In this document: piece after piece, positions 1 to 64,000 of the stretch | Layout of the letters: every line of letters begins with the position of its first letter | Numbering within the stretch: the stretch's first letter is position 1 | From: Caenispirillum bisanense | GTDB lineage: Bacteria > Pseudomonadota > Alphaproteobacteria > Rhodospirillales > UBA2165 | Assembly: GCA_945877815.1 (NCBI GenBank) | Contig: CAMDWJ010000011.1 | Coordinates: 1-64,000 of the forward strand | Direction: 5' to 3' | DNA: 64,000 nucleotides | Made by a program: the position numbers and the translations under genes | Notes under the pieces: model-generated | What the model was told of the DNA's origin: nothing | The model's database searches: none | Seen by the model: only the letters and a program-made list of their open reading frames with translations

Positions 1-114
1 AGCCTTGGCTACCGACCGCCGACCCCGGAAACCGCGACGCCGCCATTGCCGTCCTCCGGTTCCGCTACGCTCCACCTAAAGCCGGCAATGGCGAAAGAGG
101 ACACAATGCACTAA
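1..114 (+). CDS. IS3-type transposase (integrase-core), C-terminal fragment
   Basis: The 37 codons before the TAA begin SLGYRPPTPETATPP. The LGYRPP(T/A)PE signature followed by a short Pro-rich tail is the usual C-terminus of orfB/integrase-core transposases of the IS3 group, which are DDE enzymes that cut and join the element ends. The catalytic DDE residues would lie upstream, outside the window. Only the tail is visible, so the subgroup is uncertain; an IS481-type integrase is the main alternative. Confidence 0.6.
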   Translation, partial: SLGYRPPTPETATPPLPSSGSATLHLKPAMAKEDTMH

Positions 115-148
115 CATTCAAACCGGACCACCTAATGGGGGCCGATCA
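1..148 (+). mobile_element. Right end of an IS3-like insertion sequence (partial)
   Basis: The left edge of the window holds the 3' end of an insertion sequence. Frame 1 encodes the tail of a transposase. After its stop comes a short non-coding end that runs into a glycosyltransferase reading frame on the other strand. The last residues of that frame (LIGPH, then stop) are read from what I take to be the terminal inverted repeat of the element (roughly 118-148). The exact outer boundary and the target duplication cannot be set because the other end lies outside the window. An inverted repeat, CGCCATTGCCG (41-51) with CGGCAATGGCG (83-93), lies inside the transposase tail. Confidence 0.6.
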
Positions 149-488
149 AGTCCGCGATCGCAACGGCTTTCATCGCAAAAGTTAAAAAACTCGGCATCCA
201 CTGATCGTCGTCTTCCAAAAACGCAACGAACTCAGTCGTGACAACTCGTATGGCAGCATTCAGTGCGGCAGCTTGAGAGTTCTGCTCGCTTTCGACGCAT
301 ACAATTCCCAATCTTGTACACGTATCTATGTCGAGCGATTTTCCCTTATCGACGCCAACCACAAAAGTGCAATCTAATTGTTCGGCAATCGTCTGACGCT
401 TTACCGAAGCGATAGCCCTCTCCAGAAAAAGAGTTTGCTTCTCCTGTTCTCGAGACGGGATAACAATCGTGAGTTGGTGTTTTGTCAC
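132..488 (-). pseudogene. Family 2 glycosyltransferase, truncated by IS insertion
   Basis: This is the N-terminal part of a GT-A fold, family 2 glycosyltransferase. It has the opening strand LTIVIPSRE, a central NSQAAALNAAI segment typical of the nucleotide-sugar site, and the metal/sugar-binding acidic cluster FLEDDDQW at about residue 93. Family members normally exceed 230 residues, whereas this frame stops after 118. The last codons come from the presumed end of the adjacent insertion sequence, so the acceptor-binding half has been lost. The start is a GTG. It is divergent from the molybdenum hydroxylase gene. A functional product is unlikely. Confidence 0.7.
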
Positions 489-708
489 TACGCCTCAGGG
501 AACGATCCCATGGATAATCCTCCGGGACAATCTAGGCGGCGTCTTCGGTATGACGCAATCCCAACCGGCTGTCCTGGTCGCAAATGCGACATATGGCGAG
601 TTTTTGTATTTACTCAATATTGCCCCGCAGATTGTCGTGGGCTTGAGTGTCGGCATGGCAATGAATACAAGTTTCACAGCCCGGTCGGCGGGCAGGGATG
701 CTGCGATC

Positions 709-3093
709 ATGCCGAAAGACGACCATCTCAATACGGTGACGTCACTTCACGCCGGCGGCGCTATCGGGCGTCCGATGCGCCGCAAGGAGGATGAGCGCCT
801 TCTCGCCGGTCGCGGCCAGTTCAGCGACGATTTCAATTTACCCGACCAAGCCTATGCGGCGCTGGTCCGCTCGACCCATCCGCACGCGACCTTCAGCATC
901 GATGCCGCGAAGGCCGCCGGGATGCCGGGCGTGCTCGGCATCTTCACAGGTGCGGATTGCGCCCAGGATGGATTGAAGCCGCTGCCGCACAATCCGGTGC
1001 CGTCCACCAAATACGATATGAAATTGGGGGCTCCTGGCGGCGGCAAGGTCTTTATCGGGCCGCACGTGTGCCTGCCGGTCGAGCGCACGCGCCATGTCGG
1101 CGAGGCGATCGCTCTCGTCGTGGGCGCCACACAAGCCCAGGCGCTCGATGCCGCCGAAGCCGTGTCGGTGGTCTATCGCGATCTGCCCTTCGTGACCGAA
1201 ACCGCGCGCGCGGCGGGATCGCCGGTGTCGGTGTGGGACGAAGTGCCGGGCAATGTGTTCATCGATACCTCTTTCGGGGCGGATGCCGCCGTCGATACTG
1301 CCTTTGCTGAGGCAGACCATGTTGTGGAGAGCGAATTTAATATCGCGCGGGTGACCGCGGTGGCGATGGAAACCCGTGCGGCCCTGGCGCACTACGATCC
1401 CGTCACCGATCGTTATACCCTGTGGGCGGGTAGCGGCGGTGCTGTGCGCCAGAAACACGAAATCGCCCAAACATTGGATATCGATCCCGCCCGTCTAAGG
1501 GTCTTCTCGCTGGATGTCGGCGGCAATTTCGGTTCGCGCAACCGCGTTTATGTCGAGTTCAACTTGATCTTGTGGGCGTCGCGCAAGATCGGCCGACCGG
1601 TCAAGTTCACCGCGGCGCGCTCCGAATCCTTCATCAGCGATTATCAGGGGCGCGATCTCTATAGCCGCGTGTCGCTGGCGCTCGCGTCTGACGGAAAATT
1701 TCTTGCCATGCGTGCCGACAATATCAGCAATGTCGGGGCCTATTGCACCTCGCTCTCGCCGCTCGGCAAGGGATCCGCGCTTATCACCGGCTCCTACGAT
1801 ATTCCGCTGGCATCCTTGCGCGCGCGGGCCGTCTTTACCAATACCATGTGCACCCAAGCCTATCGCAGCTCCGGGCGGCCAGAGGTCAATTTCGCGCTGG
1901 AACGGCTGATCGACATCGCGGCCGGCGAACTCAATATGGATCGCGTCGAGCTGCGCCGTAAGAACCTCGTTGCGCCAGCCCGCATGCCCTATTTGAATGC
2001 GGTCGGCGCCCAATACGACAGCGGCACCTACGAATCCAATATGGATCTTGCCATGCGGATCGCGGATTGGGATGGCGTCGAAACCCGGCGTGCCGCTGCG
2101 GCCCGCCGCGGCCGTTTATTCGGCATCGGCCTGGCCAATTATGTCGAATCCTCGATCGGCGCGCCGCGCGAACGCGCCGAGATCATGGTGAGCCCGCAGG
2201 GACGTGTGCGCGTGATCATCGGTACGCAGCCGAGCGGCCAGGGACACGAAACAAGCTTCTCGCAGGTCATCGCCGATCAGCTGTCCGTGCCGACCGAAGC
2301 CGTCGATATCGTCTATGGCGATACCGATATCGTGAGCGTCGGCGGAGGCAGCCATTCCGGCCGCTCGATGCGTCATGCGGCCACGGTCTTCAAGCTGGCG
2401 ACGGATCAGTTGATCGCCAAGGGCAAATCGATCGCGGCGCTCATCTTCAAATGCCCGGTCGATCGGGTGAGTTTTACCGACGGGAAATTCGGCGCCCCTG
2501 CGGTCAATCGCGTGCTCGATTTTTTCGAACTGGCCGAAGAGGCCGATGCGCTGGCCCTGTCGGCTGGACTGACGGACGGGTTGAGCGTCGTCCAAGATAA
2601 CGAAATGCACGAGCCGGTCTTTCCGAACGGCTGCGCCATCTGCGAGGTCGAGGTCGATGCCGAGACGGGGAAAGTCGAGATCACGCGCTACGCTGCCGTC
2701 GACGATGTCGGGCGCTGCATCAATCCAATGATTGTGCATGGCCAGACGCATGGCGGCATCGCGCAAGGGATCGGGCAAGCCATGTGGGAGCACAGTTACG
2801 TCGATCCTAAGACCGGCCAGCCGCTGGCCGGTTCGCTGATGGATTACGGAATGCCGCGCTCCGATACAGTGCCGTCCTTCGTCACCGAAATCGTCGAGGT
2901 TCTGTCGCCGACCAATCCGCTCGGCATCAAGGCGGGCGGCGAAGGCGGCACGACGCCGGCACTGTCGGCGGTCGTCAACGCGATCGTTGATGCCCTGTCG
3001 ATCTACGGGGTGCGCGATATCACGATGCCGGCAACCCCCTTCGCCGTTTGGTCTGCCATCCAAGCGGCCACAGCCAAACAAGCTAGGACATGA
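709..3093 (+). CDS. Xanthine dehydrogenase-family molybdopterin-binding (large) subunit
   Basis: This is a large subunit of the molybdenum hydroxylase family (CoxL/XdhB-like, 794 residues). It would carry the Mo-pyranopterin cofactor and hydroxylate an aldehyde or N-heteroaromatic carbon with water as oxygen source. The N-terminal hammerhead domain (GRPMRRKEDERLLAGRGQF) is followed by two Mo-binding domains. The active-site loop is AYRSSGR (384-390), resembling form II AYRGAGR rather than the CO dehydrogenase form. The catalytic Glu is E745 in GGEGG. The ATG at 709 was chosen because the hammerhead begins just after it; the frame is open further upstream but that part is not family-like. No FAD or 2Fe-2S subunit gene is adjacent. 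The 3' end overlaps ubiD by four bases. Confidence 0.88.
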   Translation: MPKDDHLNTVTSLHAGGAIGRPMRRKEDERLLAGRGQFSDDFNLPDQAYAALVRSTHPHATFSIDAAKAAGMPGVLGIFTGADCAQDGLKPLPHNPVPSTKYDMKLGAPGGGKVFIGPHVCLPVERTRHVGEAIALVVGATQAQALDAAEAVSVVYRDLPFVTETARAAGSPVSVWDEVPGNVFIDTSFGADAAVDTAFAEADHVVESEFNIARVTAVAMETRAALAHYDPVTDRYTLWAGSGGAVRQKHEIAQTLDIDPARLRVFSLDVGGNFGSRNRVYVEFNLILWASRKIGRPVKFTAARSESFISDYQGRDLYSRVSLALASDGKFLAMRADNISNVGAYCTSLSPLGKGSALITGSYDIPLASLRARAVFTNTMCTQAYRSSGRPEVNFALERLIDIAAGELNMDRVELRRKNLVAPARMPYLNAVGAQYDSGTYESNMDLAMRIADWDGVETRRAAAARRGRLFGIGLANYVESSIGAPRERAEIMVSPQGRVRVIIGTQPSGQGHETSFSQVIADQLSVPTEAVDIVYGDTDIVSVGGGSHSGRSMRHAATVFKLATDQLIAKGKSIAALIFKCPVDRVSFTDGKFGAPAVNRVLDFFELAEEADALALSAGLTDGLSVVQDNEMHEPVFPNGCAICEVEVDAETGKVEITRYAAVDDVGRCINPMIVHGQTHGGIAQGIGQAMWEHSYVDPKTGQPLAGSLMDYGMPRSDTVPSFVTEIVEVLSPTNPLGIKAGGEGGTTPALSAVVNAIVDALSIYGVRDITMPATPFAVWSAIQAATAKQART

Positions 3094-4742
3094 ATATGGA
3101 CGATGCTTCCCGACCCCATCAGACCGGTCTCCGCGGCTACGCCGATCTGCAGGAGCATGTCGCGGCCCTCGAGGTGGCGGGGTTGCTGCATCGCATCGAT
3201 GCGCCGGTCAACAAGGATACCGAGATGCATGCGTTGGTGCGCTGGCAATATCGCGGCGGCATCCCGGAAAGCGGGCGCAAGGCGTTTCTGTTCACCAATG
3301 TGACCGATTCCAATGGTCGCCACTACGACATGCCGGTGATCGTCGGCGCGCTCGCCGGCAGCCGCGAGATCTATCGCATCGGGCTTGGCGTCGCGCGCGA
3401 CCAGATCGGCGCGATCTGGCAGAAGGCGCTTGAAAATCCGATCCCGCCGGTGGTCGTCACCAATGCGCCGTGCCAGGAGGTCGTCATCGAAGGCGACGAT
3501 CTAATCGGTGTCGGCAAGGGGCTCGATGCCCTGCCGGTTCCCATCTCCACGCCGGGCTTCGACAGCGCGCCCTATATCACGGCGGGCAATTTCGTGACCC
3601 GCGATCCCGAGAACGGTATTCAGAATCTCGGCACCTATCGCGCGGGCCTCAAATCGCCCAATCGCTTGGTGGTGCGCATGGCGACGCGCAATGGCGGGGC
3701 CGGCGGTTATCCGCATTGGGAAAAATACCGCGCGTTGGGGCAGAAGATGCCGTGCGCCATCGTGCTCGGCTGCCCGCCCTGTGTTGCCTATACCGGCCCG
3801 CAGAAGGTGACGCGCGACGTCGACGAACTGGCGGTGGCCGGCGGCCTCGCCGGCGCGCCCATCCGCGTCGTGCGCGCGCGCACCGTCGATCTGATGGTGC
3901 CGGCGGATTCGGAAATCATCATCGAAGGCTTGATCGACACCGAATATCTCGAGCCCGAAGCGCCGTTCGGCGAGTCGCATGGCCACATCGCGCTCGAAGA
4001 TTTCAATATGATCTTCGATGTCACCTGCATCACCCATCGGCGCAAACCGCTCTTTGCCTCGATCATCTCGCAGGTGACGCCGAGCGAATCGAGTTCCATC
4101 AAGCGCGACGCTTACGAGCAGATGTTCCTCGCGCATCTGCAAAAGACGCTGGGCATCCGCAGCGTACGCAAGGTGATCATGCACGAGCCGCTGACCAATC
4201 TGCGCCGCGTCATCTTCTTGGTTATGCAGCAGGGCACGCCGCGCACCGAGGTGTGGCGCGCACTCCAGGGCACGGCGGCGCTGCGTGCCGATTGCGGGAA
4301 ATATGTGATCGCGGTGAACGAGGATATCGACCCCGACAATACCGACGCGGTCTTCTGGTCGCTTGCCTATCGCTCCAACCCGTCCGAGGATGTGCAGATC
4401 CTGAAATATCGCGACGGCGGGCATGGCCCCAAAGGCGGCGCCAAAAGCACCGACGGGACCATGCTGATCGATGCGACCCTGAAGGCGAAAAGTGCGCCCC
4501 TCGCCTTGCCGAAGCGCGAGTTCATGGAAAACGCGAAGGCGCTGTGGGAACGATTGAACCTGCCGCCCTTGACGCCCGAGGCGCCGTGGCACGGCTATTC
4601 GCTGGGCGATTGGAACGAGGAATGGGACGCCCTCGCCGCGACCGCGACACGCGGAGGTTATCTCGAAAACGGCCTGCGGTCGGAGAAATTGCGCGAGAAG
4701 GGCCTTAAGCCCAACACGCCGTTCCGCAGAAGTACCAAATAG
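3090..4742 (+). CDS. UbiD-family prenylated-FMN (de)carboxylase
   Basis: UbiD-type enzymes use prenylated FMN to decarboxylate or carboxylate aromatic and unsaturated acids in the cytoplasm. The protein is 550 residues. The catalytic set is visible: R184 (in NLGTYRAGL), and E290 and E295 in EAPFGESHGH, with the same five-residue spacing as E277/E282 of yeast Fdc1. The prFMN/metal region GGYPHWEKYRALGQ is also present. ATGA overlaps the preceding hydroxylase stop, so the two are translationally coupled. A second ATG six bases downstream is possible. No UbiX flavin prenyltransferase was seen nearby. The substrate is unknown; the catabolic context suggests an aromatic acid. Confidence 0.9.
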   Translation: MNMDDASRPHQTGLRGYADLQEHVAALEVAGLLHRIDAPVNKDTEMHALVRWQYRGGIPESGRKAFLFTNVTDSNGRHYDMPVIVGALAGSREIYRIGLGVARDQIGAIWQKALENPIPPVVVTNAPCQEVVIEGDDLIGVGKGLDALPVPISTPGFDSAPYITAGNFVTRDPENGIQNLGTYRAGLKSPNRLVVRMATRNGGAGGYPHWEKYRALGQKMPCAIVLGCPPCVAYTGPQKVTRDVDELAVAGGLAGAPIRVVRARTVDLMVPADSEIIIEGLIDTEYLEPEAPFGESHGHIALEDFNMIFDVTCITHRRKPLFASIISQVTPSESSSIKRDAYEQMFLAHLQKTLGIRSVRKVIMHEPLTNLRRVIFLVMQQGTPRTEVWRALQGTAALRADCGKYVIAVNEDIDPDNTDAVFWSLAYRSNPSEDVQILKYRDGGHGPKGGAKSTDGTMLIDATLKAKSAPLALPKREFMENAKALWERLNLPPLTPEAPWHGYSLGDWNEEWDALAATATRGGYLENGLRSEKLREKGLKPNTPFRRSTK

Positions 4743-4915
4743 GCCCCATACCGCAAACGTAACAGATCATCTGATGGCGCATGTGGAGCTTCCGCTCGTT
4801 CGGCCATGCCCAAATAAGGCAACGTGTGACCCCGCCGAATAGTCGTTGTCGCTGCGCGGATTTTTTGGCAGTTTAAGCGTTAACTTTCTTTCACATGTTA
4901 GAATTCGGGGTTTGC

Positions 4916-6451
4916 ATGATTAAGCGCGCCTATCTTTCGATCTTTGCGGCCGGGTTGACCGCTTTGGTGACGACCGCCGCTCTGGCCCAGAAGGCCGATG
5001 ATAACGTCCGTATCGCGGTCAACGATTCCTTCGCGACTCTCGATGGTTTTCATGCCCCATCCGATGAATCGTCGGCCTTCGATCGCATCGTATACTTGTC
5101 GCTGATCGGCTACGATCAGAAGCAGAAGCAGTGGGTTCCGATCCTAGCCAAATCCTTCAAGCGCATCGACAACCTGACAATTGAATTCGAACTGCGTGAG
5201 GATGTCACGTTTCACAACGGCAACAAGTTCGACGCCGCCGACGTGAAGGGCACGCTCGAATATCTCGCTGACCCGGCGCTCAAGATCCGTTTCAAATCGC
5301 GCTACGACTGGGTCAAGAACGTCGAAATCCTGGGCCCCTATAAGGTTCGTCTGCATGCCTCTCGGCCGGTCGTCATGGATTATGGCTTCCTGTCGTTTCG
5401 CATGCGCATGCGCGACATCGAAACCATGAACGCGCTCGAGGATAAGGCCGACTACGGCAAGACTGCGATCGGCACCGGGCCGTATCGTGTCGCCTCCATC
5501 GACCGCAATGCCGGTATAATGCTTGAACGCGTCGAGAACCATTTCGAGGGCGGGCATTATTATCCGGCGCCGGTGAAAAAAGTGCGGGCACTTTTCATCC
5601 CGGATCGCCAGACCCAAGTCGCGCAATTGATGACGGGAAATCTCGATCTGATTCGCAATATCACGTCCGACGATGAGAAGAACCTGGCCACGAACCCGAA
5701 CCTTGTCGTCACGCCGACGGGCAGTGAAATGCTGCTCTATACGACCTTTGATGCGGCCGGCCGTTCGAAGAACAAGGCGATGATGGATGCGCGTGTACGC
5801 AAGGCCTTCATTATGGCGATCGATCGCGACCAGTTGCTAAAGCATTTGATCCCGGGCGGCGCCAGCGCAATCAAGACCAATGCCATCTGCTTCGCGACCA
5901 GTATCGCCTGCGAGACCAAGACCGACGTCTATCCGTATAATCCGGCCGAGGCGAAGCGCCTGATGGCGGAGGCCGGCTATGCGAACGGTTTCGATCTGAC
6001 CCTCGATGTGCATGAGCCGGTCCGCTACATCGCCGAAGCGCTGGCCGGCGAAGTGCGCAAAATTGGCATTCGGGCCTCGATCGTTTCCATGCCGATCGCG
6101 CTGTATGTGAAGCGTCGCGGCGATGGGGAATTCACCGCCTTCACCGGCTTCAACCCGGCCGGCACGCATCCGGACGCCGCGCAGATTCTCGATTTCTTCT
6201 TCGGCGCCGACCGCGACTATTGGCAGGATCCGATGATCCTGAAGAACATCGAACTGGGCGAGGCCGAGTTCGACGACAAGAAGCGCACCGCGCTTTACAC
6301 GCCGATCCTCGATAAGGTCAACCAGGAGGCCTATATCTTTCCGATCTCGGAACTGCCGATCGTTTGGGCGCACCACAAGGACGTCGTTTTGAAGCCCAAC
6401 CCGCTGAGCAACTCCTTGCCGATGCTCGGCGACTACGGCTGGAAGAAATAA
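4916..6451 (+). CDS. ABC transporter substrate-binding protein, family 5
   Basis: This is a periplasmic solute receptor of the SBP_bac_5 (DppA/OppA/NikA) type. A signal peptide (MIKRAYLSIFAAGLTALVTTAALA) is cleaved before QKADDNVRIAV. The family signature region LTIEFELREDVTFHNGNKFDAADV sits near residue 95. A C-x6-C pair (CFATSIAC) precedes the YNPAEAKRLMAEAGY block, and the same pair occurs in all eight family-5 receptors of this window. The ATG at 4916 was chosen because it opens directly onto the signal peptide. No permease or ATPase genes flank it. It most resembles the receptor at 53958 (IPDRQTQ and [17 protein letters not shown] blocks). Confidence 0.92.
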   Translation: MIKRAYLSIFAAGLTALVTTAALAQKADDNVRIAVNDSFATLDGFHAPSDESSAFDRIVYLSLIGYDQKQKQWVPILAKSFKRIDNLTIEFELREDVTFHNGNKFDAADVKGTLEYLADPALKIRFKSRYDWVKNVEILGPYKVRLHASRPVVMDYGFLSFRMRMRDIETMNALEDKADYGKTAIGTGPYRVASIDRNAGIMLERVENHFEGGHYYPAPVKKVRALFIPDRQTQVAQLMTGNLDLIRNITSDDEKNLATNPNLVVTPTGSEMLLYTTFDAAGRSKNKAMMDARVRKAFIMAIDRDQLLKHLIPGGASAIKTNAICFATSIACETKTDVYPYNPAEAKRLMAEAGYANGFDLTLDVHEPVRYIAEALAGEVRKIGIRASIVSMPIALYVKRRGDGEFTAFTGFNPAGTHPDAAQILDFFFGADRDYWQDPMILKNIELGEAEFDDKKRTALYTPILDKVNQEAYIFPISELPIVWAHHKDVVLKPNPLSNSLPMLGDYGWKK

Positions 6452-6469
6452 GCTTCGTTGCGGCGGTTG

Positions 6470-6510
6470 AAATGGCTCTCTGCCGGACTGGCGGGGAGCC
6501 ATTTTCTTTG
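6470..6510 (+). terminator. Rho-independent terminator of the family-5 SBP gene
   Basis: The arms AAATGGCTC (6470-6478) and GAGCCATTT (6496-6504) are perfectly complementary. They are extended inwards by TGCC/GGC(A/G)-type pairing and followed by a T-rich stretch (TTCTTT). The hairpin lies 19 bases after the SBP stop codon. Confidence 0.7.
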
Positions 6511-6732
6511 AGTCCCCCCGTGTCGTCGAAGTGATCGATCAAGCCGACCATCCAACGGCGCCACCATGCTGCGCCGTCCGCCAATATTGGGGTGCAAAAC
6601 GGCCGGGTGGTCGGTTTTCATGATCAATATGGATTCCGGCAGCTAAATTTTGTCTTTTTAAAGACACCCCGGTCTTTCCGACTCATCCCTATGATTCATC
6701 CAATGCGTCTATGACGTCGCTGGAGAAAACAT

Positions 6733-6942
6733 ATGAATCTGAATCAAATTCTCGGAGCCGTAATCCTGGTCGTCGGTATTGTGGTGCTGGGATTTGCATT
6801 CAATGCGGCCGATGCCCCTGTCGAACGGATGTCGGAAACGCTGACTGGCAAATATACCGATAGCACGATGCAGTACTTTGTTTTGGGCAGCATCGCGGCG
6901 ATCGGTGGCGGGCTGTTGTTAGCCTTTGGCAGTCGCAGCTAA
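6733..6942 (+). CDS. DUF3185 family small membrane protein
   Basis: This 69-residue protein has two predicted transmembrane helices (about residues 4-25 and 46-64). They flank a short polar loop, APVERMSETLTGKYTDSTMQYF, that matches my recollection of DUF3185. The family is common in proteobacteria and has no assigned function; a stress role is often guessed from context. A GGAGAAAAC ribosome site precedes the ATG. It is followed 14 bases later by another tiny membrane protein in the same direction, and both share the hairpin at 7139. Confidence 0.75.
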   Translation: MNLNQILGAVILVVGIVVLGFAFNAADAPVERMSETLTGKYTDSTMQYFVLGSIAAIGGGLLLAFGSRS

Positions 6943-6956
6943 GACTGGAGACTGAA

Positions 6957-7115
6957 ATGTCGCTCGGCACTATCCTACTTATCATTCTTATCGTTCTACT
7001 CGTCGGCGCCTTGCCCACTTGGCCTTACAGCTCCGGCTGGGGTTATTACCCGACGGGCGGTCTAGGCCTCGTCCTCCTGGTCATCATCGTATTGTTGGTC
7101 ATGGGCCGCCTATAG
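6957..7115 (+). CDS. DUF3309 family small membrane protein
   Basis: This 52-residue protein is too short for usual gene cut-offs. It opens MSLGTILLIILIVLLVGALP, continues with TWPYSSGWGYYPTGGLG, and ends with a second hydrophobic helix, LVLLVIIVLLVMGRL. The two-helix plan with a central aromatic/Gly-rich WPYSSGWGYYP motif is the DUF3309 pattern. Function is unknown. It probably forms a transcription unit with the DUF3185 gene just upstream. Confidence 0.82.
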   Translation: MSLGTILLIILIVLLVGALPTWPYSSGWGYYPTGGLGLVLLVIIVLLVMGRL

Positions 7116-7138
7116 CGCTCCATAAAGATTAACGTTGT

Positions 7139-7171
7139 AGTGCCCGCGGATATCCCCCCCCCGCGGGCACT
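7139..7171 (+). terminator. GC-rich hairpin, likely terminator
   Basis: The perfect 11-bp arms AGTGCCCGCGG (7139-7149) and CCGCGGGCACT (7161-7171) enclose an 11-base loop ending in a run of seven C. It lies 23 bases after the DUF3309 stop and before the LivK gene. No clear T tract follows, so it may be an attenuating or Rho-assisted structure. Confidence 0.55.
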
Positions 7172-7271
7172 GCCATGTTTGCTCTCAAATTGACAATCCA
7201 ACGGCTCCCCGCCACGATGCCTCCTGTTAGACCGGTGCTAACCCGGCGTTCGGTAATGGGAGGATTACATC

Positions 7272-8471
7272 ATGAAATTCGCAAGATTCGCGGCCCTTAC
7301 ACTTGCTGCGGTGCTTCTGCCGCTGGCCGGCGCGTCCGCTCAGACGGTCAAGATCGGCTTTATCACTTCCTATACCGGCCAGAACGCATCGGTCGGAGCG
7401 ATGATGGATCAAGCCGTCAAGCTTTGGATGAAAGAGCATACCAAGCATCTACCGGCCGGCGTGAAGGTCGAGATCATCAATCGCGACGACACCGGGCCGA
7501 ACCCCGAAGTCGCCAAACGTCTCGCGACCGAACTGGTTACGCGTGACAAGGTCGATTTCCTGGCCGGCGTGATTTGGACGCCCAATGCCGCGGCGATCGC
7601 GCCGATTGCCGCCGAAGCGAAGGTTCCGTTCGTTATCATGAATGCGGGCACCTCTGGGATCATTCCATCCGGTGGCGCGCCTTACGTGACGCGGGTTTCC
7701 TTCACCCTGTGGCAGTCGTCTCTGCCGCTCGGTCAGTGGGCCGCTAAGAACAATCTGAAGAAGGTCTATTCTCTGGTCTCCGATTTCGGCCCCGGCATCG
7801 ATGCTGAAACCGCCTTCAAGAAGGGTTTCACGGATGGCGGCGGAACCGTCGTGGAATCGGTGCGCATGCCGCTAGCCACGCAGGATTTCGCGCCCTTCTT
7901 CCAGAAAGTGAAGGATGCCAAGCCCGACGCGGCTTTCGTGTTCATCCCGGCCGGCGTGCAGGCGACCGGTGTGATGAAGGCTTACCAGGATCTCGGCCTC
8001 GCTCAGGCCGGTATCAAACTGATAGGGCCCGGCGACATCACCACCGACGAAGAGTTGATCAATATGGGCGATGCATCCGTGGGTGCGACGACCATGTTCC
8101 ACTATTCGGCGGCGGCGAAACGGCCCGCCAACGAGGCCTTCATCAAATCGTGGAAGGCTGAATACGGCTCCAACTCGACCCCGGCTTTCCCGGCTGTCGC
8201 CACGTGGGACGGCATGGCCGCGATCTTCGATGCGATCAAAGCGCAGAACGGCAAGATGGACAACGCGAAAAGCGCGGCCTTCCTCAAGACTTGGAAGACT
8301 GACAATAGCCCGCGCGGCCCGATCTCGGTCGATCCGGAAACCGGCGACATCGTGCAGAACGAATATCTGCGCCGCGTTGAGCGGGTGAACGGCGTCCTAT
8401 CGAATGTAGAGCTTGAGACGTTCGCTACGGCCGTCAAGGATCCGTGGAAAATCCTTAACCCCAAAAAATAA
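7272..8471 (+). CDS. livK: Branched-chain amino acid-type ABC transporter substrate-binding protein
   Basis: This is a periplasmic type-I receptor (Peripla_BP_6, 399 residues) for a Liv-type importer. A signal peptide ends in GASA, before QTVKIGFITSYTGQNASVG, the usual first strand and ligand loop. Later blocks IINRDDTGPNPEVAKRLATELV and FLAGVIWTPNAAAIAPIA fit the family. A strong GGGAGG ribosome site precedes the ATG. It heads the gene set receptor, two permeases, two ATPases. Liv-type systems in catabolic loci often take aromatic or amide compounds rather than Leu/Ile/Val, so the gene symbol names the family and not a proven ligand. Confidence 0.9.
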   Translation: MKFARFAALTLAAVLLPLAGASAQTVKIGFITSYTGQNASVGAMMDQAVKLWMKEHTKHLPAGVKVEIINRDDTGPNPEVAKRLATELVTRDKVDFLAGVIWTPNAAAIAPIAAEAKVPFVIMNAGTSGIIPSGGAPYVTRVSFTLWQSSLPLGQWAAKNNLKKVYSLVSDFGPGIDAETAFKKGFTDGGGTVVESVRMPLATQDFAPFFQKVKDAKPDAAFVFIPAGVQATGVMKAYQDLGLAQAGIKLIGPGDITTDEELINMGDASVGATTMFHYSAAAKRPANEAFIKSWKAEYGSNSTPAFPAVATWDGMAAIFDAIKAQNGKMDNAKSAAFLKTWKTDNSPRGPISVDPETGDIVQNEYLRRVERVNGVLSNVELETFATAVKDPWKILNPKK

Positions 8472-8560
8472 TCTGTTGTGTTTGGTTTGATCGGCCGTCG
8501 TAACAGTCACGATTTTTATCGCGGCCAGTTGCGGCGGCCGTAACCTTTCGGATCCACCGT

Positions 8561-9433
8561 ATGGACGCCTTTTTCGCCGCCGTCGTCAGCATCCTGTTCC
8601 ACGGCCTCGCCTACGCGATGATTCTCTATGTCATCTCGGTCGGGCTGTCCGTGACCATGGGGCTGATGGGCTTCGTCAATCTGGCCCATGGCGTCTTCGC
8701 CATGCTTGGCGGCTATGTCATGACAACCTTGATGAACCGCTACGGCATGCCGTTCGGCTGGGCGCTGTTGTCGGCCTTCGTCGCGGTCGCGCTGGTCAGC
8801 GTCGTGCTGGAACGCACGCTCTATTCGCGGCTTTATCGCGCGGGCGAGTTGGAACAAGTGCTGTTCTCCATCGGCATCGTGTTCATGGCGGTTGCCTTCG
8901 TGCGCTATGCCTGGGGGCCGCTGCCGCAGCGCATGGTCGTCCCCGAACTGTTGCGGGGCTCGTTCGATATCTGGTCGCGCAGCTTTCCCACCTATCGCAC
9001 GTTTCTGATCGTCGTGAGTTTCGCCGTGATCGCGGCGCTGTGGCTCGGCATAGAGCGGACCAATTTCGGCGCCCAGATCCGTGCCGCCGTCGACAATCGG
9101 CGAATGGCAGAATCGCTCGGCATCAATACCGGCCGGCTGTTCACGCTGACCTTCGCGCTGGGGTCCGGTCTCGCCGCCTTCGGCGGCGGTATCGGCGCCG
9201 ATATCCTCGCCATCAATCCGCAATATGCGCAGGATTATCTGATCTACTTCCTGATGGTCGTCGCGGTCGGCGGTTTGGGCTCGATCCGCGGGCCCTTCGT
9301 TGCCGCCTTGCTGCTCGGTATCGGCGATACGGCGTGTCGCTATCTGGTGCCCGAATTCGGAGCGTTCTTTCTGTTCGCCTCGATGATGGGAATCCTGCTG
9401 TGGCGGCCGACCGGCCTGTTCGGGAAGGCTTGA
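8561..9433 (+). CDS. livH: Liv-type ABC transporter permease (LivH-like)
   Basis: This inner-membrane permease of the branched-chain amino acid importer family has 290 residues and about eight hydrophobic segments. LYVISVGLSVTMGLMGFVNLAHGVFAMLGGY is the hallmark LivH N-terminal region (NLAHG). The coupling segment follows ERTNFGAQIRAAVDNRRMAESLGIN, which has the ATPase-contact EAA-like motif. It is separated from LivM by three bases. Confidence 0.92.
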   Translation: MDAFFAAVVSILFHGLAYAMILYVISVGLSVTMGLMGFVNLAHGVFAMLGGYVMTTLMNRYGMPFGWALLSAFVAVALVSVVLERTLYSRLYRAGELEQVLFSIGIVFMAVAFVRYAWGPLPQRMVVPELLRGSFDIWSRSFPTYRTFLIVVSFAVIAALWLGIERTNFGAQIRAAVDNRRMAESLGINTGRLFTLTFALGSGLAAFGGGIGADILAINPQYAQDYLIYFLMVVAVGGLGSIRGPFVAALLLGIGDTACRYLVPEFGAFFLFASMMGILLWRPTGLFGKA

Positions 9434-9436
9434 TCC

Positions 9437-10438
9437 ATGTTTCGCTGGTTCAATTCCGATAAGGGCAGTGCGGTCGAACGTTTCGTGCAGCGCGATGCGC
9501 TCAAGCCCATCGAACTGCTGCCGTGGATCCTCGCCATCGCGGCCTATTACGTTTTTCCGTCCTATCTGCCGCTTGGCAGCCAGATCCTGCTCACGATTCT
9601 GTTCGCCATTTCGCTCGATTTGGCACTTGGTTATGCCGGTATCATTACACTCGGACACGCGGCTTTTTTCGGCGCCGGTGCCTATGCGGCAGGGCTTTAT
9701 GCGCTGCATGTCACGGGGGAGCCGCTCTCGGGTCTCGTCGTGGCCGGTTTGGCGGGTGGGATTCTGGGCTTTCTGTCCGGTCTCGTCATCCTGCGCACCA
9801 GTGGCCTCACGCTGATCATGCTGACCCTGGCGGTCCTATTGCTGGTCCAGGAATTCGCCAACCGCGCCCGGCCGATCACAGGCGGCGCCGACGGGCTGAG
9901 CGGCATTTCCATGAAGCCGATCTTCGGGCAATTCCGCTTCGATCTGTTCGGCCATACCGCTTATTGGTACTGCCTGATCGTTCTGTTTTTCGTCTGGTTG
10001 TTCGCCCTGCTGCTCGTGCGCTCGCCGTTCGGGCGTGCGCTTACCGGCGTGCGTGAGAATGTGACGCGTATGCATGCGATCGGCGCACCCGTGCGCCGCC
10101 GCCTTGTGACCGTCTATACGATCTCGGCGGTATTGGCCGGCATCGCCGGCGGGTTGCTGGCGCAAACCAGCCAGTTCGTCGGCCTGGCGACGCTGGGCTT
10201 CGAACGATCCGGTGAAATCGTCATCATGCTGGTGCTGGGCGGGATTGGCCGCATCTATGGCGCTTTCGTGGGCGTCGTCATTTTCATGATCGCGCAGGAT
10301 ACCTTCGCCAAGGCCGACCCGGCCTTTTGGAGTTTCTGGGTCGGGTTGATGCTGGTGCTGATCGTCTTGTTCGCGCGCGGCGGCGCTCTTGGCGTCGTCG
10401 ATCAAGCTCTGCGCTGGGTGCGGAAGGTGCGTCGATGA
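9437..10438 (+). CDS. livM: Liv-type ABC transporter permease (LivM-like)
   Basis: This is the second permease of the importer (333 residues). It has the typical LivM segment ISLDLALGYAGIITLGHAAFFGAGAYAAGL and the coupling region RSPFGRALTGVRENVTRMHAIGAPVRR. The stop codon overlaps the ATG of the following ATPase gene (ATGA), indicating translational coupling. Confidence 0.92.
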   Translation: MFRWFNSDKGSAVERFVQRDALKPIELLPWILAIAAYYVFPSYLPLGSQILLTILFAISLDLALGYAGIITLGHAAFFGAGAYAAGLYALHVTGEPLSGLVVAGLAGGILGFLSGLVILRTSGLTLIMLTLAVLLLVQEFANRARPITGGADGLSGISMKPIFGQFRFDLFGHTAYWYCLIVLFFVWLFALLLVRSPFGRALTGVRENVTRMHAIGAPVRRRLVTVYTISAVLAGIAGGLLAQTSQFVGLATLGFERSGEIVIMLVLGGIGRIYGAFVGVVIFMIAQDTFAKADPAFWSFWVGLMLVLIVLFARGGALGVVDQALRWVRKVRR

Positions 10439-11184
10439 GCGCGCTCGAAACCCAAATGCTGTGCAAGAATTTCGGTGCCCTCGCGGTCGCCGACAAAATC
10501 GATTTCCGGCTCGAGCCGGGTGCCCGCCATGCCTTGATCGGGCCGAACGGGGCCGGCAAGACGACCTTCATCAATTTGATCACCGGCCGCTTGGCTCCAT
10601 CCTCGGGGCGCATTCTTTTGGCCGGCCAGGATGTGACCGCCCTGCCGCAGGAAGCGCGCGTGAAACGCGGGCTCGGGCGCACCTTCCAGATCAATACCCT
10701 TTTCCGCGGCTTGTCGGTCCTGGAAAACGTTTTCCTCGCCGTATGCGAACGCGAGGGCCTGGGCAACGTCATGCTGCGCCGCGCCAATGCGCGCCGCGAT
10801 CTGCTCGACGAAAGCTACGGGCTGCTGGAATCCCTCCACATCGCCGACGATGCCCTGGCCTTGGTGAAAGAACTGCCCTACGGCAAGCAACGGCTGGTCG
10901 AGCTCGCCATCGCACTCGGCCTCAAGCCGAGCGTATTGTTGCTCGACGAGCCGGCGGCCGGTCTTCCGTCGTCGGAGACCGCCATCATCTTCGACACGGT
11001 CCAACGCCTGCCCGGCGATATCGCCATCCTGATCATCGAGCACGATATGGAACTGGTCTTCCGTTTGGCGAACCGGATCACGGTGCTGGTGCAGGGTGCG
11101 GTGCTGATGGAGGGGACGCCGGCGGAGATCGCCCACGACAAACGCGTGCGCGAAGTCTATCTCGGCGAGCGCGATCATGGCTGA
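10435..11184 (+). CDS. livG: Liv-type ABC transporter ATPase (LivG-like)
   Basis: This 249-residue cytoplasmic ATPase has Walker A GPNGAGKTT, a Q-loop in GLGRTFQI and Walker B LLLDEPAAGL. The LivG-specific C-terminal segment (ANRITVLVQGAVLMEGTPAEI, then a VYLGE end) is present. The usual LSGGQ is degraded to LPYGKQRLVEL, which is common in LivG proteins. The start is the ATG overlapping the livM stop; the longer open frame upstream is inside livM. Confidence 0.92.
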   Translation: MSALETQMLCKNFGALAVADKIDFRLEPGARHALIGPNGAGKTTFINLITGRLAPSSGRILLAGQDVTALPQEARVKRGLGRTFQINTLFRGLSVLENVFLAVCEREGLGNVMLRRANARRDLLDESYGLLESLHIADDALALVKELPYGKQRLVELAIALGLKPSVLLLDEPAAGLPSSETAIIFDTVQRLPGDIAILIIEHDMELVFRLANRITVLVQGAVLMEGTPAEIAHDKRVREVYLGERDHG

Positions 11185-11893
11185 GTGTCTGGCACTCGAA
11201 GACGTTTCGGCCGGTTACGGGGACACCGTCGTGCTGGAAAACGTCTCGTTGTCCCTCGATGCCGGGGCCACCTTGGCCGTATTGGGACGCAACGGCGTCG
11301 GCAAATCGACGCTGCTCGCCACAACGCTCGGCCACACTACGTTGCATTCGGGGCGTATCCAGTTCGCAGGCAAGCCGATCCAGGGGCTCAAGACTTTTCA
11401 GCGCGCGCGCCTCGGCATTGGGTATGTCCCTCAGGAACGCGAGATTTTCCCCTCGCTCAGCGTCGACGAGAATCTGACCATCGCGGTGCGCGCCAATGGG
11501 GCGCGGACCGCGTGGACCATCGAACGGGTGTTCGAACTGTTCCCGCAGTTGGCCGCGCGGCGGCACAATATGGGCAACCAGCTGTCGGGCGGCGAGCAGC
11601 AGATGTTGGCCATCGGGCGGGCCTTGGTCAGCAATCCGACTTTGCTTTTGATGGACGAACCGCTGGAAGGTTTGGCGCCGGTCATCATCGACACACTCAT
11701 CGCGGCGTTCCACCGTCTGCGCCAGGACGACGGCCTCGCCATCGTCCTGGTCGAACAGCATGCGCGGCTCGCGCTCGAATTCGCGCCGCGGACGATCATC
11801 CTCGATCGCGGTCGCATCGTCTATGACGGGGCGAGCACGCCGCTGCTCGCCGATCCGCAGAAGCTCGCTGAGCTGATCGGCGTCGGCGGTTAA
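11177..11893 (+). CDS. livF: Liv-type ABC transporter ATPase (LivF-like)
   Basis: This 238-residue partner ATPase has Walker A GRNGVGKST, the LivF marker GIGYVPQEREIFPSLSVDENL, signature LSGGEQQMLAIGRAL and Walker B LLLMDEPLEGL. It overlaps livG by eight bases. Its last four bases overlap the 3' end of the convergent metallo-beta-lactamase-fold gene. Confidence 0.93.
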   Translation: MAECLALEDVSAGYGDTVVLENVSLSLDAGATLAVLGRNGVGKSTLLATTLGHTTLHSGRIQFAGKPIQGLKTFQRARLGIGYVPQEREIFPSLSVDENLTIAVRANGARTAWTIERVFELFPQLAARRHNMGNQLSGGEQQMLAIGRALVSNPTLLLMDEPLEGLAPVIIDTLIAAFHRLRQDDGLAIVLVEQHARLALEFAPRTIILDRGRIVYDGASTPLLADPQKLAELIGVGG

Positions 11894-12782
11894 TTCCCCT
11901 TCGGTGCGCCGCTTGCCGCCGGGGCGGGTGGGACGCTCGGCCGCCAATGGCTTTTCACGTGGCCGTACATGAACTCGATGTTGAGTGGGCGGAATGCCTG
12001 GTAGGCCCCCCAGTCCTTGTATTTTTCCAGCGTCACGTCGGCTTTGGCCTGCTCGATCGACTTACCGGCGCGCACAGCCTCAAGGGTTGCTCTGTGCAAA
12101 TCCTCCATATAGCCGCGGAAGGCGCGTACATCGTCCTTCTTGCCCAACCGTCCGTGACCGGGCGCCAGGATATCGAAGTCCATCTGCTCGACACGCTTCA
12201 ATCCCTCGATCCATTCCTCGAAATAGGTGTCGTTCATATCGCGGAACGGCAGGCCCTGAACCGGAATCCAATCGACGGTGAAAATGACGCGTTCGGCTGG
12301 AAAATGCGCGACCAGGGTGTTGTCCGAATGGTTGCGGCCGACGTAATGCAACTCGACCTTTTTGCCGCCGAGTTCAATAGTCATGTTGTCGCTGAAGGTG
12401 ATATTGGGCACGGCTGTCGGACGCTTTTCCGCGACGATGACTTCTTTGGCCCGGGTATGCGCGACGAAGATCGCGGTGTCGGCGAAAACCTCGCCGCCCG
12501 AGGCATGGTCCGGATGATCGTGGCTATAGGCGACGTATTTGACCGGCTGATTGAACTGTTTCTTCACCTCGTCCTTCACAGCCAAGCCGAGGCCGCGGCA
12601 TCGATGGTGTCGATCAGCACAATGCCGGCTGGGGTCACCATGAAGACGGCATTGTGGCCGATATTGCGGAAATTGTAGACGTCGCCCGCGATTTTCGTGA
12701 TTTCGCGCTGGGGCGCCGTTTGGGCCGAAACCGTCCCCGTCAAAGCCAGAAACGCGAGTACCGCCCAGAAATGTCGAACCAT
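11890..12782 (-). pseudogene. Secreted metallo-beta-lactamase-fold hydrolase, frameshifted
   Basis: The gene starts at 12782 with a signal peptide (MVRHFWAVLAFLALTGTVSA) and the first MBL strands (NIGHNAVFMVTPAGIVLIDTI). It then stops after AAASAWL. The rest, from KDEVKKQFNQPVKYVAYSHDHPDHASGG onwards, continues in another frame to the normal end. Removing one CA of the CACA at 12577-12580 restores W-L-K-D-E, as expected for the family, so the lesion is a +2 insertion. The zinc motif HDHPDH (HxHxDH) and the downstream NHSDNT and PGHG blocks are intact. The protein would be a periplasmic Zn hydrolase of unknown substrate. It may be a true pseudogene or a sequencing error. Confidence 0.85.
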
Positions 12783-12855
12783 GAAACTCTCCCGTTGTTT
12801 GCCAATTCGAAAGCAAACAACGGGGAGGCAATTTCATTCCGCCTGTTCCGGCGAT

Positions 12856-13863
12856 TTAGCTCGGATCGAAGACCGGGATCTTCCTGCCCGCCGGGACCTT
12901 GGCGCCCGGTTTATTGGGTGTCGCATAGTCGAGGAAGCTTTCCGGCAAGGCGGCACCCCAATAGACGCCGGTGCCGCGCCGTTCCTCGTTCCACACGACC
13001 GGCTCCCAGTCCGGCGCAGTGACGAAGAAGCCGCTGGTATAGACTTCGATGCGATTGCCGCCGGGCTCGATCGTATAGATATAGAATGCCTGCGAATTAT
13101 TGTGCTTGGACGGACCAGCCTCCATTGCGATGCCGTTCTCCGCGAATATATCGGCGGCGCGTAGGACCTCGTCGCGATTGTCCACCCACAGGGAGAAATG
13201 ATGCATGCGCCCGTGCAGTGCCTTGTTATCGACGACATAGGCGAGCTGATGGTGGATGTTGTTGGTGCTCATCCACGAGCCGATTTCCTTGGTACCGTTG
13301 TCGTACATCACCTGTTCGCGCAGCCGGAAGCCCAATGCGTCTTCGACGAACGTGCGGTTGGCCGGCACGTCGGCCGCCAAAAGGGCGCAATGGTCGATGC
13401 GGCGCACGCCGATACCCTTGCCGGTATATTTCATCGGGAGGTTGTCGAGTGTGGAGCGCAGGTGAGGGGGAGCGACATACTTTTCCTCCTCGTAATAGAT
13501 CTCCATGCGGTGGCCATCTGGATCGGTGAAGCGATAGCTGCGTCCGCGGCCGAAATCGCCGTTGGTCCAGCCTTCACCCCGGCCGGTCGCCTCGATCGCG
13601 GCTACACGGCGCATCAAGGCGGCTTCGCTCATCGCCCGCCAGGCTAGGGTCCCGGCACCGGCATCCTTGGATTCCGTCAGTTTCATGCTCGTGGTGGCGT
13701 AATCGCCGTAGCCGCGCAGATAGACCGACGGACCTTCGGCATGGACCTCTTCCATCCCAAGGATCTCGGTAAAGTAATGCAAGCTTTCCACCGGTTTCGG
13801 CGTCAGAAGCTCGACGTGACCGAGATGGGCGACATCCAGGATCGGTTCTTTTGCCGTCGTCAT
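12856..13863 (-). CDS. Extradiol ring-cleavage dioxygenase (VOC, catechol 2,3-dioxygenase-like)
   Basis: This two-domain vicinal oxygen chelate protein (335 residues) would cleave a catechol next to its hydroxyls using Fe(II). The first domain starts at HLGHVELLTPKPVESLHYF and the second, catalytic one at RRIDHCALLAADV. The metal ligands read as H158 (IDHCAL), H221 or H222 (MHHFSLW) and E273 (NRIEVY), with the surrounding TIEPGGNRIEVYTSG typical of class I extradiol enzymes. The start follows a GGAGGT ribosome site; the frame extends four codons further to a TTG but that lacks one. A perfect 16-bp palindrome lies just upstream, suggesting repressor control by substrate. It stands alone without meta-pathway partners. 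Confidence 0.9.
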   Translation of the reverse strand: MTTAKEPILDVAHLGHVELLTPKPVESLHYFTEILGMEEVHAEGPSVYLRGYGDYATTSMKLTESKDAGAGTLAWRAMSEAALMRRVAAIEATGRGEGWTNGDFGRGRSYRFTDPDGHRMEIYYEEEKYVAPPHLRSTLDNLPMKYTGKGIGVRRIDHCALLAADVPANRTFVEDALGFRLREQVMYDNGTKEIGSWMSTNNIHHQLAYVVDNKALHGRMHHFSLWVDNRDEVLRAADIFAENGIAMEAGPSKHNNSQAFYIYTIEPGGNRIEVYTSGFFVTAPDWEPVVWNEERRGTGVYWGAALPESFLDYATPNKPGAKVPAGRKIPVFDPS

Positions 13864-13877
13864 GGTTACCTCCAAGT

Positions 13878-13893
13878 CGTTATTATAATAACG
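13878..13893. promoter_or_regulatory. Palindromic operator upstream of the extradiol dioxygenase
   Basis: CGTTATTATAATAACG is a perfect 16-bp palindrome 15 bases upstream of the dioxygenase ATG. On the gene's strand it contains TATAAT, a good -10 element, so a dimeric regulator bound here would block RNA polymerase. The regulator is not identified. The MarR-type protein at 35818 has different AT-rich palindromes at its own promoter. Confidence 0.6.
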
Positions 13894-14052
13894 ATAAGTG
13901 TTATATGTATAATGAATTTCCGCCTCTGTAAAGAGGGTAGCCCGACACTGGTTTTCGCCTTTCCCGATCTAGGCAGCGATGTTGATCTTGCGTCATAACC
14001 GCAATTGAAACGCCCATTCAGTTTCCAAAAAGTCTGGAACCCAGCAAAAGGC

Positions 14053-14693
14053 ATGTCCGTCTTTTCTCGACTTTTGGTCATCTTGACCGTTTTGGTGTTT
14101 GCAGCTTTGCCGGCGACGGCCGACATCAATGGCAATCCGCGTCATGGCGTCGACCTTTACGAGTTGCATGGATGCATCGGCTGTCACGGACCGGCCGGCC
14201 TGACGAGCAACGCGGAGATACCGCATCTCGCCGGACAACAGAGGACTTACCTCTACAATCAAATGGACAATTTCCGAACGTAACGGGCGCAAGGATGGTT
14301 GGGGTATAAAATCTCCGAGCGACATTACGGGCCGATGGGCCAGTCGCCTCACGATTTTTCAATCAGGATATATCGGACAACTCGACTTATTTGAACCGGC
14401 TGCCCCGCTTGCCGGGGCAGGGCCTGGTCGATGGAACGCGGCCGACGATCGCCACCAAATGCGATTTCTGTCACGGAACCATCGGCAAAAGCCCGTTCAT
14501 CGCCATCCCTATCATCACGGAATAGCACGAGAGCTACATCGTGCGACAATTGGAAGCGTTCCTTGATGCCGCGCAAAATTTCAAAGAGGAACATGTGCGC
14601 GCCCATCGACTCGTCATGGCCGCCGCAATGGATCTCAGCGACGCACAGATCGAAGCGGCGGCGAAATATTATTCTCGCCTATCGTGCCGCTGA
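14053..14693 (+). pseudogene. Di-haem cytochrome c (c4/c553-like), decayed
   Basis: The first part encodes a signal peptide (MSVFSRLLVILTVLVFAALPATA) and a haem site CIGCHG (codons from 14173), then AEIPHLAGQQRTYLYNQM, which is standard for c4-type cytochromes. It hits a TAA at 14281. After a change of frame, a second haem site CDFCHG (from 14460) is followed by an in-frame TAG at 14523. Then comes HESYIVRQLEAFLDAAQN and a final helix ending at 14691. Two stops plus a frame change make a functional product unlikely. An intact version would be a periplasmic electron carrier. Confidence 0.8.
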
Positions 14694-14780
14694 GCGGGAT
14701 CGTCTCGCCGCGCATCATTGCCAGCGACTGTTGGCCTCCGTAAAGTCGCTCAACGTTTAAGCAAAACTCGGGAGGTTCGG

Positions 14781-16325
14781 ATGTTTGTTTTGATTGCGCG
14801 CTCTATCGGCGCGGTCGCGTTTACGTGTGCCGTGGCACTTGCAATACCGGCTTATGCGCAGAAATCTAAGGACACCGTTCGCATCGCCTTCACCGATCCG
14901 ATCGAACCGGCGGACGCATATTTCTTCTCCAAGCCCGAGCAGGGCGCCATTACACGCAGCATCTATGACGGGTTGGTCCATTTCGACGATATCAACGGCA
15001 AATTCCGGCCACTGCTCGCCAAGAGCTGGAAATGGATCAATACGACGACCCTGGAAATGGAGATTCGCGACGATGTGAAGTTCCATAACGGTAAGAAGTT
15101 CACGATCGACGATGTGGTGTATCAGCTGAACTGGGCAATCGATCCTAAGAGCAATCACCAGCAACCGCGCGCAGTGGACTGGATCAAGAGCGTCGAAAAG
15201 CTGTCGGGCACCAAAATCCGAATCAACGCTAAACAGCCCGACGCGCTGGCGCTCCTGCGGCTCGCCAAGTCAGTTTGGATTTACGATGCAGACCTGCATG
15301 GCAAGCTTGCCGATAAACGGGATTACGGGCGCAAGTCGCCGAACGGAACGGGTCCCTACAAGATCACTTCTTTCAACGAAAACGAGGGAATCTCGGCTGA
15401 GCGGGTCGACAGCTACAATATCGGTGCCTATTGGAAAAATGCCTCGAACATCAAGCGCATCCAGGCGATGGCGATCCCGGACGATCAAGCGCGGATCGCT
15501 CACTTGCTGACCGACCGTATTGACGTTTTGAAGGAAACCTCGCCCGATCAGACCAGGGAACTGGTGAAAGACCCGCGTTTCGCGTCGACCGCGTTGAACG
15601 GCATGAATTTCACCTATTTCATGCTCGATGCGACTGGCCGGGCGGGGCAAAAGGCGCTGACTGACGCGCGTGTGCGCCGCGCACTGTTCATGGCAGTTAA
15701 CCGGCAAGAGCTCGCAACGAACTTGCTGCCGGAGGGCACCCAGTTGATGGATGCGTTGTGTTTCAAGTTCATGACCGCATGCGGGTACAACACGCAGCCG
15801 CCCGCCTACAATCCAGAGGCCGCCAAGAAACTGCTTGCGGAAGCTGGCTACCCCAACGGCTTTGAGATAGCGATCACCGATTACATGCCGGAAACGGCGG
15901 CGACGGCGGTTAAGGTTGCCGGGGATCTGCATAAGATCGGGATCAAGGCGAACATCCAGAAGCTCACTTTCACGACGCTCCGCAAGGCGCGCGACGAAGG
16001 CAAGTTACAGGCCCTTGTTGCCTATTACACAATGGCCGGGGGCCCGGATGCCTCCGCGGGACTCGATTTCTTCTATCGCGAAGACTCGCGCGACTATGCC
16101 CGCGACAAATCTATCACCGAGGCGATGGACAAGGGGGCTGCCGAGCTCGATGAGGAGAAACGCCGCAAGATTTATCAGGATGTATTCGATCGTATAAACG
16201 AACAGTCCTACATCATGACGATGACGACGCTGCCGACGGTATTCGTCCATACCCAAGAAGTTGCGATTCGTCCCGGTTCGCTCGAACCCTATGGCGCCTT
16301 GGGACGCGATTTCTTCTGGCGATAA
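14781..16325 (+). CDS. ABC transporter substrate-binding protein, family 5
   Basis: This 514-residue periplasmic receptor has a signal peptide ending IPAYA, before QKSKDTVRIAF, the shared mature N-terminus of this local family. The SBP_bac_5 signature region is LEMEIRDDVKFHNGKKFTIDDV. The C-x6-C pair is CFKFMTAC, followed by YNPEAAKKLLAEAGYPNGFE. The start was chosen at the ATG six bases after a GGGAGG site. No transporter partners are adjacent. It is preceded by the decayed cytochrome gene and followed by a convergent glycerate kinase gene. Confidence 0.92.
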   Translation: MFVLIARSIGAVAFTCAVALAIPAYAQKSKDTVRIAFTDPIEPADAYFFSKPEQGAITRSIYDGLVHFDDINGKFRPLLAKSWKWINTTTLEMEIRDDVKFHNGKKFTIDDVVYQLNWAIDPKSNHQQPRAVDWIKSVEKLSGTKIRINAKQPDALALLRLAKSVWIYDADLHGKLADKRDYGRKSPNGTGPYKITSFNENEGISAERVDSYNIGAYWKNASNIKRIQAMAIPDDQARIAHLLTDRIDVLKETSPDQTRELVKDPRFASTALNGMNFTYFMLDATGRAGQKALTDARVRRALFMAVNRQELATNLLPEGTQLMDALCFKFMTACGYNTQPPAYNPEAAKKLLAEAGYPNGFEIAITDYMPETAATAVKVAGDLHKIGIKANIQKLTFTTLRKARDEGKLQALVAYYTMAGGPDASAGLDFFYREDSRDYARDKSITEAMDKGAAELDEEKRRKIYQDVFDRINEQSYIMTMTTLPTVFVHTQEVAIRPGSLEPYGALGRDFFWR

Positions 16326-16402
16326 GGGTATCTGCCGAGGTCGAATGAACATGTTCGATTTTCTTGCCCATTATCCTCTACTGTTACGCGGGTGCGATCA
16401 GA

Positions 16403-17638
16403 TCAGGTAACGAGCACCGCACGGAAATCGTTGACGTTCGTGCAGGTCGGGCCTGTGATGACGAGATCGCCGAGCGGTTTGAAAAATCCATAGGCGTCAT
16501 TGGCGGTGAGATATTGTACGGCATCAAGTCCAGCCGCCTTGGCGCGCACCAGGGTGTCGGGCGTGACGATCGCGCCGGCATTGTCTTCGCTGCCGTCGAT
16601 GCCGTCGGTATCGCACGACAGGGCATAGATATTGGGATTGCCGTCTAGGGCGAGGGCCAGACCCAAGAGGAATTCGGTATTGGGGCCGCCGCGTCCCTTG
16701 GCCTTCACCGTCACTGTCAATTCGCCGCCTGACAGCAGGACCCGCGGGCGCTGGGTTAGGGTTCGCGCACGTTTGGCCATTGCGGCCCCTACCTCGCGGG
16801 CCTCTCCTTCTAAAGCATCGCCGAGAATTTCGGCCTCGATGCCGTTTGCCTCCGCGCGAATGGCTGCGGCCTGAAGCGCGTCGGCGGCGCGTGAAATCAC
16901 CTCCACGCAATCGCGAGAAAAATCGTGATCCGCACCCAAATTCCGTGCATCCGAGGCGAGATGCTTGCGCACGGACTCCGGCAGGGCGATGCGGTATTTT
17001 TCGAGAATTCCGAGCACGGCCTCCGGCGGGTTGGTGTCGCGGATCGTGGGGCCTGAGGCGACCGTGGCTGGATCGTCGCCCGGTACGTCGGAGATGACGA
17101 GGGTATGGATGCGTGCTGGGCCGCAAGCGGCCGCGAACCGGCCGCCTTTCACGGCCGACATTCTTTTGCGCACCGTATTGATCTCGGAGATATTGGCGCC
17201 GGAGAGGACCAGTGCTTTGTGCAGGGCCTGCTTGTCGGTGAAGTCGATGCCAGGTGCCGGCACGCTCATCAGGGCCGAACCGCCGCCAGACGCCAGGAAC
17301 AGCACGAAATCGTCGGCGGAAAGGTTCTCCACCATTTTCAAGATACGTCGCGCGGCGTCGAGTCCGGCTTGATCGGGCACGGGATGCGCTGCCTCGACGA
17401 CCTCGATCCATTTCGTTGCCGCACCATAGCCGTATCGCGTGATGACGAGGCCTTCGATCTCGTCACCGTAATGAATCTCGACCGCGGCAGCCATCGCGGC
17501 GGCCGCTTTGCCGGCGCCGACCACAATCATACGGCCCTTGGGGCGAGGCGGAAGATGCTTAGGCACGCATATAGCGGGATCAGCGGCAGCCAGAGCCGCC
17601 CGGAACAGATCGTTCAGGAGTAATTTTGGGTCGAGCAT
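16403..17638 (-). CDS. Glycerate 2-kinase (MOFRL family, GckA/TtuD type)
   Basis: This 411-residue cytoplasmic kinase phosphorylates D-glycerate to 2-phosphoglycerate, feeding C2/C3 acids into glycolysis. It has an N-terminal DUF4147 domain (MIVVGAGKAAAAMA, LFLASGGGSALMSVPAPG, SGANISEINTVRKRMSAVKGGRFA). The C-terminal MOFRL domain has LLSGGELTVTVKAKGRGGPNTEFLLG, DTDGIDGSEDNAGA and the end block GPTCTNVND. Older annotations call this family hydroxypyruvate reductase TtuD. It is the last gene of an amidase-EipB-kinase run with 3 and 10 base gaps. Confidence 0.9.
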   Translation of the reverse strand: MLDPKLLLNDLFRAALAAADPAICVPKHLPPRPKGRMIVVGAGKAAAAMAAAVEIHYGDEIEGLVITRYGYGAATKWIEVVEAAHPVPDQAGLDAARRILKMVENLSADDFVLFLASGGGSALMSVPAPGIDFTDKQALHKALVLSGANISEINTVRKRMSAVKGGRFAAACGPARIHTLVISDVPGDDPATVASGPTIRDTNPPEAVLGILEKYRIALPESVRKHLASDARNLGADHDFSRDCVEVISRAADALQAAAIRAEANGIEAEILGDALEGEAREVGAAMAKRARTLTQRPRVLLSGGELTVTVKAKGRGGPNTEFLLGLALALDGNPNIYALSCDTDGIDGSEDNAGAIVTPDTLVRAKAAGLDAVQYLTANDAYGFFKPLGDLVITGPTCTNVNDFRAVLVT

Positions 17639-17648
17639 GAATAGAAGA

Positions 17649-18437
17649 TTAGCACGGCGGTTCGGGAAGCGCGCGTACCCTTCGCAAATTGAGAACCACG
17701 TCGGCGAAACCGATGTCGAGCGAAAGCTCGGTCGCTACGCCGTTCGGCATGACGTTCTGGATGAGCGTGGTCAGCGGCTCAGCACTGTTGCCGTCATAAG
17801 CGTGGAACGAACCCGATGTGCGCCAGGCCTTACCGTCGAGCAATTTTACGTCGCCGTCCGGCAGCGGAGTCGGAGGGTTCACGGCTCCGGTCAGGATCTC
17901 AAAGACACGCACGGGATCGGGCGTGGTTCCGTCGAACAGAACATAGTTCGCGCTTTTCTGGCCCTTCTCCCATTGCACAGAGGTCCAGCGGAAGGCGGCC
18001 ATCGGAAACAGTGCCTCGGGCGGCAGGGGCATGGTCTTCGGCTCGGGCTGGGTGAAGACGATGCGGCCCGGCTGCCCGGCTGCGGGGCGTGTCGCCGTAC
18101 CGGCGATCTGGGCGACCATTTTACCGTTCGCCTTGGTGGTGCTGCGAAATCGCAGTCGCGTGCCGTTGATCGCCTCGATCCCCTCGACGTCCGTCTCGAA
18201 CTGGACGCCGCTGCCTTGCGTGGCCTTGGCATCGAGCCGGAAGGCGCCGACCAGTTTCCAGTCGGTGCAGTCGCGTTCGGCGCGCACGATTTGCGAGCCG
18301 GTGACATTTAGCACCTCGCCCGGCAGCTTCCAATCTTTGACCGAGAGTTCGTACAAGGCTTCGTAGGATTTCGGCTCGGCCGCAGATACGCTCGTTCCGA
18401 CGCAGCATAGCGCGACGGCGGCGAGGAAGCAGCGCAT
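17649..18437 (-). CDS. EipB-like cell envelope integrity protein (DUF1849)
   Basis: This is a secreted protein of 262 residues with a signal peptide (MRCFLAAVALCCVGTSVSA). It has a beta-spiral-type sequence: YEALYELSVKD at the start, a C-x-D-W segment (ERDCTDWKLV) and a second Cys at the C-terminus (PEPPC). These can form the disulfide known in EipB of Brucella, a periplasmic factor for envelope integrity conserved in alphaproteobacteria. It lies three bases after the amidase gene and ten before the glycerate kinase gene, an unexplained pairing. Confidence 0.75.
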   Translation of the reverse strand: MRCFLAAVALCCVGTSVSAAEPKSYEALYELSVKDWKLPGEVLNVTGSQIVRAERDCTDWKLVGAFRLDAKATQGSGVQFETDVEGIEAINGTRLRFRSTTKANGKMVAQIAGTATRPAAGQPGRIVFTQPEPKTMPLPPEALFPMAAFRWTSVQWEKGQKSANYVLFDGTTPDPVRVFEILTGAVNPPTPLPDGDVKLLDGKAWRTSGSFHAYDGNSAEPLTTLIQNVMPNGVATELSLDIGFADVVLNLRRVRALPEPPC

Positions 18438-18440
18438 GGA

Positions 18441-19742
18441 TCAGCCGATCCGGATCGGTAGGGCGCCCGTTGTCTTGAGCTGAGCCTCGATCCAAGCGCC
18501 GGCGGCGAGAACGGCTTCGTCCGCCCCATGCGGGCCGACCACCTGCAATCCGACTGGCATGCCGTTCGGCCCGACGAATGCGGGAATGGTCAGGCACGGG
18601 ACATACATATGCGTCCACAGCGAGTTGAACGAGCCGCCTTCGATGATCGTGAGATCGGCGGGCGCTTCGCCTGTAGCCGCCGGGGTGATCAAGACGTCGT
18701 AATCGTTGAAAATCCTGGCAAGTGCTGTGCGGGCGCGCTGCGCTTCGCCGACCGCATGATCGAAATCCGCGCGGTTGGTTTTCAATCCCGCTTCATATCC
18801 GTCGCGCGACCAGGGGTTCACTTGATCGATATTGTCGCGCACGATCTGCTCGGTCATCAGCAAGCCCTCATAGCGCGTGATCACGCCGAAACATTGCAGC
18901 GAATCTTGGATGATCTGGGGTAGCGTGACATCGGCCGCGCCGAGCGCTCGCTGGGCTATTTCGATCGCGGCGACCATTTCCGGCTTGGCCTGAGGCCAGA
19001 CATGCGTTTTGGCGAGGCCAATGCGCGGTGCCTTGCGCGGGCGCGCGATCGCGGTCTTCGCTCCTTCGATCAAGGCACCCCGCATGAGCACGATATCGGC
19101 GAGCGCGCGGCCGAACAGGCCGAGCGTATCGATGGAGCTTTTCAGATGCCGGATGCCGGCGCGGTCGAGTGCGTTGAGGCTGCCTTTGAATCCATATAGG
19201 CCGCACAGCGAGGCCGGGCGGATCACCGAGCCGCCGGTTTGCGTGCCGTTGGAGAGCGGCACCATGAAATCGGCGACCGCTGCGGCCGAGCCGCTGGACG
19301 AAACGCCGGGCGTGCGGTTCAGATCGTGCGGATTGCGGGTGATGGTCGGAAACGGGCAGGCGAATTCGGTCGTGCGCGTCTTGCCGAGGATGACGGCACC
19401 TTGGGCGCGCAGCCGCGCGACCGTAGCGGCGTCTGCGACGGGCCGATGCCCGGCATAGAGCTTGGAGCCATATTCGGTCGGCATATCCTCGGTGTCGATG
19501 TTATCCTTGATGCCCACGGGCACGCCGTGAAGAGGGCCGCGTGGGCCTTCCTTGTCGCGCGCGCGGGCTTGCGCCAGCGCCAGATCGGGATCGACGAAGG
19601 CCCAGGCATGGACGGCGCTTTCGCGTTCCTCGATGCGATCGAGACAGGCGCGCACCAGCGCCTCGGAGGTCAGTTTTCCGGCGGCGATTCTGGCGGCGGC
19701 ATCCGCCGCGCCAAGCTGGTTGATCTGCGGACGTTTTGCCAT
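18441..19742 (-). CDS. Amidase (amidase-signature family)
   Basis: This cytoplasmic amidase of 433 residues has the Ser-cisSer-Lys triad: K79 in HGVPVGIKDNID, S148 in the GVSSSGSAAAVAD segment and S172 in TQTGGSVIRPAS, the usual 24-residue spacing. It resembles the AtzF/GatA-like group that hydrolyses small carboxamides or allophanate-type compounds. There are no gatB/gatC genes nearby, so a tRNA amidotransferase role is unlikely. It is the first gene of the minus-strand operon with EipB and glycerate kinase. Confidence 0.88.
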   Translation of the reverse strand: MAKRPQINQLGAADAAARIAAGKLTSEALVRACLDRIEERESAVHAWAFVDPDLALAQARARDKEGPRGPLHGVPVGIKDNIDTEDMPTEYGSKLYAGHRPVADAATVARLRAQGAVILGKTRTTEFACPFPTITRNPHDLNRTPGVSSSGSAAAVADFMVPLSNGTQTGGSVIRPASLCGLYGFKGSLNALDRAGIRHLKSSIDTLGLFGRALADIVLMRGALIEGAKTAIARPRKAPRIGLAKTHVWPQAKPEMVAAIEIAQRALGAADVTLPQIIQDSLQCFGVITRYEGLLMTEQIVRDNIDQVNPWSRDGYEAGLKTNRADFDHAVGEAQRARTALARIFNDYDVLITPAATGEAPADLTIIEGGSFNSLWTHMYVPCLTIPAFVGPNGMPVGLQVVGPHGADEAVLAAGAWIEAQLKTTGALPIRIG

Positions 19743-19816
19743 GATTCCACCGGGACTACGGGGTTGCGCGGGTTCTCGAAGCTGCTCATCCTGAAGGGGC
19801 GATAAGGAGGTCCGAT

Positions 19817-20164
19817 ATGGCTGTAACCATCTATCACAACCCGCGGTGTAGCAAGTCGCGCGAGACCTTGAAGTTGTTGCAAAGCAAGCAGGTCAGCCTC
19901 GACATTATCGAATATCTCAAGATGCCGCCGGACGCGAAAACTTTATCCTCGATCCTCGATAAGTTGGGGATGGAACCGCGCGATCTAATGCGTAAGAAGG
20001 AGCCGTCCTACAAGACGAAGCAGCTCGCCGATCCGAAGCTAACGCGTAAAGCGCTGATCGATGCGATGGTGGCCGATCCGGTTCTGATCGAGCGTCCGAT
20101 CGTGCTGTCGGGTGCTAAGGCCGCCCTCGGCCGTCCACCCGAATCGGTCCTGAAAATTCTATAG
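19817..20164 (+). CDS. arsC: Arsenate reductase (glutaredoxin-type ArsC)
   Basis: This 115-residue thioredoxin-fold protein of the ArsC/Spx family has the catalytic Cys at residue 11 (YHNPRCSKSRE), the usual ArsC active site. The later block PVLIERPIVLSGAKAALGRPPE contains the Arg residues that hold the oxyanion. It would reduce arsenate to arsenite with glutathione/glutaredoxin. A near-perfect AAGGAGGT ribosome site precedes the ATG. There is no arsenite pump or ArsR in the window, so it may be a housekeeping paralogue of the YffB/ArsC group. Confidence 0.85.
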   Translation: MAVTIYHNPRCSKSRETLKLLQSKQVSLDIIEYLKMPPDAKTLSSILDKLGMEPRDLMRKKEPSYKTKQLADPKLTRKALIDAMVADPVLIERPIVLSGAKAALGRPPESVLKIL

Positions 20165-20508
20165 GACGAAGTGCCGGACGTTCGATTGCGTCCCGTATGG
20201 GCCCGCTCAACCGGATCGTCGTTTCGCTTCAACGTTGAGCAAGTTTCGGGACTTTCGCGATTCAGGGACACAATTCCGGCGGCGGGTCGTTCACGAAGAA
20301 AAACGAATTTTATTTGCAATCTAGAATGGCAAAATATTCTATTCACATCGTTGAAACAGCCTATTCACAGGTCTCTCCCAAACTGTCCGGAAGACTGAGG
20401 ATTCCCCCAATAAACAAGGCCTTAGCATAAAGGCAGTATGCGGCCCACGCGTTGAGGGAAATCTCCCGGGAACCTCAGGGGCAGGTTGATTGGGAGTAGG
20501 GGTGTATC
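20165..20508. other. Intergenic stretch, no gene seen
   Basis: This stretch of about 340 bases lies between arsC and the response regulator. No reading frame with coding character, no tRNA and no convincing hairpin was found. An AT-rich patch around 20310-20345 could hold the response-regulator promoter, and a GGGAGTAGGGG stretch precedes its GTG start. Confidence 0.5.
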
Positions 20509-21057
20509 GTGAGCAATTATAATCTGCAAAAGCTGAATGTGCTGGTTGTCGAAGGCCATCAGATGATGCGGCGTGTGATGCGCGATGTCATGACCGCGCT
20601 CGGCGTGCAGAACGTCGAGGTTGTCACCGTTAATGAACTCGACAATCCGGAGAACGCGCATTTCCAACCCGATGTGATCTTCACCGATTGGTCGCCGAAC
20701 TGCGATGGTCTCGAAGTGATCAAACAGATCCGCGACAAGAAGCGTGAATTCGACCGTTATATTCCGATCGTGATGGTTTCGGCTTTCACCGAGCTGAAGC
20801 AGGTCTGCCTGGCGCGCGATGCCGGCATCACAGAGTTCCTCGCCAAGCCGGTTTCGGCGACGCTAATCTATCGGCGCATCTGCGCGATGGTGGAAAACCC
20901 GCGCGATTTCGTCGAAACCTCGACATTCTTCGGTCCCGACCGCCGCCGCCGTTCGGTCGGTCCAGCGGGCGGCGGCGCCGAGCGCCGCAAGGAAATGTCG
21001 CATCTGACGGGCGGCCGTGTTGCGCCGCGCGTTGCATTCGCTGACAAGGACAAATAG
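20509..21057 (+). CDS. Single-domain response regulator with Arg-rich tail
   Basis: This CheY-like receiver protein of 182 residues has its phospho-acceptor D60 in FTDWSPNCDG and the conserved Lys K113 (LAKPVS). The first acidic pair is reduced to a single E (VVEGHQMM), which may weaken Mg binding. After the receiver (about residue 125) comes a 55-residue tail rich in Arg and Gly (GPDRRRRSVGPAGGGAERRKE). No output domain or partner kinase is seen. The start is GTG. It converges on two small genes whose products also begin with RRK-x-DRR-type segments. Confidence 0.85.
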   Translation: MSNYNLQKLNVLVVEGHQMMRRVMRDVMTALGVQNVEVVTVNELDNPENAHFQPDVIFTDWSPNCDGLEVIKQIRDKKREFDRYIPIVMVSAFTELKQVCLARDAGITEFLAKPVSATLIYRRICAMVENPRDFVETSTFFGPDRRRRSVGPAGGGAERRKEMSHLTGGRVAPRVAFADKDK

Positions 21058-21075
21058 CGCTTTTCGGCGCGTGAG

Positions 21076-21369
21076 CTAACGACCGGAAAAAACCGCGATG
21101 AAAGCCGCCTTGTCCTCCTGCGTCTCGAACATGATTTTGAGAACCTTGGACGACAGCCCCTCGTCGTTCCCCTCCTGCCCGACCGCCCAGCGCCCCTTGG
21201 TATTATCGGTTAGCCATTGTTCGATGTCTTGGACAGGCACCGAGGTCTTATAGAGAATCCCACAGGTCCACCGGCGACGGTTCTTTTCGTCCCCATCGCC
21301 CGCCCGACGTTCGGTGTCGTGCTTTTTGCCGCCGGCGCGGCGATCGGCTTTGCGTCGATCCCAAAACAT
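21076..21369 (-). CDS. Hypothetical 97-residue protein, tandem paralogue 1
   Basis: Not a family I recognise. The N-terminus is strongly basic (MFWDRRKADRRAGGKKHDTERR). It is followed by a compact region W-T-C-G-I-L-Y-K-T, IEQWLTDNTKGRW and LSSKVLKIMFETQEDKAAFIAVFSG. The neighbour starting at 21678 has the same length and the same pattern, so these are a tandem duplication. No signal peptide or membrane segment is seen. It is convergent with the response-regulator gene, 18 bases from its stop. Confidence 0.7.
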   Translation of the reverse strand: MFWDRRKADRRAGGKKHDTERRAGDGDEKNRRRWTCGILYKTSVPVQDIEQWLTDNTKGRWAVGQEGNDEGLSSKVLKIMFETQEDKAAFIAVFSGR

Positions 21370-21384
21370 AAAATCAGGCCATTC

Positions 21385-21678
21385 CTAGAGCGAAAAATGC
21401 TCGATGAACGCATTTTTGTCGTACTGGCTCTCGATCATGATTTTGAGAACCTTGGACGACAGGGCTTCGTCGAAACTGTCTAGCCCAACACCACCCCACC
21501 GGCTCTTTGCATTGTCGAGCAGCCATCGTTCGATTTCGCCCATGTGAACGGTTGTTTGATGGAGGATACCACAATTCCACTTGCGAAGGTTGTGGTCGCT
21601 GTTGCCCGCGCGATGCTCGGTATTGTCGTATTTTTTGCCGCCTACGCGGCGATCACCTTTACGTCGGTCCAGAAACAT
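21385..21678 (-). CDS. Hypothetical 97-residue protein, tandem paralogue 2
   Basis: The length and layout match the adjacent downstream gene: MFLDRRKGDRRVGGKKYDNTEHR, then W-N-C-G-I-L-H-Q-T, IERWLLDNAKSRW and LSSKVLKIMIESQYDKNAFIEHFS. The ATG at 21678 was chosen because it aligns exactly with the paralogue's start; the open frame extends 40 codons further without similarity. The shared core suggests a small alpha/beta domain of unknown function, with a nucleic-acid-like basic N-terminus. There are 15 bases between the two genes. Confidence 0.7.
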   Translation of the reverse strand: MFLDRRKGDRRVGGKKYDNTEHRAGNSDHNLRKWNCGILHQTTVHMGEIERWLLDNAKSRWGGVGLDSFDEALSSKVLKIMIESQYDKNAFIEHFSL

Positions 21679-21804
21679 GTGCCGAATTTCCCGGTATGAT
21701 GCCCGACTCGCAAGGGAAATCTTGCCGCGCCGTTTGCCCGCGCTACGATAGGCCGCGTAAAGTTGGACCCGGCGAATAAGCAAAGTCTCAGGGAGCATGA
21801 CGTC

Positions 21805-24132
21805 ATGGGCGAGTTTGGAATCAGTCAGCCGGTCCCGCGTACCGAAGATCCGCGCCTATTGCGTGGCCGCGGGCGGTTCGTCGACGATGTGCGGCTGGCC
21901 GGAATGGCGGTCGGCTATGTGCTGCGTTCGCCCCATGCCCACGCCAAGATGCTCTCGCTCGATGTGAGCGATGCACGCTCGGCGCCCGGCGTGCTGCTTG
22001 TGCTGACGGCCGAGGACTACAAGCTGGATGGATTGAAGAATATGCCGCCGCCGGGCCCGCCGGTGAAGAACAGCGAAGGCATCACGGCTTATTCGACGCC
22101 GCGTGGTGCATTGGCGGAAGGACGCGTGCGTCATGTCGGCGATCCGATCGCCTTTGTTGTCGCCGAGACCCTTGCCCAAGCCAAGGATGCGGCGGAACGG
22201 ATTGCGATCGAGTTCGAAACTCTGCCCGCTCATACCGACACGGCGCAGGCGATGCAGTCAGGCAAGCCTGTCTTGTGGGACGCGCGGCCCAACAATCTGG
22301 CGCTCGTACATGAAGAAGGCGACAAGGCCGCAACCGAAGCCGCCTTCGCAAAAGCGGCCGTAACCGTCGGCCAGCGTTTCGTCATCAACCGCGTTACCGC
22401 CAACGCGATGGAACCGCGCGGCTGCGTCGCCTCCTACGATCCGCGCGAGGAATTCACGACAGTCTATATGGCTGCCCAGGGCGGCTTCGGCGGGCGCAAG
22501 TTCCTGGCCAACACCTTCGGCGAACCCGAGGCCAATTTCCGCGTGATCCCCGGCGATCTCGGCGGCAGCTTCGGCATGAAGGGCGGCCAATACGCCGAAT
22601 ATGTGCTGGTGACCTGGGCGTCCAAGCGTCTCGGCCGGCCGGTCAAATGGACGGGCGATCGATCCGAAAGTCTCGTCAGCGACACCCAAGGCCGCGACAA
22701 CGTCAGCGATGCCGAACTGGCGCTCGATGCGGACGGTAAGATTCTGGGTCTGCGCGTCAGTACCATCGGCGGTGTCGGTGCCTATACCGCCGCACTCGCG
22801 GCCGGTCCGCTCACTAACAATCTGGGCTCGCTGGTTGGCGTCTATACGATTCCGGCGGCCTATGTGCGTGTGGCCGGCGTCTTCACCAATACTACCGTCA
22901 CCAATCCCTATCGTGGCGCGGGGCGGCCGGAAGCCGCCTATATCATCGAACGTCTGGTGACGCTCGCGGCGCGCAAGCTCAAGATCAGCGAAGTCGAGCT
23001 TCGGCGCAGGAACATGATTGCGCCCTCGGCCATGCCCTATAAAACCGCGCTCACCTTTACTTACGATTCCGGTGAATTCGAACAGGTCCTCGATATCGCC
23101 GTCGAAAGGGCGGACGTCGCCGGCTTCGAGAGGCGCCGCACCGAATCCAAGGCGCGCGGCAAACTGCGTGGGTTGGGCATGTCCTACACCATCGAACGCG
23201 CCTCACCGCCGGGCATGGAACATGCCGAGATCAATTTCGATCCGGAGGGTTATGCGACCGTCGCGGTCGGCACCACCAACAACGGCCAGGGTCACGAGAC
23301 GATCTATACGCAGCTGATGTGCGACCGCTTCGGTATCGCGCCCGATAAGGTGCGCGTGATCGAGGGCGATACCGGCCGCATGGCGATGGGCCAGGGCACG
23401 GGCGGCAGCCGCGTTTCCGCGATGGGTATGAGTTCGCTTCATCTCGCCGCCCAGAAGATCATCGCCAAATCACGCGCGATCGCTGCACACAACCTGGAAG
23501 CATCCGAAGCCGATCTTGAATTCAAGGACGGCATTTTCACCGTGGCCGGCACGGACAAATCGATTCCTTTCTCCGAAATTGTGAAGTTCGCCTATTTGCC
23601 GCCGAAATTGCCCCGCACGATGGAGCCGGGCCTGTTCGAATCCGGTACGCATAAATCCAGCCGCGCCAATTATCCGAACGGTTGCCATATCTGCGAGGTC
23701 GAGATCGATCCCGAGACCGGCAAGGCCGATCTGGTGAAATATGTCGTCATCGACGATGTCGGCACGGTTCTCAATCCGCTACTGCTCAAGGGCCAAATCC
23801 ACGGCGGCATCGCGCAAGGCATGGGACAAATTCTGATGGAGGACATCGTCCACGATGCCACGACCGGCCAAATGCTGTCCGGCTCCTTCATGGATTACGC
23901 CATGCCGCGCGCGACCGATTTCTGCAATATCGAGGTGAAAAGTCATCCGGTCCCGACCGACCAGAATCCGCTTGGCGTCAAAGGGGCTGGCGAGGCTGGC
24001 ACGGTGGGCGCGATGCCCGCGGTGATGAATGCCTTGATCGACGCGGTGGCGCCGCTCGGCGTGACCGATCTGCCGATGCCGGCGACGGCGGAGCGCATCT
24101 GGCGCGCGATCAACGGGGCGAAAGCGGCCTGA
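21805..24132 (+). CDS. Xanthine dehydrogenase-family molybdopterin-binding (large) subunit
   Basis: This is a second molybdenum hydroxylase large subunit (775 residues). The hammerhead domain begins ISQPVPRTEDPRLLRGRGRFVDDV. The active-site loop is PYRGAGR (368-374), the form II type. The catalytic Glu is E730 in GAGEAGT. The Mo-pterin region QGTGGSRVSAMG is well kept. The ATG at 21805 sits just before the conserved start; the frame is open 14 codons upstream. No small or FAD subunit gene is adjacent. The stop codon overlaps the ATG of a CoA-transferase gene (TGATG), so the two are co-translated. Confidence 0.9.
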   Translation: MGEFGISQPVPRTEDPRLLRGRGRFVDDVRLAGMAVGYVLRSPHAHAKMLSLDVSDARSAPGVLLVLTAEDYKLDGLKNMPPPGPPVKNSEGITAYSTPRGALAEGRVRHVGDPIAFVVAETLAQAKDAAERIAIEFETLPAHTDTAQAMQSGKPVLWDARPNNLALVHEEGDKAATEAAFAKAAVTVGQRFVINRVTANAMEPRGCVASYDPREEFTTVYMAAQGGFGGRKFLANTFGEPEANFRVIPGDLGGSFGMKGGQYAEYVLVTWASKRLGRPVKWTGDRSESLVSDTQGRDNVSDAELALDADGKILGLRVSTIGGVGAYTAALAAGPLTNNLGSLVGVYTIPAAYVRVAGVFTNTTVTNPYRGAGRPEAAYIIERLVTLAARKLKISEVELRRRNMIAPSAMPYKTALTFTYDSGEFEQVLDIAVERADVAGFERRRTESKARGKLRGLGMSYTIERASPPGMEHAEINFDPEGYATVAVGTTNNGQGHETIYTQLMCDRFGIAPDKVRVIEGDTGRMAMGQGTGGSRVSAMGMSSLHLAAQKIIAKSRAIAAHNLEASEADLEFKDGIFTVAGTDKSIPFSEIVKFAYLPPKLPRTMEPGLFESGTHKSSRANYPNGCHICEVEIDPETGKADLVKYVVIDDVGTVLNPLLLKGQIHGGIAQGMGQILMEDIVHDATTGQMLSGSFMDYAMPRATDFCNIEVKSHPVPTDQNPLGVKGAGEAGTVGAMPAVMNALIDAVAPLGVTDLPMPATAERIWRAINGAKAA

Positions 24133-25349
24133 TGGCGTCGTCGCCGGACAAGGCGGGCTCGCTGCCGCTCGATGGAGTCCGCGTCCTCGAATTCTGTCAC
24201 ACCATCATGGGGCCGTCGGCGGGCGTGTTGCTCGCGGATCTTGGGTGCGACGTCATCAAGATCGAACCCGCCGACGGCGCCGACCGCACGCGCCGCATGG
24301 CGGGTTTCGCATCCGGCTTCTTCTATGCGTTCAACCGCAACAAGCGCGCTATCGGCGTCGATCTGAAAAGTGCGGAAGGGCGGGCCGTCGTGCATAAGCT
24401 CGTCGAGACCGCCGATGTGGTGATCGAGAATTACGCGCCCGCCACCATGGGCAAGCTCGGCTGCGGCTACGAGGATCTGAAGCACCTCAATCCGCGTCTC
24501 ATCTATTGCTCGCTGAAGGGGTATCTCTCCGGTCCTTACGAGAATCGTCCGGCGCTCGACGAGGTCGTGCAGTTCCAGGCGGGCCTCGCCTATATGACGG
24601 GCCCGCCCGGCAAGCCGTTGCGCGCGGGGGCCTCCGTCGTCGATATCATGGGGGGCATGTTCGCGGTGATCGGTATCCAGGCGGCCTTGCGCGAGCGCGA
24701 ACTCACCGGGCGCGGGCAGCTGGTCAAATCGGCGCTGTTCGAAAGCTGCGCCTTTCTCATGGTGCAGCATCTCGCCGGCGAAGCCATGACGGGACAGGAA
24801 ACGCCACCTTTCCCCGCGCGGCGCGGCGCCTGGGCGGTCTACGAGCCGTTCATGTGCAAGGACGGGGAACAGATTTTCCTCGGCATCACCAGCGATGGGC
24901 AGTGGAAGCGCTTCTGCGCGCGGTTCGAGCGCCAGGATCTGATTGCCGATCCGGCCTTCGAGACCAACGATCTGCGGGTCCGCCAGCGCGATAAAATCCT
25001 GCCCATCGTCGCCGAGATCGTTGGGCGATTCAGCCTGGCGGAGATGTCGACGATCGCCGAAGAGGTCGATATCTCTTTCGCGCCGGTCGCGCGCCCGAAA
25101 CACCTGACCGACGATCCGCACCTCAATGCCGGCGGGCATATGGTCGAGATCGAATTTCCAAACGGGACGACGTCGCGCGTGCCCGGCCTGCCGCTGGAAA
25201 TGGGCGATCATGTTTTCGGCGTGCGCCGCCAGACGCCGAAGCCCGGCGAGCATACGCGTGACGTTCTGGCCGAAGCCGGCTATTCGACGGGCGAGATCGA
25301 CCGCTTGGCATCGCTGGGTGCGATCGCCTGTGCAGACCCGCCGATTTAG
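24132..25349 (+). CDS. Family III CoA-transferase (CaiB/BaiF type)
   Basis: This 405-residue enzyme transfers CoA between acids through an aspartyl-CoA anhydride. The start block LDGVRVLEFCHTIMGPSAGVLLADLGCDVIKIEP is canonical. NRNKRAIGVDLKSAEGR and the catalytic D171 (SVVDIMGGMFAV) match formyl-CoA transferase D169. It is translationally coupled to the molybdenum hydroxylase upstream, suggesting that an acid is activated before or after hydroxylation. The acid itself is unknown. It is followed after five bases by a phosphodiesterase gene. Confidence 0.92.
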   Translation: MASSPDKAGSLPLDGVRVLEFCHTIMGPSAGVLLADLGCDVIKIEPADGADRTRRMAGFASGFFYAFNRNKRAIGVDLKSAEGRAVVHKLVETADVVIENYAPATMGKLGCGYEDLKHLNPRLIYCSLKGYLSGPYENRPALDEVVQFQAGLAYMTGPPGKPLRAGASVVDIMGGMFAVIGIQAALRERELTGRGQLVKSALFESCAFLMVQHLAGEAMTGQETPPFPARRGAWAVYEPFMCKDGEQIFLGITSDGQWKRFCARFERQDLIADPAFETNDLRVRQRDKILPIVAEIVGRFSLAEMSTIAEEVDISFAPVARPKHLTDDPHLNAGGHMVEIEFPNGTTSRVPGLPLEMGDHVFGVRRQTPKPGEHTRDVLAEAGYSTGEIDRLASLGAIACADPPI

Positions 25350-25354
25350 GCCCG

Positions 25355-26071
25355 ATGTTCGCCGCGCGTATCATCGGCCATCGCGGTTGCGCCGCCCATG
25401 CCCCGGAAAACACTTTGGCCGGATTGCGCGAGGCCGCGCGCCGCGGTGTGAGCTGGGTCGAGATCGATGTGTGCCTGTTGCGCGACTCAACACCTGTCAT
25501 CATTCACGATGCGAAAGTCGATCGCACCACGGACGGCGTTGGCGCGCTGGCCGATCTCGATTGGGCTGCCGTTTCGCACCTCGATGCGGGCTCCTGGTTT
25601 GCGACGCGCTTCGCGGGCGAACGCGTGCCGCGCCTCGATGAAGCATTGGCCGAGGTGCAGAGCCTGGGACTCGGCCTCAATCTCGAACTGAAGACCCATG
25701 GGGACGAGGGCGAACGCCTGGTCGATGCGATCCTGCCCTACATGCGCGATTCCGGCATCGCGCGCGATCAGATCATGGTTTCGTCCTTCGATCATCCGAC
25801 GCTGGCGATCTTTCATGCCGCGGCGCCCGGTTTCGCCGTCGGCGTGCTCTACGGCGAGATCGCAAGTAACTGGCGCGATGTCGCCGAACCGCTCGACGCG
25901 GTCGCCGTCATCGCCGATTACCGCAAGGTCGCCGAGGGTGCCATTCGCGATGTCGTAGCCGACGGGCGTGATATCTACGTCTATACTCCGAACGATCCGG
26001 CTCGCGTCTATGCCCAGTGGCGCTGGGGCCTGGACGGCGTGATCAGCGACGATCCCGAGCGGTTTCGCTAG
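25355..26071 (+). CDS. Glycerophosphodiester phosphodiesterase
   Basis: This 238-residue TIM-barrel enzyme of the UgpQ/GDPD family hydrolyses glycerophosphodiesters to sn-glycerol 3-phosphate and an alcohol. The catalytic motif GHRGCAAHAPENT is at residues 8-20, with WVEIDVCLLRDSTPVIIHD supplying the metal-binding E, D and H. GLNLELKT is the next conserved Glu strand. There is no signal peptide, so it is cytoplasmic. It lies five bases after the CoA-transferase gene and so probably shares its transcript, though the functional link is unclear. Confidence 0.9.
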   Translation: MFAARIIGHRGCAAHAPENTLAGLREAARRGVSWVEIDVCLLRDSTPVIIHDAKVDRTTDGVGALADLDWAAVSHLDAGSWFATRFAGERVPRLDEALAEVQSLGLGLNLELKTHGDEGERLVDAILPYMRDSGIARDQIMVSSFDHPTLAIFHAAAPGFAVGVLYGEIASNWRDVAEPLDAVAVIADYRKVAEGAIRDVVADGRDIYVYTPNDPARVYAQWRWGLDGVISDDPERFR

Positions 26072-26143
26072 GCATAGACTGTCACGAAGGAGTCACGCGG
26101 ACGACATAGGATCGTTTGATCCCTTGTTAGGAGCGTGCGGTCC

Positions 26144-27136
26144 ATGAAATTTCTCCACTTCGCGGCCTTTGCCGCGCTTGCGCTGTTTGGAGCCGAGGCC
26201 AAGGCGCAACAGGCGTTTTCCTTCGTCGCCATCGGCGATATGCCTTATGGCGAGCGTGCGGTGATCTATCCCAAATTCACGTCCCTAATCGGCGCGATCA
26301 ATGCGACCCAGCCGGACTTCACCCTCCATATCGGCGACATCAAATCCGGAACCTCGGTCTGTTCCGACGAGGAATTCATCAATCAGCGCGATTTCATGAA
26401 CGCGTTCCGAAGCGCACTTATCTATACGCCGGGCGACAATGAATGGACCGATTGCCATCGCAAAAACAATGGAGGATTCGATCCGATCGAGCGTCTGGCG
26501 AAACTGCGATCGGTCTTTTTCCCCGATACAAAATCGCTTGGTATGAAGCCGATCACACTTGAGCGCCAATCCGACCTTATGCCTGAGTTCAAGCTCTATA
26601 CCGAAAACGCGCGCTTCGAGAAAAACGGTGTCCTATTCGTCACGGCCCACATCGTCGGATCGAATAATAATTTCGAGCCACGCGACCCCAAGGCGATCGA
26701 GGAATTTCGTGCGCGCGATAAAGCCAACATTGCGTGGATCAAGGATGCCTTCACCAAGGCCAATACAACAGGTGCGGCGGCCATCGTGCTAGCGATCCAA
26801 GCCAACCCATTCGTACTCGCCGGCCCGACGACTGTGTTCCCCGCACATAGCGGTTTTACCGCTTCGATCGGCGAGACTTTCATGCCGCTGGCCCGCGATT
26901 TCGCCAAACCGGTTTTGTTCATCCATGGCGACAGCCACATTTTTCGCATCGACCAGCCGTTCAAGACGGGTCCGGGACCGACCCAGCGGAAGGCGCTGGA
27001 TAACATCACGCGCCTTGAGGTTTTCGGCGAGGACCAGATGCATGCTGTGCGCGTCAACGTCGAGCCCGCCATGGGCATGACGGGCATCTGGGCCTTCCAG
27101 CCGATCTTCAATCCCGCAGACCAGATCGCAAAATAG
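26144..27136 (+). CDS. Secreted calcineurin-like metallophosphoesterase
   Basis: This 330-residue protein has a signal peptide ending AEAKA, before QQAFSFVAIGDMPYGE. The five metallophosphoesterase blocks are visible: GDMPYG, HIGDIKSG, TPGDNEWTDC, a VTAHIVGSNNN segment and HGDSH. It would be a periplasmic di-metal phosphatase or nuclease of unknown substrate. The ATG lies ten bases after TTAGGAG and is preferred over a GTG nine bases upstream. It has its own promoter space and is followed by the TauD-type gene. Confidence 0.82.
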   Translation: MKFLHFAAFAALALFGAEAKAQQAFSFVAIGDMPYGERAVIYPKFTSLIGAINATQPDFTLHIGDIKSGTSVCSDEEFINQRDFMNAFRSALIYTPGDNEWTDCHRKNNGGFDPIERLAKLRSVFFPDTKSLGMKPITLERQSDLMPEFKLYTENARFEKNGVLFVTAHIVGSNNNFEPRDPKAIEEFRARDKANIAWIKDAFTKANTTGAAAIVLAIQANPFVLAGPTTVFPAHSGFTASIGETFMPLARDFAKPVLFIHGDSHIFRIDQPFKTGPGPTQRKALDNITRLEVFGEDQMHAVRVNVEPAMGMTGIWAFQPIFNPADQIAK

Positions 27137-27201
27137 GTTTTCACGAAACGGCTGACGCGGCCGCTCCCGCTGCCTAGAATGGCAAAAAATGGGAGCCATT
27201 T

Positions 27202-28071
27202 ATGCCGGTCACTGTCCATCCGTTTGCAATTGGGTTCGGCGCGGAAATTCGCGGGCTTGAGTTGTCTGATCCGGTCTTCGACGGCGATTCGTTCGAAATC
27301 TGGCGGAAGGCTTGGGAAACTCATCGAGTGCTTGTGCTGCACGATCAGTTTTTCACGGACCGTCAGCACATCGCCTTCAGCGAATGGTTCGGCCCGCTTG
27401 AGGAATTTCCCGATCCAAAGGATTGGGCGGCGGACGATCTACCGAATATCCTGCGCGTCTCCAACGTCGATCGCCGCACCGATACGATCAAGGATGTGGA
27501 CGAGCCGGGGCACAAATCCTTCACGCTCGGCACCAGCGACTGGCACACGGATTCGAGCTATCTGAAGGTTCCGTGCAAAGGCTCGCTGCTGTATTCGCGC
27601 GAAGTGCCGGCATCGGGCGGCGATACCATGTTCGCCAATATGGAAGCGGCCTATGCCGCCTTGCCGGACAAACGCAAAGCGGACATCGCACATCTCGAAG
27701 TCGTCCACGATTTCCATTGGACGCGCCGGCGTTTCGGTCTGCCGCCGCGCTCGCCTGAGGTTCAGGCCAAGACCCCGGCCGTCACCCATCCGTTGGTCTG
27801 GACGCTGCCGACCGGTGCCAAAGCGTTGTTGATCGGCTCGCACGCCTGCACCATCGTAGGCATGGAGGAGGGGGTGGCGCGCAAGCTTCTCGACGAATTG
27901 ACCGAATGGGCGACCCAGCCGCAGTTCACTTACCGTCACTCGTGGCGGGTCGGCGATCTCGTGATGTGGGACAATCGCTGCACCATGCATCGTGCAATGC
28001 CGTACGAACTCGCAAATGTTCGCCGCGTCTTGCAACGAACCACCGTTGTCGGCGACGGGCCGGTGGCCTAA
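27202..28071 (+). CDS. TauD/TfdA-family Fe(II)/2-oxoglutarate dioxygenase
   Basis: This 289-residue cytoplasmic oxygenase couples 2-oxoglutarate decarboxylation to hydroxylation of a substrate such as taurine, 2,4-D or an alkyl sulfate. The facial triad is H115 and D117 (WHTDSSY) and H263 (TMHRAMPY). The 2-oxoglutarate Arg follows in RRVLQRTTV. GFGAEIRGLELSDP is the usual N-terminal block. Family members often open ether, sulfonate or phenoxy compounds, which fits the catabolic context. No dedicated transporter is adjacent. Confidence 0.9.
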   Translation: MPVTVHPFAIGFGAEIRGLELSDPVFDGDSFEIWRKAWETHRVLVLHDQFFTDRQHIAFSEWFGPLEEFPDPKDWAADDLPNILRVSNVDRRTDTIKDVDEPGHKSFTLGTSDWHTDSSYLKVPCKGSLLYSREVPASGGDTMFANMEAAYAALPDKRKADIAHLEVVHDFHWTRRRFGLPPRSPEVQAKTPAVTHPLVWTLPTGAKALLIGSHACTIVGMEEGVARKLLDELTEWATQPQFTYRHSWRVGDLVMWDNRCTMHRAMPYELANVRRVLQRTTVVGDGPVA

Positions 28072-28111
28072 GGATGGATCGGGTTATGCGAAACCTTTGG
28101 GGGAGTTTCGT

Positions 28112-28900
28112 ATGACGCTTATTCATAACATCGTTTTGGCCAGTCTTATTTTGGCGTTCGGCGCAGGGGCATCGGCAAACGCGACGGAAAACATTCCCGT
28201 CAAATCCTGGGCCGGCGATTTCGCGCGCGACGGCGCATTTCACTTGCCGGAGGGGATCGAAGGTAAGGTTCCGGCGGTCGCATTCATGCGGGGCACCGAT
28301 GGTGTCGATCAGCGCTTCGATTTCCATAGACCGGGCTTGCTGAGCGCGGGTATCGCCGTGTTCGAGATCGACACCAAGACGGGAATCTTTACCAGCGAAA
28401 AAGATCGGCCCAAAAACGAGTTTTTCGAACCGATCGCCCTGGGCGCCTTGAAGGCATTGCAGGCGCATTCGCGTATCGATCCGACCCGCATCGCGGCCGT
28501 GGGGTAGTCTGCCGGCGCGACCCCAGCCGTAAGTACGGCCCAGACGGCGGTTGCGAACCATTATTTACGCCTGGGCGAGCCAAGGTTTGCCGCGCATGTC
28601 GGCTTTTACGGCGGATGCACGCAGCAGAATTTCCAATTCACAGGGGCGCCAATTTTGGTACTGCAAGGTACCGCGGATACGCACGTGCCCTCTGCGCGCT
28701 GCGAGGCGTTCAAGAAGAATTCCCCCAGCATGGTCATCAATGTCCTCTATCCCGGCGTGCATCACGGGTTCGACAAGGAAGGGGTCAATTGGACCAGCGG
28801 CGGTCGCTCCATGCAGTGGAATAAAGACGCCGCCGAAGATGCTCGGGCGCGCGTTCTCGCCTTTTTGGTCAAGGTGTTGAAGCCGCAGGCTGCGAATTAG
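28112..28900 (+). pseudogene. Secreted dienelactone hydrolase-like alpha/beta hydrolase with an amber stop at the nucleophile elbow
   Basis: The 262-codon frame is open from the signal peptide (ILAFGAGASANA) to the C-terminus except for one TAG at 28505. That codon sits in AAVG-stop-SAGAT, where the family has G-x-S-x-G, so it replaces the residue just before the catalytic Ser. The second half retains PILVLQGTADTHVP (catalytic Asp region) and YPGVHHGFD (catalytic His). A single base change would restore a Trp, Gln, Lys, Glu, Tyr, Ser or Leu codon. A stable short product of 131 residues would lack the catalytic residues. Lesion or sequencing error cannot be told apart here. Confidence 0.82.
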
Positions 28901-29302
28901 CACCATAAATAATCCCCGTTTAATTGGAATTATTTTATTGACTCGCAAATGCCCTCCGCGCTAGACTGACCGCCGTTCACGATCTTTGACGCCTTCGTGC
29001 TTCGCGCCATCCAAACAAGGACGGCGCGCGATGGGCGCGTTCGGCCCCGGCGGGCCGGTCCAAGAAATGTCGATGGGGTGTTGAGTTCCTGTCGATCTCC
29101 GGACTATCGAATGTCGATCCGATGTCGATGACATGTCGATCAAATGTAGCCCTCTTGTCGATGCGATATCGATCCGATGTCGATGCAGCGGAACGAGAAA
29201 GTCTCGGAAATCCGGGATTTTCAGGGTCGGGAGCGGCGATAAATTCAGCAACGTGCGCCGGGGCGTTGCGAACTGCACACAAGATGGCGAAAGAACGATG
29301 CT
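28901..29302. other. Intergenic stretch holding a phased 11-bp repeat
   Basis: This stretch of about 400 bases separates the broken hydrolase from the convergent lactonase-like gene. It is AT-rich at its start (28905-28945) and holds a degenerate 11-bp repeat array near its middle, listed separately. The open frames that cross it owe their HRID/DRHVID-type repeats to the array and do not resemble proteins. Confidence 0.6.
29070..29190. repeat. Degenerate 11-bp tandem repeat (TCGATSCGATG)
   Basis: TCGAT occurs at 29070, 29092, 29114, 29124, 29136, 29158, 29169 and 29180. The steps are 22, 22, 10, 12, 22, 11 and 11 bases, so nearly all copies keep an 11-base phase. The unit is best read as TCGATCCGATG (perfect at 29114 and 29169), with decayed copies between. 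An 11-base period is close to one helical turn. It may be a protein-binding array, a minisatellite remnant or a recombination scar. Confidence 0.65.
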
Positions 29303-30175
29303 CTATTCGTCGTAACGGAAGCGGAAGGCATCGCCCGCCCGCTCGATGAAGCCGAAGGTGGGTGCCGGGAAATGCGCCGGTGCGATCAGCACGCCGCTTT
29401 CTGCATATCGTTCCAGGAAGGCGCGCCGCGTCGCAGCCGATTCGACCGGCACCGAACAGAAGCCCGAGTTCCAGTGCGGATAAAGGCATTGGATTGGATG
29501 ATGCATCAGATCGCCGGTGATGATCGCCGACCGATCCGTGCTTCGTACCTTCAGGCCGACATGACCGGGCGTGTGGCCGGGCAGCGGCAGAAACGAGAGG
29601 TCGTCCTCGATCTCATGATCCATGCCGACGAACGCGGCTTGTCCGCGATCGATCACCGGCAGGATGCTATCGACCAAGTGAACGCCGAGTGCGCCGCCAC
29701 CGGTGCGCGCGACATTGTCCCAGTGCCGCCATTCGGTTTCACAGATGAGATAGGTGGCGTTCGGAAAGGTCGGCACCCAGCGACCGTTCTCGAGCCGCGT
29801 GTTCCAGCCGACATGATCGGCATGCAGATGGGTGCACATGACGAAATCGATATCGTCGGGCGTCGCGCCTGCTTCGGCGAGCCGGTGCAGCCAGGGCGTA
29901 TCGAGGCCGCTGAATTGCGGGGTAGCGCGCTGCTTGTGATTGCCGAAGCAGCCATCGACCAGAATCGTGTGGTGCGGTGTCTTGATCAGGAAACTCTGGA
30001 TGGGAGCTACGAGCATCCCGCTCGCCGGATCGAAATGGCGCGGTACCAGCCAGCCGCGATGTTCGTCGAACGTCGCGGCGCTCCAATCGGGCAGCAGGCG
30101 TTCGGGCGCGAACATCGGCCCGTCCTGTTCGATGACGGTCGTGATGCTGACGGCGCCGAAATCGCGGCGGGTCAC
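29303..30175 (-). CDS. Metallo-beta-lactamase-fold hydrolase (lactonase-like)
   Basis: This 290-residue cytoplasmic Zn hydrolase has the motif THLHADHVGWNT (HxHxDH), LPGHTPGHVGL for the next His, IITGDLMHHP with the bridging Asp, and the final His in IAPAHFPAPTFG. The layout FLIKTPHHTILVDGCFGNHK before the motif is that of the AHL-lactonase/AttM-like group, but the substrate may be another lactone or ester. The GTG start overlaps the stop of the upstream deacetylase gene (GTGA) and is preferred over the longer frame that runs back into that gene. Confidence 0.85.
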   Translation of the reverse strand: MTRRDFGAVSITTVIEQDGPMFAPERLLPDWSAATFDEHRGWLVPRHFDPASGMLVAPIQSFLIKTPHHTILVDGCFGNHKQRATPQFSGLDTPWLHRLAEAGATPDDIDFVMCTHLHADHVGWNTRLENGRWVPTFPNATYLICETEWRHWDNVARTGGGALGVHLVDSILPVIDRGQAAFVGMDHEIEDDLSFLPLPGHTPGHVGLKVRSTDRSAIITGDLMHHPIQCLYPHWNSGFCSVPVESAATRRAFLERYAESGVLIAPAHFPAPTFGFIERAGDAFRFRYDE

Positions 30176-31026
30176 GACGCGATCCCCGGCGCAATGAGCG
30201 TCACGTTGCGGCTTTCGATGAGATCGGCAAAGGCATCGCTTTTGAGGAAGGCGAGTTCGTCCGGGCGACGCGCATGGATCTCGTCGTCGATCCCCGGCGC
30301 CGGCCCGTCGATGCCCGGGTGACACATGATCATCATGTTCGCCTGCGGATCGGTGAGATAGGCCGCGAACATGCGTGCGACGTTTTCGGCAGCGCTGAAA
30401 TCTCGCACGCCGCGAAAGCCCGTATTGCCCCGCAGTCCGGCAGCGCGTGCCAGCGCTGCGAACTTGCGGCCCAACTGGGCGATGATGATGGCACGCGGCA
30501 CGGACACGCCGCGCCGCACGATTTCGAGGGCCGGTTCGTCGCAGAAGCGGAAAAAGATGTCGGGGCTAAGTCGTTGCCGGGCGACCGCGAGGACGACGTC
30601 GCGCACGATGGGCAATTGGTGGACGTGGTGATGTCCGTCGAGATAGCGGGGCGGGGCGCCCATCACAGCCTCAAAGCGGTCGAGTTGGGCATTCAACTCT
30701 TGGGCGATTTCGTCTGCGAAAATTCGGCGCATGAGTGCGCGGCCCAATAAATTGGTCAATTTCGGAAATGTTCCATCCGGCGCCAAATTTATCATATTTG
30801 TCAATGGTTTAAGATCGGTCAGCGTAAAATGCAGCCCGATCGTGAAACGTTCGCCCAGGCTGGGCGCCAGATCGCGTAAAATCCGTCCCTCGGTCTCCCA
30901 ATACGGAGAAACCGTCATCACGCTGGTGGCCGAGAGCCGTCGCAGGCTCGCCAATTCGCGAATACCCCTGGAAATTCCAGGGGTTAAGGCGTAATCATCA
31001 GCACAAAGAATAATGGGGGTTTTCAT
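30172..31026 (-). CDS. ChbG/HpnK-family deacetylase
   Basis: This 284-residue YdjC-type carbohydrate deacetylase has the metal motif CADDYALTPGISRGI (D-D) near the N-terminus and DGHHHVHQLP at about residue 130. MCHPGID is the C-terminal catalytic His block. Relatives remove N-acetyl groups from chitobiose (ChbG) or from hopanoid-linked GlcNAc (HpnK). The divergent neighbour is a polyprenyl-phosphate-type glycosyltransferase, which favours a lipid-linked glycan substrate. An overlapping lactonase-like gene follows. Confidence 0.85.
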   Translation of the reverse strand: MKTPIILCADDYALTPGISRGIRELASLRRLSATSVMTVSPYWETEGRILRDLAPSLGERFTIGLHFTLTDLKPLTNMINLAPDGTFPKLTNLLGRALMRRIFADEIAQELNAQLDRFEAVMGAPPRYLDGHHHVHQLPIVRDVVLAVARQRLSPDIFFRFCDEPALEIVRRGVSVPRAIIIAQLGRKFAALARAAGLRGNTGFRGVRDFSAAENVARMFAAYLTDPQANMMIMCHPGIDGPAPGIDDEIHARRPDELAFLKSDAFADLIESRNVTLIAPGIAS

Positions 31027-31107
31027 GTCGGCCCGGTGGAATAACCGCTCCCGTACATCATTACTGCCTTATATGCTACACACGCGTGGACACAGGGTGG
31101 AACTATA

Positions 31108-32151
31108 ATGAACCGCGAGACGTCCGAAATGCGCTGGATGATTCCGAGAACGGGAACGCCGGAAATTTCCGTCGTTGTTCCTTTCTACAATGAAGAGGCC
31201 AACGTGCACGCGCTGTTTGCGCGTCTGATCCCGGTCCTGCGCGGCCTCGTCGTCCCCTATGAGATTGTCTGCGTCAATGACGGCAGCAAGGATGGTACGC
31301 TCGAACGTTTGATCGACGAAGCGCGCCATCACCCCGCGATCCGCGTGGTCGATCTGTCGCGCAACTTCGGCAAGGACGCGGCACTTTCGGCCGGGATCGC
31401 GCGTGCTTCGGGCCGCGCGGTCATTCCGATGGACGGCGATCTTCAGCATCCGCCGGAATTGATCCCTGAACTTGTCCAGAAATGGCGTGATGGGTTCGAG
31501 ATGGTTTATGCCGTCCGCAATTCACGCCAGGATCAATCCTTTACGAGCCGTACGTCGGCGCGCGCCTTCTATTGGCTGTTCCGTCAATGCTCAGAGGTTT
31601 CGCTGCCCGAAGGTGCAGGTGATTTTCGACTGCTCGACCGCAAGGTGGTCGATGCCTTGAATGCTATGCCGGAACGCAACCGCTTCATGAAGGGTATGTT
31701 CGCCTGGCTCGGTTTCCGCCAGACCAGCGTTCCCTACGATGTGGAAGAACGCGTGAACGGCAAGACGAAGTGGTCGTTCTTCAAGCTGTTGAGCTTCGCC
31801 TTCTCCGGGCTCGCCGGCTTCTCGAAATTGCCGCTGCGTGTCTGGGGCGTAGTCGGCGCCACGATTTCGTTCCTGGCATTTGCCTATATCGCGGTGCGTC
31901 TGGTTCGCACCGCGCTCTACGGCATCGATGTGCCGGGCTACGAATCCATCATCATTACGATCCTGTTCCTAGGCGGCATCCAGCTCGTGTCTCTGGGTGT
32001 GCTCGGCGAATATCTCGGCCGCGTGTTCGACGAAGTGAAGGGCCGTCCGCTCTATGTGGTGCGCGAATCCTACGGCTTCGCCGACGAAACCGCGGCGCAG
32101 GCTGCTCCGGTCTCGGAAGTGCCGGGCTTCCGGATCGTCAATGGCTCTTAA
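31108..32151 (+). CDS. Membrane-anchored family 2 glycosyltransferase (GtrB/DPM1-like)
   Basis: This 347-residue enzyme probably moves a sugar from a nucleotide onto polyprenyl phosphate. The GT-A domain has VPFYNEEANVHALF, CVNDGSKDGT, LSRNFGKDAALSAGI and the metal motif DGDLQHPPELI. FMKGMFAWLGFRQ is typical of GtrB/ArnC types. Two transmembrane helices follow (about residues 240-260 and 280-300), in GVVGATISFLAFAYIAVRL and IIITILFLGGIQLVSLGVLGEYLGR. It is followed by a methyltransferase gene after 25 bases. Confidence 0.9.
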   Translation: MNRETSEMRWMIPRTGTPEISVVVPFYNEEANVHALFARLIPVLRGLVVPYEIVCVNDGSKDGTLERLIDEARHHPAIRVVDLSRNFGKDAALSAGIARASGRAVIPMDGDLQHPPELIPELVQKWRDGFEMVYAVRNSRQDQSFTSRTSARAFYWLFRQCSEVSLPEGAGDFRLLDRKVVDALNAMPERNRFMKGMFAWLGFRQTSVPYDVEERVNGKTKWSFFKLLSFAFSGLAGFSKLPLRVWGVVGATISFLAFAYIAVRLVRTALYGIDVPGYESIIITILFLGGIQLVSLGVLGEYLGRVFDEVKGRPLYVVRESYGFADETAAQAAPVSEVPGFRIVNGS

Positions 32152-32176
32152 ACGATACGCGCGCTAGCTTCGCCTC

Positions 32177-32926
32177 ATGAACAGTGAGGCGAGGCCCGCC
32201 GCATCTTCGAGCGACCAAGCCACTAGCGACCAAGCTTGGGCCGAATTCTGGGGCGGCACCCATTCCATCTATGTCAATCCGCGCCATGTCGAGGTCCACT
32301 ACACGCGCCTCGCGCGAGACCTTACGGCGCTTATCGAAACCCGGAACCGTCCGCTTGTCCTCGATTGGGGCTGCGGTGATGCCTTGAGTGCGCCGGCGAT
32401 CGTCGGCGCCTGCGCGGAGCTTTGGCTTTATGACGCCGTCGGCCCGGTGCGCCTGCGTATTGCGCAGCGTTTTGCCGGCATGTCGGGAATTCGCGTACTG
32501 GAGGATGCCGAGTGGCAGGGGCTCGCACCCGCGAGTCTCGATATGATCATCGTGGTATCGGTCGCCCAATATCTCGGGCAGGGTGATCTGGAACGCCTGC
32601 TCGATCATTTCCGCCGTGTCGTGCGGGTCGATGGTGAGGTCATCTTCGCCGACATCATCCCGCCGCATGTCAGCATGATCAGCGATGTTTCCTCACTGCT
32701 CGGCACGGGCTGGCGCAACGGATTTTTCCTCGCCGCCTGTGCCGGCCTCGCGCGCACTTTTTTTTCGGAATATCGCCGCCTCCGCGCGACGGCCGGGTTT
32801 TCGTGCTACGCGCAGGCGGGTTTCGAAGCCCTGTGCGTCCGGCACGGATTCGCGGTCGAGCGATTGGCGCGTAACGTCGGCTTCAACCAGCAGCGCATGA
32901 CGTTCCGGCTTAGGCCTTCCGGATAG
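32177..32926 (+). CDS. Class I SAM-dependent methyltransferase
   Basis: This 249-residue protein has a Rossmann-type SAM site: VLDWGCGDALSAP (motif I), LWLYDAVGPVR (motif II), LDMIIVVSVAQYL (motif IV region) and DGEVIFADIIPPH. The acceptor is unknown. Its position in the glycan block (deacetylase, polyprenyl glycosyltransferase, GT-C-like membrane protein) suggests a sugar or lipid-carrier acceptor. Its 3' end overlaps the convergent membrane-protein gene by 17 bases. Confidence 0.82.
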   Translation: MNSEARPAASSSDQATSDQAWAEFWGGTHSIYVNPRHVEVHYTRLARDLTALIETRNRPLVLDWGCGDALSAPAIVGACAELWLYDAVGPVRLRIAQRFAGMSGIRVLEDAEWQGLAPASLDMIIVVSVAQYLGQGDLERLLDHFRRVVRVDGEVIFADIIPPHVSMISDVSSLLGTGWRNGFFLAACAGLARTFFSEYRRLRATAGFSCYAQAGFEALCVRHGFAVERLARNVGFNQQRMTFRLRPSG

Positions 32927-34280
32927 TCCTGCCGATCATCCGCGGCAGCACGATCAACACGATCAGCGCCACCAGCCAGACGATGCGGTTGCCGTAACGG
33001 TCGGCCGGGTTCGAGATCGCCCCGCAAATGAAGGCATTGCCGAGATAGGCGAGGCTCGCGAGCGACGCGATGGTCAGGTTCCAACGATCTCGGCGCCGCC
33101 ACGCCAGCCATACCGTGAGGAGCGCAAGCGGCAGAACGGTCAGCATGGCGGGCACATGCACGAGATTGATCGTCGTCATCGGCGACAATTCGACGTCCTT
33201 ATAGCTTTGCTGGCGCGCCGCCATGAAGGCTGCATTTTCGTGCGCGTAGTAGGTGCGGATCTCGAGATCGAGAAATTCCACCATCGTGCGGAAGCCTTCG
33301 CCAGTGCGGAAGGTCACGATCTGCTCGGCCATCAATTCGGCCATGGTCACGACGAACTGGACCGGATGGCGATCGAGGATTTCGTCGAGCATCCACGGCG
33401 CTTCCTTGAGCATCGCGTCCCATCCGCCGATCGGATGGAAGAAATCGTTGTGCCAGAGGAATTCGTTGGCGTCGGGCACGAGCTTGTGGCGATACGGGCA
33501 GAAGATCGATTTGTGTGCCGTCGGGTCCTCGCAGGTTTCTTCGAGGAATTCCTGCACCATGCCTTTTTCGACGAGGACCGCGAGTGTCAGGACCTGTGTG
33601 GTGCGCGGCGTGAAGAAGACCTTGCCGGTGGCCATCCAATTCGCAGCCACAGTGAATGCCGTGCCGAGGATGACGCCGATCAGGACGTAGCGGACATGCA
33701 GACGGCAGAACGGCCAGTTGTAGGCGGCGAGCTTGTCGAAGACGAAAATGCAGGCCACCAGGCCGATGCTGAGCGCAATGTGGGTCGGATGCGCGGCCCC
33801 AGCGACGGCCAGCAGAAGCACGAAGATCGTCCGTCTTACTGCGCCCAGCCGCACATCGGTCTGCGCCAACATGATGGCGAGCAGGACGGTCGGCGTCGTA
33901 AAGACGTCCGGCATGACGGTGCTGGCGAGCCAAGGCATGCCGGTGAAGATCATCAGCGCGGCCAGCACAAGGAGGCTCGCGCGCAATCCGAGGTCCGGGA
34001 ATAAAATGCGTCGCGCCTCGAACAAAATATAGGCGAGCAGTACGCTCTGAGTGACGATGATCGGCCAGACGCTGTTGAAAGGACGCGCCACGGCGGCGAA
34101 GACCCCGTAGCCCGCCGTGCGAAAGATCGGAATCTTCCAGGTGTAGGGCAGTGTTATGTAGTCGAGGCTATCGAAATAAAAGATCGGATAGCCGTTCCAG
34201 AACGCCGGGATCAGTAATGCCAGCGTAATTGCCAGGATCGCGCCGACAGCGTAGGCGGTGGGACGAATGGAAAAGGTCAT
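32910..34280 (-). CDS. Polytopic membrane protein, GT-C glycosyltransferase-like
   Basis: This 456-residue protein has about nine to ten hydrophobic segments and a soluble central part (about residues 215-360). An early acidic loop, YPIFYFDSLDYITLPYTWK, contains a D next to aromatic residues, as in GT-C enzymes that use polyprenyl-phosphate sugars. A second acidic pair (MPDVFTTPTVL) follows the third helix. No named family is certain from sequence alone. It is adjacent to a GtrB-like enzyme that could supply its donor, and a role as the final glycosyl transferase in the envelope is inferred from that. Confidence 0.6.
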   Translation of the reverse strand: MTFSIRPTAYAVGAILAITLALLIPAFWNGYPIFYFDSLDYITLPYTWKIPIFRTAGYGVFAAVARPFNSVWPIIVTQSVLLAYILFEARRILFPDLGLRASLLVLAALMIFTGMPWLASTVMPDVFTTPTVLLAIMLAQTDVRLGAVRRTIFVLLLAVAGAAHPTHIALSIGLVACIFVFDKLAAYNWPFCRLHVRYVLIGVILGTAFTVAANWMATGKVFFTPRTTQVLTLAVLVEKGMVQEFLEETCEDPTAHKSIFCPYRHKLVPDANEFLWHNDFFHPIGGWDAMLKEAPWMLDEILDRHPVQFVVTMAELMAEQIVTFRTGEGFRTMVEFLDLEIRTYYAHENAAFMAARQQSYKDVELSPMTTINLVHVPAMLTVLPLALLTVWLAWRRRDRWNLTIASLASLAYLGNAFICGAISNPADRYGNRIVWLVALIVLIVLPRMIGRTIRKA

Positions 34281-34422
34281 GCGGCGCCGGGTGCGCCCAA
34301 GTGGATGAGTGGCGCAGGCGCCGTTTCGGCCACGAATTCCCTTCGCATGATGCCTCCCATATATTTAGGTAATCGAATTTACGGGAGTTGGCGGAAGACC
34401 GCCAGTGCGCTCGCGGTCACGA

Positions 34423-35604
34423 TCAGGTCAGCGGCACGGTCAATGGATTGTAGGAATAGAGCCAACCATTGCGATCGCCGCCTTCGTCGCGGCCGGCGAA
34501 GGCTTTGCGGATCTCGTTCTGGTCGCGCAGGTGGAACAGCGTGCGGTTGCCGCTCGACCCATTGACGATCCGTGCCGTCCGCTCAAAGCGGTTGCGCTGA
34601 TAAAGCTGCAGCGCATCGGCGATCTTGGGTTCCATGGCGAGGGCACGGGTCAGCACCGCGCCGTCCTCGATCGCCATCGCGGCCCCTTGCGCGAGATAGG
34701 GCAGGGTCGCATGGACCGCGTCGCCGAGCATCGTTGCACGCTGCGTGCTCCAATTGTCGATCGGCGTGCGGAAAAACAGCGACCAGCGGAAACACTGGCC
34801 GCGGTCGGCCGTGTCGATCACGGTCTGGATGTCGGGATGCCAGCCAGCGAAATCCGCCTTCAGCTTTTCCCACGGGAAGGTCGCGGTCCAGGATTCCTCG
34901 TTCACTTCGTCCGTTTCGACGAGGCCGACGAAATTGAGCAATGCGCCCGCGCGCAAATAGTAGCAGACCACATGCGCGCCCGGCCCCATCCAGACCGACA
35001 TCACTTGATCCATGAAGTTCGGCGGTAGCTTTTCCACCGGGACGGTCAGGCGCCAAGCGATATCGCCGGTATAGGTCGGCTTGGCATCGCCCGCGATCTG
35101 GGTGCGCACCGCCGATTTGACGCCATCGGCGCCGATCAGCAGATCGCCCTTGGCCGAGGTGCCGTCGGCGAACAACAGCTCGACCCGGTCGGCGCTTTCG
35201 GTGAAGCCGATGGAGCGTTTGTTCAGATGAACGACGTCGGGCTTGAGTGCCCGCGCCTTGGCCGACAGCAGATCGTGCAGGTCGGCACGATGCAGCTGGT
35301 TATAGGGTGCCTTGTGCAGGCGCTCGTGTTCTTCGGCGAGGGAAAAGCGGCTGATTTCCTCGCCGGTATCGTGCAGCTTGAAGACATAGGCGCCGGGACG
35401 GACTGCCGATTTCGCGATTGTGGGGCCGAGGCCCAGATCGTTCAGAACATGCATGGCATTGGCGCTGATCTGGATGCCGGCGCCGATTTCACCCAGGACC
35501 GGGGCCTGTTCGTAGATTTCGACATCGTGACCGGCCTTCAGGAGGCACGAGGCTGTCGTGAGCCCGCCGAGACCGGCTCCGGCGATGAGAATTTTATAAC
35601 CCAT
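34423..35604 (-). CDS. FAD-dependent aromatic monooxygenase (salicylate hydroxylase-like)
   Basis: This 393-residue single-component flavoprotein hydroxylase has the FAD-binding GAGLGGLTTASCLLKAGHDVEIYEQ, the DG motif DLLIGADGVKSAVR at about residue 157 and the second FAD motif ATMLGDAVHATLPYLAQGAAMAIEDG. GEIGAGIQISANA is characteristic of salicylate and 3-hydroxybenzoate 6-hydroxylases. It would use NAD(P)H and O2 to hydroxylate, or oxidatively decarboxylate, an aromatic acid. It is divergent from a MarR-type regulator gene, and two AT-rich palindromes in the shared intergenic region make substrate-dependent control likely. Confidence 0.88.
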   Translation of the reverse strand: MGYKILIAGAGLGGLTTASCLLKAGHDVEIYEQAPVLGEIGAGIQISANAMHVLNDLGLGPTIAKSAVRPGAYVFKLHDTGEEISRFSLAEEHERLHKAPYNQLHRADLHDLLSAKARALKPDVVHLNKRSIGFTESADRVELLFADGTSAKGDLLIGADGVKSAVRTQIAGDAKPTYTGDIAWRLTVPVEKLPPNFMDQVMSVWMGPGAHVVCYYLRAGALLNFVGLVETDEVNEESWTATFPWEKLKADFAGWHPDIQTVIDTADRGQCFRWSLFFRTPIDNWSTQRATMLGDAVHATLPYLAQGAAMAIEDGAVLTRALAMEPKIADALQLYQRNRFERTARIVNGSSGNRTLFHLRDQNEIRKAFAGRDEGGDRNGWLYSYNPLTVPLT

Positions 35605-35745
35605 ATCGTTTCCCGTGGACTCCGTTCCATTGGTGCGGCCCCCGCTTATGGCAAGCCGTCGCGCGCATTGTCAATTTATTCGCATTATTCGCGAAACAGG
35701 TGTTTGAGCCGATGAAGCACATATCGAACTCCAAAGATCGTATAA

Positions 35746-35761
35746 ATTTGATTTTTCAAAT
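35746..35761. promoter_or_regulatory. Inverted repeat, candidate MarR operator 1
   Basis: ATTTGA-TTTT-TCAAAT is a perfect 6+6 inverted repeat in the 213-base region between the divergent monooxygenase and MarR-type genes. It is four bases from a second, longer palindrome. Spacing and base composition fit MarR-family sites. Confidence 0.5.
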
Positions 35762-35764
35762 AAA

Positions 35765-35784
35765 TTATTTGTTTTAACAAATAA
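35765..35784. promoter_or_regulatory. Inverted repeat, candidate MarR operator 2
   Basis: TTATTTGTTTTAACAAATAA has perfect 9-bp arms around a 2-base centre, 33 bases upstream of the MarR-type gene's ATG. It shares the ATTTG/CAAAT core with the neighbouring repeat, suggesting that two dimers of the same regulator bind here. Confidence 0.6.
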
Positions 35785-35817
35785 ATATGTTTTCATGTTC
35801 GGGAAGGAGACGTGCCG

Positions 35818-36417
35818 ATGGTCGATATTAGTCCACCCATTTCTGGTCACGGACGTCACGCGCCGGGAACAGAACGCAGCTTTGCACCGGAAGAAGTGGC
35901 GGACACCCAACGGTGGGCAGTCCCAGATATGATAGGTCGGGATCCGACAGATCGGGCCTATGACCGTTTGGCGCACGATGAATTTCTAACGTTCAGATTG
36001 AGTGTCTTGTCTGCTGCTTTTGATCGGAAGGCGGCCCGGGTGCTGTCAGAGAATTTCGATGTCACTCTTGCCGAGCGGCGCGTTCTCGGCGCAATCGTTT
36101 TTCACGGAAATATTCGCTTCGGAGAGTTGGTCAAACACCTGACCATCGATGGAGCGCAAATCAGCCGGGCGACTGCATCATTAATCGAACGAGGATTGGT
36201 CAAACGGAGCCGCGACAAAGCCGATGGGCGCAGCGCGATTCTTTCTCCCACCACTCGCGGACGGAACCTCGATGAACGCATCATCGACGGAGGACGTGGA
36301 AACCAAAGGCAAATTTTGGCGAATCTAACCTCAGACGAGCGCGAGATTTTCTATAGAAGTATTGGAAAGTTGATGAACTGGTTGGAGAGCGGAGCGCCGC
36401 TTAATCCCGAACTCTAA
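35818..36417 (+). CDS. MarR-family transcriptional regulator
   Basis: This 199-residue DNA-binding protein has a winged-helix core: FDVTLAERRVLGAIVFHGNIRFGELVKHL, then the recognition helix QISRATASLIERGLVKRSRDKADGRSAILSPTTRG, with the DxRS wing motif typical of MarR. It has an unusually long N-terminal extension (about 60 residues) without a clear domain. The ATG was chosen seven bases after AAGGAGA; a GTG six bases upstream is too close to that site. It probably regulates itself, the divergent monooxygenase and the SBP-sulfatase genes downstream through the palindromes before it. Confidence 0.85.
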   Translation: MVDISPPISGHGRHAPGTERSFAPEEVADTQRWAVPDMIGRDPTDRAYDRLAHDEFLTFRLSVLSAAFDRKAARVLSENFDVTLAERRVLGAIVFHGNIRFGELVKHLTIDGAQISRATASLIERGLVKRSRDKADGRSAILSPTTRGRNLDERIIDGGRGNQRQILANLTSDEREIFYRSIGKLMNWLESGAPLNPEL

Positions 36418-36452
36418 TTAAAGTCTGCATAAAGAATATCTGGGAGGACGAC

Positions 36453-37984
36453 ATGGGAAAAACTGGAAAAGCCTTAGGTGCGTTCGCATCCGCCGTCGCG
36501 TTGTGTTTTGCCGTGCCCGCGATGGCCCAGAAATCCAAGGACACGTTGCGCATGCCGATCAATCTCGGAACCAGCGCGATCGACTATTACAATGATCCGA
36601 GCGCCACGGAGAACACTTGGGGGCCGTCTTTCTACGATACCTTGATCGACTTCGATGCCCAGGCCGGAAAATTTGTTCCGCGTTTGGCCAAGTCGTGGCG
36701 ACATATCGACGACAAGACTCTCGAATTCGAGTTGCGCGACGATGTGAATTTTCACGATGGCCAAAAAATGGATGCTGACGATGTAGTCCATATCGTCAAT
36801 TGGCTCGTCGATCCGAAGGTTGTGCTCCGTCTTAAAGCGAATTGGGATCACATTAAATCCGCCGAGAAAGTCGATCAGTTCAAGGTTCGCATCCACCTGA
36901 ATCAGCCGACACCGTTCGACCTGATGCGGTTCGCCTATGGCACTTACATTTATGCCGAACATGTACATTCGGCGCTGGAACGCAAAGAAATCTATGGGCA
37001 GGCCGCCGTCGGAACCGGCCCGCTACGAGCCATCAAAATAGACAAGAACACGGGGATCGTCGCCGAACCTTCCAAGAATTACGTTCATGCAGGGCACACT
37101 AAACCCGTCGCGAAGATCGGCAGAATCGTCGCGGAGCCAATTCCCGATGAAGGAACTCGTGTCGCTCAATTGATCGCGAACGGCGCCGATCTGATTGACG
37201 GGATCGACGTTCTGCAGGCCAAAACGATCGCAGCCGACCCGCAATTCAAGCTGACCATTCAGCAAGGGATCAGTTTTCACTATATATCGATACCGGCGCA
37301 GGGACGCAAAAATATCCCGGCGCTTGCCGATCCACGCGTCAGGCAGGCGATCGGAAAGGCGCTCAATATTTCCGCGCTCGAAGAAATCGTCTATGGCGGC
37401 GAAAAATTGCCTCTAAAGTTCGAAGCGGTGTGTTGGAAAGTGCAGATAGGGTGCGACTATTCCAAGACAACGCCGGCCTATGACCCGGAAGGTGCGAAGA
37501 AGCTTTTAGCCGAAGCGGGATTCGCGGGTGGATTTAACGTCGAGATAACGACGTTTGCCGGCATTACCAAACAGCCGGCCGAGGCGGCCGCCAACATGTT
37601 ACATCAGATCGGGATACGTGCCTCCGTGCGGCCGGTGCCGATTCCGGTGGCCCGCAATCTGGAACGCGATGGAAAGCTGCAGATTACATACTATGGCTGG
37701 GGGGGGGCATGTACGATTCCTCGGGGGCCATGGTGCGTTTTTTTGTTCGCGAGGAATTTGGCGACTTGAAACTCTCCGATATGGCGACTGCGACACTGAG
37801 TATCACGGACCCCAAGGGGCGTATGGCTATGACGGCAAAGGTCATCGATTATGCCGTCGAGAACGGCTACGTGTTTCCGACGACGTCAAACCCCGATGTT
37901 GTCGTCAGTCGCGCCGAACTCAACGTTTCTTCGCCCGTTTTGCGTCCGAATGGGCCGTTGGCGTCTGATTTCTCCTGGAAATGA
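36453..37984 (+). pseudogene. ABC transporter substrate-binding protein, family 5, frameshifted at a G tract
   Basis: This family-5 receptor has a signal peptide (VALCFAVPAMA), mature start QKSKDTLRMPI, signature [22 protein letters not shown] and C-x6-C pair CWKVQIGC. The frame breaks in a run of nine G at 37699-37707. Upstream reads YYGWGG, while the paralogues have YYGWSGGGMF. Downstream, GMYDSSGAMVRFF continues in another frame to the natural end (DFSWK). One extra G restores W-G-G-G-M-Y. This is either a sequencing slip, a recent mutation or a phase-variable tract. GGGAGG precedes the ATG. It is first in line after the MarR-type gene. Confidence 0.88.
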
Positions 37985-38011
37985 CGTACGCCAAAAAATA
38001 TTTGAACGATT

Positions 38012-39508
38012 ATGACCGTTGAAAGAAAGCCGATGAATATTCGTGCCCAAAATCTCCTCGTCATCATGTCGGATGAGCACAACGCCGATTTCATGGGCTG
38101 TGCTGGGCATAAATACGTCAAGACCCCAAATCTCGATGCCTTAGCCGCACGGGGAACGCGGTTCGATGCCGCCTATACCAACTGTCCGATCTGCGTTCCG
38201 GCACGCGCCAGTCTCGCGACCGGCCGCTATATCCATCAGATCGGCTATTGGGACAATGCCATCGCTTATGACGGCAGGATCGAAGGCTGGGGACATCGCC
38301 TCCAAGACGCAGGGATGCGTGTCGAATCGATCGGCAAGTTGCATTATCGTAACGGCGGCGATCCGACGGGCTTCGACAAGCAGCATATTCCGATGCACAT
38401 CAAGGATGGCGTTGGCATGGTACAGGGATCTGTTCGCGGCCAGTTCCCAGATTTTCAGCGTCCTCCTCCGCGTCCCGGAGCGGGCCAGATAGCGCCTGGC
38501 GCTGGGCCGGGTGAGACGTCCTATACACGATACGATCGAAAGATCGCGGAGATAGCTTGCGATTGGATCGCGAATGCCGGGAACACCCGAAATGACAAGC
38601 CTTGGGTTTTGTTTGTCAGTTTCGTATCGCCGCACTATCCGCTCATCGCGCCACCGGAATTCTTCGAGATGTATCGTGCCCAGGAGTTGCCCTTGCCTCT
38701 TCTCGAGCCACGATCAGGTTATCAGTCTCATCCATGGTCGGAACGGTTGACGCGCCTACATTCCGGATTGGATGTGACGCCCGATGTCGTGCGCCGCGCG
38801 CTTGCCTCCTACGCGGCCCTATGTACGTTCGTCGATGCCCAGATCGGCTATGTTTTGCGCGCGTTGGATAGGGCTGGTCTGACAGCCTCAACCCGCATTG
38901 CCTATACGAGTGACCACGGCGAACTGGCAGGTTCGCGGGGCATGTGGGGTAAATCGACGATGTACCGAGAGGCCACAGGAGTTCCAATGATCCTCGCCGG
39001 CAGCGACGTGCCCTCGGCTAAGGTCAGCCGTACGCCGGTCAGTCTTGTCGATATGTATCCAACGATCCTCGACGCCACTGGATTGCCGGTGGAAGATCGC
39101 ACTTTGCCGGGAAGATCGCTCTTCGATTTCGCGAATTCGCCCGACGATCTGGAGAGGCTCGCCTTTAGCGAATATCACGCGATGGGATCGCCATCGGGCG
39201 CATATATGATCCGGCAGGGCCGGTATAAATACCATCACTATGTCGGCTACCGGCCCGAACTGTTCGATGTCGAGTCGGACCCTAATGAAGTGCATGATCT
39301 CGCGGCCGATCCCGCTTATGCGGCGACGCTCGCCGCGTGCGAGCGAAAACTGCGCGAAATTGTCGATCCGGAAGCGACCGATAAGCGCGCCAAAGCCGAT
39401 CAGAAGGCTCTTGTTGAAGCGCACGGCGGGCCGGAGGCTGTTTTCGCAAGAGCGCGCGGTGGGAAGAACTTCACCGAGATTCCGCCAGAGGTGGAAGCGA
39501 TTCTCTGA
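38012..39508 (+). CDS. Sulfatase-superfamily hydrolase (choline-sulfatase / phosphonate monoesterase-like)
   Basis: This 498-residue enzyme of the alkaline-phosphatase superfamily hydrolyses sulfate or phosphonate esters using a formylglycine made from Cys. The activation motif is C61-V-P-A-R65 in NCPICVPARASLATGR. The metal site includes IMSDEH at the start and TSDHGELAGSRGMWGKSTMYREATGVPMI. There is no signal peptide, so it is cytoplasmic, as for choline sulfatase and PMH. An internal ATG seven codons in is an equally good start. The stop overlaps the next gene's ATG (TGATG). No formylglycine-generating enzyme is in the window. Confidence 0.88.
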   Translation: MTVERKPMNIRAQNLLVIMSDEHNADFMGCAGHKYVKTPNLDALAARGTRFDAAYTNCPICVPARASLATGRYIHQIGYWDNAIAYDGRIEGWGHRLQDAGMRVESIGKLHYRNGGDPTGFDKQHIPMHIKDGVGMVQGSVRGQFPDFQRPPPRPGAGQIAPGAGPGETSYTRYDRKIAEIACDWIANAGNTRNDKPWVLFVSFVSPHYPLIAPPEFFEMYRAQELPLPLLEPRSGYQSHPWSERLTRLHSGLDVTPDVVRRALASYAALCTFVDAQIGYVLRALDRAGLTASTRIAYTSDHGELAGSRGMWGKSTMYREATGVPMILAGSDVPSAKVSRTPVSLVDMYPTILDATGLPVEDRTLPGRSLFDFANSPDDLERLAFSEYHAMGSPSGAYMIRQGRYKYHHYVGYRPELFDVESDPNEVHDLAADPAYAATLAACERKLREIVDPEATDKRAKADQKALVEAHGGPEAVFARARGGKNFTEIPPEVEAIL

Positions 39509-40665
39509 TGGGCCGTATCCTGACAACACATGTCGGAAGTTTACCCAGGCCGGCTCCGCTTGCTGAACGGCTTCTTGCTGGAGGCGGATTGGCAGACAGC
39601 AAGGCGCCTCCATTCGGAAAACTTGTCGCCGCTGCCGTGACCGATGTTGTCCGTCAACAAATTGACGTCGGCCTTGACGTCGTTAACGACGGCGAAATGG
39701 GCCGGACCTCGTATACGCATTACGTCGCGGATCGTTTGACTGGTCTCGTGGCCGGCGCCATAGGTCAAGGCCACGGCCGGGCCAAGCCGCCGCGCGACAT
39801 GGGCGATCATCCCGACGTTGCCGCCGCTCAAGCTGGCGGAAGGGGGACAGCGCGCGGGCTTCTGGCCCCCTTGATCTGCGAGGGCGTCGTCGCCTATGGC
39901 GATACCGAACCGGTAAAGCGTGACATCTCCAATTTAACCGCTGCCTCGACGGGGTCTGGCCGGCAACTTTTTCTCTCGTCCGCCTCGCCCGGGACACTCG
40001 CTCATTTCGTCCGAAACCGCCATTACGCCACCGAAGACGAATTCGTTGCCGCGCTCGCTGATGCGATGCAGACGGAATATGAGGCAATATATGGTGCTGG
40101 TATCGTTGTTCAAATAGATTGTCCCGACCTCGCGATGATTCGTCATATGAGTCACCAGGATTCGAGCGATGCGGATTTCCTCAGAATTGCCGAGCGAAAT
40201 GTCGAAGCGCTCAATCACGCAACGCGAAACATTCCCGGTTCCGCGATGCGGATGCACGTCTGTTGGCGAAATTATCCCGGTCCTCATACCCATGACTTCC
40301 CAGTCGCAAAATTAATTCCGACGCTCATGCGCGCGCGTCCTGCGGCGATCCTGTTCGAGGGGGCCAATCCGCGCCACGAACACGAATGGGAGGATTGGGC
40401 TGCGGCGCGCCTTCCGGATGATAAAATTTTGATCCCTGGCGTCATCGACACGACGACCAATCTTGTCGAACACCCGCGTCTCATTGCGCAACGGTTGGAG
40501 CGTTATTGTATGATCGTGGGTCCGGAGCGGGTTATGGCGGCGACTGACTGCGGTTTTGGAACGGTTGCGGGGCGAGACGTGGTTGTTCCGTCGGTCGTTG
40601 CCGCAAAGCTGCGGACCTTGGTCGAGGGGGCCGAGATTGCGCGACGCAAGGTTGGAAGCGTATAA
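39508..40665 (+). CDS. MetE C-terminal-like methyltransferase / cobalamin-independent methionine synthase family
   Basis: This 385-residue zinc protein has the fold of the catalytic half of MetE. It has TTHVGSLPRP at the start, and DVVNDGEMGRTSYTHYV. The Zn ligands are in MRMHVCWRNYPG (H and C) and AATDCGFGT (C). The N-terminal MetE half is absent. Stand-alone forms act on small thiols or methyl donors, for instance coenzyme M alkyl transferases and the MetE-like proteins of organosulfur catabolism. Coupling to a sulfatase-type gene points to catabolism of a methylated or sulfonated compound rather than to methionine synthesis. Confidence 0.8.
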   Translation: MGRILTTHVGSLPRPAPLAERLLAGGGLADSKAPPFGKLVAAAVTDVVRQQIDVGLDVVNDGEMGRTSYTHYVADRLTGLVAGAIGQGHGRAKPPRDMGDHPDVAAAQAGGRGTARGLLAPLICEGVVAYGDTEPVKRDISNLTAASTGSGRQLFLSSASPGTLAHFVRNRHYATEDEFVAALADAMQTEYEAIYGAGIVVQIDCPDLAMIRHMSHQDSSDADFLRIAERNVEALNHATRNIPGSAMRMHVCWRNYPGPHTHDFPVAKLIPTLMRARPAAILFEGANPRHEHEWEDWAAARLPDDKILIPGVIDTTTNLVEHPRLIAQRLERYCMIVGPERVMAATDCGFGTVAGRDVVVPSVVAAKLRTLVEGAEIARRKVGSV

Positions 40666-40715
40666 TCTTAGGTGAATTTGGCATAATAAAGCGGCGGTTA
40701 GTGGGAGGATTCGCG

Positions 40716-41477
40716 ATGGCGCAGGCAAAATCCATGTGGCAAGCGGCGGAAGACGCCGAACACCAGCAGATGAAGGAACTTGAGGACAAAATTGTCACCA
40801 AGTCGCTTCTTTATGTTCTGGCGGACGGCGAATTGCCGCGGACCAATACGCCGGTGCCGGGTGCCCCGCGCAAGCAGGTTCTGATGGGCACCGACCCGCG
40901 CCTTCCCCCGATGCCGGAAAAACCGACCCTGATGGATTTCTTCAAGAACCGTTTCACCATCGGGGGCGATCAACATCTGATGCAGAGCGCAAACCTCGCG
41001 CAGAAGAACGGCCTGCCGGAGAAAATGGTGCTGGGCTGCCTGTTGCACGATTTCGCGGTCAACGGGTTTATCCGGTCGGATCACGGCTGGTGGGGTGCCC
41101 AACTCTTGGAGCCGTATATCGACGAAGAGGTGAGCTGGGCGATCCGCTATCATCAGGCGTTGCGTTTCTATCCCGACGAGTCGGTGGGCTACGGCTATCC
41201 CGATCTCTACGTCAGATTGTTCGGCGAGGGTTACAAACCCGAACCCTATATCGAGCGGGCCTATCAGTTTGCCAAGAATCACAAATACTACATGTCGGCG
41301 CGCATGATCTGCGTGAACGATCTATATTCGTTCGATCCCAACGTGGTGGTCACAATGGATCAGTTCGAGGACATCATCGGCCGCCACTTCAAGCAGCCGG
41401 AGGAAGGGCTCGGCAACGACAATACCTCGTCGTCGCACATGTGGCGTACGATCATTCGGCCCTGCAACGCACTTTGA
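40716..41477 (+). CDS. HD-domain protein
   Basis: This 253-residue protein has a plausible HD metal site: H in GGDQHLMQSANLA, the HD pair in LGCLLHDFAVNG, H in IRYHQALRFYPDE and D in MICVNDLYSFD. HD proteins include phosphohydrolases and oxygen-dependent C-P or C-C cleaving oxygenases (PhnZ/MIOX type). The latter would fit the operon with a sulfatase/phosphonate-esterase-like enzyme, but no diagnostic residue settles it. The ATG follows GGGAGG. It is the last gene of the MarR-led set and is followed by a REP-like palindrome. Confidence 0.65.
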   Translation: MAQAKSMWQAAEDAEHQQMKELEDKIVTKSLLYVLADGELPRTNTPVPGAPRKQVLMGTDPRLPPMPEKPTLMDFFKNRFTIGGDQHLMQSANLAQKNGLPEKMVLGCLLHDFAVNGFIRSDHGWWGAQLLEPYIDEEVSWAIRYHQALRFYPDESVGYGYPDLYVRLFGEGYKPEPYIERAYQFAKNHKYYMSARMICVNDLYSFDPNVVVTMDQFEDIIGRHFKQPEEGLGNDNTSSSHMWRTIIRPCNAL

Positions 41478-41490
41478 ATATTCTTGGCCT

Positions 41491-41547
41491 CTCATGCTGA
41501 GCCTGTCGAAGCACAAGGCCTCCATCCTTCGACAAGCTCAGGATGAG
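41491..41547. repeat. REP-like palindromic element
   Basis: CTCATGCTGAGCCTGTCGAAG (41491-41511, 21 bases) pairs with the arm at 41527-41547, with two mismatches across 21 positions. The core TTCGACAAGCTCAGG is a widely scattered extragenic palindrome of alphaproteobacterial genomes. It lies between the convergent HD-protein and Bug-receptor genes, where it can act as a bidirectional terminator. Confidence 0.75.
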
Positions 41548-41578
41548 GGCCTCTGCTCGGCTTAATCGCTTCTTCAGC

Positions 41579-42610
41579 CTATTTCATTCCCTTCGAGGCC
41601 AGCTCGATCACGTCCTTGTCCGCGCCGACGATGGCGAGGCTGGCTTTTTGCGCCTCGGCGCCCGAGCTTGGATCGAGTTCGGCGCCGCGTTTCTTCGCCT
41701 CGGCGATGAAGTCGGGATCCTTTACCATCTTGTCGAAGGCGGCGCGAAGCGCATCGAGGCGATCCTGCGGAACCTTGGGCGGCGCCAGTAGGGCACGGCC
41801 GATGGCCGCGCCGGCGGAGGCGAATTCCATCGCTTTCTTCAGCTTAGGGTCGTCCACCAGATCCTGCATTAAAGGCACGTTGGGCAGATCCTTATGGCGC
41901 TTGAGGCCGCTCTGGATCATCGGCACGAACTCGCCGCTCGCGATCTTTTGCGCGTGCACGCTGGCCCACGAGTTCCAGGCGCTCGATGCCATATCGACCT
42001 CGCCCTTTTCGATGGCGAGGATATAGTCGGCCGAACCCGGATAGCCGCAGATCAGATTGAATTTGAATCCGGCGAGGTTCTTGAGCATCGCCGGGGACTG
42101 ATAACTCTGCGAGGTTTTGCCCGAGCAGCCGAGGTTCATCTCTTTCTCGCGCATTTCGGCGACCGTCTTGGCGGGCGAATCCTTGCGGCGCACGAAGGCG
42201 GCGTTGACCCCGGCGAAGGAGCCGATATAGGTCATCTCCTCCATCTTCCATTTGCCGATCTCCGGCTCGATCAGCTGGGTATGGGCGAGCGTTTCTGCGA
42301 AGAGCCCGATGATCGATCCGTCGCGGGGAGCCTGTTCGTAGAAATAGGCGACCGCGACCGCGCCGCCACCACCCGGCTTGTACTGGATCTGGACGCTGGG
42401 ATTGCCCGGAATGAACTTGCGCAGATAGTCGACGGCCAGGCGACCGTAAAGGTCGTAGGAGCCTCCAGGCGGCTGACCGAGCAGGACAGTCACGGTGCTG
42501 CCCTTGTAGAATTGTTCGACCGACTGAGCCCGTGTCGGGCCCGCCGTGGTGCAGATCATCGATACTGCGAGCGTGCCGGCGGCAAGAAGCCGACTAGGAA
42601 TAGCGGTCAT
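41579..42610 (-). CDS. Tripartite tricarboxylate transporter receptor (Bug/TctC family)
   Basis: This 343-residue periplasmic receptor has a signal peptide ending GPTRA, before QSVEQFYKGSTVTVLLGQPPGGSYDLYGR, the first Bug strand and ligand loop. PSVQIQYKPGGGGAVAVAYFY and the later blocks also fit Bug. Bug proteins bind carboxylates and aromatic acids. The membrane partners TctA and TctB are not in the window. The gene lies downstream of a TIM-barrel hydrolase gene on the same strand, possibly one unit. Confidence 0.87.
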   Translation of the reverse strand: MTAIPSRLLAAGTLAVSMICTTAGPTRAQSVEQFYKGSTVTVLLGQPPGGSYDLYGRLAVDYLRKFIPGNPSVQIQYKPGGGGAVAVAYFYEQAPRDGSIIGLFAETLAHTQLIEPEIGKWKMEEMTYIGSFAGVNAAFVRRKDSPAKTVAEMREKEMNLGCSGKTSQSYQSPAMLKNLAGFKFNLICGYPGSADYILAIEKGEVDMASSAWNSWASVHAQKIASGEFVPMIQSGLKRHKDLPNVPLMQDLVDDPKLKKAMEFASAGAAIGRALLAPPKVPQDRLDALRAAFDKMVKDPDFIAEAKKRGAELDPSSGAEAQKASLAIVGADKDVIELASKGMK

Positions 42611-42695
42611 GATTGCCTCCTGTATTGGATACGACTTTTTTGGTTTTTTGTGTCTTGAGAGCGACGTTAGCCCAAACCGGTCGACGATGCCTAAT

Positions 42696-43745
42696 TCAAT
42701 CGCTCCATTGAGTTCCTGTGATTAGACGCCAGGCGTTGCGGTAGGCGACCAGATGCTGCGCGGTTGGGCTCAGTTCCTCGACCAACCTGCGTTGACGCTG
42801 CATGTTCATTTTATATTGCGGCTCGACGGGGGGGCGGTAGTCGCTGGCGGCCAGAAAGCGATCGGGGTGGGCTTCGATGATCGCACGCCATTCGGGTTTC
42901 ATCTTCCCGTCGCCGCCATAGAGCGTCGAATCGCGCGCACCGGACGGGGTATAGACGGATCCCGGCGGCGGCACGGCGAGGTCGAAATGGAGTCCCGGAA
43001 AGCGTTCGATCAGCGAAGTGATGTAGGTCGGCGTATAGCGCGATCCCCGGTCGGGATATCGGATCATCGCGAGATGGCACCAGATCACATTCGCCTTCGG
43101 GTAGCGTTCCAGCATCGCTTCCAGCGCCGGCAGAAGCCGATCCTCGATCTCGTAATGAATTTGGAATGAGACGCCCGTGTCGGTGCTGAGTTGGAACAAG
43201 GCCTGTCCGGCGCTTCCATCGATTGGCACGGTGATATCGCGGAGTGTTTGGCCGGCCGCCACCTGTTCCGGCGACGGATAGTGACGAAACTCGTGCTCGC
43301 CCATGAGGAAAAATTGCCCGGTTTTGAGTTCTGCGGTCACGCCGGTTAGGAAATTTTGGGGATTGTTCCACCAACGGGGATATTCGCCGCTGTTGGTCGC
43401 TGGGATGAAATAGTCCGGATGCACGCGATACAGGTCCAGCGACGGCGCGCTCGTCGGAACGTTCGCGGCCGCGAAGGCAATTTGGGCGATATCCAGTTCG
43501 TCCATAAATCCGACCATCAGCCGAACATTGGTTGTGCCGGGAATATAGGTCGCCTGCATATCGATGATCGGCAATCGATTGCGATCGAGGATCGCGTGGA
43601 TACGTCGTTTCCACCCCGCGATCGCGGTGTCCCGAAAGGCCGAGGCGGGGGCAGACTGGGCAAGGACTGCACCTGGGCCAAGGACAGCGACGACGGTCGC
43701 CGTGACGGCGAGGGCCGAGAGAAGGTTGCGTCGGCTCGTTCGCAT
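42696..43745 (-). CDS. Tat-exported TIM-barrel amidohydrolase-like protein
   Basis: This 349-residue protein starts with a twin-Arg signal (TSRRNLLSALAVTATVVAVLGPGAVLA), so it is likely exported folded. The body has amidohydrolase-2-like features: LPIIDMQATYIPGT at the start, NVIWCHLAMIRYPDRG with a barrel His, and FLAASDYRPPVEP with an Asp-type end strand. The usual HxH at the first strand reads DMQA, so metal binding is doubtful. The ATG at the twin-Arg signal is preferred over the longer frame. It is divergent from the SBP cluster. Confidence 0.65.
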   Translation of the reverse strand: MRTSRRNLLSALAVTATVVAVLGPGAVLAQSAPASAFRDTAIAGWKRRIHAILDRNRLPIIDMQATYIPGTTNVRLMVGFMDELDIAQIAFAAANVPTSAPSLDLYRVHPDYFIPATNSGEYPRWWNNPQNFLTGVTAELKTGQFFLMGEHEFRHYPSPEQVAAGQTLRDITVPIDGSAGQALFQLSTDTGVSFQIHYEIEDRLLPALEAMLERYPKANVIWCHLAMIRYPDRGSRYTPTYITSLIERFPGLHFDLAVPPPGSVYTPSGARDSTLYGGDGKMKPEWRAIIEAHPDRFLAASDYRPPVEPQYKMNMQRQRRLVEELSPTAQHLVAYRNAWRLITGTQWSD

Positions 43746-43932
43746 CACGGTCAAATTGCATGAATCCTGGCTATGAAGCGACGTTAACGCAGGTCGGCCT
43801 CGATATATATATGTCGTTTTTTCTGGTTTACTCAGGAGGAGCCGAACGGCATCTTTCCGAAAATTGGTAATCGGATTGACGATTCGGGGTGTTTTGACCG
43901 CGATACCGATTTGGTCAAAGGAGGCATTCGCC

Positions 43933-45462
43933 GTGAAATTTTCGACATCCAAGATCCTTGCTGCCGGCATTTTTTTAGCATTCGCCGCCACTCCCGTGGT
44001 GGCGCAGAAGGCCAAGGACACGATGCGCGTTGCGCTGGCCGAGGCGCTGCCTACGGTAGACAGCTACTATTCCAATTCCAACGACGGTTCGTTCTATTAC
44101 CGCGAGGTTTACGAGCCGCTCGTGCGTTATGACGACGGTGCTGGAAAGTTCGTGGGCGCGCTCGCGAAATCTTGGAAACATGTCGACGACAAGACGCTCG
44201 AATTCGAATTGCGCGAGGACGTGAAATTCCACAACGGCAAGCCGTTCGATGCGGACGATGTCGTCTATCTCACCAATTGGCGCAAGGATCCGGCGCTGCG
44301 CATCACGGCGGCGGTCCGTCTACAGTGGATCGATCGCGCCGAGAAGATTGGACCCTACAAGGTACGGATCTATGCGTTGGAACCGACGGCGCCGGATTTG
44401 AACCTTCTTGCCGCAAACATGTTCTATTACGATTCGAATATTCATTCGAACCTAAAGGATAAGTCCGATTACGGCCGGAATCCAATCGGAACCGGTCCGA
44501 TCAAGGTTACCAAATTCGACGTGCAGAGCCAGGGGCTCCACGTTGAGCGGTTTGAAGAGTTCAATCATGGCCCTAAACCGCTATGGAAAAATCTGATTGG
44601 CGTTCCGATTCCAGATCGCGAGACGCAGACGGCGCATATGATCGCGGGCACCATCGACATTATGCGCGTCGCTAACAAATCGCAGTATGACGATCTGCCG
44701 AAGATGCCCAACATTATTGCCTATTCGCGCGATCAGTTGACGCATCTTGAGTTGTATCTCGATGCGCGCGACCGCGCGAAGCAACCCGCGTTGAACGATG
44801 TGCGCGTTCGCCGCGCCATCTTCATGGCGGTCGATCGTGCGGAACTCGCCAAGCATATCGTTCCCGGTGAGGCCCATGTCGTCGATTCATATTGCGATGC
44901 GGTTATGTTCGCGTGCCCCGACATGGGTCTTAAGCAACGTACCTACGATCCTGCGGCCGCAAAAAAATTATTGGAGGAGGCCGGCTACAAAGACGGCTTT
45001 GATATGGAGATTGTAACTCGCGCGCTGTCTCGCGAAGCGGGAGTAGCTATCGCGGGTATGCTGCGCAAGATTGGTATCCGCGCGAGCGTTCAACATGTAA
45101 CCATGAACGTTTATCGCGATCGTCGCAACGACGGCTCTATCCAGGCCGTGGTTGCCGATACGCCGATCGGCAATATGCCGGACACGTCAAATGCTTTTCG
45201 CCTCTATTTCGGTTCTGAAGCCTCGAGCTTCGCCGACGACAAACAGATGTTCGCGTGGGAACAGGAAGGTCTGGCCACGATCGACGTCGACAAGCGCAAG
45301 GCGATCTATGCCAAAATGCAGCAAAAGCTGTTCGACGATGCCTATATTCTGCCGATCTCCAGTTGGCCGGATACGTTCGTGCACAATAAGGACGTGACGA
45401 TCGAGACCCGGACCTGGAGCGGCAAGCGCGTCAGCATCCTCGATCTCGGCTGGGCGAAATAG
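43933..45462 (+). CDS. ABC transporter substrate-binding protein, family 5
   Basis: This is the first of four consecutive receptor genes (509 residues). A signal peptide ends TPVVA, before QKAKDTMRVAL. The signature is LEFELREDVKFHNGKPFDADDV and the C-x6-C pair is CDAVMFAC. The GTG start sits eight bases after AAAGGAGG; a longer frame upstream lacks a site. It is more divergent from the following three than they are from each other, for example lacking the GYYGWSGGGMF block. No transporter membrane genes are nearby. Confidence 0.91.
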   Translation: MKFSTSKILAAGIFLAFAATPVVAQKAKDTMRVALAEALPTVDSYYSNSNDGSFYYREVYEPLVRYDDGAGKFVGALAKSWKHVDDKTLEFELREDVKFHNGKPFDADDVVYLTNWRKDPALRITAAVRLQWIDRAEKIGPYKVRIYALEPTAPDLNLLAANMFYYDSNIHSNLKDKSDYGRNPIGTGPIKVTKFDVQSQGLHVERFEEFNHGPKPLWKNLIGVPIPDRETQTAHMIAGTIDIMRVANKSQYDDLPKMPNIIAYSRDQLTHLELYLDARDRAKQPALNDVRVRRAIFMAVDRAELAKHIVPGEAHVVDSYCDAVMFACPDMGLKQRTYDPAAAKKLLEEAGYKDGFDMEIVTRALSREAGVAIAGMLRKIGIRASVQHVTMNVYRDRRNDGSIQAVVADTPIGNMPDTSNAFRLYFGSEASSFADDKQMFAWEQEGLATIDVDKRKAIYAKMQQKLFDDAYILPISSWPDTFVHNKDVTIETRTWSGKRVSILDLGWAK

Positions 45463-45522
45463 GTTATTCATAAGATGTTACGTCCGCGTTCAACGGATGC
45501 GTTCCAAATAGGAGGTTCCATC

Positions 45523-47067
45523 GTGAAGTTTTCGTTCCCAGCATTCCTCGCGGCCGGTCTTGTTGCGGCGTTCGCCTTAACCACGGCCCAAAATCCGGCC
45601 CTGGCGCAGAAATCCAAGGATACGCTGCGCTTCCCCCTGTCGGATGCGGAGCCGGGGCTCGATCCCTACCTGCTGCCTGGCCCGTTCAACAATGTTTGGG
45701 AACCGTCGGTTTGGGACAATCTGCTCGGCTTCGATTCCAAGAAGGTCGCCTTCGTGCCGCTGATCGCCAAAAGCTGGTCGCAGCCCGATCCGCTGACCTA
45801 CGAATTCGAACTGCGCGACGACAAGAAGTGGCACGACGGCCAAGCCCTGGATGCGGATGATGTCGTCTATACGCTGAACTACATCATCGATCCCAAGGTC
45901 AACCTGCGCTACAAATCCAACTGGGCTTGGCTCAAGTCGGTGGAAAAACTGGGGTCGCACAAGGTCCGCCTCAAGGCCAATTATCCGGCGCCGGACGGCA
46001 TGATGTGGATGGCCTTCAACACCTCGATCTTCCCCGAACATATCCATGCCCCGCTGGCCGACAAGGTCGCTTTCGGCGCCAAGCCCATCGGCTCGGGTCC
46101 ATTGAAGATCGCGAAGATCGACAAGAACAGCGGCATCGTCGCCGAGCGCAATAGCGAGTTCAAAACATCGGTCGCGAAGGCGGCGGCACCTATCGGGCGT
46201 ATCGTTGCCGAGCCGGTGCCCGATGCCGGCACGCTGGTTGCGAAACTGCTGCGCGGTGAGGTCGATCTCGCGCGCGAAATACCCGCCGACCAAGCAATCG
46301 CGTTGCGCGACAGTGGCAAGTTCGAATTCACCATGTCGCCGCCGGCCCTTGGCTATTCCTTCATGGGTTTCCCCTCGGCCGGCGCTTCGAACGTGAAAGC
46401 GTTGGGCGACGTGCGCGTGCGCACCGCAATCATTAAGGCGATCAACCGCGGGCAACTGGTCGAGGCGCAATATGGCGATCTCGCCAAGGGGCTGAAACCG
46501 CACGAGTCGCTGTGTTCCAAGGAACAGCTGGGGTGCGGCTATTCCAAGATGGTGCCGGATTACGATCCGGCGGGCGCCAAGAAACTGCTCGCTGAAGCGG
46601 GCTATCCCGATGGCTTCGACGTCGTCATAAGCACCTTCCCGAGCAACGTGACCGAGGCGACGGCGGTCTCCGGCATGCTGCGAGCTGTCGGCATCCGCGC
46701 CACCATCCGCATCCATCCGCCGGCGCAGCGCGTTCAATTGCTGAGCCAGGGCAAGGTCGATATCGGCTATTACGGTTGGAGCGGCGGCGGCATGTTCGAG
46801 GTTTCCTCGCAGATCGTGCGCCATTTCCTGAGCAAGGAATACGACGATCCCAAGCTCACCGAGATGGCCAACGTGACCTCGTCAATGATGGACGATGCCG
46901 CGCGCCGTAAGGAAGTCACCAAGCTGATGGATTACGCATCCGAGAATGCCTATGCCTTCCCGATGGTCTCCAACCGCGTCATCTTCACCCATACCAAGGA
47001 GGTGAAGCTGCTCGCCGCCGATCTGCGCTCCGGCCAGGTAAATCCGCACGAGTTCGGCTGGAAATAA
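45523..47067 (+). CDS. ABC transporter substrate-binding protein, family 5 (tandem copy 1)
   Basis: This 514-residue receptor has a signal peptide ending QNPALA, before QKSKDTLRFPLSDAE. The signature is YEFELRDDKKWHDGQALDADDV and the C-x6-C pair is CSKEQLGC. The GTG start follows AGGAGG. Long stretches such as NLRYKSNWAWL, MMWMAFNT and FPEHIHAPLADK recur in the next two genes, so this is a tandem triplication. The gap to the next gene is 12 bases. Confidence 0.92.
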   Translation: MKFSFPAFLAAGLVAAFALTTAQNPALAQKSKDTLRFPLSDAEPGLDPYLLPGPFNNVWEPSVWDNLLGFDSKKVAFVPLIAKSWSQPDPLTYEFELRDDKKWHDGQALDADDVVYTLNYIIDPKVNLRYKSNWAWLKSVEKLGSHKVRLKANYPAPDGMMWMAFNTSIFPEHIHAPLADKVAFGAKPIGSGPLKIAKIDKNSGIVAERNSEFKTSVAKAAAPIGRIVAEPVPDAGTLVAKLLRGEVDLAREIPADQAIALRDSGKFEFTMSPPALGYSFMGFPSAGASNVKALGDVRVRTAIIKAINRGQLVEAQYGDLAKGLKPHESLCSKEQLGCGYSKMVPDYDPAGAKKLLAEAGYPDGFDVVISTFPSNVTEATAVSGMLRAVGIRATIRIHPPAQRVQLLSQGKVDIGYYGWSGGGMFEVSSQIVRHFLSKEYDDPKLTEMANVTSSMMDDAARRKEVTKLMDYASENAYAFPMVSNRVIFTHTKEVKLLAADLRSGQVNPHEFGWK

Positions 47068-47079
47068 TAGGGGCTCGCC

Positions 47080-48603
47080 ATGAAGCACTTCGGAATATTC
47101 GTCGCCGGGTTAACACTTGCGGCGCTTTGTGCGGGCTCGGCTTCGGCGCAAAAAACCAAGGACACCTTGCGTTTTCCGATGTCGGACGGTGAATCCGCGA
47201 TCGATCCCTATTTGATCCCCGGTGTGTTCAACAACATCTGGGAGCCGTCGATCTGGGATAATCTGCTCGGCTTCGATTCAAAGAACGTGAAGTTCGCGCC
47301 TCAGCTTGCCAAATCCTGGTCGCAGCCCGATCCGACGACGTATGAGTACGAATTGCGCGATGACGTCGTGTGGCATGACGGCCAGAAGCTCGACGCGGAC
47401 GACGTCGTCCATACGATCGGTTATCTCATCGATCCGAAAGTGAATCTGCGCTACAAGTCGAATTGGGCGTGGCTCGCCTCGGTCGAGAAGCTCGGCCCCT
47501 ACAAGGTCCGCATCAAATCCAAGACGCCAGCTCCCGACGGCATGATGTGGATGGCGTTCAACACGCCGATTTTCCCCGAACATATTCACGCGCCGCTCGC
47601 CGACAAACAGGCCTTCGGTACCAAGCCGGTCGGCACGGGGCCGTTGAAGATCGTCCGCATCGATAAGAATACGGGCATCGTCGCGGAACGTAATGCGGCC
47701 TTCAAAGCGCAACCGACCAAAATGGACGCCGGGATCGGCCGCGTCGTCGCCGAAGTCATCCCGGACGCCGGGACACTCGTCGCCAAATTGCTGCGTGGCG
47801 AAGTCGATATGGGCCGCGACATACCCGCTGACCAGGCTATTGCCTTAAAGGACTCCGGCCAGTTCGAATTCACATTGTCGCCGCCGGCGCTCGGCTATTC
47901 CATCTTGAGCTTCCCTACCAGCGGGCAGCAGAACGTCAAAGCGCTCGCCGATCCCCGCGTGCGCCTCGCTGTCATCAAGGCGATCGACCGCAAGGCGCTG
48001 CTGGTCGCGCAATATGGCGATCTCGGCAAAAACATGACGCCCCATCCAGGTCTCTGCTCGATGGAGCAATTGGGTTGCGGCTATACCAGGGCCGTGCCCG
48101 ATTACGATCCGGCAGGCGCAAAGAAGCTGCTGGCCGAGGCCGGCTATGCCGATGGCTTCGACGTCACCATCTCGGCATCGACGCCCAACGAAGCGACCGC
48201 CGTATCAGGCATGCTGCGCCAGGTCGGCATCCGCGCCACGCTGCGCATGACCACGCTTGCCCAGCGGCTCCAAGCGCTCAGCCAGGGCAGGATCGAGATC
48301 GGCCTGTTCGGTTGGAGCGGCGGCGGGATGTTCGAGACCTCGGGCCAGATTGTGCGACATTTTCTTAGCAACGAATATGACGACGCCGGTCTGTCCAAGG
48401 CGGCGGCCGATACCAATTCCATGATGGACGATGCCGAGCGGCGCAAGGCCGTCGCCAAAGTCATGGATTACGCAAATGAAAATGCCTATGTGTTCCCGAT
48501 GACGCCGATCCGGGTTATCTTCGTCCACGGTAAGGACGTTAGGCTGCGTGCCACCGACGTCCGCTCTGGTCAGGTGCAGCCCCATGAATTCGGTTGGAAG
48601 TAG
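47080..48603 (+). CDS. ABC transporter substrate-binding protein, family 5 (tandem copy 2)
   Basis: This 507-residue receptor has a signal peptide ending AGSASA, before QKTKDTLRFPMSDGE. The signature is YEYELRDDVVWHDGQKLDADDV and the C-x6-C pair is CSMEQLGC. It shares most blocks with the copies on either side. It differs in the ligand-side segments, for instance LFGWSGGGMFETS and ISASTPNEA where its neighbours have YYGWSGGGMFE and STFP. A modest GGGG site precedes the ATG. Confidence 0.92.
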   Translation: MKHFGIFVAGLTLAALCAGSASAQKTKDTLRFPMSDGESAIDPYLIPGVFNNIWEPSIWDNLLGFDSKNVKFAPQLAKSWSQPDPTTYEYELRDDVVWHDGQKLDADDVVHTIGYLIDPKVNLRYKSNWAWLASVEKLGPYKVRIKSKTPAPDGMMWMAFNTPIFPEHIHAPLADKQAFGTKPVGTGPLKIVRIDKNTGIVAERNAAFKAQPTKMDAGIGRVVAEVIPDAGTLVAKLLRGEVDMGRDIPADQAIALKDSGQFEFTLSPPALGYSILSFPTSGQQNVKALADPRVRLAVIKAIDRKALLVAQYGDLGKNMTPHPGLCSMEQLGCGYTRAVPDYDPAGAKKLLAEAGYADGFDVTISASTPNEATAVSGMLRQVGIRATLRMTTLAQRLQALSQGRIEIGLFGWSGGGMFETSGQIVRHFLSNEYDDAGLSKAAADTNSMMDDAERRKAVAKVMDYANENAYVFPMTPIRVIFVHGKDVRLRATDVRSGQVQPHEFGWK

Positions 48604-48622
48604 CTACAGAAAGGTCGTTGCC

Positions 48623-50179
48623 ATGACATCTTCGAAGTTCCTGCCTAAGTTCTTTTTGGCCGCAACCTTCGCCTCGGCGATGCTCGCAGCACTTCCGGCA
48701 CACAATCAGGCATGGGCGCAAAAATCAAAAGATACGCTGCGCTTTCCCTTGGGCGACGCGGAATCGTCGCTCGATCCCTATCTGCTGCCTGGGCCGTTCA
48801 ACAATGCTTGGGAACTGTCGGTCTGGGACAGTCTGCTGAGCTTCGATTCCAAGAACGTGAAATTCGCGCCGTTGCTGGCGAAAAGCTGGTCGCAGCCCGA
48901 TCCGACTATCTATGAGTTCGAGCTGCGCGACGACGTGAAATTCCACGACGGCCAGACGCTCGATGCCGACGACGTCGTCCATACGCTGAATTACCTCATC
49001 GATCCCAAGGTGAACCTGCGCTACAAGTCGAGCTGGAATTGGATCCAGTCGGTCGAGAAACTGAGCCAGTACAAGGTCCGCATCAAATCCAAGATACCTG
49101 TGCCGGACGGCATGATGTGGATGGCCTATACGTCGATCTATCCGGAACATATCCATGCGCCCCTGGCTGACAAGCAGGCGTTCGGCGCGAAACCGGTGGG
49201 TAGCGGGCCGCTCAAGATCGCCAAGATCGACAAGAACACCGGGATCGTTGCCGAGCGGAATTCCGATTTCAAGGCAATGGGCACCAAGGTTGCGGCGGGC
49301 ATCGGCCGCGTCGTCGCCGAACCTGTACCGGATGTCGGCACCCTGGTCGCCAAGATTTTGACCGGTAGCGTCGATCTGGCGCGCGATCTGCCGGCGGATG
49401 CGGTGACGTCGCTCAAAGACAGCGGCCAGTTCGAATTCACCCTGGCGCCCGATGCGCTTGCCTATAGCTTTTTTGGCTTTCCGAGCCTCGGTGCGCAGAA
49501 CGTCAAGGCGTTGGGCGACGTGCGTGTGCGTCAGGCGATCGTCAAGGCGATTAACCGCCCGCAGCTTGTCGAGGCACAATACGGCGCGGTCGCGAAAAAC
49601 AACGTCAAGCCGTTCGAAGGGTTGTGTTCGAAAGAACAGCTGGGTTGCGGCTTCACCAAAGAAGTACCGAGTTACGATCCGGCCGGCGCCAAGAAGCTCC
49701 TGGCCGAAGCCGGCTATGCCGATGGCTTTGATGTCGTGATCAGCACCTTCCCGACCAACCAAACGGAAGCGACGGCAATGTCGGGTATGCTGCGCGCGGT
49801 CGGCATCCGCGCGACGGTACGCATCCATCTGCCCGCGGCGCGCGTGCAGCAGCTGTCGCAAGGCAAGGTCGATATCGGCTATTACGGCTGGAGCGGCGGC
49901 GGCATGTTCGAAGCATCGCCGCAGATCGTTCGCCATTTCCTGAGCAAGGAATACGACGATCCCGAACTGACCCGCATGGCGAACGAAACCATGACCATGA
50001 CCAACGATGTCGACCGCCGCAAAGCGATCGCCAAGGTTATGGATTACGCGCACGATCAGGCTTATGTGTTCCCGATGATACCGATCCGCGCGGTGTATGT
50101 TCATACGAAAGAGGTCGATCTCACGAACAGGGACATCCGCGCGGGCGCCATCAACGCGCACGAGTTTTCCTGGAAGTAG
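48623..50179 (+). CDS. ABC transporter substrate-binding protein, family 5 (tandem copy 3)
   Basis: This 518-residue receptor has a signal peptide ending NQAWA, before QKSKDTLRFPLGDAE. The signature is YEFELRDDVKFHDGQTLDADDV and the C-x6-C pair is CSKEQLGC. The DVVISTFPTNQTEATAMSGMLRAVGIRATVRIH segment closely matches tandem copy 1. The ATG at 48623 opens on the signal peptide and follows AAGG; the longer frame runs back into the previous gene. A Rieske oxygenase gene follows after 28 bases, probably on the same transcript. Confidence 0.92.
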   Translation: MTSSKFLPKFFLAATFASAMLAALPAHNQAWAQKSKDTLRFPLGDAESSLDPYLLPGPFNNAWELSVWDSLLSFDSKNVKFAPLLAKSWSQPDPTIYEFELRDDVKFHDGQTLDADDVVHTLNYLIDPKVNLRYKSSWNWIQSVEKLSQYKVRIKSKIPVPDGMMWMAYTSIYPEHIHAPLADKQAFGAKPVGSGPLKIAKIDKNTGIVAERNSDFKAMGTKVAAGIGRVVAEPVPDVGTLVAKILTGSVDLARDLPADAVTSLKDSGQFEFTLAPDALAYSFFGFPSLGAQNVKALGDVRVRQAIVKAINRPQLVEAQYGAVAKNNVKPFEGLCSKEQLGCGFTKEVPSYDPAGAKKLLAEAGYADGFDVVISTFPTNQTEATAMSGMLRAVGIRATVRIHLPAARVQQLSQGKVDIGYYGWSGGGMFEASPQIVRHFLSKEYDDPELTRMANETMTMTNDVDRRKAIAKVMDYAHDQAYVFPMIPIRAVYVHTKEVDLTNRDIRAGAINAHEFSWK

Positions 50180-50207
50180 CACGTCTTAGTCCGATCGGAG
50201 TCCAAGC

Positions 50208-51539
50208 ATGACCACTGCACGCGAGAGCGAAATCCTGACGCGGGTGGGCGCCGGAACGCCCATGGGCAATATGATGCGGCACTATTGGCTGCCCGCAGCG
50301 AAATCGTCCGAGCTGATCGTCGACGCGGAGCCGATGCGCTTTCGCCTGCTTGGCGAGGATCTCATCGCGTTCCGCGATACGTCGGGCCGCATCGGCGTGA
50401 TGGATCATCGTTGCCCGCATCGCTGTGCGTCCTTGTTCTTCGGCCGCAACGAGGAAGGCGGCATCCGCTGCGTCTATCACGGTTGGAAGTTCGACGTGGA
50501 CGGAAACTGCCTCGATATGGCGAATGTGCCACCGCATCAAGATTTCAAACACAAGGTCCATGCCAAGGCCTACAAGGTGGCCGAGCGCAACGGGCTCGTG
50601 TGGGTATATATGGGCGAGCGCGAGGTGGCGCCGCCCTTGCCGCTGATCGAGTCGACGCTCGAACCCGAGGCCGATCTCGAGATCGATTTCATCCAGCGCG
50701 ATTGCAATTGGCTCCAGGCATTGGAGGGCGACATCGATACGTCGCACCTCGGTTTTCTGCATCTCGGTGCCGCGCCCAAACAGGCCTATGCCAACGGCAA
50801 TATCGATCAGAACATCGTCGTCAATCGCTCGCCTGAATATATTGTCGAGGAAACGCCGTTCGGGACGACCTATGGCGCCTATCGGCCGAGCGAGGATGGC
50901 GGCACCTACTGGCGCTTCGCGCATTTCATGTTCCCGTGCTGGACCCTACCGCCGATCAGCGTGTTTGAGAACAACGTGCTGGCGCGCGCCTGGATACCGC
51001 TCGACGACCACCACACCATGTTCATCCTGGTCGCTAACAAGAATGCGCGCAAACGCCGTCCCAGCCAAAGCTTCGCAAATGGAAAGGAACTGGTCGGAAC
51101 TGCGACCAAGGATCGCTACCTTCCGCGCACCACCGATTGGCTGGGCCGTTGGAATCTCGCGGACAACCGCGGCAACGACTATCACATCGACCGCGCGGTT
51201 CAGCGCAGTCAGAGCTATACCGGCATCGACGGCATCCATTTGCAGGATCAGGCGATCACCGAAAGCATGGGACCGATCACCGATCACACCTGGGAGCATT
51301 TGGCCCCGTCGGATTTGCCCATCACGCGCACGCGCCGACGCATCCTGGCGGCGGCCCAGGCCTTGGCCGAACACGGTGCCGTCCCCCCCGGCGTCGATAC
51401 GCCCGAAGAGTACCGCCTTCAGCGCGGCGGCAGTTTCGTGGCGTCCGCCGATCTAGATTGGCGCCAAGCCTATACGCAACGCATCGCGCAAGATGTCGAG
51501 CCGCGCCTTAAAAAAGGGCAGAAGACAGCAGCCGAATAG
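50208..51539 (+). CDS. Rieske aromatic-ring oxygenase, terminal oxygenase subunit (phthalate dioxygenase-like)
   Basis: This 443-residue oxygenase subunit activates O2 at a mononuclear Fe fed by a 2Fe-2S Rieske cluster. The Rieske ligands are C69, H71, C88 and H91 (CPHRCAS, CVYHGW). The iron site is in GDIDTSHLGFLH (H180, H185), preceded by NWLQALEGDID, the alpha-only phthalate 4,5-dioxygenase/VanA pattern. The N-terminus MGNMMRHYWLPA is also typical of that group. The start follows GGAG. No reductase gene is nearby, so electrons must come from elsewhere in the genome. Confidence 0.92.
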   Translation: MTTARESEILTRVGAGTPMGNMMRHYWLPAAKSSELIVDAEPMRFRLLGEDLIAFRDTSGRIGVMDHRCPHRCASLFFGRNEEGGIRCVYHGWKFDVDGNCLDMANVPPHQDFKHKVHAKAYKVAERNGLVWVYMGEREVAPPLPLIESTLEPEADLEIDFIQRDCNWLQALEGDIDTSHLGFLHLGAAPKQAYANGNIDQNIVVNRSPEYIVEETPFGTTYGAYRPSEDGGTYWRFAHFMFPCWTLPPISVFENNVLARAWIPLDDHHTMFILVANKNARKRRPSQSFANGKELVGTATKDRYLPRTTDWLGRWNLADNRGNDYHIDRAVQRSQSYTGIDGIHLQDQAITESMGPITDHTWEHLAPSDLPITRTRRRILAAAQALAEHGAVPPGVDTPEEYRLQRGGSFVASADLDWRQAYTQRIAQDVEPRLKKGQKTAAE

Positions 51540-51681
51540 GCCAAAAATTACGCAGGGTGGCTATTTCAGAGAATCAGGCGCATTTAAAGCCATCGCTGGC
51601 TGAATCCATTGGGCGCCCGCGACTGAGAGAACGGCTTCGCAAGAAAGTCCTGAGCTCCCGCCTGAACGGCAGGGAGTAACC

Positions 51682-51897
51682 ATGCACTACATACTCAATT
51701 TTTTCGATGCCCAACGGCACGAGACCCATTGCGTTCACATGAACTGCAAGGACGACCGCGGCGCCATGGCGCTGGTCGAGCAATTTTCTCCCGATCATGA
51801 GATGGAACTGCGCCAGGGTACGCGCATCGTGAAGGGCTACCGGGGCAAGCTTTTGCGCCTTCAGGCCGCTGCCGGCGCGTCCGTCTCCCTGCGGTAA
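51682..51897 (+). CDS. Hypothetical 71-residue protein
   Basis: Not recognised. It starts MHYILNFFDAQRHETHCVHMNCKDDRGAM, continues with a short helix (ALVEQFSPDHEMELRQG) and ends KGYRGKLLRLQAAAG. There is no signal peptide or membrane segment. Several His and Cys residues lie in the first 25 positions. The ribosome site GGGAGT lies six bases before the ATG. Such short cytoplasmic proteins are common in alphaproteobacteria without assigned role. Six bases separate it from the next gene, so they may be co-transcribed. Confidence 0.6.
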   Translation: MHYILNFFDAQRHETHCVHMNCKDDRGAMALVEQFSPDHEMELRQGTRIVKGYRGKLLRLQAAAGASVSLR

Positions 51898-51903
51898 CGC
51901 GTC

Positions 51904-52272
51904 ATGGCGCTTGAACCCAAGGACGTGGCACGTCTCAAGACGTTTCTCGGCAAGGAAATCGATGGTGGAACACCGTCCGAGATTTCAGCCTTCAAGGCCT
52001 CGCTTGCGAAGGTAAGTCTCGAGACGATCCGCGAGCGGCTCGACACCGAAACGATTTCAAGATCCTGGAAGCGCAAACTCGCGGAAGCAGAGTTTGGACG
52101 GCGCGAAGACATCGAGGCGAACGATCTCGGCGAAGCCAACCTCAGCGCCGAAGAGATCAGGCGACTCCGCGACAAGCGGTTCAAAAAATGGAGCCAGTGG
52201 GTCTCTGCGGCACTCATCGCAGGATGCACCGTGATCCTGCTTTATACCGCCTTCATTGCCTGGAGCATGTAG
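51904..52272 (+). CDS. Hypothetical protein with C-terminal membrane anchor
   Basis: Not recognised. This 122-residue protein is charged and probably helical over residues 1-95 (ETIRERLDTETISRSWKRKLAEAEFGRRED). It has a single C-terminal transmembrane helix (about 98-118, WVSAALIAGCTVILLYTAFIAW), so it is a tail-anchored protein facing the cytoplasm. It follows the 71-residue gene by six bases. Its 3' end lies seven bases from the convergent lyase-like gene. Confidence 0.65.
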   Translation: MALEPKDVARLKTFLGKEIDGGTPSEISAFKASLAKVSLETIRERLDTETISRSWKRKLAEAEFGRREDIEANDLGEANLSAEEIRRLRDKRFKKWSQWVSAALIAGCTVILLYTAFIAWSM

Positions 52273-52279
52273 TCTCGTC

Positions 52280-53701
52280 TCACGGTCGCGCGTAGCGCAA
52301 CGTCAGATCGCCGCCCAACCACCGCACCGACAAGGGCCGCAACGGCGCGATGCGTGCGGCGAGGCCGGGATCATCGAACAGTGCCAGTGCCAATTCCGCC
52401 CAGGCCCAATCGCCGCGGCTCCGTCCGGCTTCGTCCTGCGTCCGTGCGGACCGTTCGGCAAAGGCCCGCGGATCGTCGAGCCCGAGACGAACCCGATGGA
52501 CGAGACGGCGCAGCGCCGCTTCGCCCGCCGGAGGAATCTCGACGTGGTTGGCGCGCGCGATATGAGCGAGCAACAGCAGAGGTTCCAGGGAGAAGCGATG
52601 ATAGTGCAGCGCTTTGCCGGCACGCGCGAGTTCAAGTGCGAGAAAGCCATCGGCATCGATATCGTCGAGCGCGGCGTTGAATCGCGCCATGCCCCAATCG
52701 AACAGATCGCCGTCCTGCGACGCGAGCCCGGTGGCCACTACCGAGAGCGCCGCCCAATAGGCATGGTTGTTGGCGCGGTCGGACATTCTGCCGCCGGGTG
52801 GCTGCATATAGTAAATGGCGACTCGATCGCCGATTGTGCGCAGCCATCCGGAAATTCGGCTAGCCTGTAAGCCGCGCGCGGACGGCAGTGTCTCTGCGAA
52901 CGCAAGCGCATAGGTGATGGTGCTCCATTTGCGTTCATAAGCGCCTTGTGACGACATCGTCCCTAACAATGCGCCGATGCTCGCCCAGCCGTCGAGCAGT
53001 GAGACGGTACAATCCGATGGTTCTGAGTTATCTGCGGACGTACGTAACGCGTGGTCGGCCATGAGGGAGACTGCGCTTTCGAAGGCGCGTATGGGTTTGA
53101 GCGTCCGGTTATAGGCGTCGAGGCGGTCGGGGTCGATGTGCGAATAGGTTTGATCGTCACGTCGGTAAAAACCTTCGACCAGCAGATCGTGCGGCGCCGC
53201 CTCTGCGTCTGGGCACGCGCGGACGCGCGTTACTTGCCGGACGCGCGCGCGTAATGCGTCTACATTGTAGGGCAGGCGGTAGGGTGCGGACGCTACGGAT
53301 GGTGGAGGGCGATCGAGCGCCAGGTGGCAGTCGCGCGGACCGCGTCGTCCTGCGGCCTTGATCGAACGGCTTTCGGCATGCCCTGTCAGTTCGGTCAGGC
53401 GCTTGTCGAGTCCGACCAGATAATGGCCTGATACGCGCGCGGTTCCATCGGGGGCGACCGATAGTGTCGAGATGTGATAGCCGTCCTGGCCCGGCTTGCC
53501 GCTCGACCATTCGCCAGCGCCGTCGCGCAACGCCAGCGTCACGGATTGCGTGAAGGCAGGCGATGCGCCAGAAGGGCCGCAGATCAAGGCGCCGGCATAC
53601 AGCCCATTTTCGGATCGCACCGACGTAGTTGTCAGTAAGACCATGCCTACGAGGGTGGGACACAACAAAAGCAATCGCGATATGCCGATTTTTCCGTTCA
53701 T
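52280..53701 (-). CDS. Secreted alginate-lyase-like protein (PL5-type fold)
   Basis: This 473-residue protein has a signal peptide (LLLLCPTLVGMVLLTTTSVRS). An N-terminal beta-rich part (about residues 31-130) is of unknown type. The C-terminal helical domain has the alginate-lyase (AlgL/A1-III) blocks NNHAYWAALSVVA and ELARAGKALHYHRFSLEPLLLLA. These supply the Asn-His pair and the Tyr known to be catalytic in family PL5. It would cleave a uronate polymer in the periplasm, though the substrate here is unproven. There is no alginate cluster nearby. The unusual N-terminal extension sets it apart from typical AlgL (about 370 residues). Confidence 0.65.
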   Translation of the reverse strand: MNGKIGISRLLLLCPTLVGMVLLTTTSVRSENGLYAGALICGPSGASPAFTQSVTLALRDGAGEWSSGKPGQDGYHISTLSVAPDGTARVSGHYLVGLDKRLTELTGHAESRSIKAAGRRGPRDCHLALDRPPPSVASAPYRLPYNVDALRARVRQVTRVRACPDAEAAPHDLLVEGFYRRDDQTYSHIDPDRLDAYNRTLKPIRAFESAVSLMADHALRTSADNSEPSDCTVSLLDGWASIGALLGTMSSQGAYERKWSTITYALAFAETLPSARGLQASRISGWLRTIGDRVAIYYMQPPGGRMSDRANNHAYWAALSVVATGLASQDGDLFDWGMARFNAALDDIDADGFLALELARAGKALHYHRFSLEPLLLLAHIARANHVEIPPAGEAALRRLVHRVRLGLDDPRAFAERSARTQDEAGRSRGDWAWAELALALFDDPGLAARIAPLRPLSVRWLGGDLTLRYARP

Positions 53702-53957
53702 GGATTTCCGTTCATGGAAATGAGAGTCTGTTCGAATGCGGACATTTCGGCAAGGTTCTGCTTTCTGTGAGAAAAAAGGAGACTTTCGCGCTGCCTTTCC
53801 CGCGCATCGGTAAGATACCTTGGCGCGGCGGGTGCGGCCGCGATGCGGGCTCGGAACCGCTGTCTTGCGTTGTAACCGAATTTAAGCGAGGTGACTGCTG
53901 GCCTGCGGGCTGTCCCGATCCGTTGAATTATTTCAAATGAATATGGAAGGTCTTACG

Positions 53958-55487
53958 ATGAAGGTAATTTCAACTTTGGCGTCCGCCGCGGCCCTGGCAC
54001 TGGTCTGCACGCCGACCCACGCGCAAAAGGCCATCGACACGATCAAGGTGACCATTCAGGAAGGATTCCCTACCCTCGATCTGTATCATGCGCCGTCGAA
54101 CGAGGCGGGGCAGTGGGTGCGCGATGTTTACGGTCGCCTCACCGTCTATAACGAGCACAAACGCGAAATGCAGGGCGAACTCGCCAAGTCGTGGAAGCGC
54201 ATCGACGAGCGCACACTCGAATTCGAGTTGCGCGATGACATCGTCTTTACCAGCGGCAACAAATTCACTGCCGACGACGTGAAGTACACTCTGGAATACG
54301 TCGCCGATCCGGCCCTGAACATCCGCTTCAAAGCGCGTTATACCTGGTACGAGCCCATCGAGGTTCTGAGTCCGACAAAGCTACGCCTGCGCGCGAAAGA
54401 GCCGCGTGCGGACGATCTTGAACTTCTCACCTACCGCTTTTTGATATTCGACAAAGGCGTTCACGAAAAGTTGGAAGACAAGACGACCTACGGCCGCACC
54501 TCGGGCTCATCGACCGGCGCCTACAAGCTCGTCTCGATCGATCGCACGGGCAATATTCAGGTCACGCGCAACGACGATGCGATCAAGAAGTTCCCGCATT
54601 TGCGGGCACCCATCAAGAACGTGATGGGCATTCCGATCCCGGACCGCCAAACCCAGATCGCTCAGATTCTGACGGGCGGCGTGCATGTGCTGAGCAAGGC
54701 TTCACCGGATACCTTGGCCGAACTTGCCAAGAACCCCGATCTGCGCCAGACGCCATTTCCGACCCGCATGCTTGTCTATATGACGATGGACGCCGCCGGC
54801 CGGTCCGATAACAAGATCCTTACCGATGTGCGTATCCGTCAGGCCATGTTCAAGGCCATCGACCGCGAAGGCATCATCAAGAACTTCGTGCCGGGTTCGA
54901 ATATCGCGCTCCGCCCCGATGGGATCTGTTTCGACGACAATATCGGCTGTGCATCCTCGACCAAGCCGATCGCGTACGATCCGGCGGGCGCCAAGAAGCT
55001 GATGGCCGAAGCCGGACATCCGAACGGCTTCGATATCGAACTCGGGGCCTATGCGCCTTATAAGGAGATCACCGAGGCGATCGCCGGCGATCTGCGCAAG
55101 GTGGGTATCCGCGCGAGCGTCAATACCCTGCCGCTCTCGGTCTATGTGAAAAACCGCGGCGACGGAAAACTGACGACCTTGGTCGCGGAATATCCAACCT
55201 TTGCCCAACCGAACATGATCAACATTATGGATCTTTTCTTCGGCGGCGACCGCGACTACGCCAACGATCCGACGATCAAGAAGATCTACGACGAAGGGCC
55301 CAAGATCCTTGACGATGCGAAGCGGACTGCGCTGTATAAACAAGCCGTCGATCGCGTCAACGAACAGGCGTTTATCTATCCGTTGAGCGAAATGCCCAAC
55401 ATCTTCGTCCATTCGAAGGATGTCGAGATCAAGCCGGGTTTGACCTCGATTACGGAAACGCGCCCCGGCGACTATTTCTGGAAGTAA
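53958..55487 (+). CDS. ABC transporter substrate-binding protein, family 5
   Basis: This 509-residue receptor has a signal peptide ending TPTHA, before [11 protein letters not shown]. The signature is [22 protein letters not shown] and the C-x6-C pair is CFDDNIGC. It resembles the receptor at 4916 more than the tandem set ([47 protein letters not shown]). The ATG at 53958 was chosen because it opens the signal peptide eight bases after GGAAGG; an in-frame ATG seven codons upstream is possible. No transporter genes flank it; queC follows after 22 bases. Confidence 0.91.
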
Positions 55488-55509
55488 CCGGGTAGCGGAG
55501 ACGAAGTCC

Positions 55510-56202
55510 ATGGCAGGCGCGGCGCTCGTTCTGTTCTCGGGCGGACAGGATAGTGCGACGTGCCTTGCCTGGGCGCTCGATCGTTTCGATCGCGTCGAAA
55601 CCATCGGTTTTGATTACGGCCAACGCCACCGCGTCGAATTGGCGTGCCGGCAAACATTCCTGGCGCATCTTCGCGACTCGTTCCCCGCATGGGCGTCGCG
55701 GCTGGGCGAAGATCACGTGATCGATCTGTCGGTCCTCGGCGCCGTCAGCGATACGGCACTGACGCGCACAAGCGAAATCGAGTTTCAGAAAGGCGGCCTG
55801 CCCAACACCTTCGTTCCGGGCCGCAATCTTCTGTTCTTTACGTTTGCCGCCGCCATCGCCTACCGGCGCGACATCAAGCATCTCGTCGGTGGCATGTGCG
55901 AAACCGACTATTCGGGATATCCGGACTGCCGCGACGATACATTGAAGTCGCTTCAGGTCTCCCTGACGCTCGGTATGGATCGCCGCTTCGTGATCGACAC
56001 CCCCTTGATGTGGATCGATAAGGCCGAGACCTGGACTATGGCCGAGGTGCTTGGCGGCGAGGCGCTGGTCGACTTGATCGTCGAAGAAACCCATAGCTGC
56101 TATCTGGGCGATCGCAGCCGCCGTTGGAATTGGGGCTATGGTTGCGCGGCTTGTCCCGCTTGCGATCTGCGCGCCCGCGGGTGGGAGCGATTCCGCGCCT
56201 AA
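55510..56202 (+). CDS. queC: 7-cyano-7-deazaguanine synthase
   Basis: This 230-residue cytoplasmic enzyme makes preQ0 from 7-carboxy-7-deazaguanine, ammonia and ATP for queuosine tRNA modification. The PP-loop is [12 protein letters not shown] (residues 8-18). The Zn site is C197, C212, C215 and C218 ([10 protein letters not shown] and [14 protein letters not shown]). [23 protein letters not shown] is standard. No queD, queE or queF genes are in the window, so this one stands alone. It ends overlapping the convergent M23 gene by four bases. Confidence 0.95.
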
Positions 56203-56807
56203 CTCTCTGCTTGCGGCACAATGCCGGCTGGAATAGCCAAAGGATCTATCGGTTTGCCGGCTTTGCGCACCTCGTAATGCAGGTGCGGCCCGGTGCTGTT
56301 CCCGGTGATGCCGACATAGCCGATGATATCGTCTTGGCCGACCCATTTGCCGATCGCGAGCGGTTTGCTGAATTCGGACAGGTGGGCATAGGCCGTCTCG
56401 ATCTGACCCGAGTGACGGATGAGAACGAATTTTCCATAGGCGCCGCGCCATCCCATATCGACGACATAACCGACGGCGGCGGCGCGGATCGGTGCGCCTC
56501 TGGGGGCGATGATGTCGATCCCTTCATGCTTTGGCCCGCCGCTGCCGCCCATCGAATAGCCGCGCGATCCGAAGCCGGAGCCGACGCCGCTGCCGGTCAC
56601 AACAGATGCCAATTGCAGACGCAGGTTCCCTCCGGCGCCGTCATCCACGGTCACGGCATTCGGTATTTTGAGTCCATAGGGCGCGGGCGCTGGGGCAGGA
56701 GCAGGCGCCGAACTTGGGCCCGGCATCGGCATCTTCACGATCGAACATCCGGCAAGCGCGGAGGCCGACAAGGCGAGCAAAAGAAGAATATGACTGCGCC
56801 GCAGCAT
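56199..56807 (-). CDS. M23-family peptidoglycan endopeptidase-like lipoprotein
   Basis: This 202-residue protein has a lipobox LAGC at residues 18-21 and an Ala/Pro-rich linker ([14 protein letters not shown]), then an M23 domain. The Zn ligands are H and D in PKHEGIDI and the HLH pair in [28 protein letters not shown] lies between. It would be anchored in an envelope membrane and cut, or bind, peptidoglycan cross-links. The complete ligand set argues for an active enzyme rather than an EnvC/NlpD-type activator. It lies downstream of the copper operon but 110 bases away, so it may be separate. Confidence 0.88.
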
Positions 56808-56917
56808 CGTGGAGGACGTTCCCCGGTGCGCGGGTTTTATGGTTCAAGAGACGCAGGATACGGCGCACCGACCGTCAGTTCTGCCTGAAAGTCGTGACCA
56901 AACGGTAAATTGCGGCG

Positions 56918-57241
56918 TCAAGGAACTTGCCGGACGAGCCCGGGGTATCGGTTGAAGGCCAGCTTTTGTACAAGCGAGTCTTCCAGCGTGACGATTTCAG
57001 CCAGGATTTCGTTGTTTTCAGCGCTCACCTTGCCGAGCTTCAGGCGCGGGTTCCCATGCCAGGCAAGCAGGCCTTCGACCATCGCTGTAACGCGCGCGGC
57101 GGTCAGTTCGGTGCCGCTCGTGCCATAGATGAGGTGGGCCAAGTGTCCCATATGATTGCCCATGCGGTCGTGCATCCGGCCCCTGCTCATCGTCGCATCG
57201 CCGCCCATCATGCCCATTGGCATGCCACTCTCTCCCCTCAT
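56918..57241 (-). CDS. Met/His-rich hypothetical protein at the end of the copper operon
   Basis: Not a family I recognise. The N-terminus is dense in Met, His and Gly (MPMGMMGGDATMSRGRMHDRMGNHMGH), which could bind Cu(I). The rest is a predicted helical region, TELTAARVTAMVEGLLAWHGNPRLKLGKVSAENNEILAEIVTLEDSLV. There is no clear signal peptide. A second ATG six codons in has a better ribosome site (GGGGAGAG) and may be the true start. It lies six bases after the peptidoglycan-binding gene and is probably the last gene of the CsoR-controlled set. Confidence 0.65.
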   Translation of the reverse strand: MRGESGMPMGMMGGDATMSRGRMHDRMGNHMGHLAHLIYGTSGTELTAARVTAMVEGLLAWHGNPRLKLGKVSAENNEILAEIVTLEDSLVQKLAFNRYPGLVRQVP

Positions 57242-57247
57242 GCCCCG

Positions 57248-57682
57248 TTAGGTATCTTGGCCGCTCGCCTCACCCATCATGCCTTGTGGCCTAGCGCCCT
57301 TCATCGGCATCCTTCCCGCTCCGGGCGTTTGCGCAGTTCGGCGGTCGGAAGTGACGGACGATACTCCCGGACGCGCCAAGACGCCCAACTTGTCGAGCGT
57401 TCCCTTGTCGGGTTCGCCGGTGACGGGCAAATGGTGCTGGCCTTGATAGGTGCGGATCGCCGCGTGCGTCGCGTCACCGAGCACGCCGTCGATGGCGACG
57501 GCGATGCCTTGCTTGTTCAGCGAATTTTGAAGCGCACTGACGGTCGAGGGACTGAAGGAAGTCTCTTGTGCGACCGGATCTGTCTGGGCAACAGCAAGCC
57601 GATGATTGGGCGCCACCGCCAGCATCGCCGCGAAGCCGAATACAAGAGCAACGGTTCGTACGCTTAAATGCGTGGCTTTCAT
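57248..57682 (-). CDS. Secreted peptidoglycan-binding domain protein
   Basis: This 144-residue protein has a signal peptide (VRTVALVFGFAAMLAVAPNHRLAVA). A single PG_binding_1 domain follows, VSALQNSLNKQGIAVAIDGVLGDATHAAIRTYQGQHHLPVTGEPDKGTLDKLGV. The C-terminal tail is Met-containing (GRMPMKGARPQGMMGE) and shares the MPM/GMMGE style of the next gene. It may place copper-handling parts at the cell wall, but that is inference. There is a 39-base gap from the CusF-like gene. Confidence 0.8.
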   Translation of the reverse strand: MKATHLSVRTVALVFGFAAMLAVAPNHRLAVAQTDPVAQETSFSPSTVSALQNSLNKQGIAVAIDGVLGDATHAAIRTYQGQHHLPVTGEPDKGTLDKLGVLARPGVSSVTSDRRTAQTPGAGRMPMKGARPQGMMGEASGQDT

Positions 57683-57721
57683 TTCATTTCTCCATTGTCA
57701 GGACGACAGGACGCGTCGGGT

Positions 57722-58081
57722 TTATTTGGCCGGCTCGATCGACAGCAATGTCAGCGCGCCGCCGCCCTGGCGCACTGTAAATTTCACTTTGTTGCCGACC
57801 GCGATCTGGTCGAGCATCGCCGGGTCGGCCACCTGAAAGACCATCGTCATTGCCTCCATGTCGAGTTCTTGGATCGGGCCGTGGCGCAAGGTCACCTTTT
57901 TCGTCGCCTTGTCGATCTTGCGGACCTCGCCTTCGCCCGTTCCGGTCGGTGTCGGCGCTTGGGCAAAAAGATCGAAACGCGCCTCGTCGGCGTGGTTCGA
58001 TTTTACCTGCCCGGCCGCGAGTAGGAATGCTGTGAAGAGGCCAAGTATCGCGACCGCCGATTTTTTCGAATTATTTTTCAT
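57722..58081 (-). CDS. CusF-like periplasmic copper chaperone
   Basis: This 119-residue protein has a signal peptide and a five-stranded OB-type domain: GEGEVRKIDKATKKVTLRHGPIQELDMEAMTMVFQVADPAMLDQIAVGNKVKFTV. The metal motif H...M-x-M is kept (RHGPI and EAMTMVF). The Trp that stacks on Cu(I) in E. coli CusF (position 44) is replaced by Met (LDMEAM), as in many alphaproteobacterial relatives. It would hand Cu(I) to a partner; the usual CusCBA pump is not here, only a TolC-like gene three genes upstream. Confidence 0.88.
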   Translation of the reverse strand: MKNNSKKSAVAILGLFTAFLLAAGQVKSNHADEARFDLFAQAPTPTGTGEGEVRKIDKATKKVTLRHGPIQELDMEAMTMVFQVADPAMLDQIAVGNKVKFTVRQGGGALTLLSIEPAK

Positions 58082-58103
58082 AACTCTTGCTCCTCAATGC
58101 GCG

Positions 58104-58598
58104 TCAGCGAACGGAAATCTTGCCCTTCATTCCGCCGCTGAAATGGCCGGGGATCAAGCAAGCGAAACCGATTTCCCAGGTTCCTGCCTTGGTGAAGCGC
58201 CAGACAAGTTCAGCGGACTTTCCGGGCTCGACGGAGACTGCATTGGGATCGTCGTGCTCCATCTCAGGGAACTTCTCCATGACCGCCGCGTGCTTCGTCA
58301 GCTCATCGGCGGTTCCGAGCACGAATTCATGTTTGATCTCGCCGGAATTCTTGACAACGAATTTCACGGTTTGCCCCTTGGCGACGTTGATTAGCGCTGG
58401 CTTGAAACGCATCTGGTCGGTCATCGCCACCTCGATGGTCCTGATGTTGCGTGCCTTGAGATCGCCGGGCTCGCCCATGGCGGCCGCGTGGCCGTCGTAG
58501 TGCTCGACGGGCTTTTCATCGTGACTGTGACTCGGTTCGGAAAACAATAGCGCCGGCACTGCCGTGAGAATCGCGGCGGATAGATAAAAAATGCGCAT
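58104..58598 (-). CDS. Cupredoxin-family copper protein
   Basis: This 164-residue secreted protein has a signal peptide followed by a His-containing stretch (SHSHDEKPVEHYDGHAAAMG) and a cupredoxin fold. The type-1 Cu ligands are visible: H in GEIKHEFVLG, then C, H and M in FACLIPGHFSGGMKGKI. It would carry electrons or copper in the periplasm, probably for the adjacent multicopper oxidase. There is a 33-base gap after the oxidase gene. Confidence 0.9.
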   Translation of the reverse strand: MRIFYLSAAILTAVPALLFSEPSHSHDEKPVEHYDGHAAAMGEPGDLKARNIRTIEVAMTDQMRFKPALINVAKGQTVKFVVKNSGEIKHEFVLGTADELTKHAAVMEKFPEMEHDDPNAVSVEPGKSAELVWRFTKAGTWEIGFACLIPGHFSGGMKGKISVR

Positions 58599-58631
58599 CA
58601 GAATTTCTCCTGCAGAATTTCGTTGGTCTAA

Positions 58632-59909
58632 CTAGGCTTTGAGTTCATATGCCACGGTGCCTTTGGGATGGTCGTACCAGCCCGGATCGGCGAAGTCGCC
58701 TCGGCGCAGTCCATCGCGAACCTTCGCGACCGTAAACATGCCACCCATTTCGATGGGGCCGAACGGCCCGGTTCCGGTCATCATGGGAAGTGTGTTTTCG
58801 GGAAGCGGCATTTCCATGCCGCCCATATCTGCCATGCCGCGTTCACCCATGGTCATGAAGTCGGGCACAAGCGTCACCATGCGGCGAGCGAGCCCGCGAT
58901 GATCGACGCCGATCATTGTCGGGACGCTATGACCCATGGGTCCCATCGTGTGATGCGATTTGTGGCAATGGAACGCCCAGTCGCCGGGGGCATTTGCCGT
59001 GAACTCGATGGCGCGCATGGCGCCGACAGGAATATCGGTCGTGACCTCGGGCCATCGCGCGCTCTCCTTTACCCAACCGCCATCGGTGCCGGTCACCTCG
59101 AAATCGTAGCCGTGCAGATGGATCGGGTGATTGGTCATGGTGAGATTGCCCATGCGGATGCGCACCCGGTCGCCTTTTGCGATGACCAGGGGATCGATTC
59201 CCGGAAAGACGCGGCTGTTCCAGCCCCACAGATTGAATTCGGTCATCGTGGCGATTTTCGGCGTATAGCTGCCGGGCTCGATGTCGTAGGCGTTGATTAG
59301 AAACGCGAAGTCGCGATCAACTCGATGTTGATTTGCGTCGCGCGGATGCACGATGAACAGGCCCATCATGCCCATCGCCATTTGCACCATCTCGTCGGCA
59401 TGGGGGTGGTACATGAACGTCCCGCTTTTAGTCAGCTCGAACTCGTAGACATAGGTTTTGCCGACCGGAATTTGCGGCTGCGTCAATCCGCCGACACCGT
59501 CCATCCCACTCGGCAATAAAATCCCATGCCAATGAATCGTGGTGTGTTCGGGCAGCTTGTTGGTAACGAAAAAACGAACCTTGTCGCCTTCGACCGCTTC
59601 GATCGTCGGTCCGGGGCTTTGCCCGTTGTAACCCCACAGGTTCGCCTTCATGCCGGGGGCCATTTCGCGCACGACTGGTTCGGCCACCAGATGGAATTCC
59701 TTCCAGCCGTTATTCATGCGCCAGGGTGCCGACCAGCCGTTGAGTGTGACCACTGGGTTGAACGGTCGGCCGGTTGACGGTGCCTTCGGTACTTCGGTAT
59801 TGGGGCCACCGGGATAGGCGGGCTCAGGTGCGGCGGCCAGGGCCGCGCGTCCGACGGATGCGACGGCCATCGCGGCAGCGCCGGTAAGAAGTGTGCGACG
59901 TGTGAACAT
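58632..59909 (-). CDS. Multicopper oxidase (copper-tolerance type)
   Basis: This 425-residue Tat-exported oxidase (signal TRRTLLTGAAAMAVASVG) has three cupredoxin domains. All copper motifs are present: HWHGI, MYHPHAD, HPIHLHGY and HCHKSHHTMGPMGH, the last holding type-1 and type-3 ligands and the axial Met. It probably oxidises Cu(I) to less toxic Cu(II) in the periplasm, like CueO/CopA. A Met-rich C-terminal part (MTMGERGMADMGGMEMPLPENTLPMM) can bind substrate copper. The ATG follows GGAG. It lies between the TolC-family and cupredoxin genes. Confidence 0.92.
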   Translation of the reverse strand: MFTRRTLLTGAAAMAVASVGRAALAAAPEPAYPGGPNTEVPKAPSTGRPFNPVVTLNGWSAPWRMNNGWKEFHLVAEPVVREMAPGMKANLWGYNGQSPGPTIEAVEGDKVRFFVTNKLPEHTTIHWHGILLPSGMDGVGGLTQPQIPVGKTYVYEFELTKSGTFMYHPHADEMVQMAMGMMGLFIVHPRDANQHRVDRDFAFLINAYDIEPGSYTPKIATMTEFNLWGWNSRVFPGIDPLVIAKGDRVRIRMGNLTMTNHPIHLHGYDFEVTGTDGGWVKESARWPEVTTDIPVGAMRAIEFTANAPGDWAFHCHKSHHTMGPMGHSVPTMIGVDHRGLARRMVTLVPDFMTMGERGMADMGGMEMPLPENTLPMMTGTGPFGPIEMGGMFTVAKVRDGLRRGDFADPGWYDHPKGTVAYELKA

Positions 59910-59930
59910 TTCGGTCTCCATTCCAGATCT

Positions 59931-61343
59931 TCAGTCGGCGCCGCCGGCGAGCGCGCCCAGCGACGACGGTTCGCTGGCGCGGGGTGCGGTGTCGGCGACG
60001 GCAACGAAACGCAGGTCGGTCTCAGCCAGCCAGAATTCGCGTTGAGCTTCGATCGCGGCTATGACACTGCCAATCTGATCGCGTGCATCGGCGAGCAGTT
60101 CGAACACGCCGATCAGCATGCCATTGAATCTTAGCGTTGTTTCTTCGGCAATCTGCTTACGTAACGGCAACACTTCCTTCTGGAAATGGAGTGCCAGATC
60201 GTGTGCTGTGCGATAATCGATATAGGTTTCGCGAACCTCCGAACGCGCCTTGATTGCAAGCTCGGCAAGCCTGTCGGCCGCTTGCATATAGATGTATTCT
60301 GCCCGTGCGACTTTGGTGTCGCCCCAATCGAATATTGGGATTTCCAGTGAGATTTCATATCCCGTTTGACCGGCCTGGCCCGTCGCGCTGTTGCGGAAAT
60401 AGCTTGTCTCCAAGACGTTCACGAACCGCGTCGCTTTGGTCAGGCCGAGCGATTTTGCGAGGCCCGCGATTTCCGCCTTGCCCATCCTGATGTCGAAGCG
60501 CTCGGCGATCGCGCGTGCTTCCATGTCGCCGACATCGACCGTTTGGTCCGGCGACTCGGGCAGACGGTCGGGAAGCTTGAAGGCGAGATCGCCCCCCCAA
60601 ACGCCGAGAAGTCGGGCGAGGCGTTCGCGTTCATGCGATGCGATGCGTCGTGCATTGGCGATGCGACCGACGATCTCGGCATAGAAGATCTGCTGGCGCA
60701 TATAATCGAGTGTGCTCCAATTTCCCGCAGCGCGCAGCCGTCGCGCGAATTCGACGCGGATATCGGCCGCCTCCTTCACCTGCTCGATATAGCTCGCCGC
60801 TTGCTGTGTCGCGACGGCCCGATACCAGGCACGGCGTATATCGGCGACGAAGGTGATCACGTCGTTCGCTGCCTTCATCTGGGCTTGCTCGAACCGGCGT
60901 TCTTCGATGTTGCGCGCGAGCGGCAGGGTGAGCACACCGAGAAGATTGAGCGAGAATTTCCGCTCGATATCCAGATCGTCGTTGCGGCTCAGCCGCTTGA
61001 ACGAGAATCCAGGGTTAGGCAACCGACTGGCCTGGGCGAGATCTGACGCGGCGAGACCAAGTTCGCCGTAGGCCGCCTGTAGGCCGCGATTATTGAGCAA
61101 TCCGAGTTTTACGGCATCGTCGACGTTGAGTGGCCTGCTCAAGAGTTCATCGACAGCACCACGAACGGCCGCGCGATCTTCGTCGGATTTTATCCAGGTG
61201 ATCGGGGCGCCGGTATGCGGCTGGGTCAGCGAGGCGACCTTTTCGAAACCTTGATCGGCGGTTGTGCCGGTGCAACCCACGAACAGGGTAAGAGTGAACA
61301 CGAGCGGTATCGACCTGGCTGCAACGAGTATCTGATTTTTCAT
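59931..61343 (-). CDS. TolC-family outer-membrane protein (lipoprotein)
   Basis: This 470-residue protein has a signal sequence with a lipobox-like FVGC and two TolC repeats. The first starts RPLNVDDAVKLGLLNNRGLQAAYGELGLAASDLAQASRLPNPGFSF. Long helices follow, and PIFDWGDTKVARAEYIYMQ starts the second barrel strand. The coordinates use the ATG opening the signal peptide. No RND or MFP genes accompany it. It lies 21 bases upstream of the oxidase gene, so it appears to be part of the copper operon; its pump partner is unknown. Confidence 0.88.
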   Translation of the reverse strand: MKNQILVAARSIPLVFTLTLFVGCTGTTADQGFEKVASLTQPHTGAPITWIKSDEDRAAVRGAVDELLSRPLNVDDAVKLGLLNNRGLQAAYGELGLAASDLAQASRLPNPGFSFKRLSRNDDLDIERKFSLNLLGVLTLPLARNIEERRFEQAQMKAANDVITFVADIRRAWYRAVATQQAASYIEQVKEAADIRVEFARRLRAAGNWSTLDYMRQQIFYAEIVGRIANARRIASHERERLARLLGVWGGDLAFKLPDRLPESPDQTVDVGDMEARAIAERFDIRMGKAEIAGLAKSLGLTKATRFVNVLETSYFRNSATGQAGQTGYEISLEIPIFDWGDTKVARAEYIYMQAADRLAELAIKARSEVRETYIDYRTAHDLALHFQKEVLPLRKQIAEETTLRFNGMLIGVFELLADARDQIGSVIAAIEAQREFWLAETDLRFVAVADTAPRASEPSSLGALAGGAD

Positions 61344-61353
61344 GGCCAACCCC

Positions 61354-61728
61354 CTAATGTCCGTGGCCCGGCATGGGCGCGATATCGACCGGCATTCTGG
61401 GTCTGGCCTCAGGTGCCGGTTGCTCCGGGGCATTGATTGCGATGGGTGCGGAGGCGATGGGCGGTGTCGGCTTTGCAATATCCCTCACTGAACCGGTATG
61501 ACCGCCGACTGACCGGACCGTATCGTTGACGGACCGCCAGTTCGCGATCTCATCGTTCCGAAACGGACGATATCCTTCGAACGCCGATTGGTAGGCGAGC
61601 GGTATAGCACTCGGGGCCGGGCTCAAGGGATCGGTGAGCGCAGTTTGCGCGCGTGCGGGCGCGATGGCGAGCGCAACGAGCGCTACCGCCCTGACAGTAA
61701 GAGACAGCATGTGACGTGAGAATGGCAT
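61354..61728 (-). CDS. Secreted Pro-rich hypothetical protein
   Basis: Not recognised. This 124-residue protein has a signal peptide (MLSLTVRAVALVALAIAPARA) and a mid part AIPLAYQSAFEGYRPFRNDEIANWRSVNDTVRSVGGHTG. The tail is Pro/Ala-rich and ends MPGHGH, a possible metal ligand. It lies ten bases upstream of the TolC-family gene and so is in the CsoR-controlled set. Genes of this size and place sometimes accompany copper TolC proteins, but no function is known to me. The start was chosen at the ATG directly before the signal peptide. Confidence 0.65.
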   Translation of the reverse strand: MPFSRHMLSLTVRAVALVALAIAPARAQTALTDPLSPAPSAIPLAYQSAFEGYRPFRNDEIANWRSVNDTVRSVGGHTGSVRDIAKPTPPIASAPIAINAPEQPAPEARPRMPVDIAPMPGHGH

Positions 61729-61804
61729 GGCCAACCCCGCAAAAGACAGTGACTCGATGGAACGCGCTGACACGCGCACCATCATCCGAACGTTGGTATC
61801 GGAA

Positions 61805-62194
61805 TCACGCGCGCGGAGGGGCTATCGGAGGTTTCGTGGTGCGTATGACGGCGGATAGACTCGCCGTGGCCGGAATGACGTGCGTCGATGGTGTCGGCAA
61901 CTCGATCGAAGGAGCGAGAAGCATCGCGGCATGGCAGATGGGATGAAGTTTGCATGGGCCGCATGGATCTGAGGCCGGCTGATCGTTCGCCTGCGCATCG
62001 TCATGGTCGCAGTCGTGCTCTTGAACATCGGCATGTGCATGAGCATGCCGCGTCTGATGGGTATTTTCGCCGTGCGACGAATCGGCAATCGCCATGTTCA
62101 TGCCTGCCGAATGCGAAAGCGGCACGAAGATGACAGCGAGCGCGATGATCAAGGTGAGAAAAACGCGCGGAGGTAAGGTGTAAATCCGTCGCAT
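61805..62194 (-). CDS. His/Cys-rich membrane or periplasmic protein (DUF2946-like)
   Basis: This 129-residue protein has one N-terminal hydrophobic helix (VFLTLIIALAVIFVPLSHSAGM). A His-rich stretch (HQTRHAHAHADVQEHDCDHDD) and a Cys cluster, DPCGPCKLHPICHAAM, follow. The layout of helix, His-rich loop and paired Cys matches DUF2946-type proteins found with copper genes. It may bind copper at the envelope. It begins two bases after csoR and so is co-transcribed with it. Confidence 0.7.
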   Translation of the reverse strand: MRRIYTLPPRVFLTLIIALAVIFVPLSHSAGMNMAIADSSHGENTHQTRHAHAHADVQEHDCDHDDAQANDQPASDPCGPCKLHPICHAAMLLAPSIELPTPSTHVIPATASLSAVIRTTKPPIAPPRA

Positions 62195-62196
62195 GG

Positions 62197-62472
62197 CTAT
62201 TTGCCGGCGCGGCTGAGCACGTCGAGTAGCTCGGTTATCTTGCGGCCCTGCTCGTCCTTATCGCCCGATGCGATCGCGTGCACGACGCAATGCTCGACAT
62301 GATCGCGCAGAATTTCCTCTTCGACCCGATTGAGGGCGGCGCGCGCCGCCGCGATCTGGGTGATCACATCGATGCAATAGCGATCTTCGGTCACCATGCG
62401 CGATATGCCGCGCACTTGTCCTTCGATGCGATTGAGCCGGGTGAGGCATTTGTTCTTGATGGAATCTTGCAC
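62197..62472 (-). CDS. csoR: CsoR-family copper-sensing repressor
   Basis: This 91-residue all-helical DNA-binding repressor has LNRIEGQVRGISRMVTEDRYCIDVITQI and then RVEEEILRDHVEHCVV. The Cu(I) ligands of CsoR are in place: C33, H58 and C62 (Cys, then His-x3-Cys), which argues for copper rather than formaldehyde (FrmR) or nickel (RcnR). The start is GTG at 62472. Its promoter has an ideal -10 (TATAAA) only six bases upstream of that codon, so the transcript may be leaderless. It heads the copper operon and probably represses it when copper is low. Confidence 0.92.
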   Translation of the reverse strand: MQDSIKNKCLTRLNRIEGQVRGISRMVTEDRYCIDVITQIAAARAALNRVEEEILRDHVEHCVVHAIASGDKDEQGRKITELLDVLSRAGK

Positions 62473-62477
62473 GACTC

Positions 62478-62506
62478 TTTATACCCTATAGGGGTATTGG
62501 CGGCAA
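62478..62506 (-). promoter_or_regulatory. csoR operon promoter with CsoR-type operator in the spacer
   Basis: On the minus strand the -35 is TTGCCG (62501-62506) and the -10 is TATAAA (62478-62483), 17 bases apart. The inverted repeat ATACCC-N5-GGGTAT (62481-62497) fills the spacer and touches the -10. GC-rich ACCC/GGGT palindromes of this type are CsoR/RcnR-family sites. Start of transcription is expected at or next to the GTG codon. Confidence 0.75.
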
Positions 62507-62743
62507 GCTCGAATGTTGGCGGGAATTTCGCTCGTTCTCGGCGCGCTCCGTCGTGCCATCGCCGCTTGCGTTAGATCTCGCGGCAGATCCGCCGACCGTT
62601 TGAATTGCGGTAACAAACGCGTGTGCAGGCTATTATGTGATCGAAATCGTCACCGGGATCATCGATATTTAGGCTCGTACTTCCCGCCTCGCGCGCATAT
62701 TGGCGTTCCGGTTATTTGCGGAATAACGAAGAGGGCATACAGT

Positions 62744-63124
62744 TTGAGCGACCGCCTCGATATTCTGCTCGTTGAAGACGACGACCTCGTCATGAGGTCG
62801 TTTTCCGACATGCTCCGCGATATGGGACACGATGTTTTCGAAGCGCCCGCGGCACCTGAGGCGCTTGCCTGGCTGGATAAAAATCGCAGCCTTGATGTGT
62901 TGATCACGGATATTGATTTGTCCGGAATGGATGGCCGCGAGTTGGTGCGCCAGGCGCGTCGCCTCGTTCCCGCTCTGCGCGTCATCTATTCCAGCGGCCA
63001 CCGGGCCGAGAAAATCCCCGATCTTGGGTCCGATCCCTTGGCGCGGTTCCTGCAAAAGCCGTTAGGGTCCATGGAGGTCGACGCAGTGTTTCGAAGCCTA
63101 CACGCCAACGCGCACAATCTTTAG
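62744..63124 (+). CDS. Single-domain response regulator (CheY-like)
   Basis: This receiver-only protein of 126 residues has an acidic pocket VEDDD at 10-14, phospho-acceptor D56 (LITDIDLSGMDG), switch region SS at 83-84 and K105 (FLQKPLG). It has no output domain. The frame is open far upstream, but the receiver starts at LSDRLDILLVEDDD. A TTG at 62744, ten bases after GAGGG, is the likely start because no ATG or GTG lies near. No kinase gene is adjacent. It is divergent from csoR with 270 bases between. Confidence 0.8.
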   Translation: MSDRLDILLVEDDDLVMRSFSDMLRDMGHDVFEAPAAPEALAWLDKNRSLDVLITDIDLSGMDGRELVRQARRLVPALRVIYSSGHRAEKIPDLGSDPLARFLQKPLGSMEVDAVFRSLHANAHNL

Positions 63125-63147
63125 AGAAATCCGAAATTTCGGGTGCG

Positions 63148-63618
63148 TCAGGTCAACTCGGCGATCGTGGCGTTCAACATCGCTGTCGCGTCGGCGGGGC
63201 GGATATGGATCTGCAGGCCGCGCTGGCCTGCATTGAGGAAGATGCGCTCGGGTGCACAGCCAGCGCGATCGATCGCGGCCGGCACCTTGCGACGCTGTCC
63301 GAACGGGCTGATCCCGCCGACGTGATATCCGGTGGCGCGTTCGGCATCGGCGGGATTCATCATCTGCGCCGACTTGCCGCCCAGAGCCGCGGCGAGCTTC
63401 TTCATATTCACCTCGCGGTCGGACGGCACCATCACGCAGACCGGTTTGCCGTCCACCAGGGCCATCAGCGTCTTGACCACCAGATGCGGGGATACGCCCA
63501 GGCTTTCGGCCGCTTGCATCCCGATATGCTCCGCGGCGGGATCGTAGTCGTAGGTGCGCAATTCGAAGGTGACGCTAGCCGCGTCGAGGGCGTCCGTAGC
63601 CCGGGTTTTCTTGGCCAT
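63148..63618 (-). CDS. ybaK: Cys-tRNA(Pro) deacylase YbaK/EbsC
   Basis: This 156-residue trans-editing factor hydrolyses Cys mis-loaded on tRNA(Pro). The catalytic Lys is in LVVKTLMALVDGKPV. Other blocks match YbaK: MVPSDREVNMKKLAAALGGKSAQM, ATGYHVGGISPFGQRR (substrate loop) and IFLNAGQRGLQIHI. It is cytoplasmic. The 3' end faces the response-regulator gene. Confidence 0.93.
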   Translation of the reverse strand: MAKKTRATDALDAASVTFELRTYDYDPAAEHIGMQAAESLGVSPHLVVKTLMALVDGKPVCVMVPSDREVNMKKLAAALGGKSAQMMNPADAERATGYHVGGISPFGQRRKVPAAIDRAGCAPERIFLNAGQRGLQIHIRPADATAMLNATIAELT

Positions 63619-63775
63619 AGTGATCCTTCTACCCCTCAGGCGTGTGGCTGACTCACAAGCCGTTTCATCCTACAGGGGCTGATTTTCGGAGCCGAGGGGA
63701 ACATATAGAGACGGCCAGCATTATAGATTCTGCTTAAAATGGCTTCGGGCCAGTGCGCGACCAGGATGGGCACCC

Positions 63776-64000
63776 ATGACAGACGGCCAGACACTCAAAG
63801 AAACATCCGCGGACGTGATCGAGGATGCCAGGAATTCCGCCGCGCACGAGGAAGAAGGGGCCGAGGCCGCCTGGCAGACCGCGCGTGATGCGGCGCGCGA
63901 AGCGGCCAACCTGCCCGAGGAGGTGACCAATCTCGCCGATCCCGAGGCTTCGCGGCGCAGCTATCTGTTGCGGCGCTATTGGTACAGCGCACGCGGATTT
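63776..64000 (+). CDS. Start of an unidentified gene, cut by the window edge
   Basis: An ATG opens 75 codons without a stop up to the edge. The product is acidic and Ala/Glu-rich at first (SADVIEDARNSAAHEEEGAEAAWQTARDAAREAANL). It then becomes basic (ASRRSYLLRRYWYSARGF), as often seen just before a first transmembrane helix. It could be the cytoplasmic N-terminus of a membrane transporter, for instance a fused permease-ATPase of the YddA/SbmA kind, but too little is visible to name it. Confidence 0.55.
   Translation, partial: MTDGQTLKETSADVIEDARNSAAHEEEGAEAAWQTARDAAREAANLPEEVTNLADPEASRRSYLLRRYWYSARGF

Follow-up and report, generated by a model that had tools for sequence, protein, structure and literature searches.

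Nine ORFs, all confirmed, lie on the minus strand of the window (the whole 64,000-nucleotide stretch of Caenispirillum bisanense DNA analysed here) from 62472 down to 56918, in the order csoR, P2 (a small His/Cys protein), P3 (secreted and Pro-rich), a TolC-type lipoprotein, a two-domain copper oxidase, a cupredoxin, CusF, a peptidoglycan-binding ORF and a Met-rich ORF, P9 (Table 1). A preliminary description of these nine genes had placed the products in the envelope under the control of CsoR, and this is supported, as are its family calls, for which profile scores exceed the curated cut-offs: PF02583 (CsoR) at 108 bits, PF02321 (OEP) at 86, Cu-oxidase_3/Cu-oxidase_2 at 139/113, Copper-bind at 36, CusF_Ec at 97 and PG_binding_1 at 51. 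P3 (searched in a longer form) and P9 had no Pfam or NCBIfam match at E 0.1, and signal sequences throughout the operon were called by eye. The operon seems to serve copper detoxification in the cell envelope.

Table 1. Genes and putative control elements of the copper operon (positions in the window).
Feature	Position	Strand	Remarks
CsoR operator	62481..62497	.	ATACCCCTATAGGGTAT; 8 nt 5' of csoR GTG
csoR, Cu(I)-sensing repressor	62197..62472	-	PF02583 108 bits; triad C33-H58-C62
P2, CutF/CruR-like (DUF2946-like) leader ORF	61805..62194	-	signal-like segment, His-rich middle, CxxC 78-81, C-terminal APPRA
Predicted anti-Shine-Dalgarno arm	61804..61823	-	P2 last codons and stop
Predicted P3 Shine-Dalgarno arm	61729..61752	-	GCGGGGTTGGCC before ATG 61728
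P3, small secreted Pro-rich protein	61354..61728	-	His-containing C terminus; ORF can start at 61785
TolC/OprM/CusC-fold outer-membrane lipoprotein	59931..61343	-	PF02321
Multicopper oxidase	58632..59921	-	two cupredoxin domains by alignment; twin-arginine-like leader R8 R9; Met-rich C-terminal tail
CopI-like cupredoxin	58104..58598	-	PF00127; KHEF at 89, C-x4-H-x4-M at 147
CusF-like Cu(I) chaperone	57722..58081	-	PF11604; H67-M75-M78-M80 site; aligned to E. coli CusF
Secreted PG_binding_1 protein	57248..57682	-	PF01471 51 bits; Met-rich tail
P9, Met-rich ORF with ~65-aa C-terminal domain	56918..57241	-	in frame with preceding ORF

The likely start of P3 is ATG 61728 rather than 61785, and the P2-P3 gap is therefore 76 nt; members of the P3 family precede the OEP gene in 65 of 88 loci, and the P3 relative in L059 carries many HAGHNM-type repeats. 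Cys24 of the lipoprotein is invariant (24/24), and its AlphaFold2 model (mean pLDDT 77.9) matched OprN, OprM, TolC, CusC and SilC in Foldseek with probability 1.00 and TM 0.5-0.6. Residues 74-331 of the oxidase align in one stretch to the two-domain 2zwn; R8, R9 and the His/Cys residues of HWHG, YHPH, HPIHLHG and HCH are again invariant (24/24), and the score against the CopA/PcoA-type TIGR01480 is under the cut-off (172.8 of 478.95 bits). The cupredoxin resembles CopI in having a single domain with H/C/H/M ligands, but falls below both CopI cut-offs (NF051440, 120.3 of 280 bits; NF047895, 87.1 of 200). CusF scores 96.8 bits against a PF11604 cut-off of 27, and has the Cu(I) ligands H67, M75, M78 and M80.

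CsoR finds its best PDB match in the CsoR of 4m1p (E 1.9e-19), and its C-H-C triad, by comparison with other CsoRs, is taken here to be the Cu(I) site. The operator is a perfect ATACCC-N5-GGGTAT, with a chance expectation of 0.01 in the window (up to one mismatch). The same element precedes csoR in 10/10 CsoR-bearing relatives (nine perfect, one with a single mismatch), and of 12 sites with at most one mismatch in 1.35 Mb from 80 loci, 11 lie at the csoR promoters of nine loci. CsoR joins the cassette in only 10 of 21 alphaproteobacterial loci; a PP-ending ORF follows csoR within 120 nt in nine of these ten relatives, and the Cu-ATPase gene copA is its divergent neighbour in seven. The genome itself has two P1B ATPases, both on other contigs, and 40 nt 5' of the likely ATG of the unlinked copA lies a CsoR-type site with one mismatch (C8:60138-60154). 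Such sites are not commoner genome-wide than in a backward control (4 vs 6), and for copA only the position counts as evidence. Since copA adjoins csoR in relatives and the copA of this genome has a CsoR-type site, the CsoR regulon most likely includes a pump as well as the operon. The earlier view of a system with no pump is therefore not supported as it stands, although RND and P-type ATPase genes are absent from the operon; the pump genes CopA and CusAB, where relatives have them, are neighbours rather than operon members.

The core order P2-P3-TolC-oxidase-cupredoxin-CusF, for which a neighbourhood search had been proposed, recurs in alpha-, beta- and gammaproteobacteria and also on plasmids; the layout is widespread, apparently unstudied, and apparently not a pump-free oddity. 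An RND pump lies inside the core cassette in 0/88 loci, consistent with the initial statement that the gene set differs from Cus, Cop and Pco: CusA and CusB are absent from the nine ORFs, the channel is of PF02321, and CopB, CopC and CopD are without match among the nine. Channels of the TolC fold as a rule require an adaptor in the periplasm. It is conceivable, if rather unlikely, that the lipoprotein docks with an unlinked RND/adaptor pair to form a tripartite copper exporter, as the two RND permeases of the genome are each listed after an adaptor-size ORF and have no adjacent OEP-like ORF (by eye), so that sharing of outer-membrane channels is probable; the fold of the model is the pump-docking one of OprM/CusC, and heavy-metal RND genes occur near the cassette in 16 of the 88 relatives. 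Against such docking, both permeases (397.6 and 273.7 bits) are under the heavy-metal-family cut-off of 701.45, three other OEP proteins exist in the genome (one with an internal stop), and the remaining 72 loci have no identified heavy-metal RND in the flanks examined, some of which are short. The search for a distant CusBA pair gave no heavy-metal RND over the cut-off genome-wide for CusA, and, among the nine ORFs of the operon, nothing CusB-like.

P2 is a protein of 129 aa ending in IAPPRA, with 11 His, 4 Cys and a hydrophobic, signal-like N-terminal segment (by eye). It scores 21.9 bits against DUF2946 (PF11162), under the cut-off of 23.7 (E 3e-4), and matches NCBIfam CopL at E 0.011. PP is found at the C-terminal end of 69/69 collinear family members; CxxC is present in 51, in 46 of which it lies 41-42 residues from PP, and is absent from 18. 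PMC9973294 defines CutF-like leaders as shorter than 150 aa, with PP in the last 15 residues and a same-strand gene within 1000 nt, and P2, with the P3 start 76 nt on, agrees in each respect; it also has the Cys metal motif (CxxC at 78-81), and a structure hiding the Shine-Dalgarno (SD) sequence of the next gene is found at the level of the family (z about -6), the single-sequence test on the window being not significant. Further criteria of PMC9973294 are a Sec signal peptide, for which the hydrophobic segment of P2 is a candidate, and a slowing of co-translational export by copper, which is predicted for P2.

This structure pairs the end of P2 with the P3 SD region. In the window the two arms form a duplex of -18.5 kcal/mol, which is present in the MFE fold of 61710-61830; taken by itself the hairpin does not reach significance (z -0.81), and on a longer stretch of 135 nt gives z -1.58. 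Across 54 loci, in which the P2-P3 gap has a median of 90 nt (range 39-278), cognate tail/SD pairs average -15.1 kcal/mol vs -12.8 for swapped pairs (z -6.1; 0/20000 permutations), with kinship handled by identity thinning in place of a tree correction; thinned sets of 25 to 52 loci gave z -5.0 to -6.9. Ten control pairings from the same loci had z between -1.7 and 1.4, comprising four shifted regions (-1.1 to 0.4), the OEP SD (0.16) and five other junctions (-1.7 to 1.4), with the pairing of the cupredoxin tail and the CusF SD coming closest (-1.73). RNA 3' of P2 is more folded than shuffled sequences (69 sequences; average z -2.0, with 32 of them under -2). In the sister genome the fold of the leader region is not unusual (z 0.28), yet the tail/SD duplex reaches -18.8 kcal/mol.

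The preliminary description had counted the His/Cys-rich protein among sequestration factors; the conserved PP, the CxxC spacing and the anti-SD/SD covariation favour a regulatory role, and P2 is better explained as a CutF/CruR-type leader. That P2 and P3 are merely exported His/Cys-rich copper binders would suit the composition and signal-like segment of P2 and the repeats of the L059 protein, but seems to us improbable: PP and a near-fixed CxxC spacing are kept despite 17-37% identity to P2 in 19 aligned relatives, a plain structural gene gives no reason for the covariation, and the studied relative CutF was seen only once its signal sequence was removed, according to PMC9973294.

Operators, gene order, leader motifs and anti-SD/SD covariation are read from the sequence; from them we infer a direction of control, a copper flow and a role for the channel, in what is probably an envelope copper-detoxification operon under two regulatory tiers, CsoR and a CutF-like leader. 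In the first tier, CsoR would leave both its operator (62481-62497) and the putative copA site in response to cytoplasmic Cu(I), so that the exporter of the inner membrane would be induced jointly with the proteins of the envelope. In the second, the nascent P2 chain is predicted to bind copper via CxxC during export and to delay the ribosome as it translates the C-terminal PP. These codons of P2 form the predicted anti-SD arm that would otherwise occlude the start of P3; with a ribosome paused over them, that start would become accessible, and P3 would be made along with, by coupling, the channel, oxidase, cupredoxin and CusF. The pairing thus predicts that, below the level of CsoR, copper opens the operon to translation. 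Cu(I) brought into the periplasm by CopA would be carried by CusF and the cupredoxin and converted to Cu(II) by the Tat-exported oxidase, and copper would leave through the lipoprotein channel, an arrangement that in function resembles PcoA/PcoB of Caulobacter. More tentatively, with the odds in our view a little short of even, one transcript may combine two sensors in series, CsoR for cytoplasmic Cu(I) at transcription and the nascent chain for membrane copper at translation, the stall codons of the leader doubling as the anti-SD of the next gene. If so, production of the envelope defence would require a copper signal from both compartments.

The sequence by itself does not set the sign of the second tier, since CruR works in the opposite sense. 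In Bordetella this DUF2946 protein, with CXXC and RAPP, lets copper relieve stalling and lower expression, as described in PMC9426467, and P2 carries CxxC, as does CruR, where CutF has CxxxC. We give little weight to the idea that the leader here likewise damps the operon: CruR controls an uptake gene via Rho termination over a 162-bp intergenic region, whereas here the gap is 76 nt with an SD-closing helix, as in cutFOG, and copper damping of a detoxification operon makes little sense. It is similarly doubtful that the oxidase has another substrate and that the operon serves cuproenzyme building, although the oxidase is closer to two-domain laccases than to CueO (one of the two comparisons using a low-confidence model) and PMC8456105 lists maturation among the roles of CutF and CutO; excess Cu(I) would be the more natural reading of CsoR control, CusF, the Met-rich tail of the oxidase and an exporter of CopA type under the same regulation. 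It is very improbable that the tail/SD complementarity merely reflects common descent of the loci or their base composition. The loci are indeed kin to each other, and swapped pairs also anneal because the leader end is C-rich and the SD regions G-rich, but the signal survives thinning and is reached by 0/10 other region pairs from the same loci.

Precedents for the parts exist in CutF, CruR and PcoAB (PMC12509749). As in Rhodobacter capsulatus cutFOG, an exported small leader with a Cys motif and C-terminal PP lies upstream of an oxidase with a twin-arginine leader and a copper chaperone, and the SD of the next gene is hidden by a stem-loop; here, in contrast, the leader is followed by P3 and the TolC-type lipoprotein, the oxidase aligns as two-domain, cupredoxin and CusF take the place of CutG, csoR heads the operon, and the anti-SD arm in the window overlaps the PP-motif codons. 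P2 shares with CruR the CxxC and C-terminal PP motif, although the spacing between them is 45 in CruR and 42 in P2. Caulobacter PcoA/PcoB and Xanthomonas copLAB, whose small leader copL is inactive in trans (according to PMC9973294), likewise join an oxidase to an outer-membrane protein with no inner-membrane pump; the partner here is a TolC-fold lipoprotein in place of a CopB/PcoB barrel, with cupredoxin and CusF in addition, and as PcoB is a beta-barrel the likeness of the channel is functional only. CusCFBA and SilCFBA share the CusF-like chaperone and CusC-fold channel, but the RND permease is absent inside 88/88 cassettes and an oxidase is part of the unit. According to PMC9973294 (section 11), the commonest neighbours of CutF-like proteins are outer-membrane efflux proteins, which it ties to RND pumps; here that neighbour sits in an oxidase and channel cassette with no pump gene, across three proteobacterial classes and plasmids. 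With the covariation, the reach of the CutF mechanism can be tested one mutation at a time, and the form headed by CsoR would be a natural two-compartment copper gate, rebuildable in a laboratory strain.

The last two ORFs, originally counted as members of the unit, fall outside its conserved part: a search of 90 loci, of which some have short flanks, gave no match to either. The PG_binding_1 protein, also unmatched in the one other genome of its genus that was covered, whose contig stops just past CusF, is probably a lineage-specific addition. Both ORFs share one frame, with a single TAA between them; the TAA is flanked by Met-rich stretches, the second ORF lacks a signal peptide (by eye), and the two may therefore be one interrupted gene. 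The C-terminal domain of P9 is found in 23 of 385 genomes of the class, its own included.

All nine minus-strand ORFs of the copper operon are present in the window, which covers the initial 64 kb of a contig of 111.7 kb in a genome of 3.98 Mb. CsoR, the TolC-type outer-membrane lipoprotein (OEP), the multicopper oxidase, the cupredoxin, CusF and the PG_binding_1 protein (PGB) all score above Pfam cut-offs. The second product (P2, a small His/Cys protein) matches DUF2946 slightly under the cut-off, and Pfam and NCBIfam profile searches gave no family match for P3, a small secreted Pro-rich protein, or for P9, the Met-rich last product. What the preliminary description observed holds; its interpretation, a sequestration unit working without a pump and distinct from Cus, Cop and Pco, needs two changes, as CopA, the exporter, is most likely part of this regulon too, judging from its operator, and the second gene is a predicted regulatory leader. 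Taken together, the operon is a new variation on systems already known: a CsoR regulon, a CutF-type leader, and detoxification by an oxidase and a channel. A description of the cassette itself was not found in the open-licence papers searched. Generic promoter and terminator scans gave matches at chance level and were set aside.

An oxidase match of at least 56% identity occurs in 14 of the 297 genomes of the order, its own included, the remaining matches being weak. The named loci are the best 80 of 590 relatives, with oxidases 69–82% identical, so that the locus table portrays close relatives and is not a census. To these were added, with flanks, 10 of the 13 close relatives from the order (L009, L015 and L018 were left out), and removal of L045 and L094, in which the ORF caller had fused the oxidase frame, gave 88 loci with a scorable oxidase. 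Taxon labels put 20 of them in the alpha, 50 in the beta and 6 in the gamma class, leave three unplaced and assign nine to one family of the window’s order, the labels being taken from record titles, several of them metagenome bins, and the class of the window’s genus being inferred. Among the 88 loci, most of which come from the best 80 of 590, OEP is found in 86, P3 in 65, P2 in 64, CusF in 63 and cupredoxin in 54, and an RND gene inside the cassette in none. On plasmids, matches that span 80% or more of the oxidase occur in 338 of 72,556 records; the best match is 60–80% identical in 337 records. Nine loci from one family of the same order (L154–L161 and L163) pair OEP with an oxidase that is 53–58% identical, and P2, P3, cupredoxin and CusF were not found alongside; in L155, the one member scanned, DUF1775, a CopC-CopD fusion and two ABC-2/DUF3526 permeases stand in place of those genes. 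These nine may represent a sister cassette with a possible exporter of its own.

The reading of P2 as a sequestration protein was dropped in favour of a leader after tests of motif spacing and covariation. For CutF, copper is reported to be sensed by the nascent exported chain, whose slowing at its proline-rich end lets a stem-loop over the Shine-Dalgarno (SD) sequence of the next gene open (PMC9973294); CruR reportedly acts in the opposite sense, via Rho (PMC9426467). An iterated profile search for P2 homologues yielded 69 collinear members, window included, every one with PP in its final 14 residues and 59 with RPP. CxxC is present in 51, and lies 41 or 42 residues from the terminal motif in 46 of these, the copy nearest to 45 being counted where two overlap. 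This near-fixed spacing is kept despite only 17–37% identity between the window P2 and 19 aligned relatives, and the same count on published coordinates gives 45 for CruR (PMC9426467) and 39 for CutF (PMC8456105). Three of the 69 members precede a second OEP adjoining an RND gene. A second CutF-like leader was seen before an OEP and RND operon adjoining the cassette at L035 (6147–6512), L055 (13081–13449) and L068 (12186–12542).

Covariation between the P2 end and the P3 SD was tested on the 54 of 60 P2–P3 pairs in which a usable P3 start lay 8 nt or more downstream, this start being picked by SD strength, with ATG preferred and P2 ignored. In silico, the final 36 nt of P2 plus 3 were annealed to a segment made up of the P3 start codon and the 24 nt preceding it. 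Cognate duplexes averaged -15.1 kcal/mol, versus -12.8 kcal/mol for swapped pairs; with row and column means removed, z was -6.1, and none of 20,000 permutations was as extreme. The signal was retained in identity-thinned sets of 52, 41, 29 and 25 pairs (z -6.7, -6.9, -5.8 and -5.0). As controls, the P2 tail was paired with P3 coding sequence (z -1.1) or the upstream spacer (z 0.4), two earlier P2 stretches were paired with the P3 SD (z -0.1 and 0.0), and the test was repeated at five further junctions between cassette genes (z -0.65, 1.36, -0.04, -1.73 and 0.28). Pairing centres on about the last ten nucleotides of P2, positions that the duplex covers in as many as 37 of the 54 loci.

Coordinates of operon features and CsoR sites (window positions unless a contig is named)
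Feature	Position	Strand	Remark
CsoR operator, ATACCC-N5-GGGTAT	62481-62497		before csoR
ORF divergent to csoR	62513-63124		response regulator-like, by eye
P2 arm (APPRA codons + stop)	61823-61804	minus	predicted pairing
P3 SD arm	61752-61729	minus	predicted pairing
PGB	57248-57682	minus	PG_binding_1
P9	56918-57241	minus	Met-rich
CsoR site at copA	C8:60138-60154		own genome, contig C8

The predicted helix occurs in the minimum free energy fold of the window’s leader region (61710-61830). This region alone is no more stable than shuffles (z -0.81, or -1.58 on a longer stretch); the single-sequence fold was accordingly rejected as proof and only the family test was used. Over 69 leaders, folding against shuffles gave a mean z of -2.0, with 32 below -2, and the sister genome of the same genus (G081) gave +0.28. 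The start context GGGGTTGGCCATG is repeated in the window, at the P3 and OEP starts (61728 and 61354 regions). This repeat prompted a test of whether the P2 tail might pair at the OEP start too, which showed no family signal (z 0.16).

The claim that the unit has no pump stands as far as membership is concerned: RND genes lie in the flanks of 18 of the 88 loci and CPC-type P-type ATPases in those of 28, none inside, and pumps are therefore neighbours in a minority of relatives rather than members. One RND ORF was classified from each of the 18 loci (L063:531-3692 was left unclassified), giving 16 of the CusA/CzcA family above cut-off, one AcrB-like, and one fragment without a call at threshold. 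The window’s own genome encodes two RND permeases, both below the heavy-metal-family cut-off, and two P1B ATPases, both outside the window’s contig; that on C8 starts with a DPVCGM segment, and that on C17 adjoins ORFs judged by eye to be of fixGHIS type.

CsoR has a C33-H58-C62 triad, which in the CsoR of other bacteria forms the Cu(I) site. A motif scan of the 80 named loci (best 80 of 590) and L144 placed CsoR before the cassette in 10 loci, every one within the alpha set of 21. The operator lies upstream of csoR in all ten (nine perfect, one with one mismatch), and copA is divergent in seven, as it is to csoR in G081. With one mismatch or none, 12 sites were counted over the 80 named loci (1.35 Mb in all), 11 of them csoR promoters, in nine loci. 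Four such sites occur in the own genome: a perfect one before csoR, one before the C8 copA, and two elsewhere. A backward control pattern gives six, so that one-mismatch sites are per se at chance level, and the weight of the C8 site comes from its position at copA, 40 nt upstream of the ATG taken as start (the longest ORF starts at the site edge). The arrangement is most simply read as a copA that moved away with its operator kept. The response regulator-like ORF of the window occupies the place where seven of the ten CsoR-bearing relatives have copA. On C8, a DUF305-like frame that is apparently broken, judged by eye, lies divergent from copA beside its CsoR site (L004, ~3860-4230).

A single stretch of the oxidase, residues 74–331, aligns to 2zwn, a two-domain laccase; with the best-scoring chain, 6vow, the alignment falls into two stretches. 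All of the 24 aligned relatives keep R8, R9 and the copper-motif His and Cys residues unchanged, and the oxidase tail is rich in Met. The AlphaFold2 model of the oxidase is poor (mean pLDDT 55.6), and its Foldseek list was consequently not relied on. That of OEP is good (mean pLDDT 77.9), matching OprN, OprM, TolC, CusC and SilC at TM 0.5–0.6 in Foldseek, and Cys24 is invariant in 24/24 aligned relatives, as in outer-membrane lipoproteins. The H-M-M-M site of CusF is present. The published Caulobacter PcoA/PcoB pair combines an oxidase with an outer-membrane exporter for which no energy source is known (PMC12509749); the PcoB fold differs from that of OEP, which limits the comparison to working principle. 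Another OEP frame of the own genome (C64:9997-10557) is interrupted by an internal TAG.

PGB and P9 were rejected as conserved cassette members, with no match in 90 cassette loci; some of these, like the contig of the sister genome, stop shortly after CusF. P9 is present in one of the 24 genomes of the family, namely its own, and the two genes are best read as an addition specific to the lineage. They may be a single interrupted gene or reflect an assembly error: they share a frame, with a single TAA between and Met-rich sequence on both sides, and by eye P9 lacks its own signal peptide. A PGB–P9 fusion, sought in the 28 other P9 loci, was not found, nor was a PGB match in any, so that the case for an interrupted gene is one of frame and composition. 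The C-terminal domain of P9, of about 65 aa (GNPRLKLG...IVTxDGSLVQ), has no Pfam match in the window copy and occurs in 23 of 385 genomes of the class, own included. Its relatives (L116–L143) are longer reading frames; many of these, judged by eye, combine a signal-like start with a Met-rich stretch. With wide flanks, nine P9 loci from six genomes were compared, and in seven (L145, L146, L148, L149, L150, L151 and L152, the others being L147 and L153) a P-type ATPase lies within a few genes of P9.
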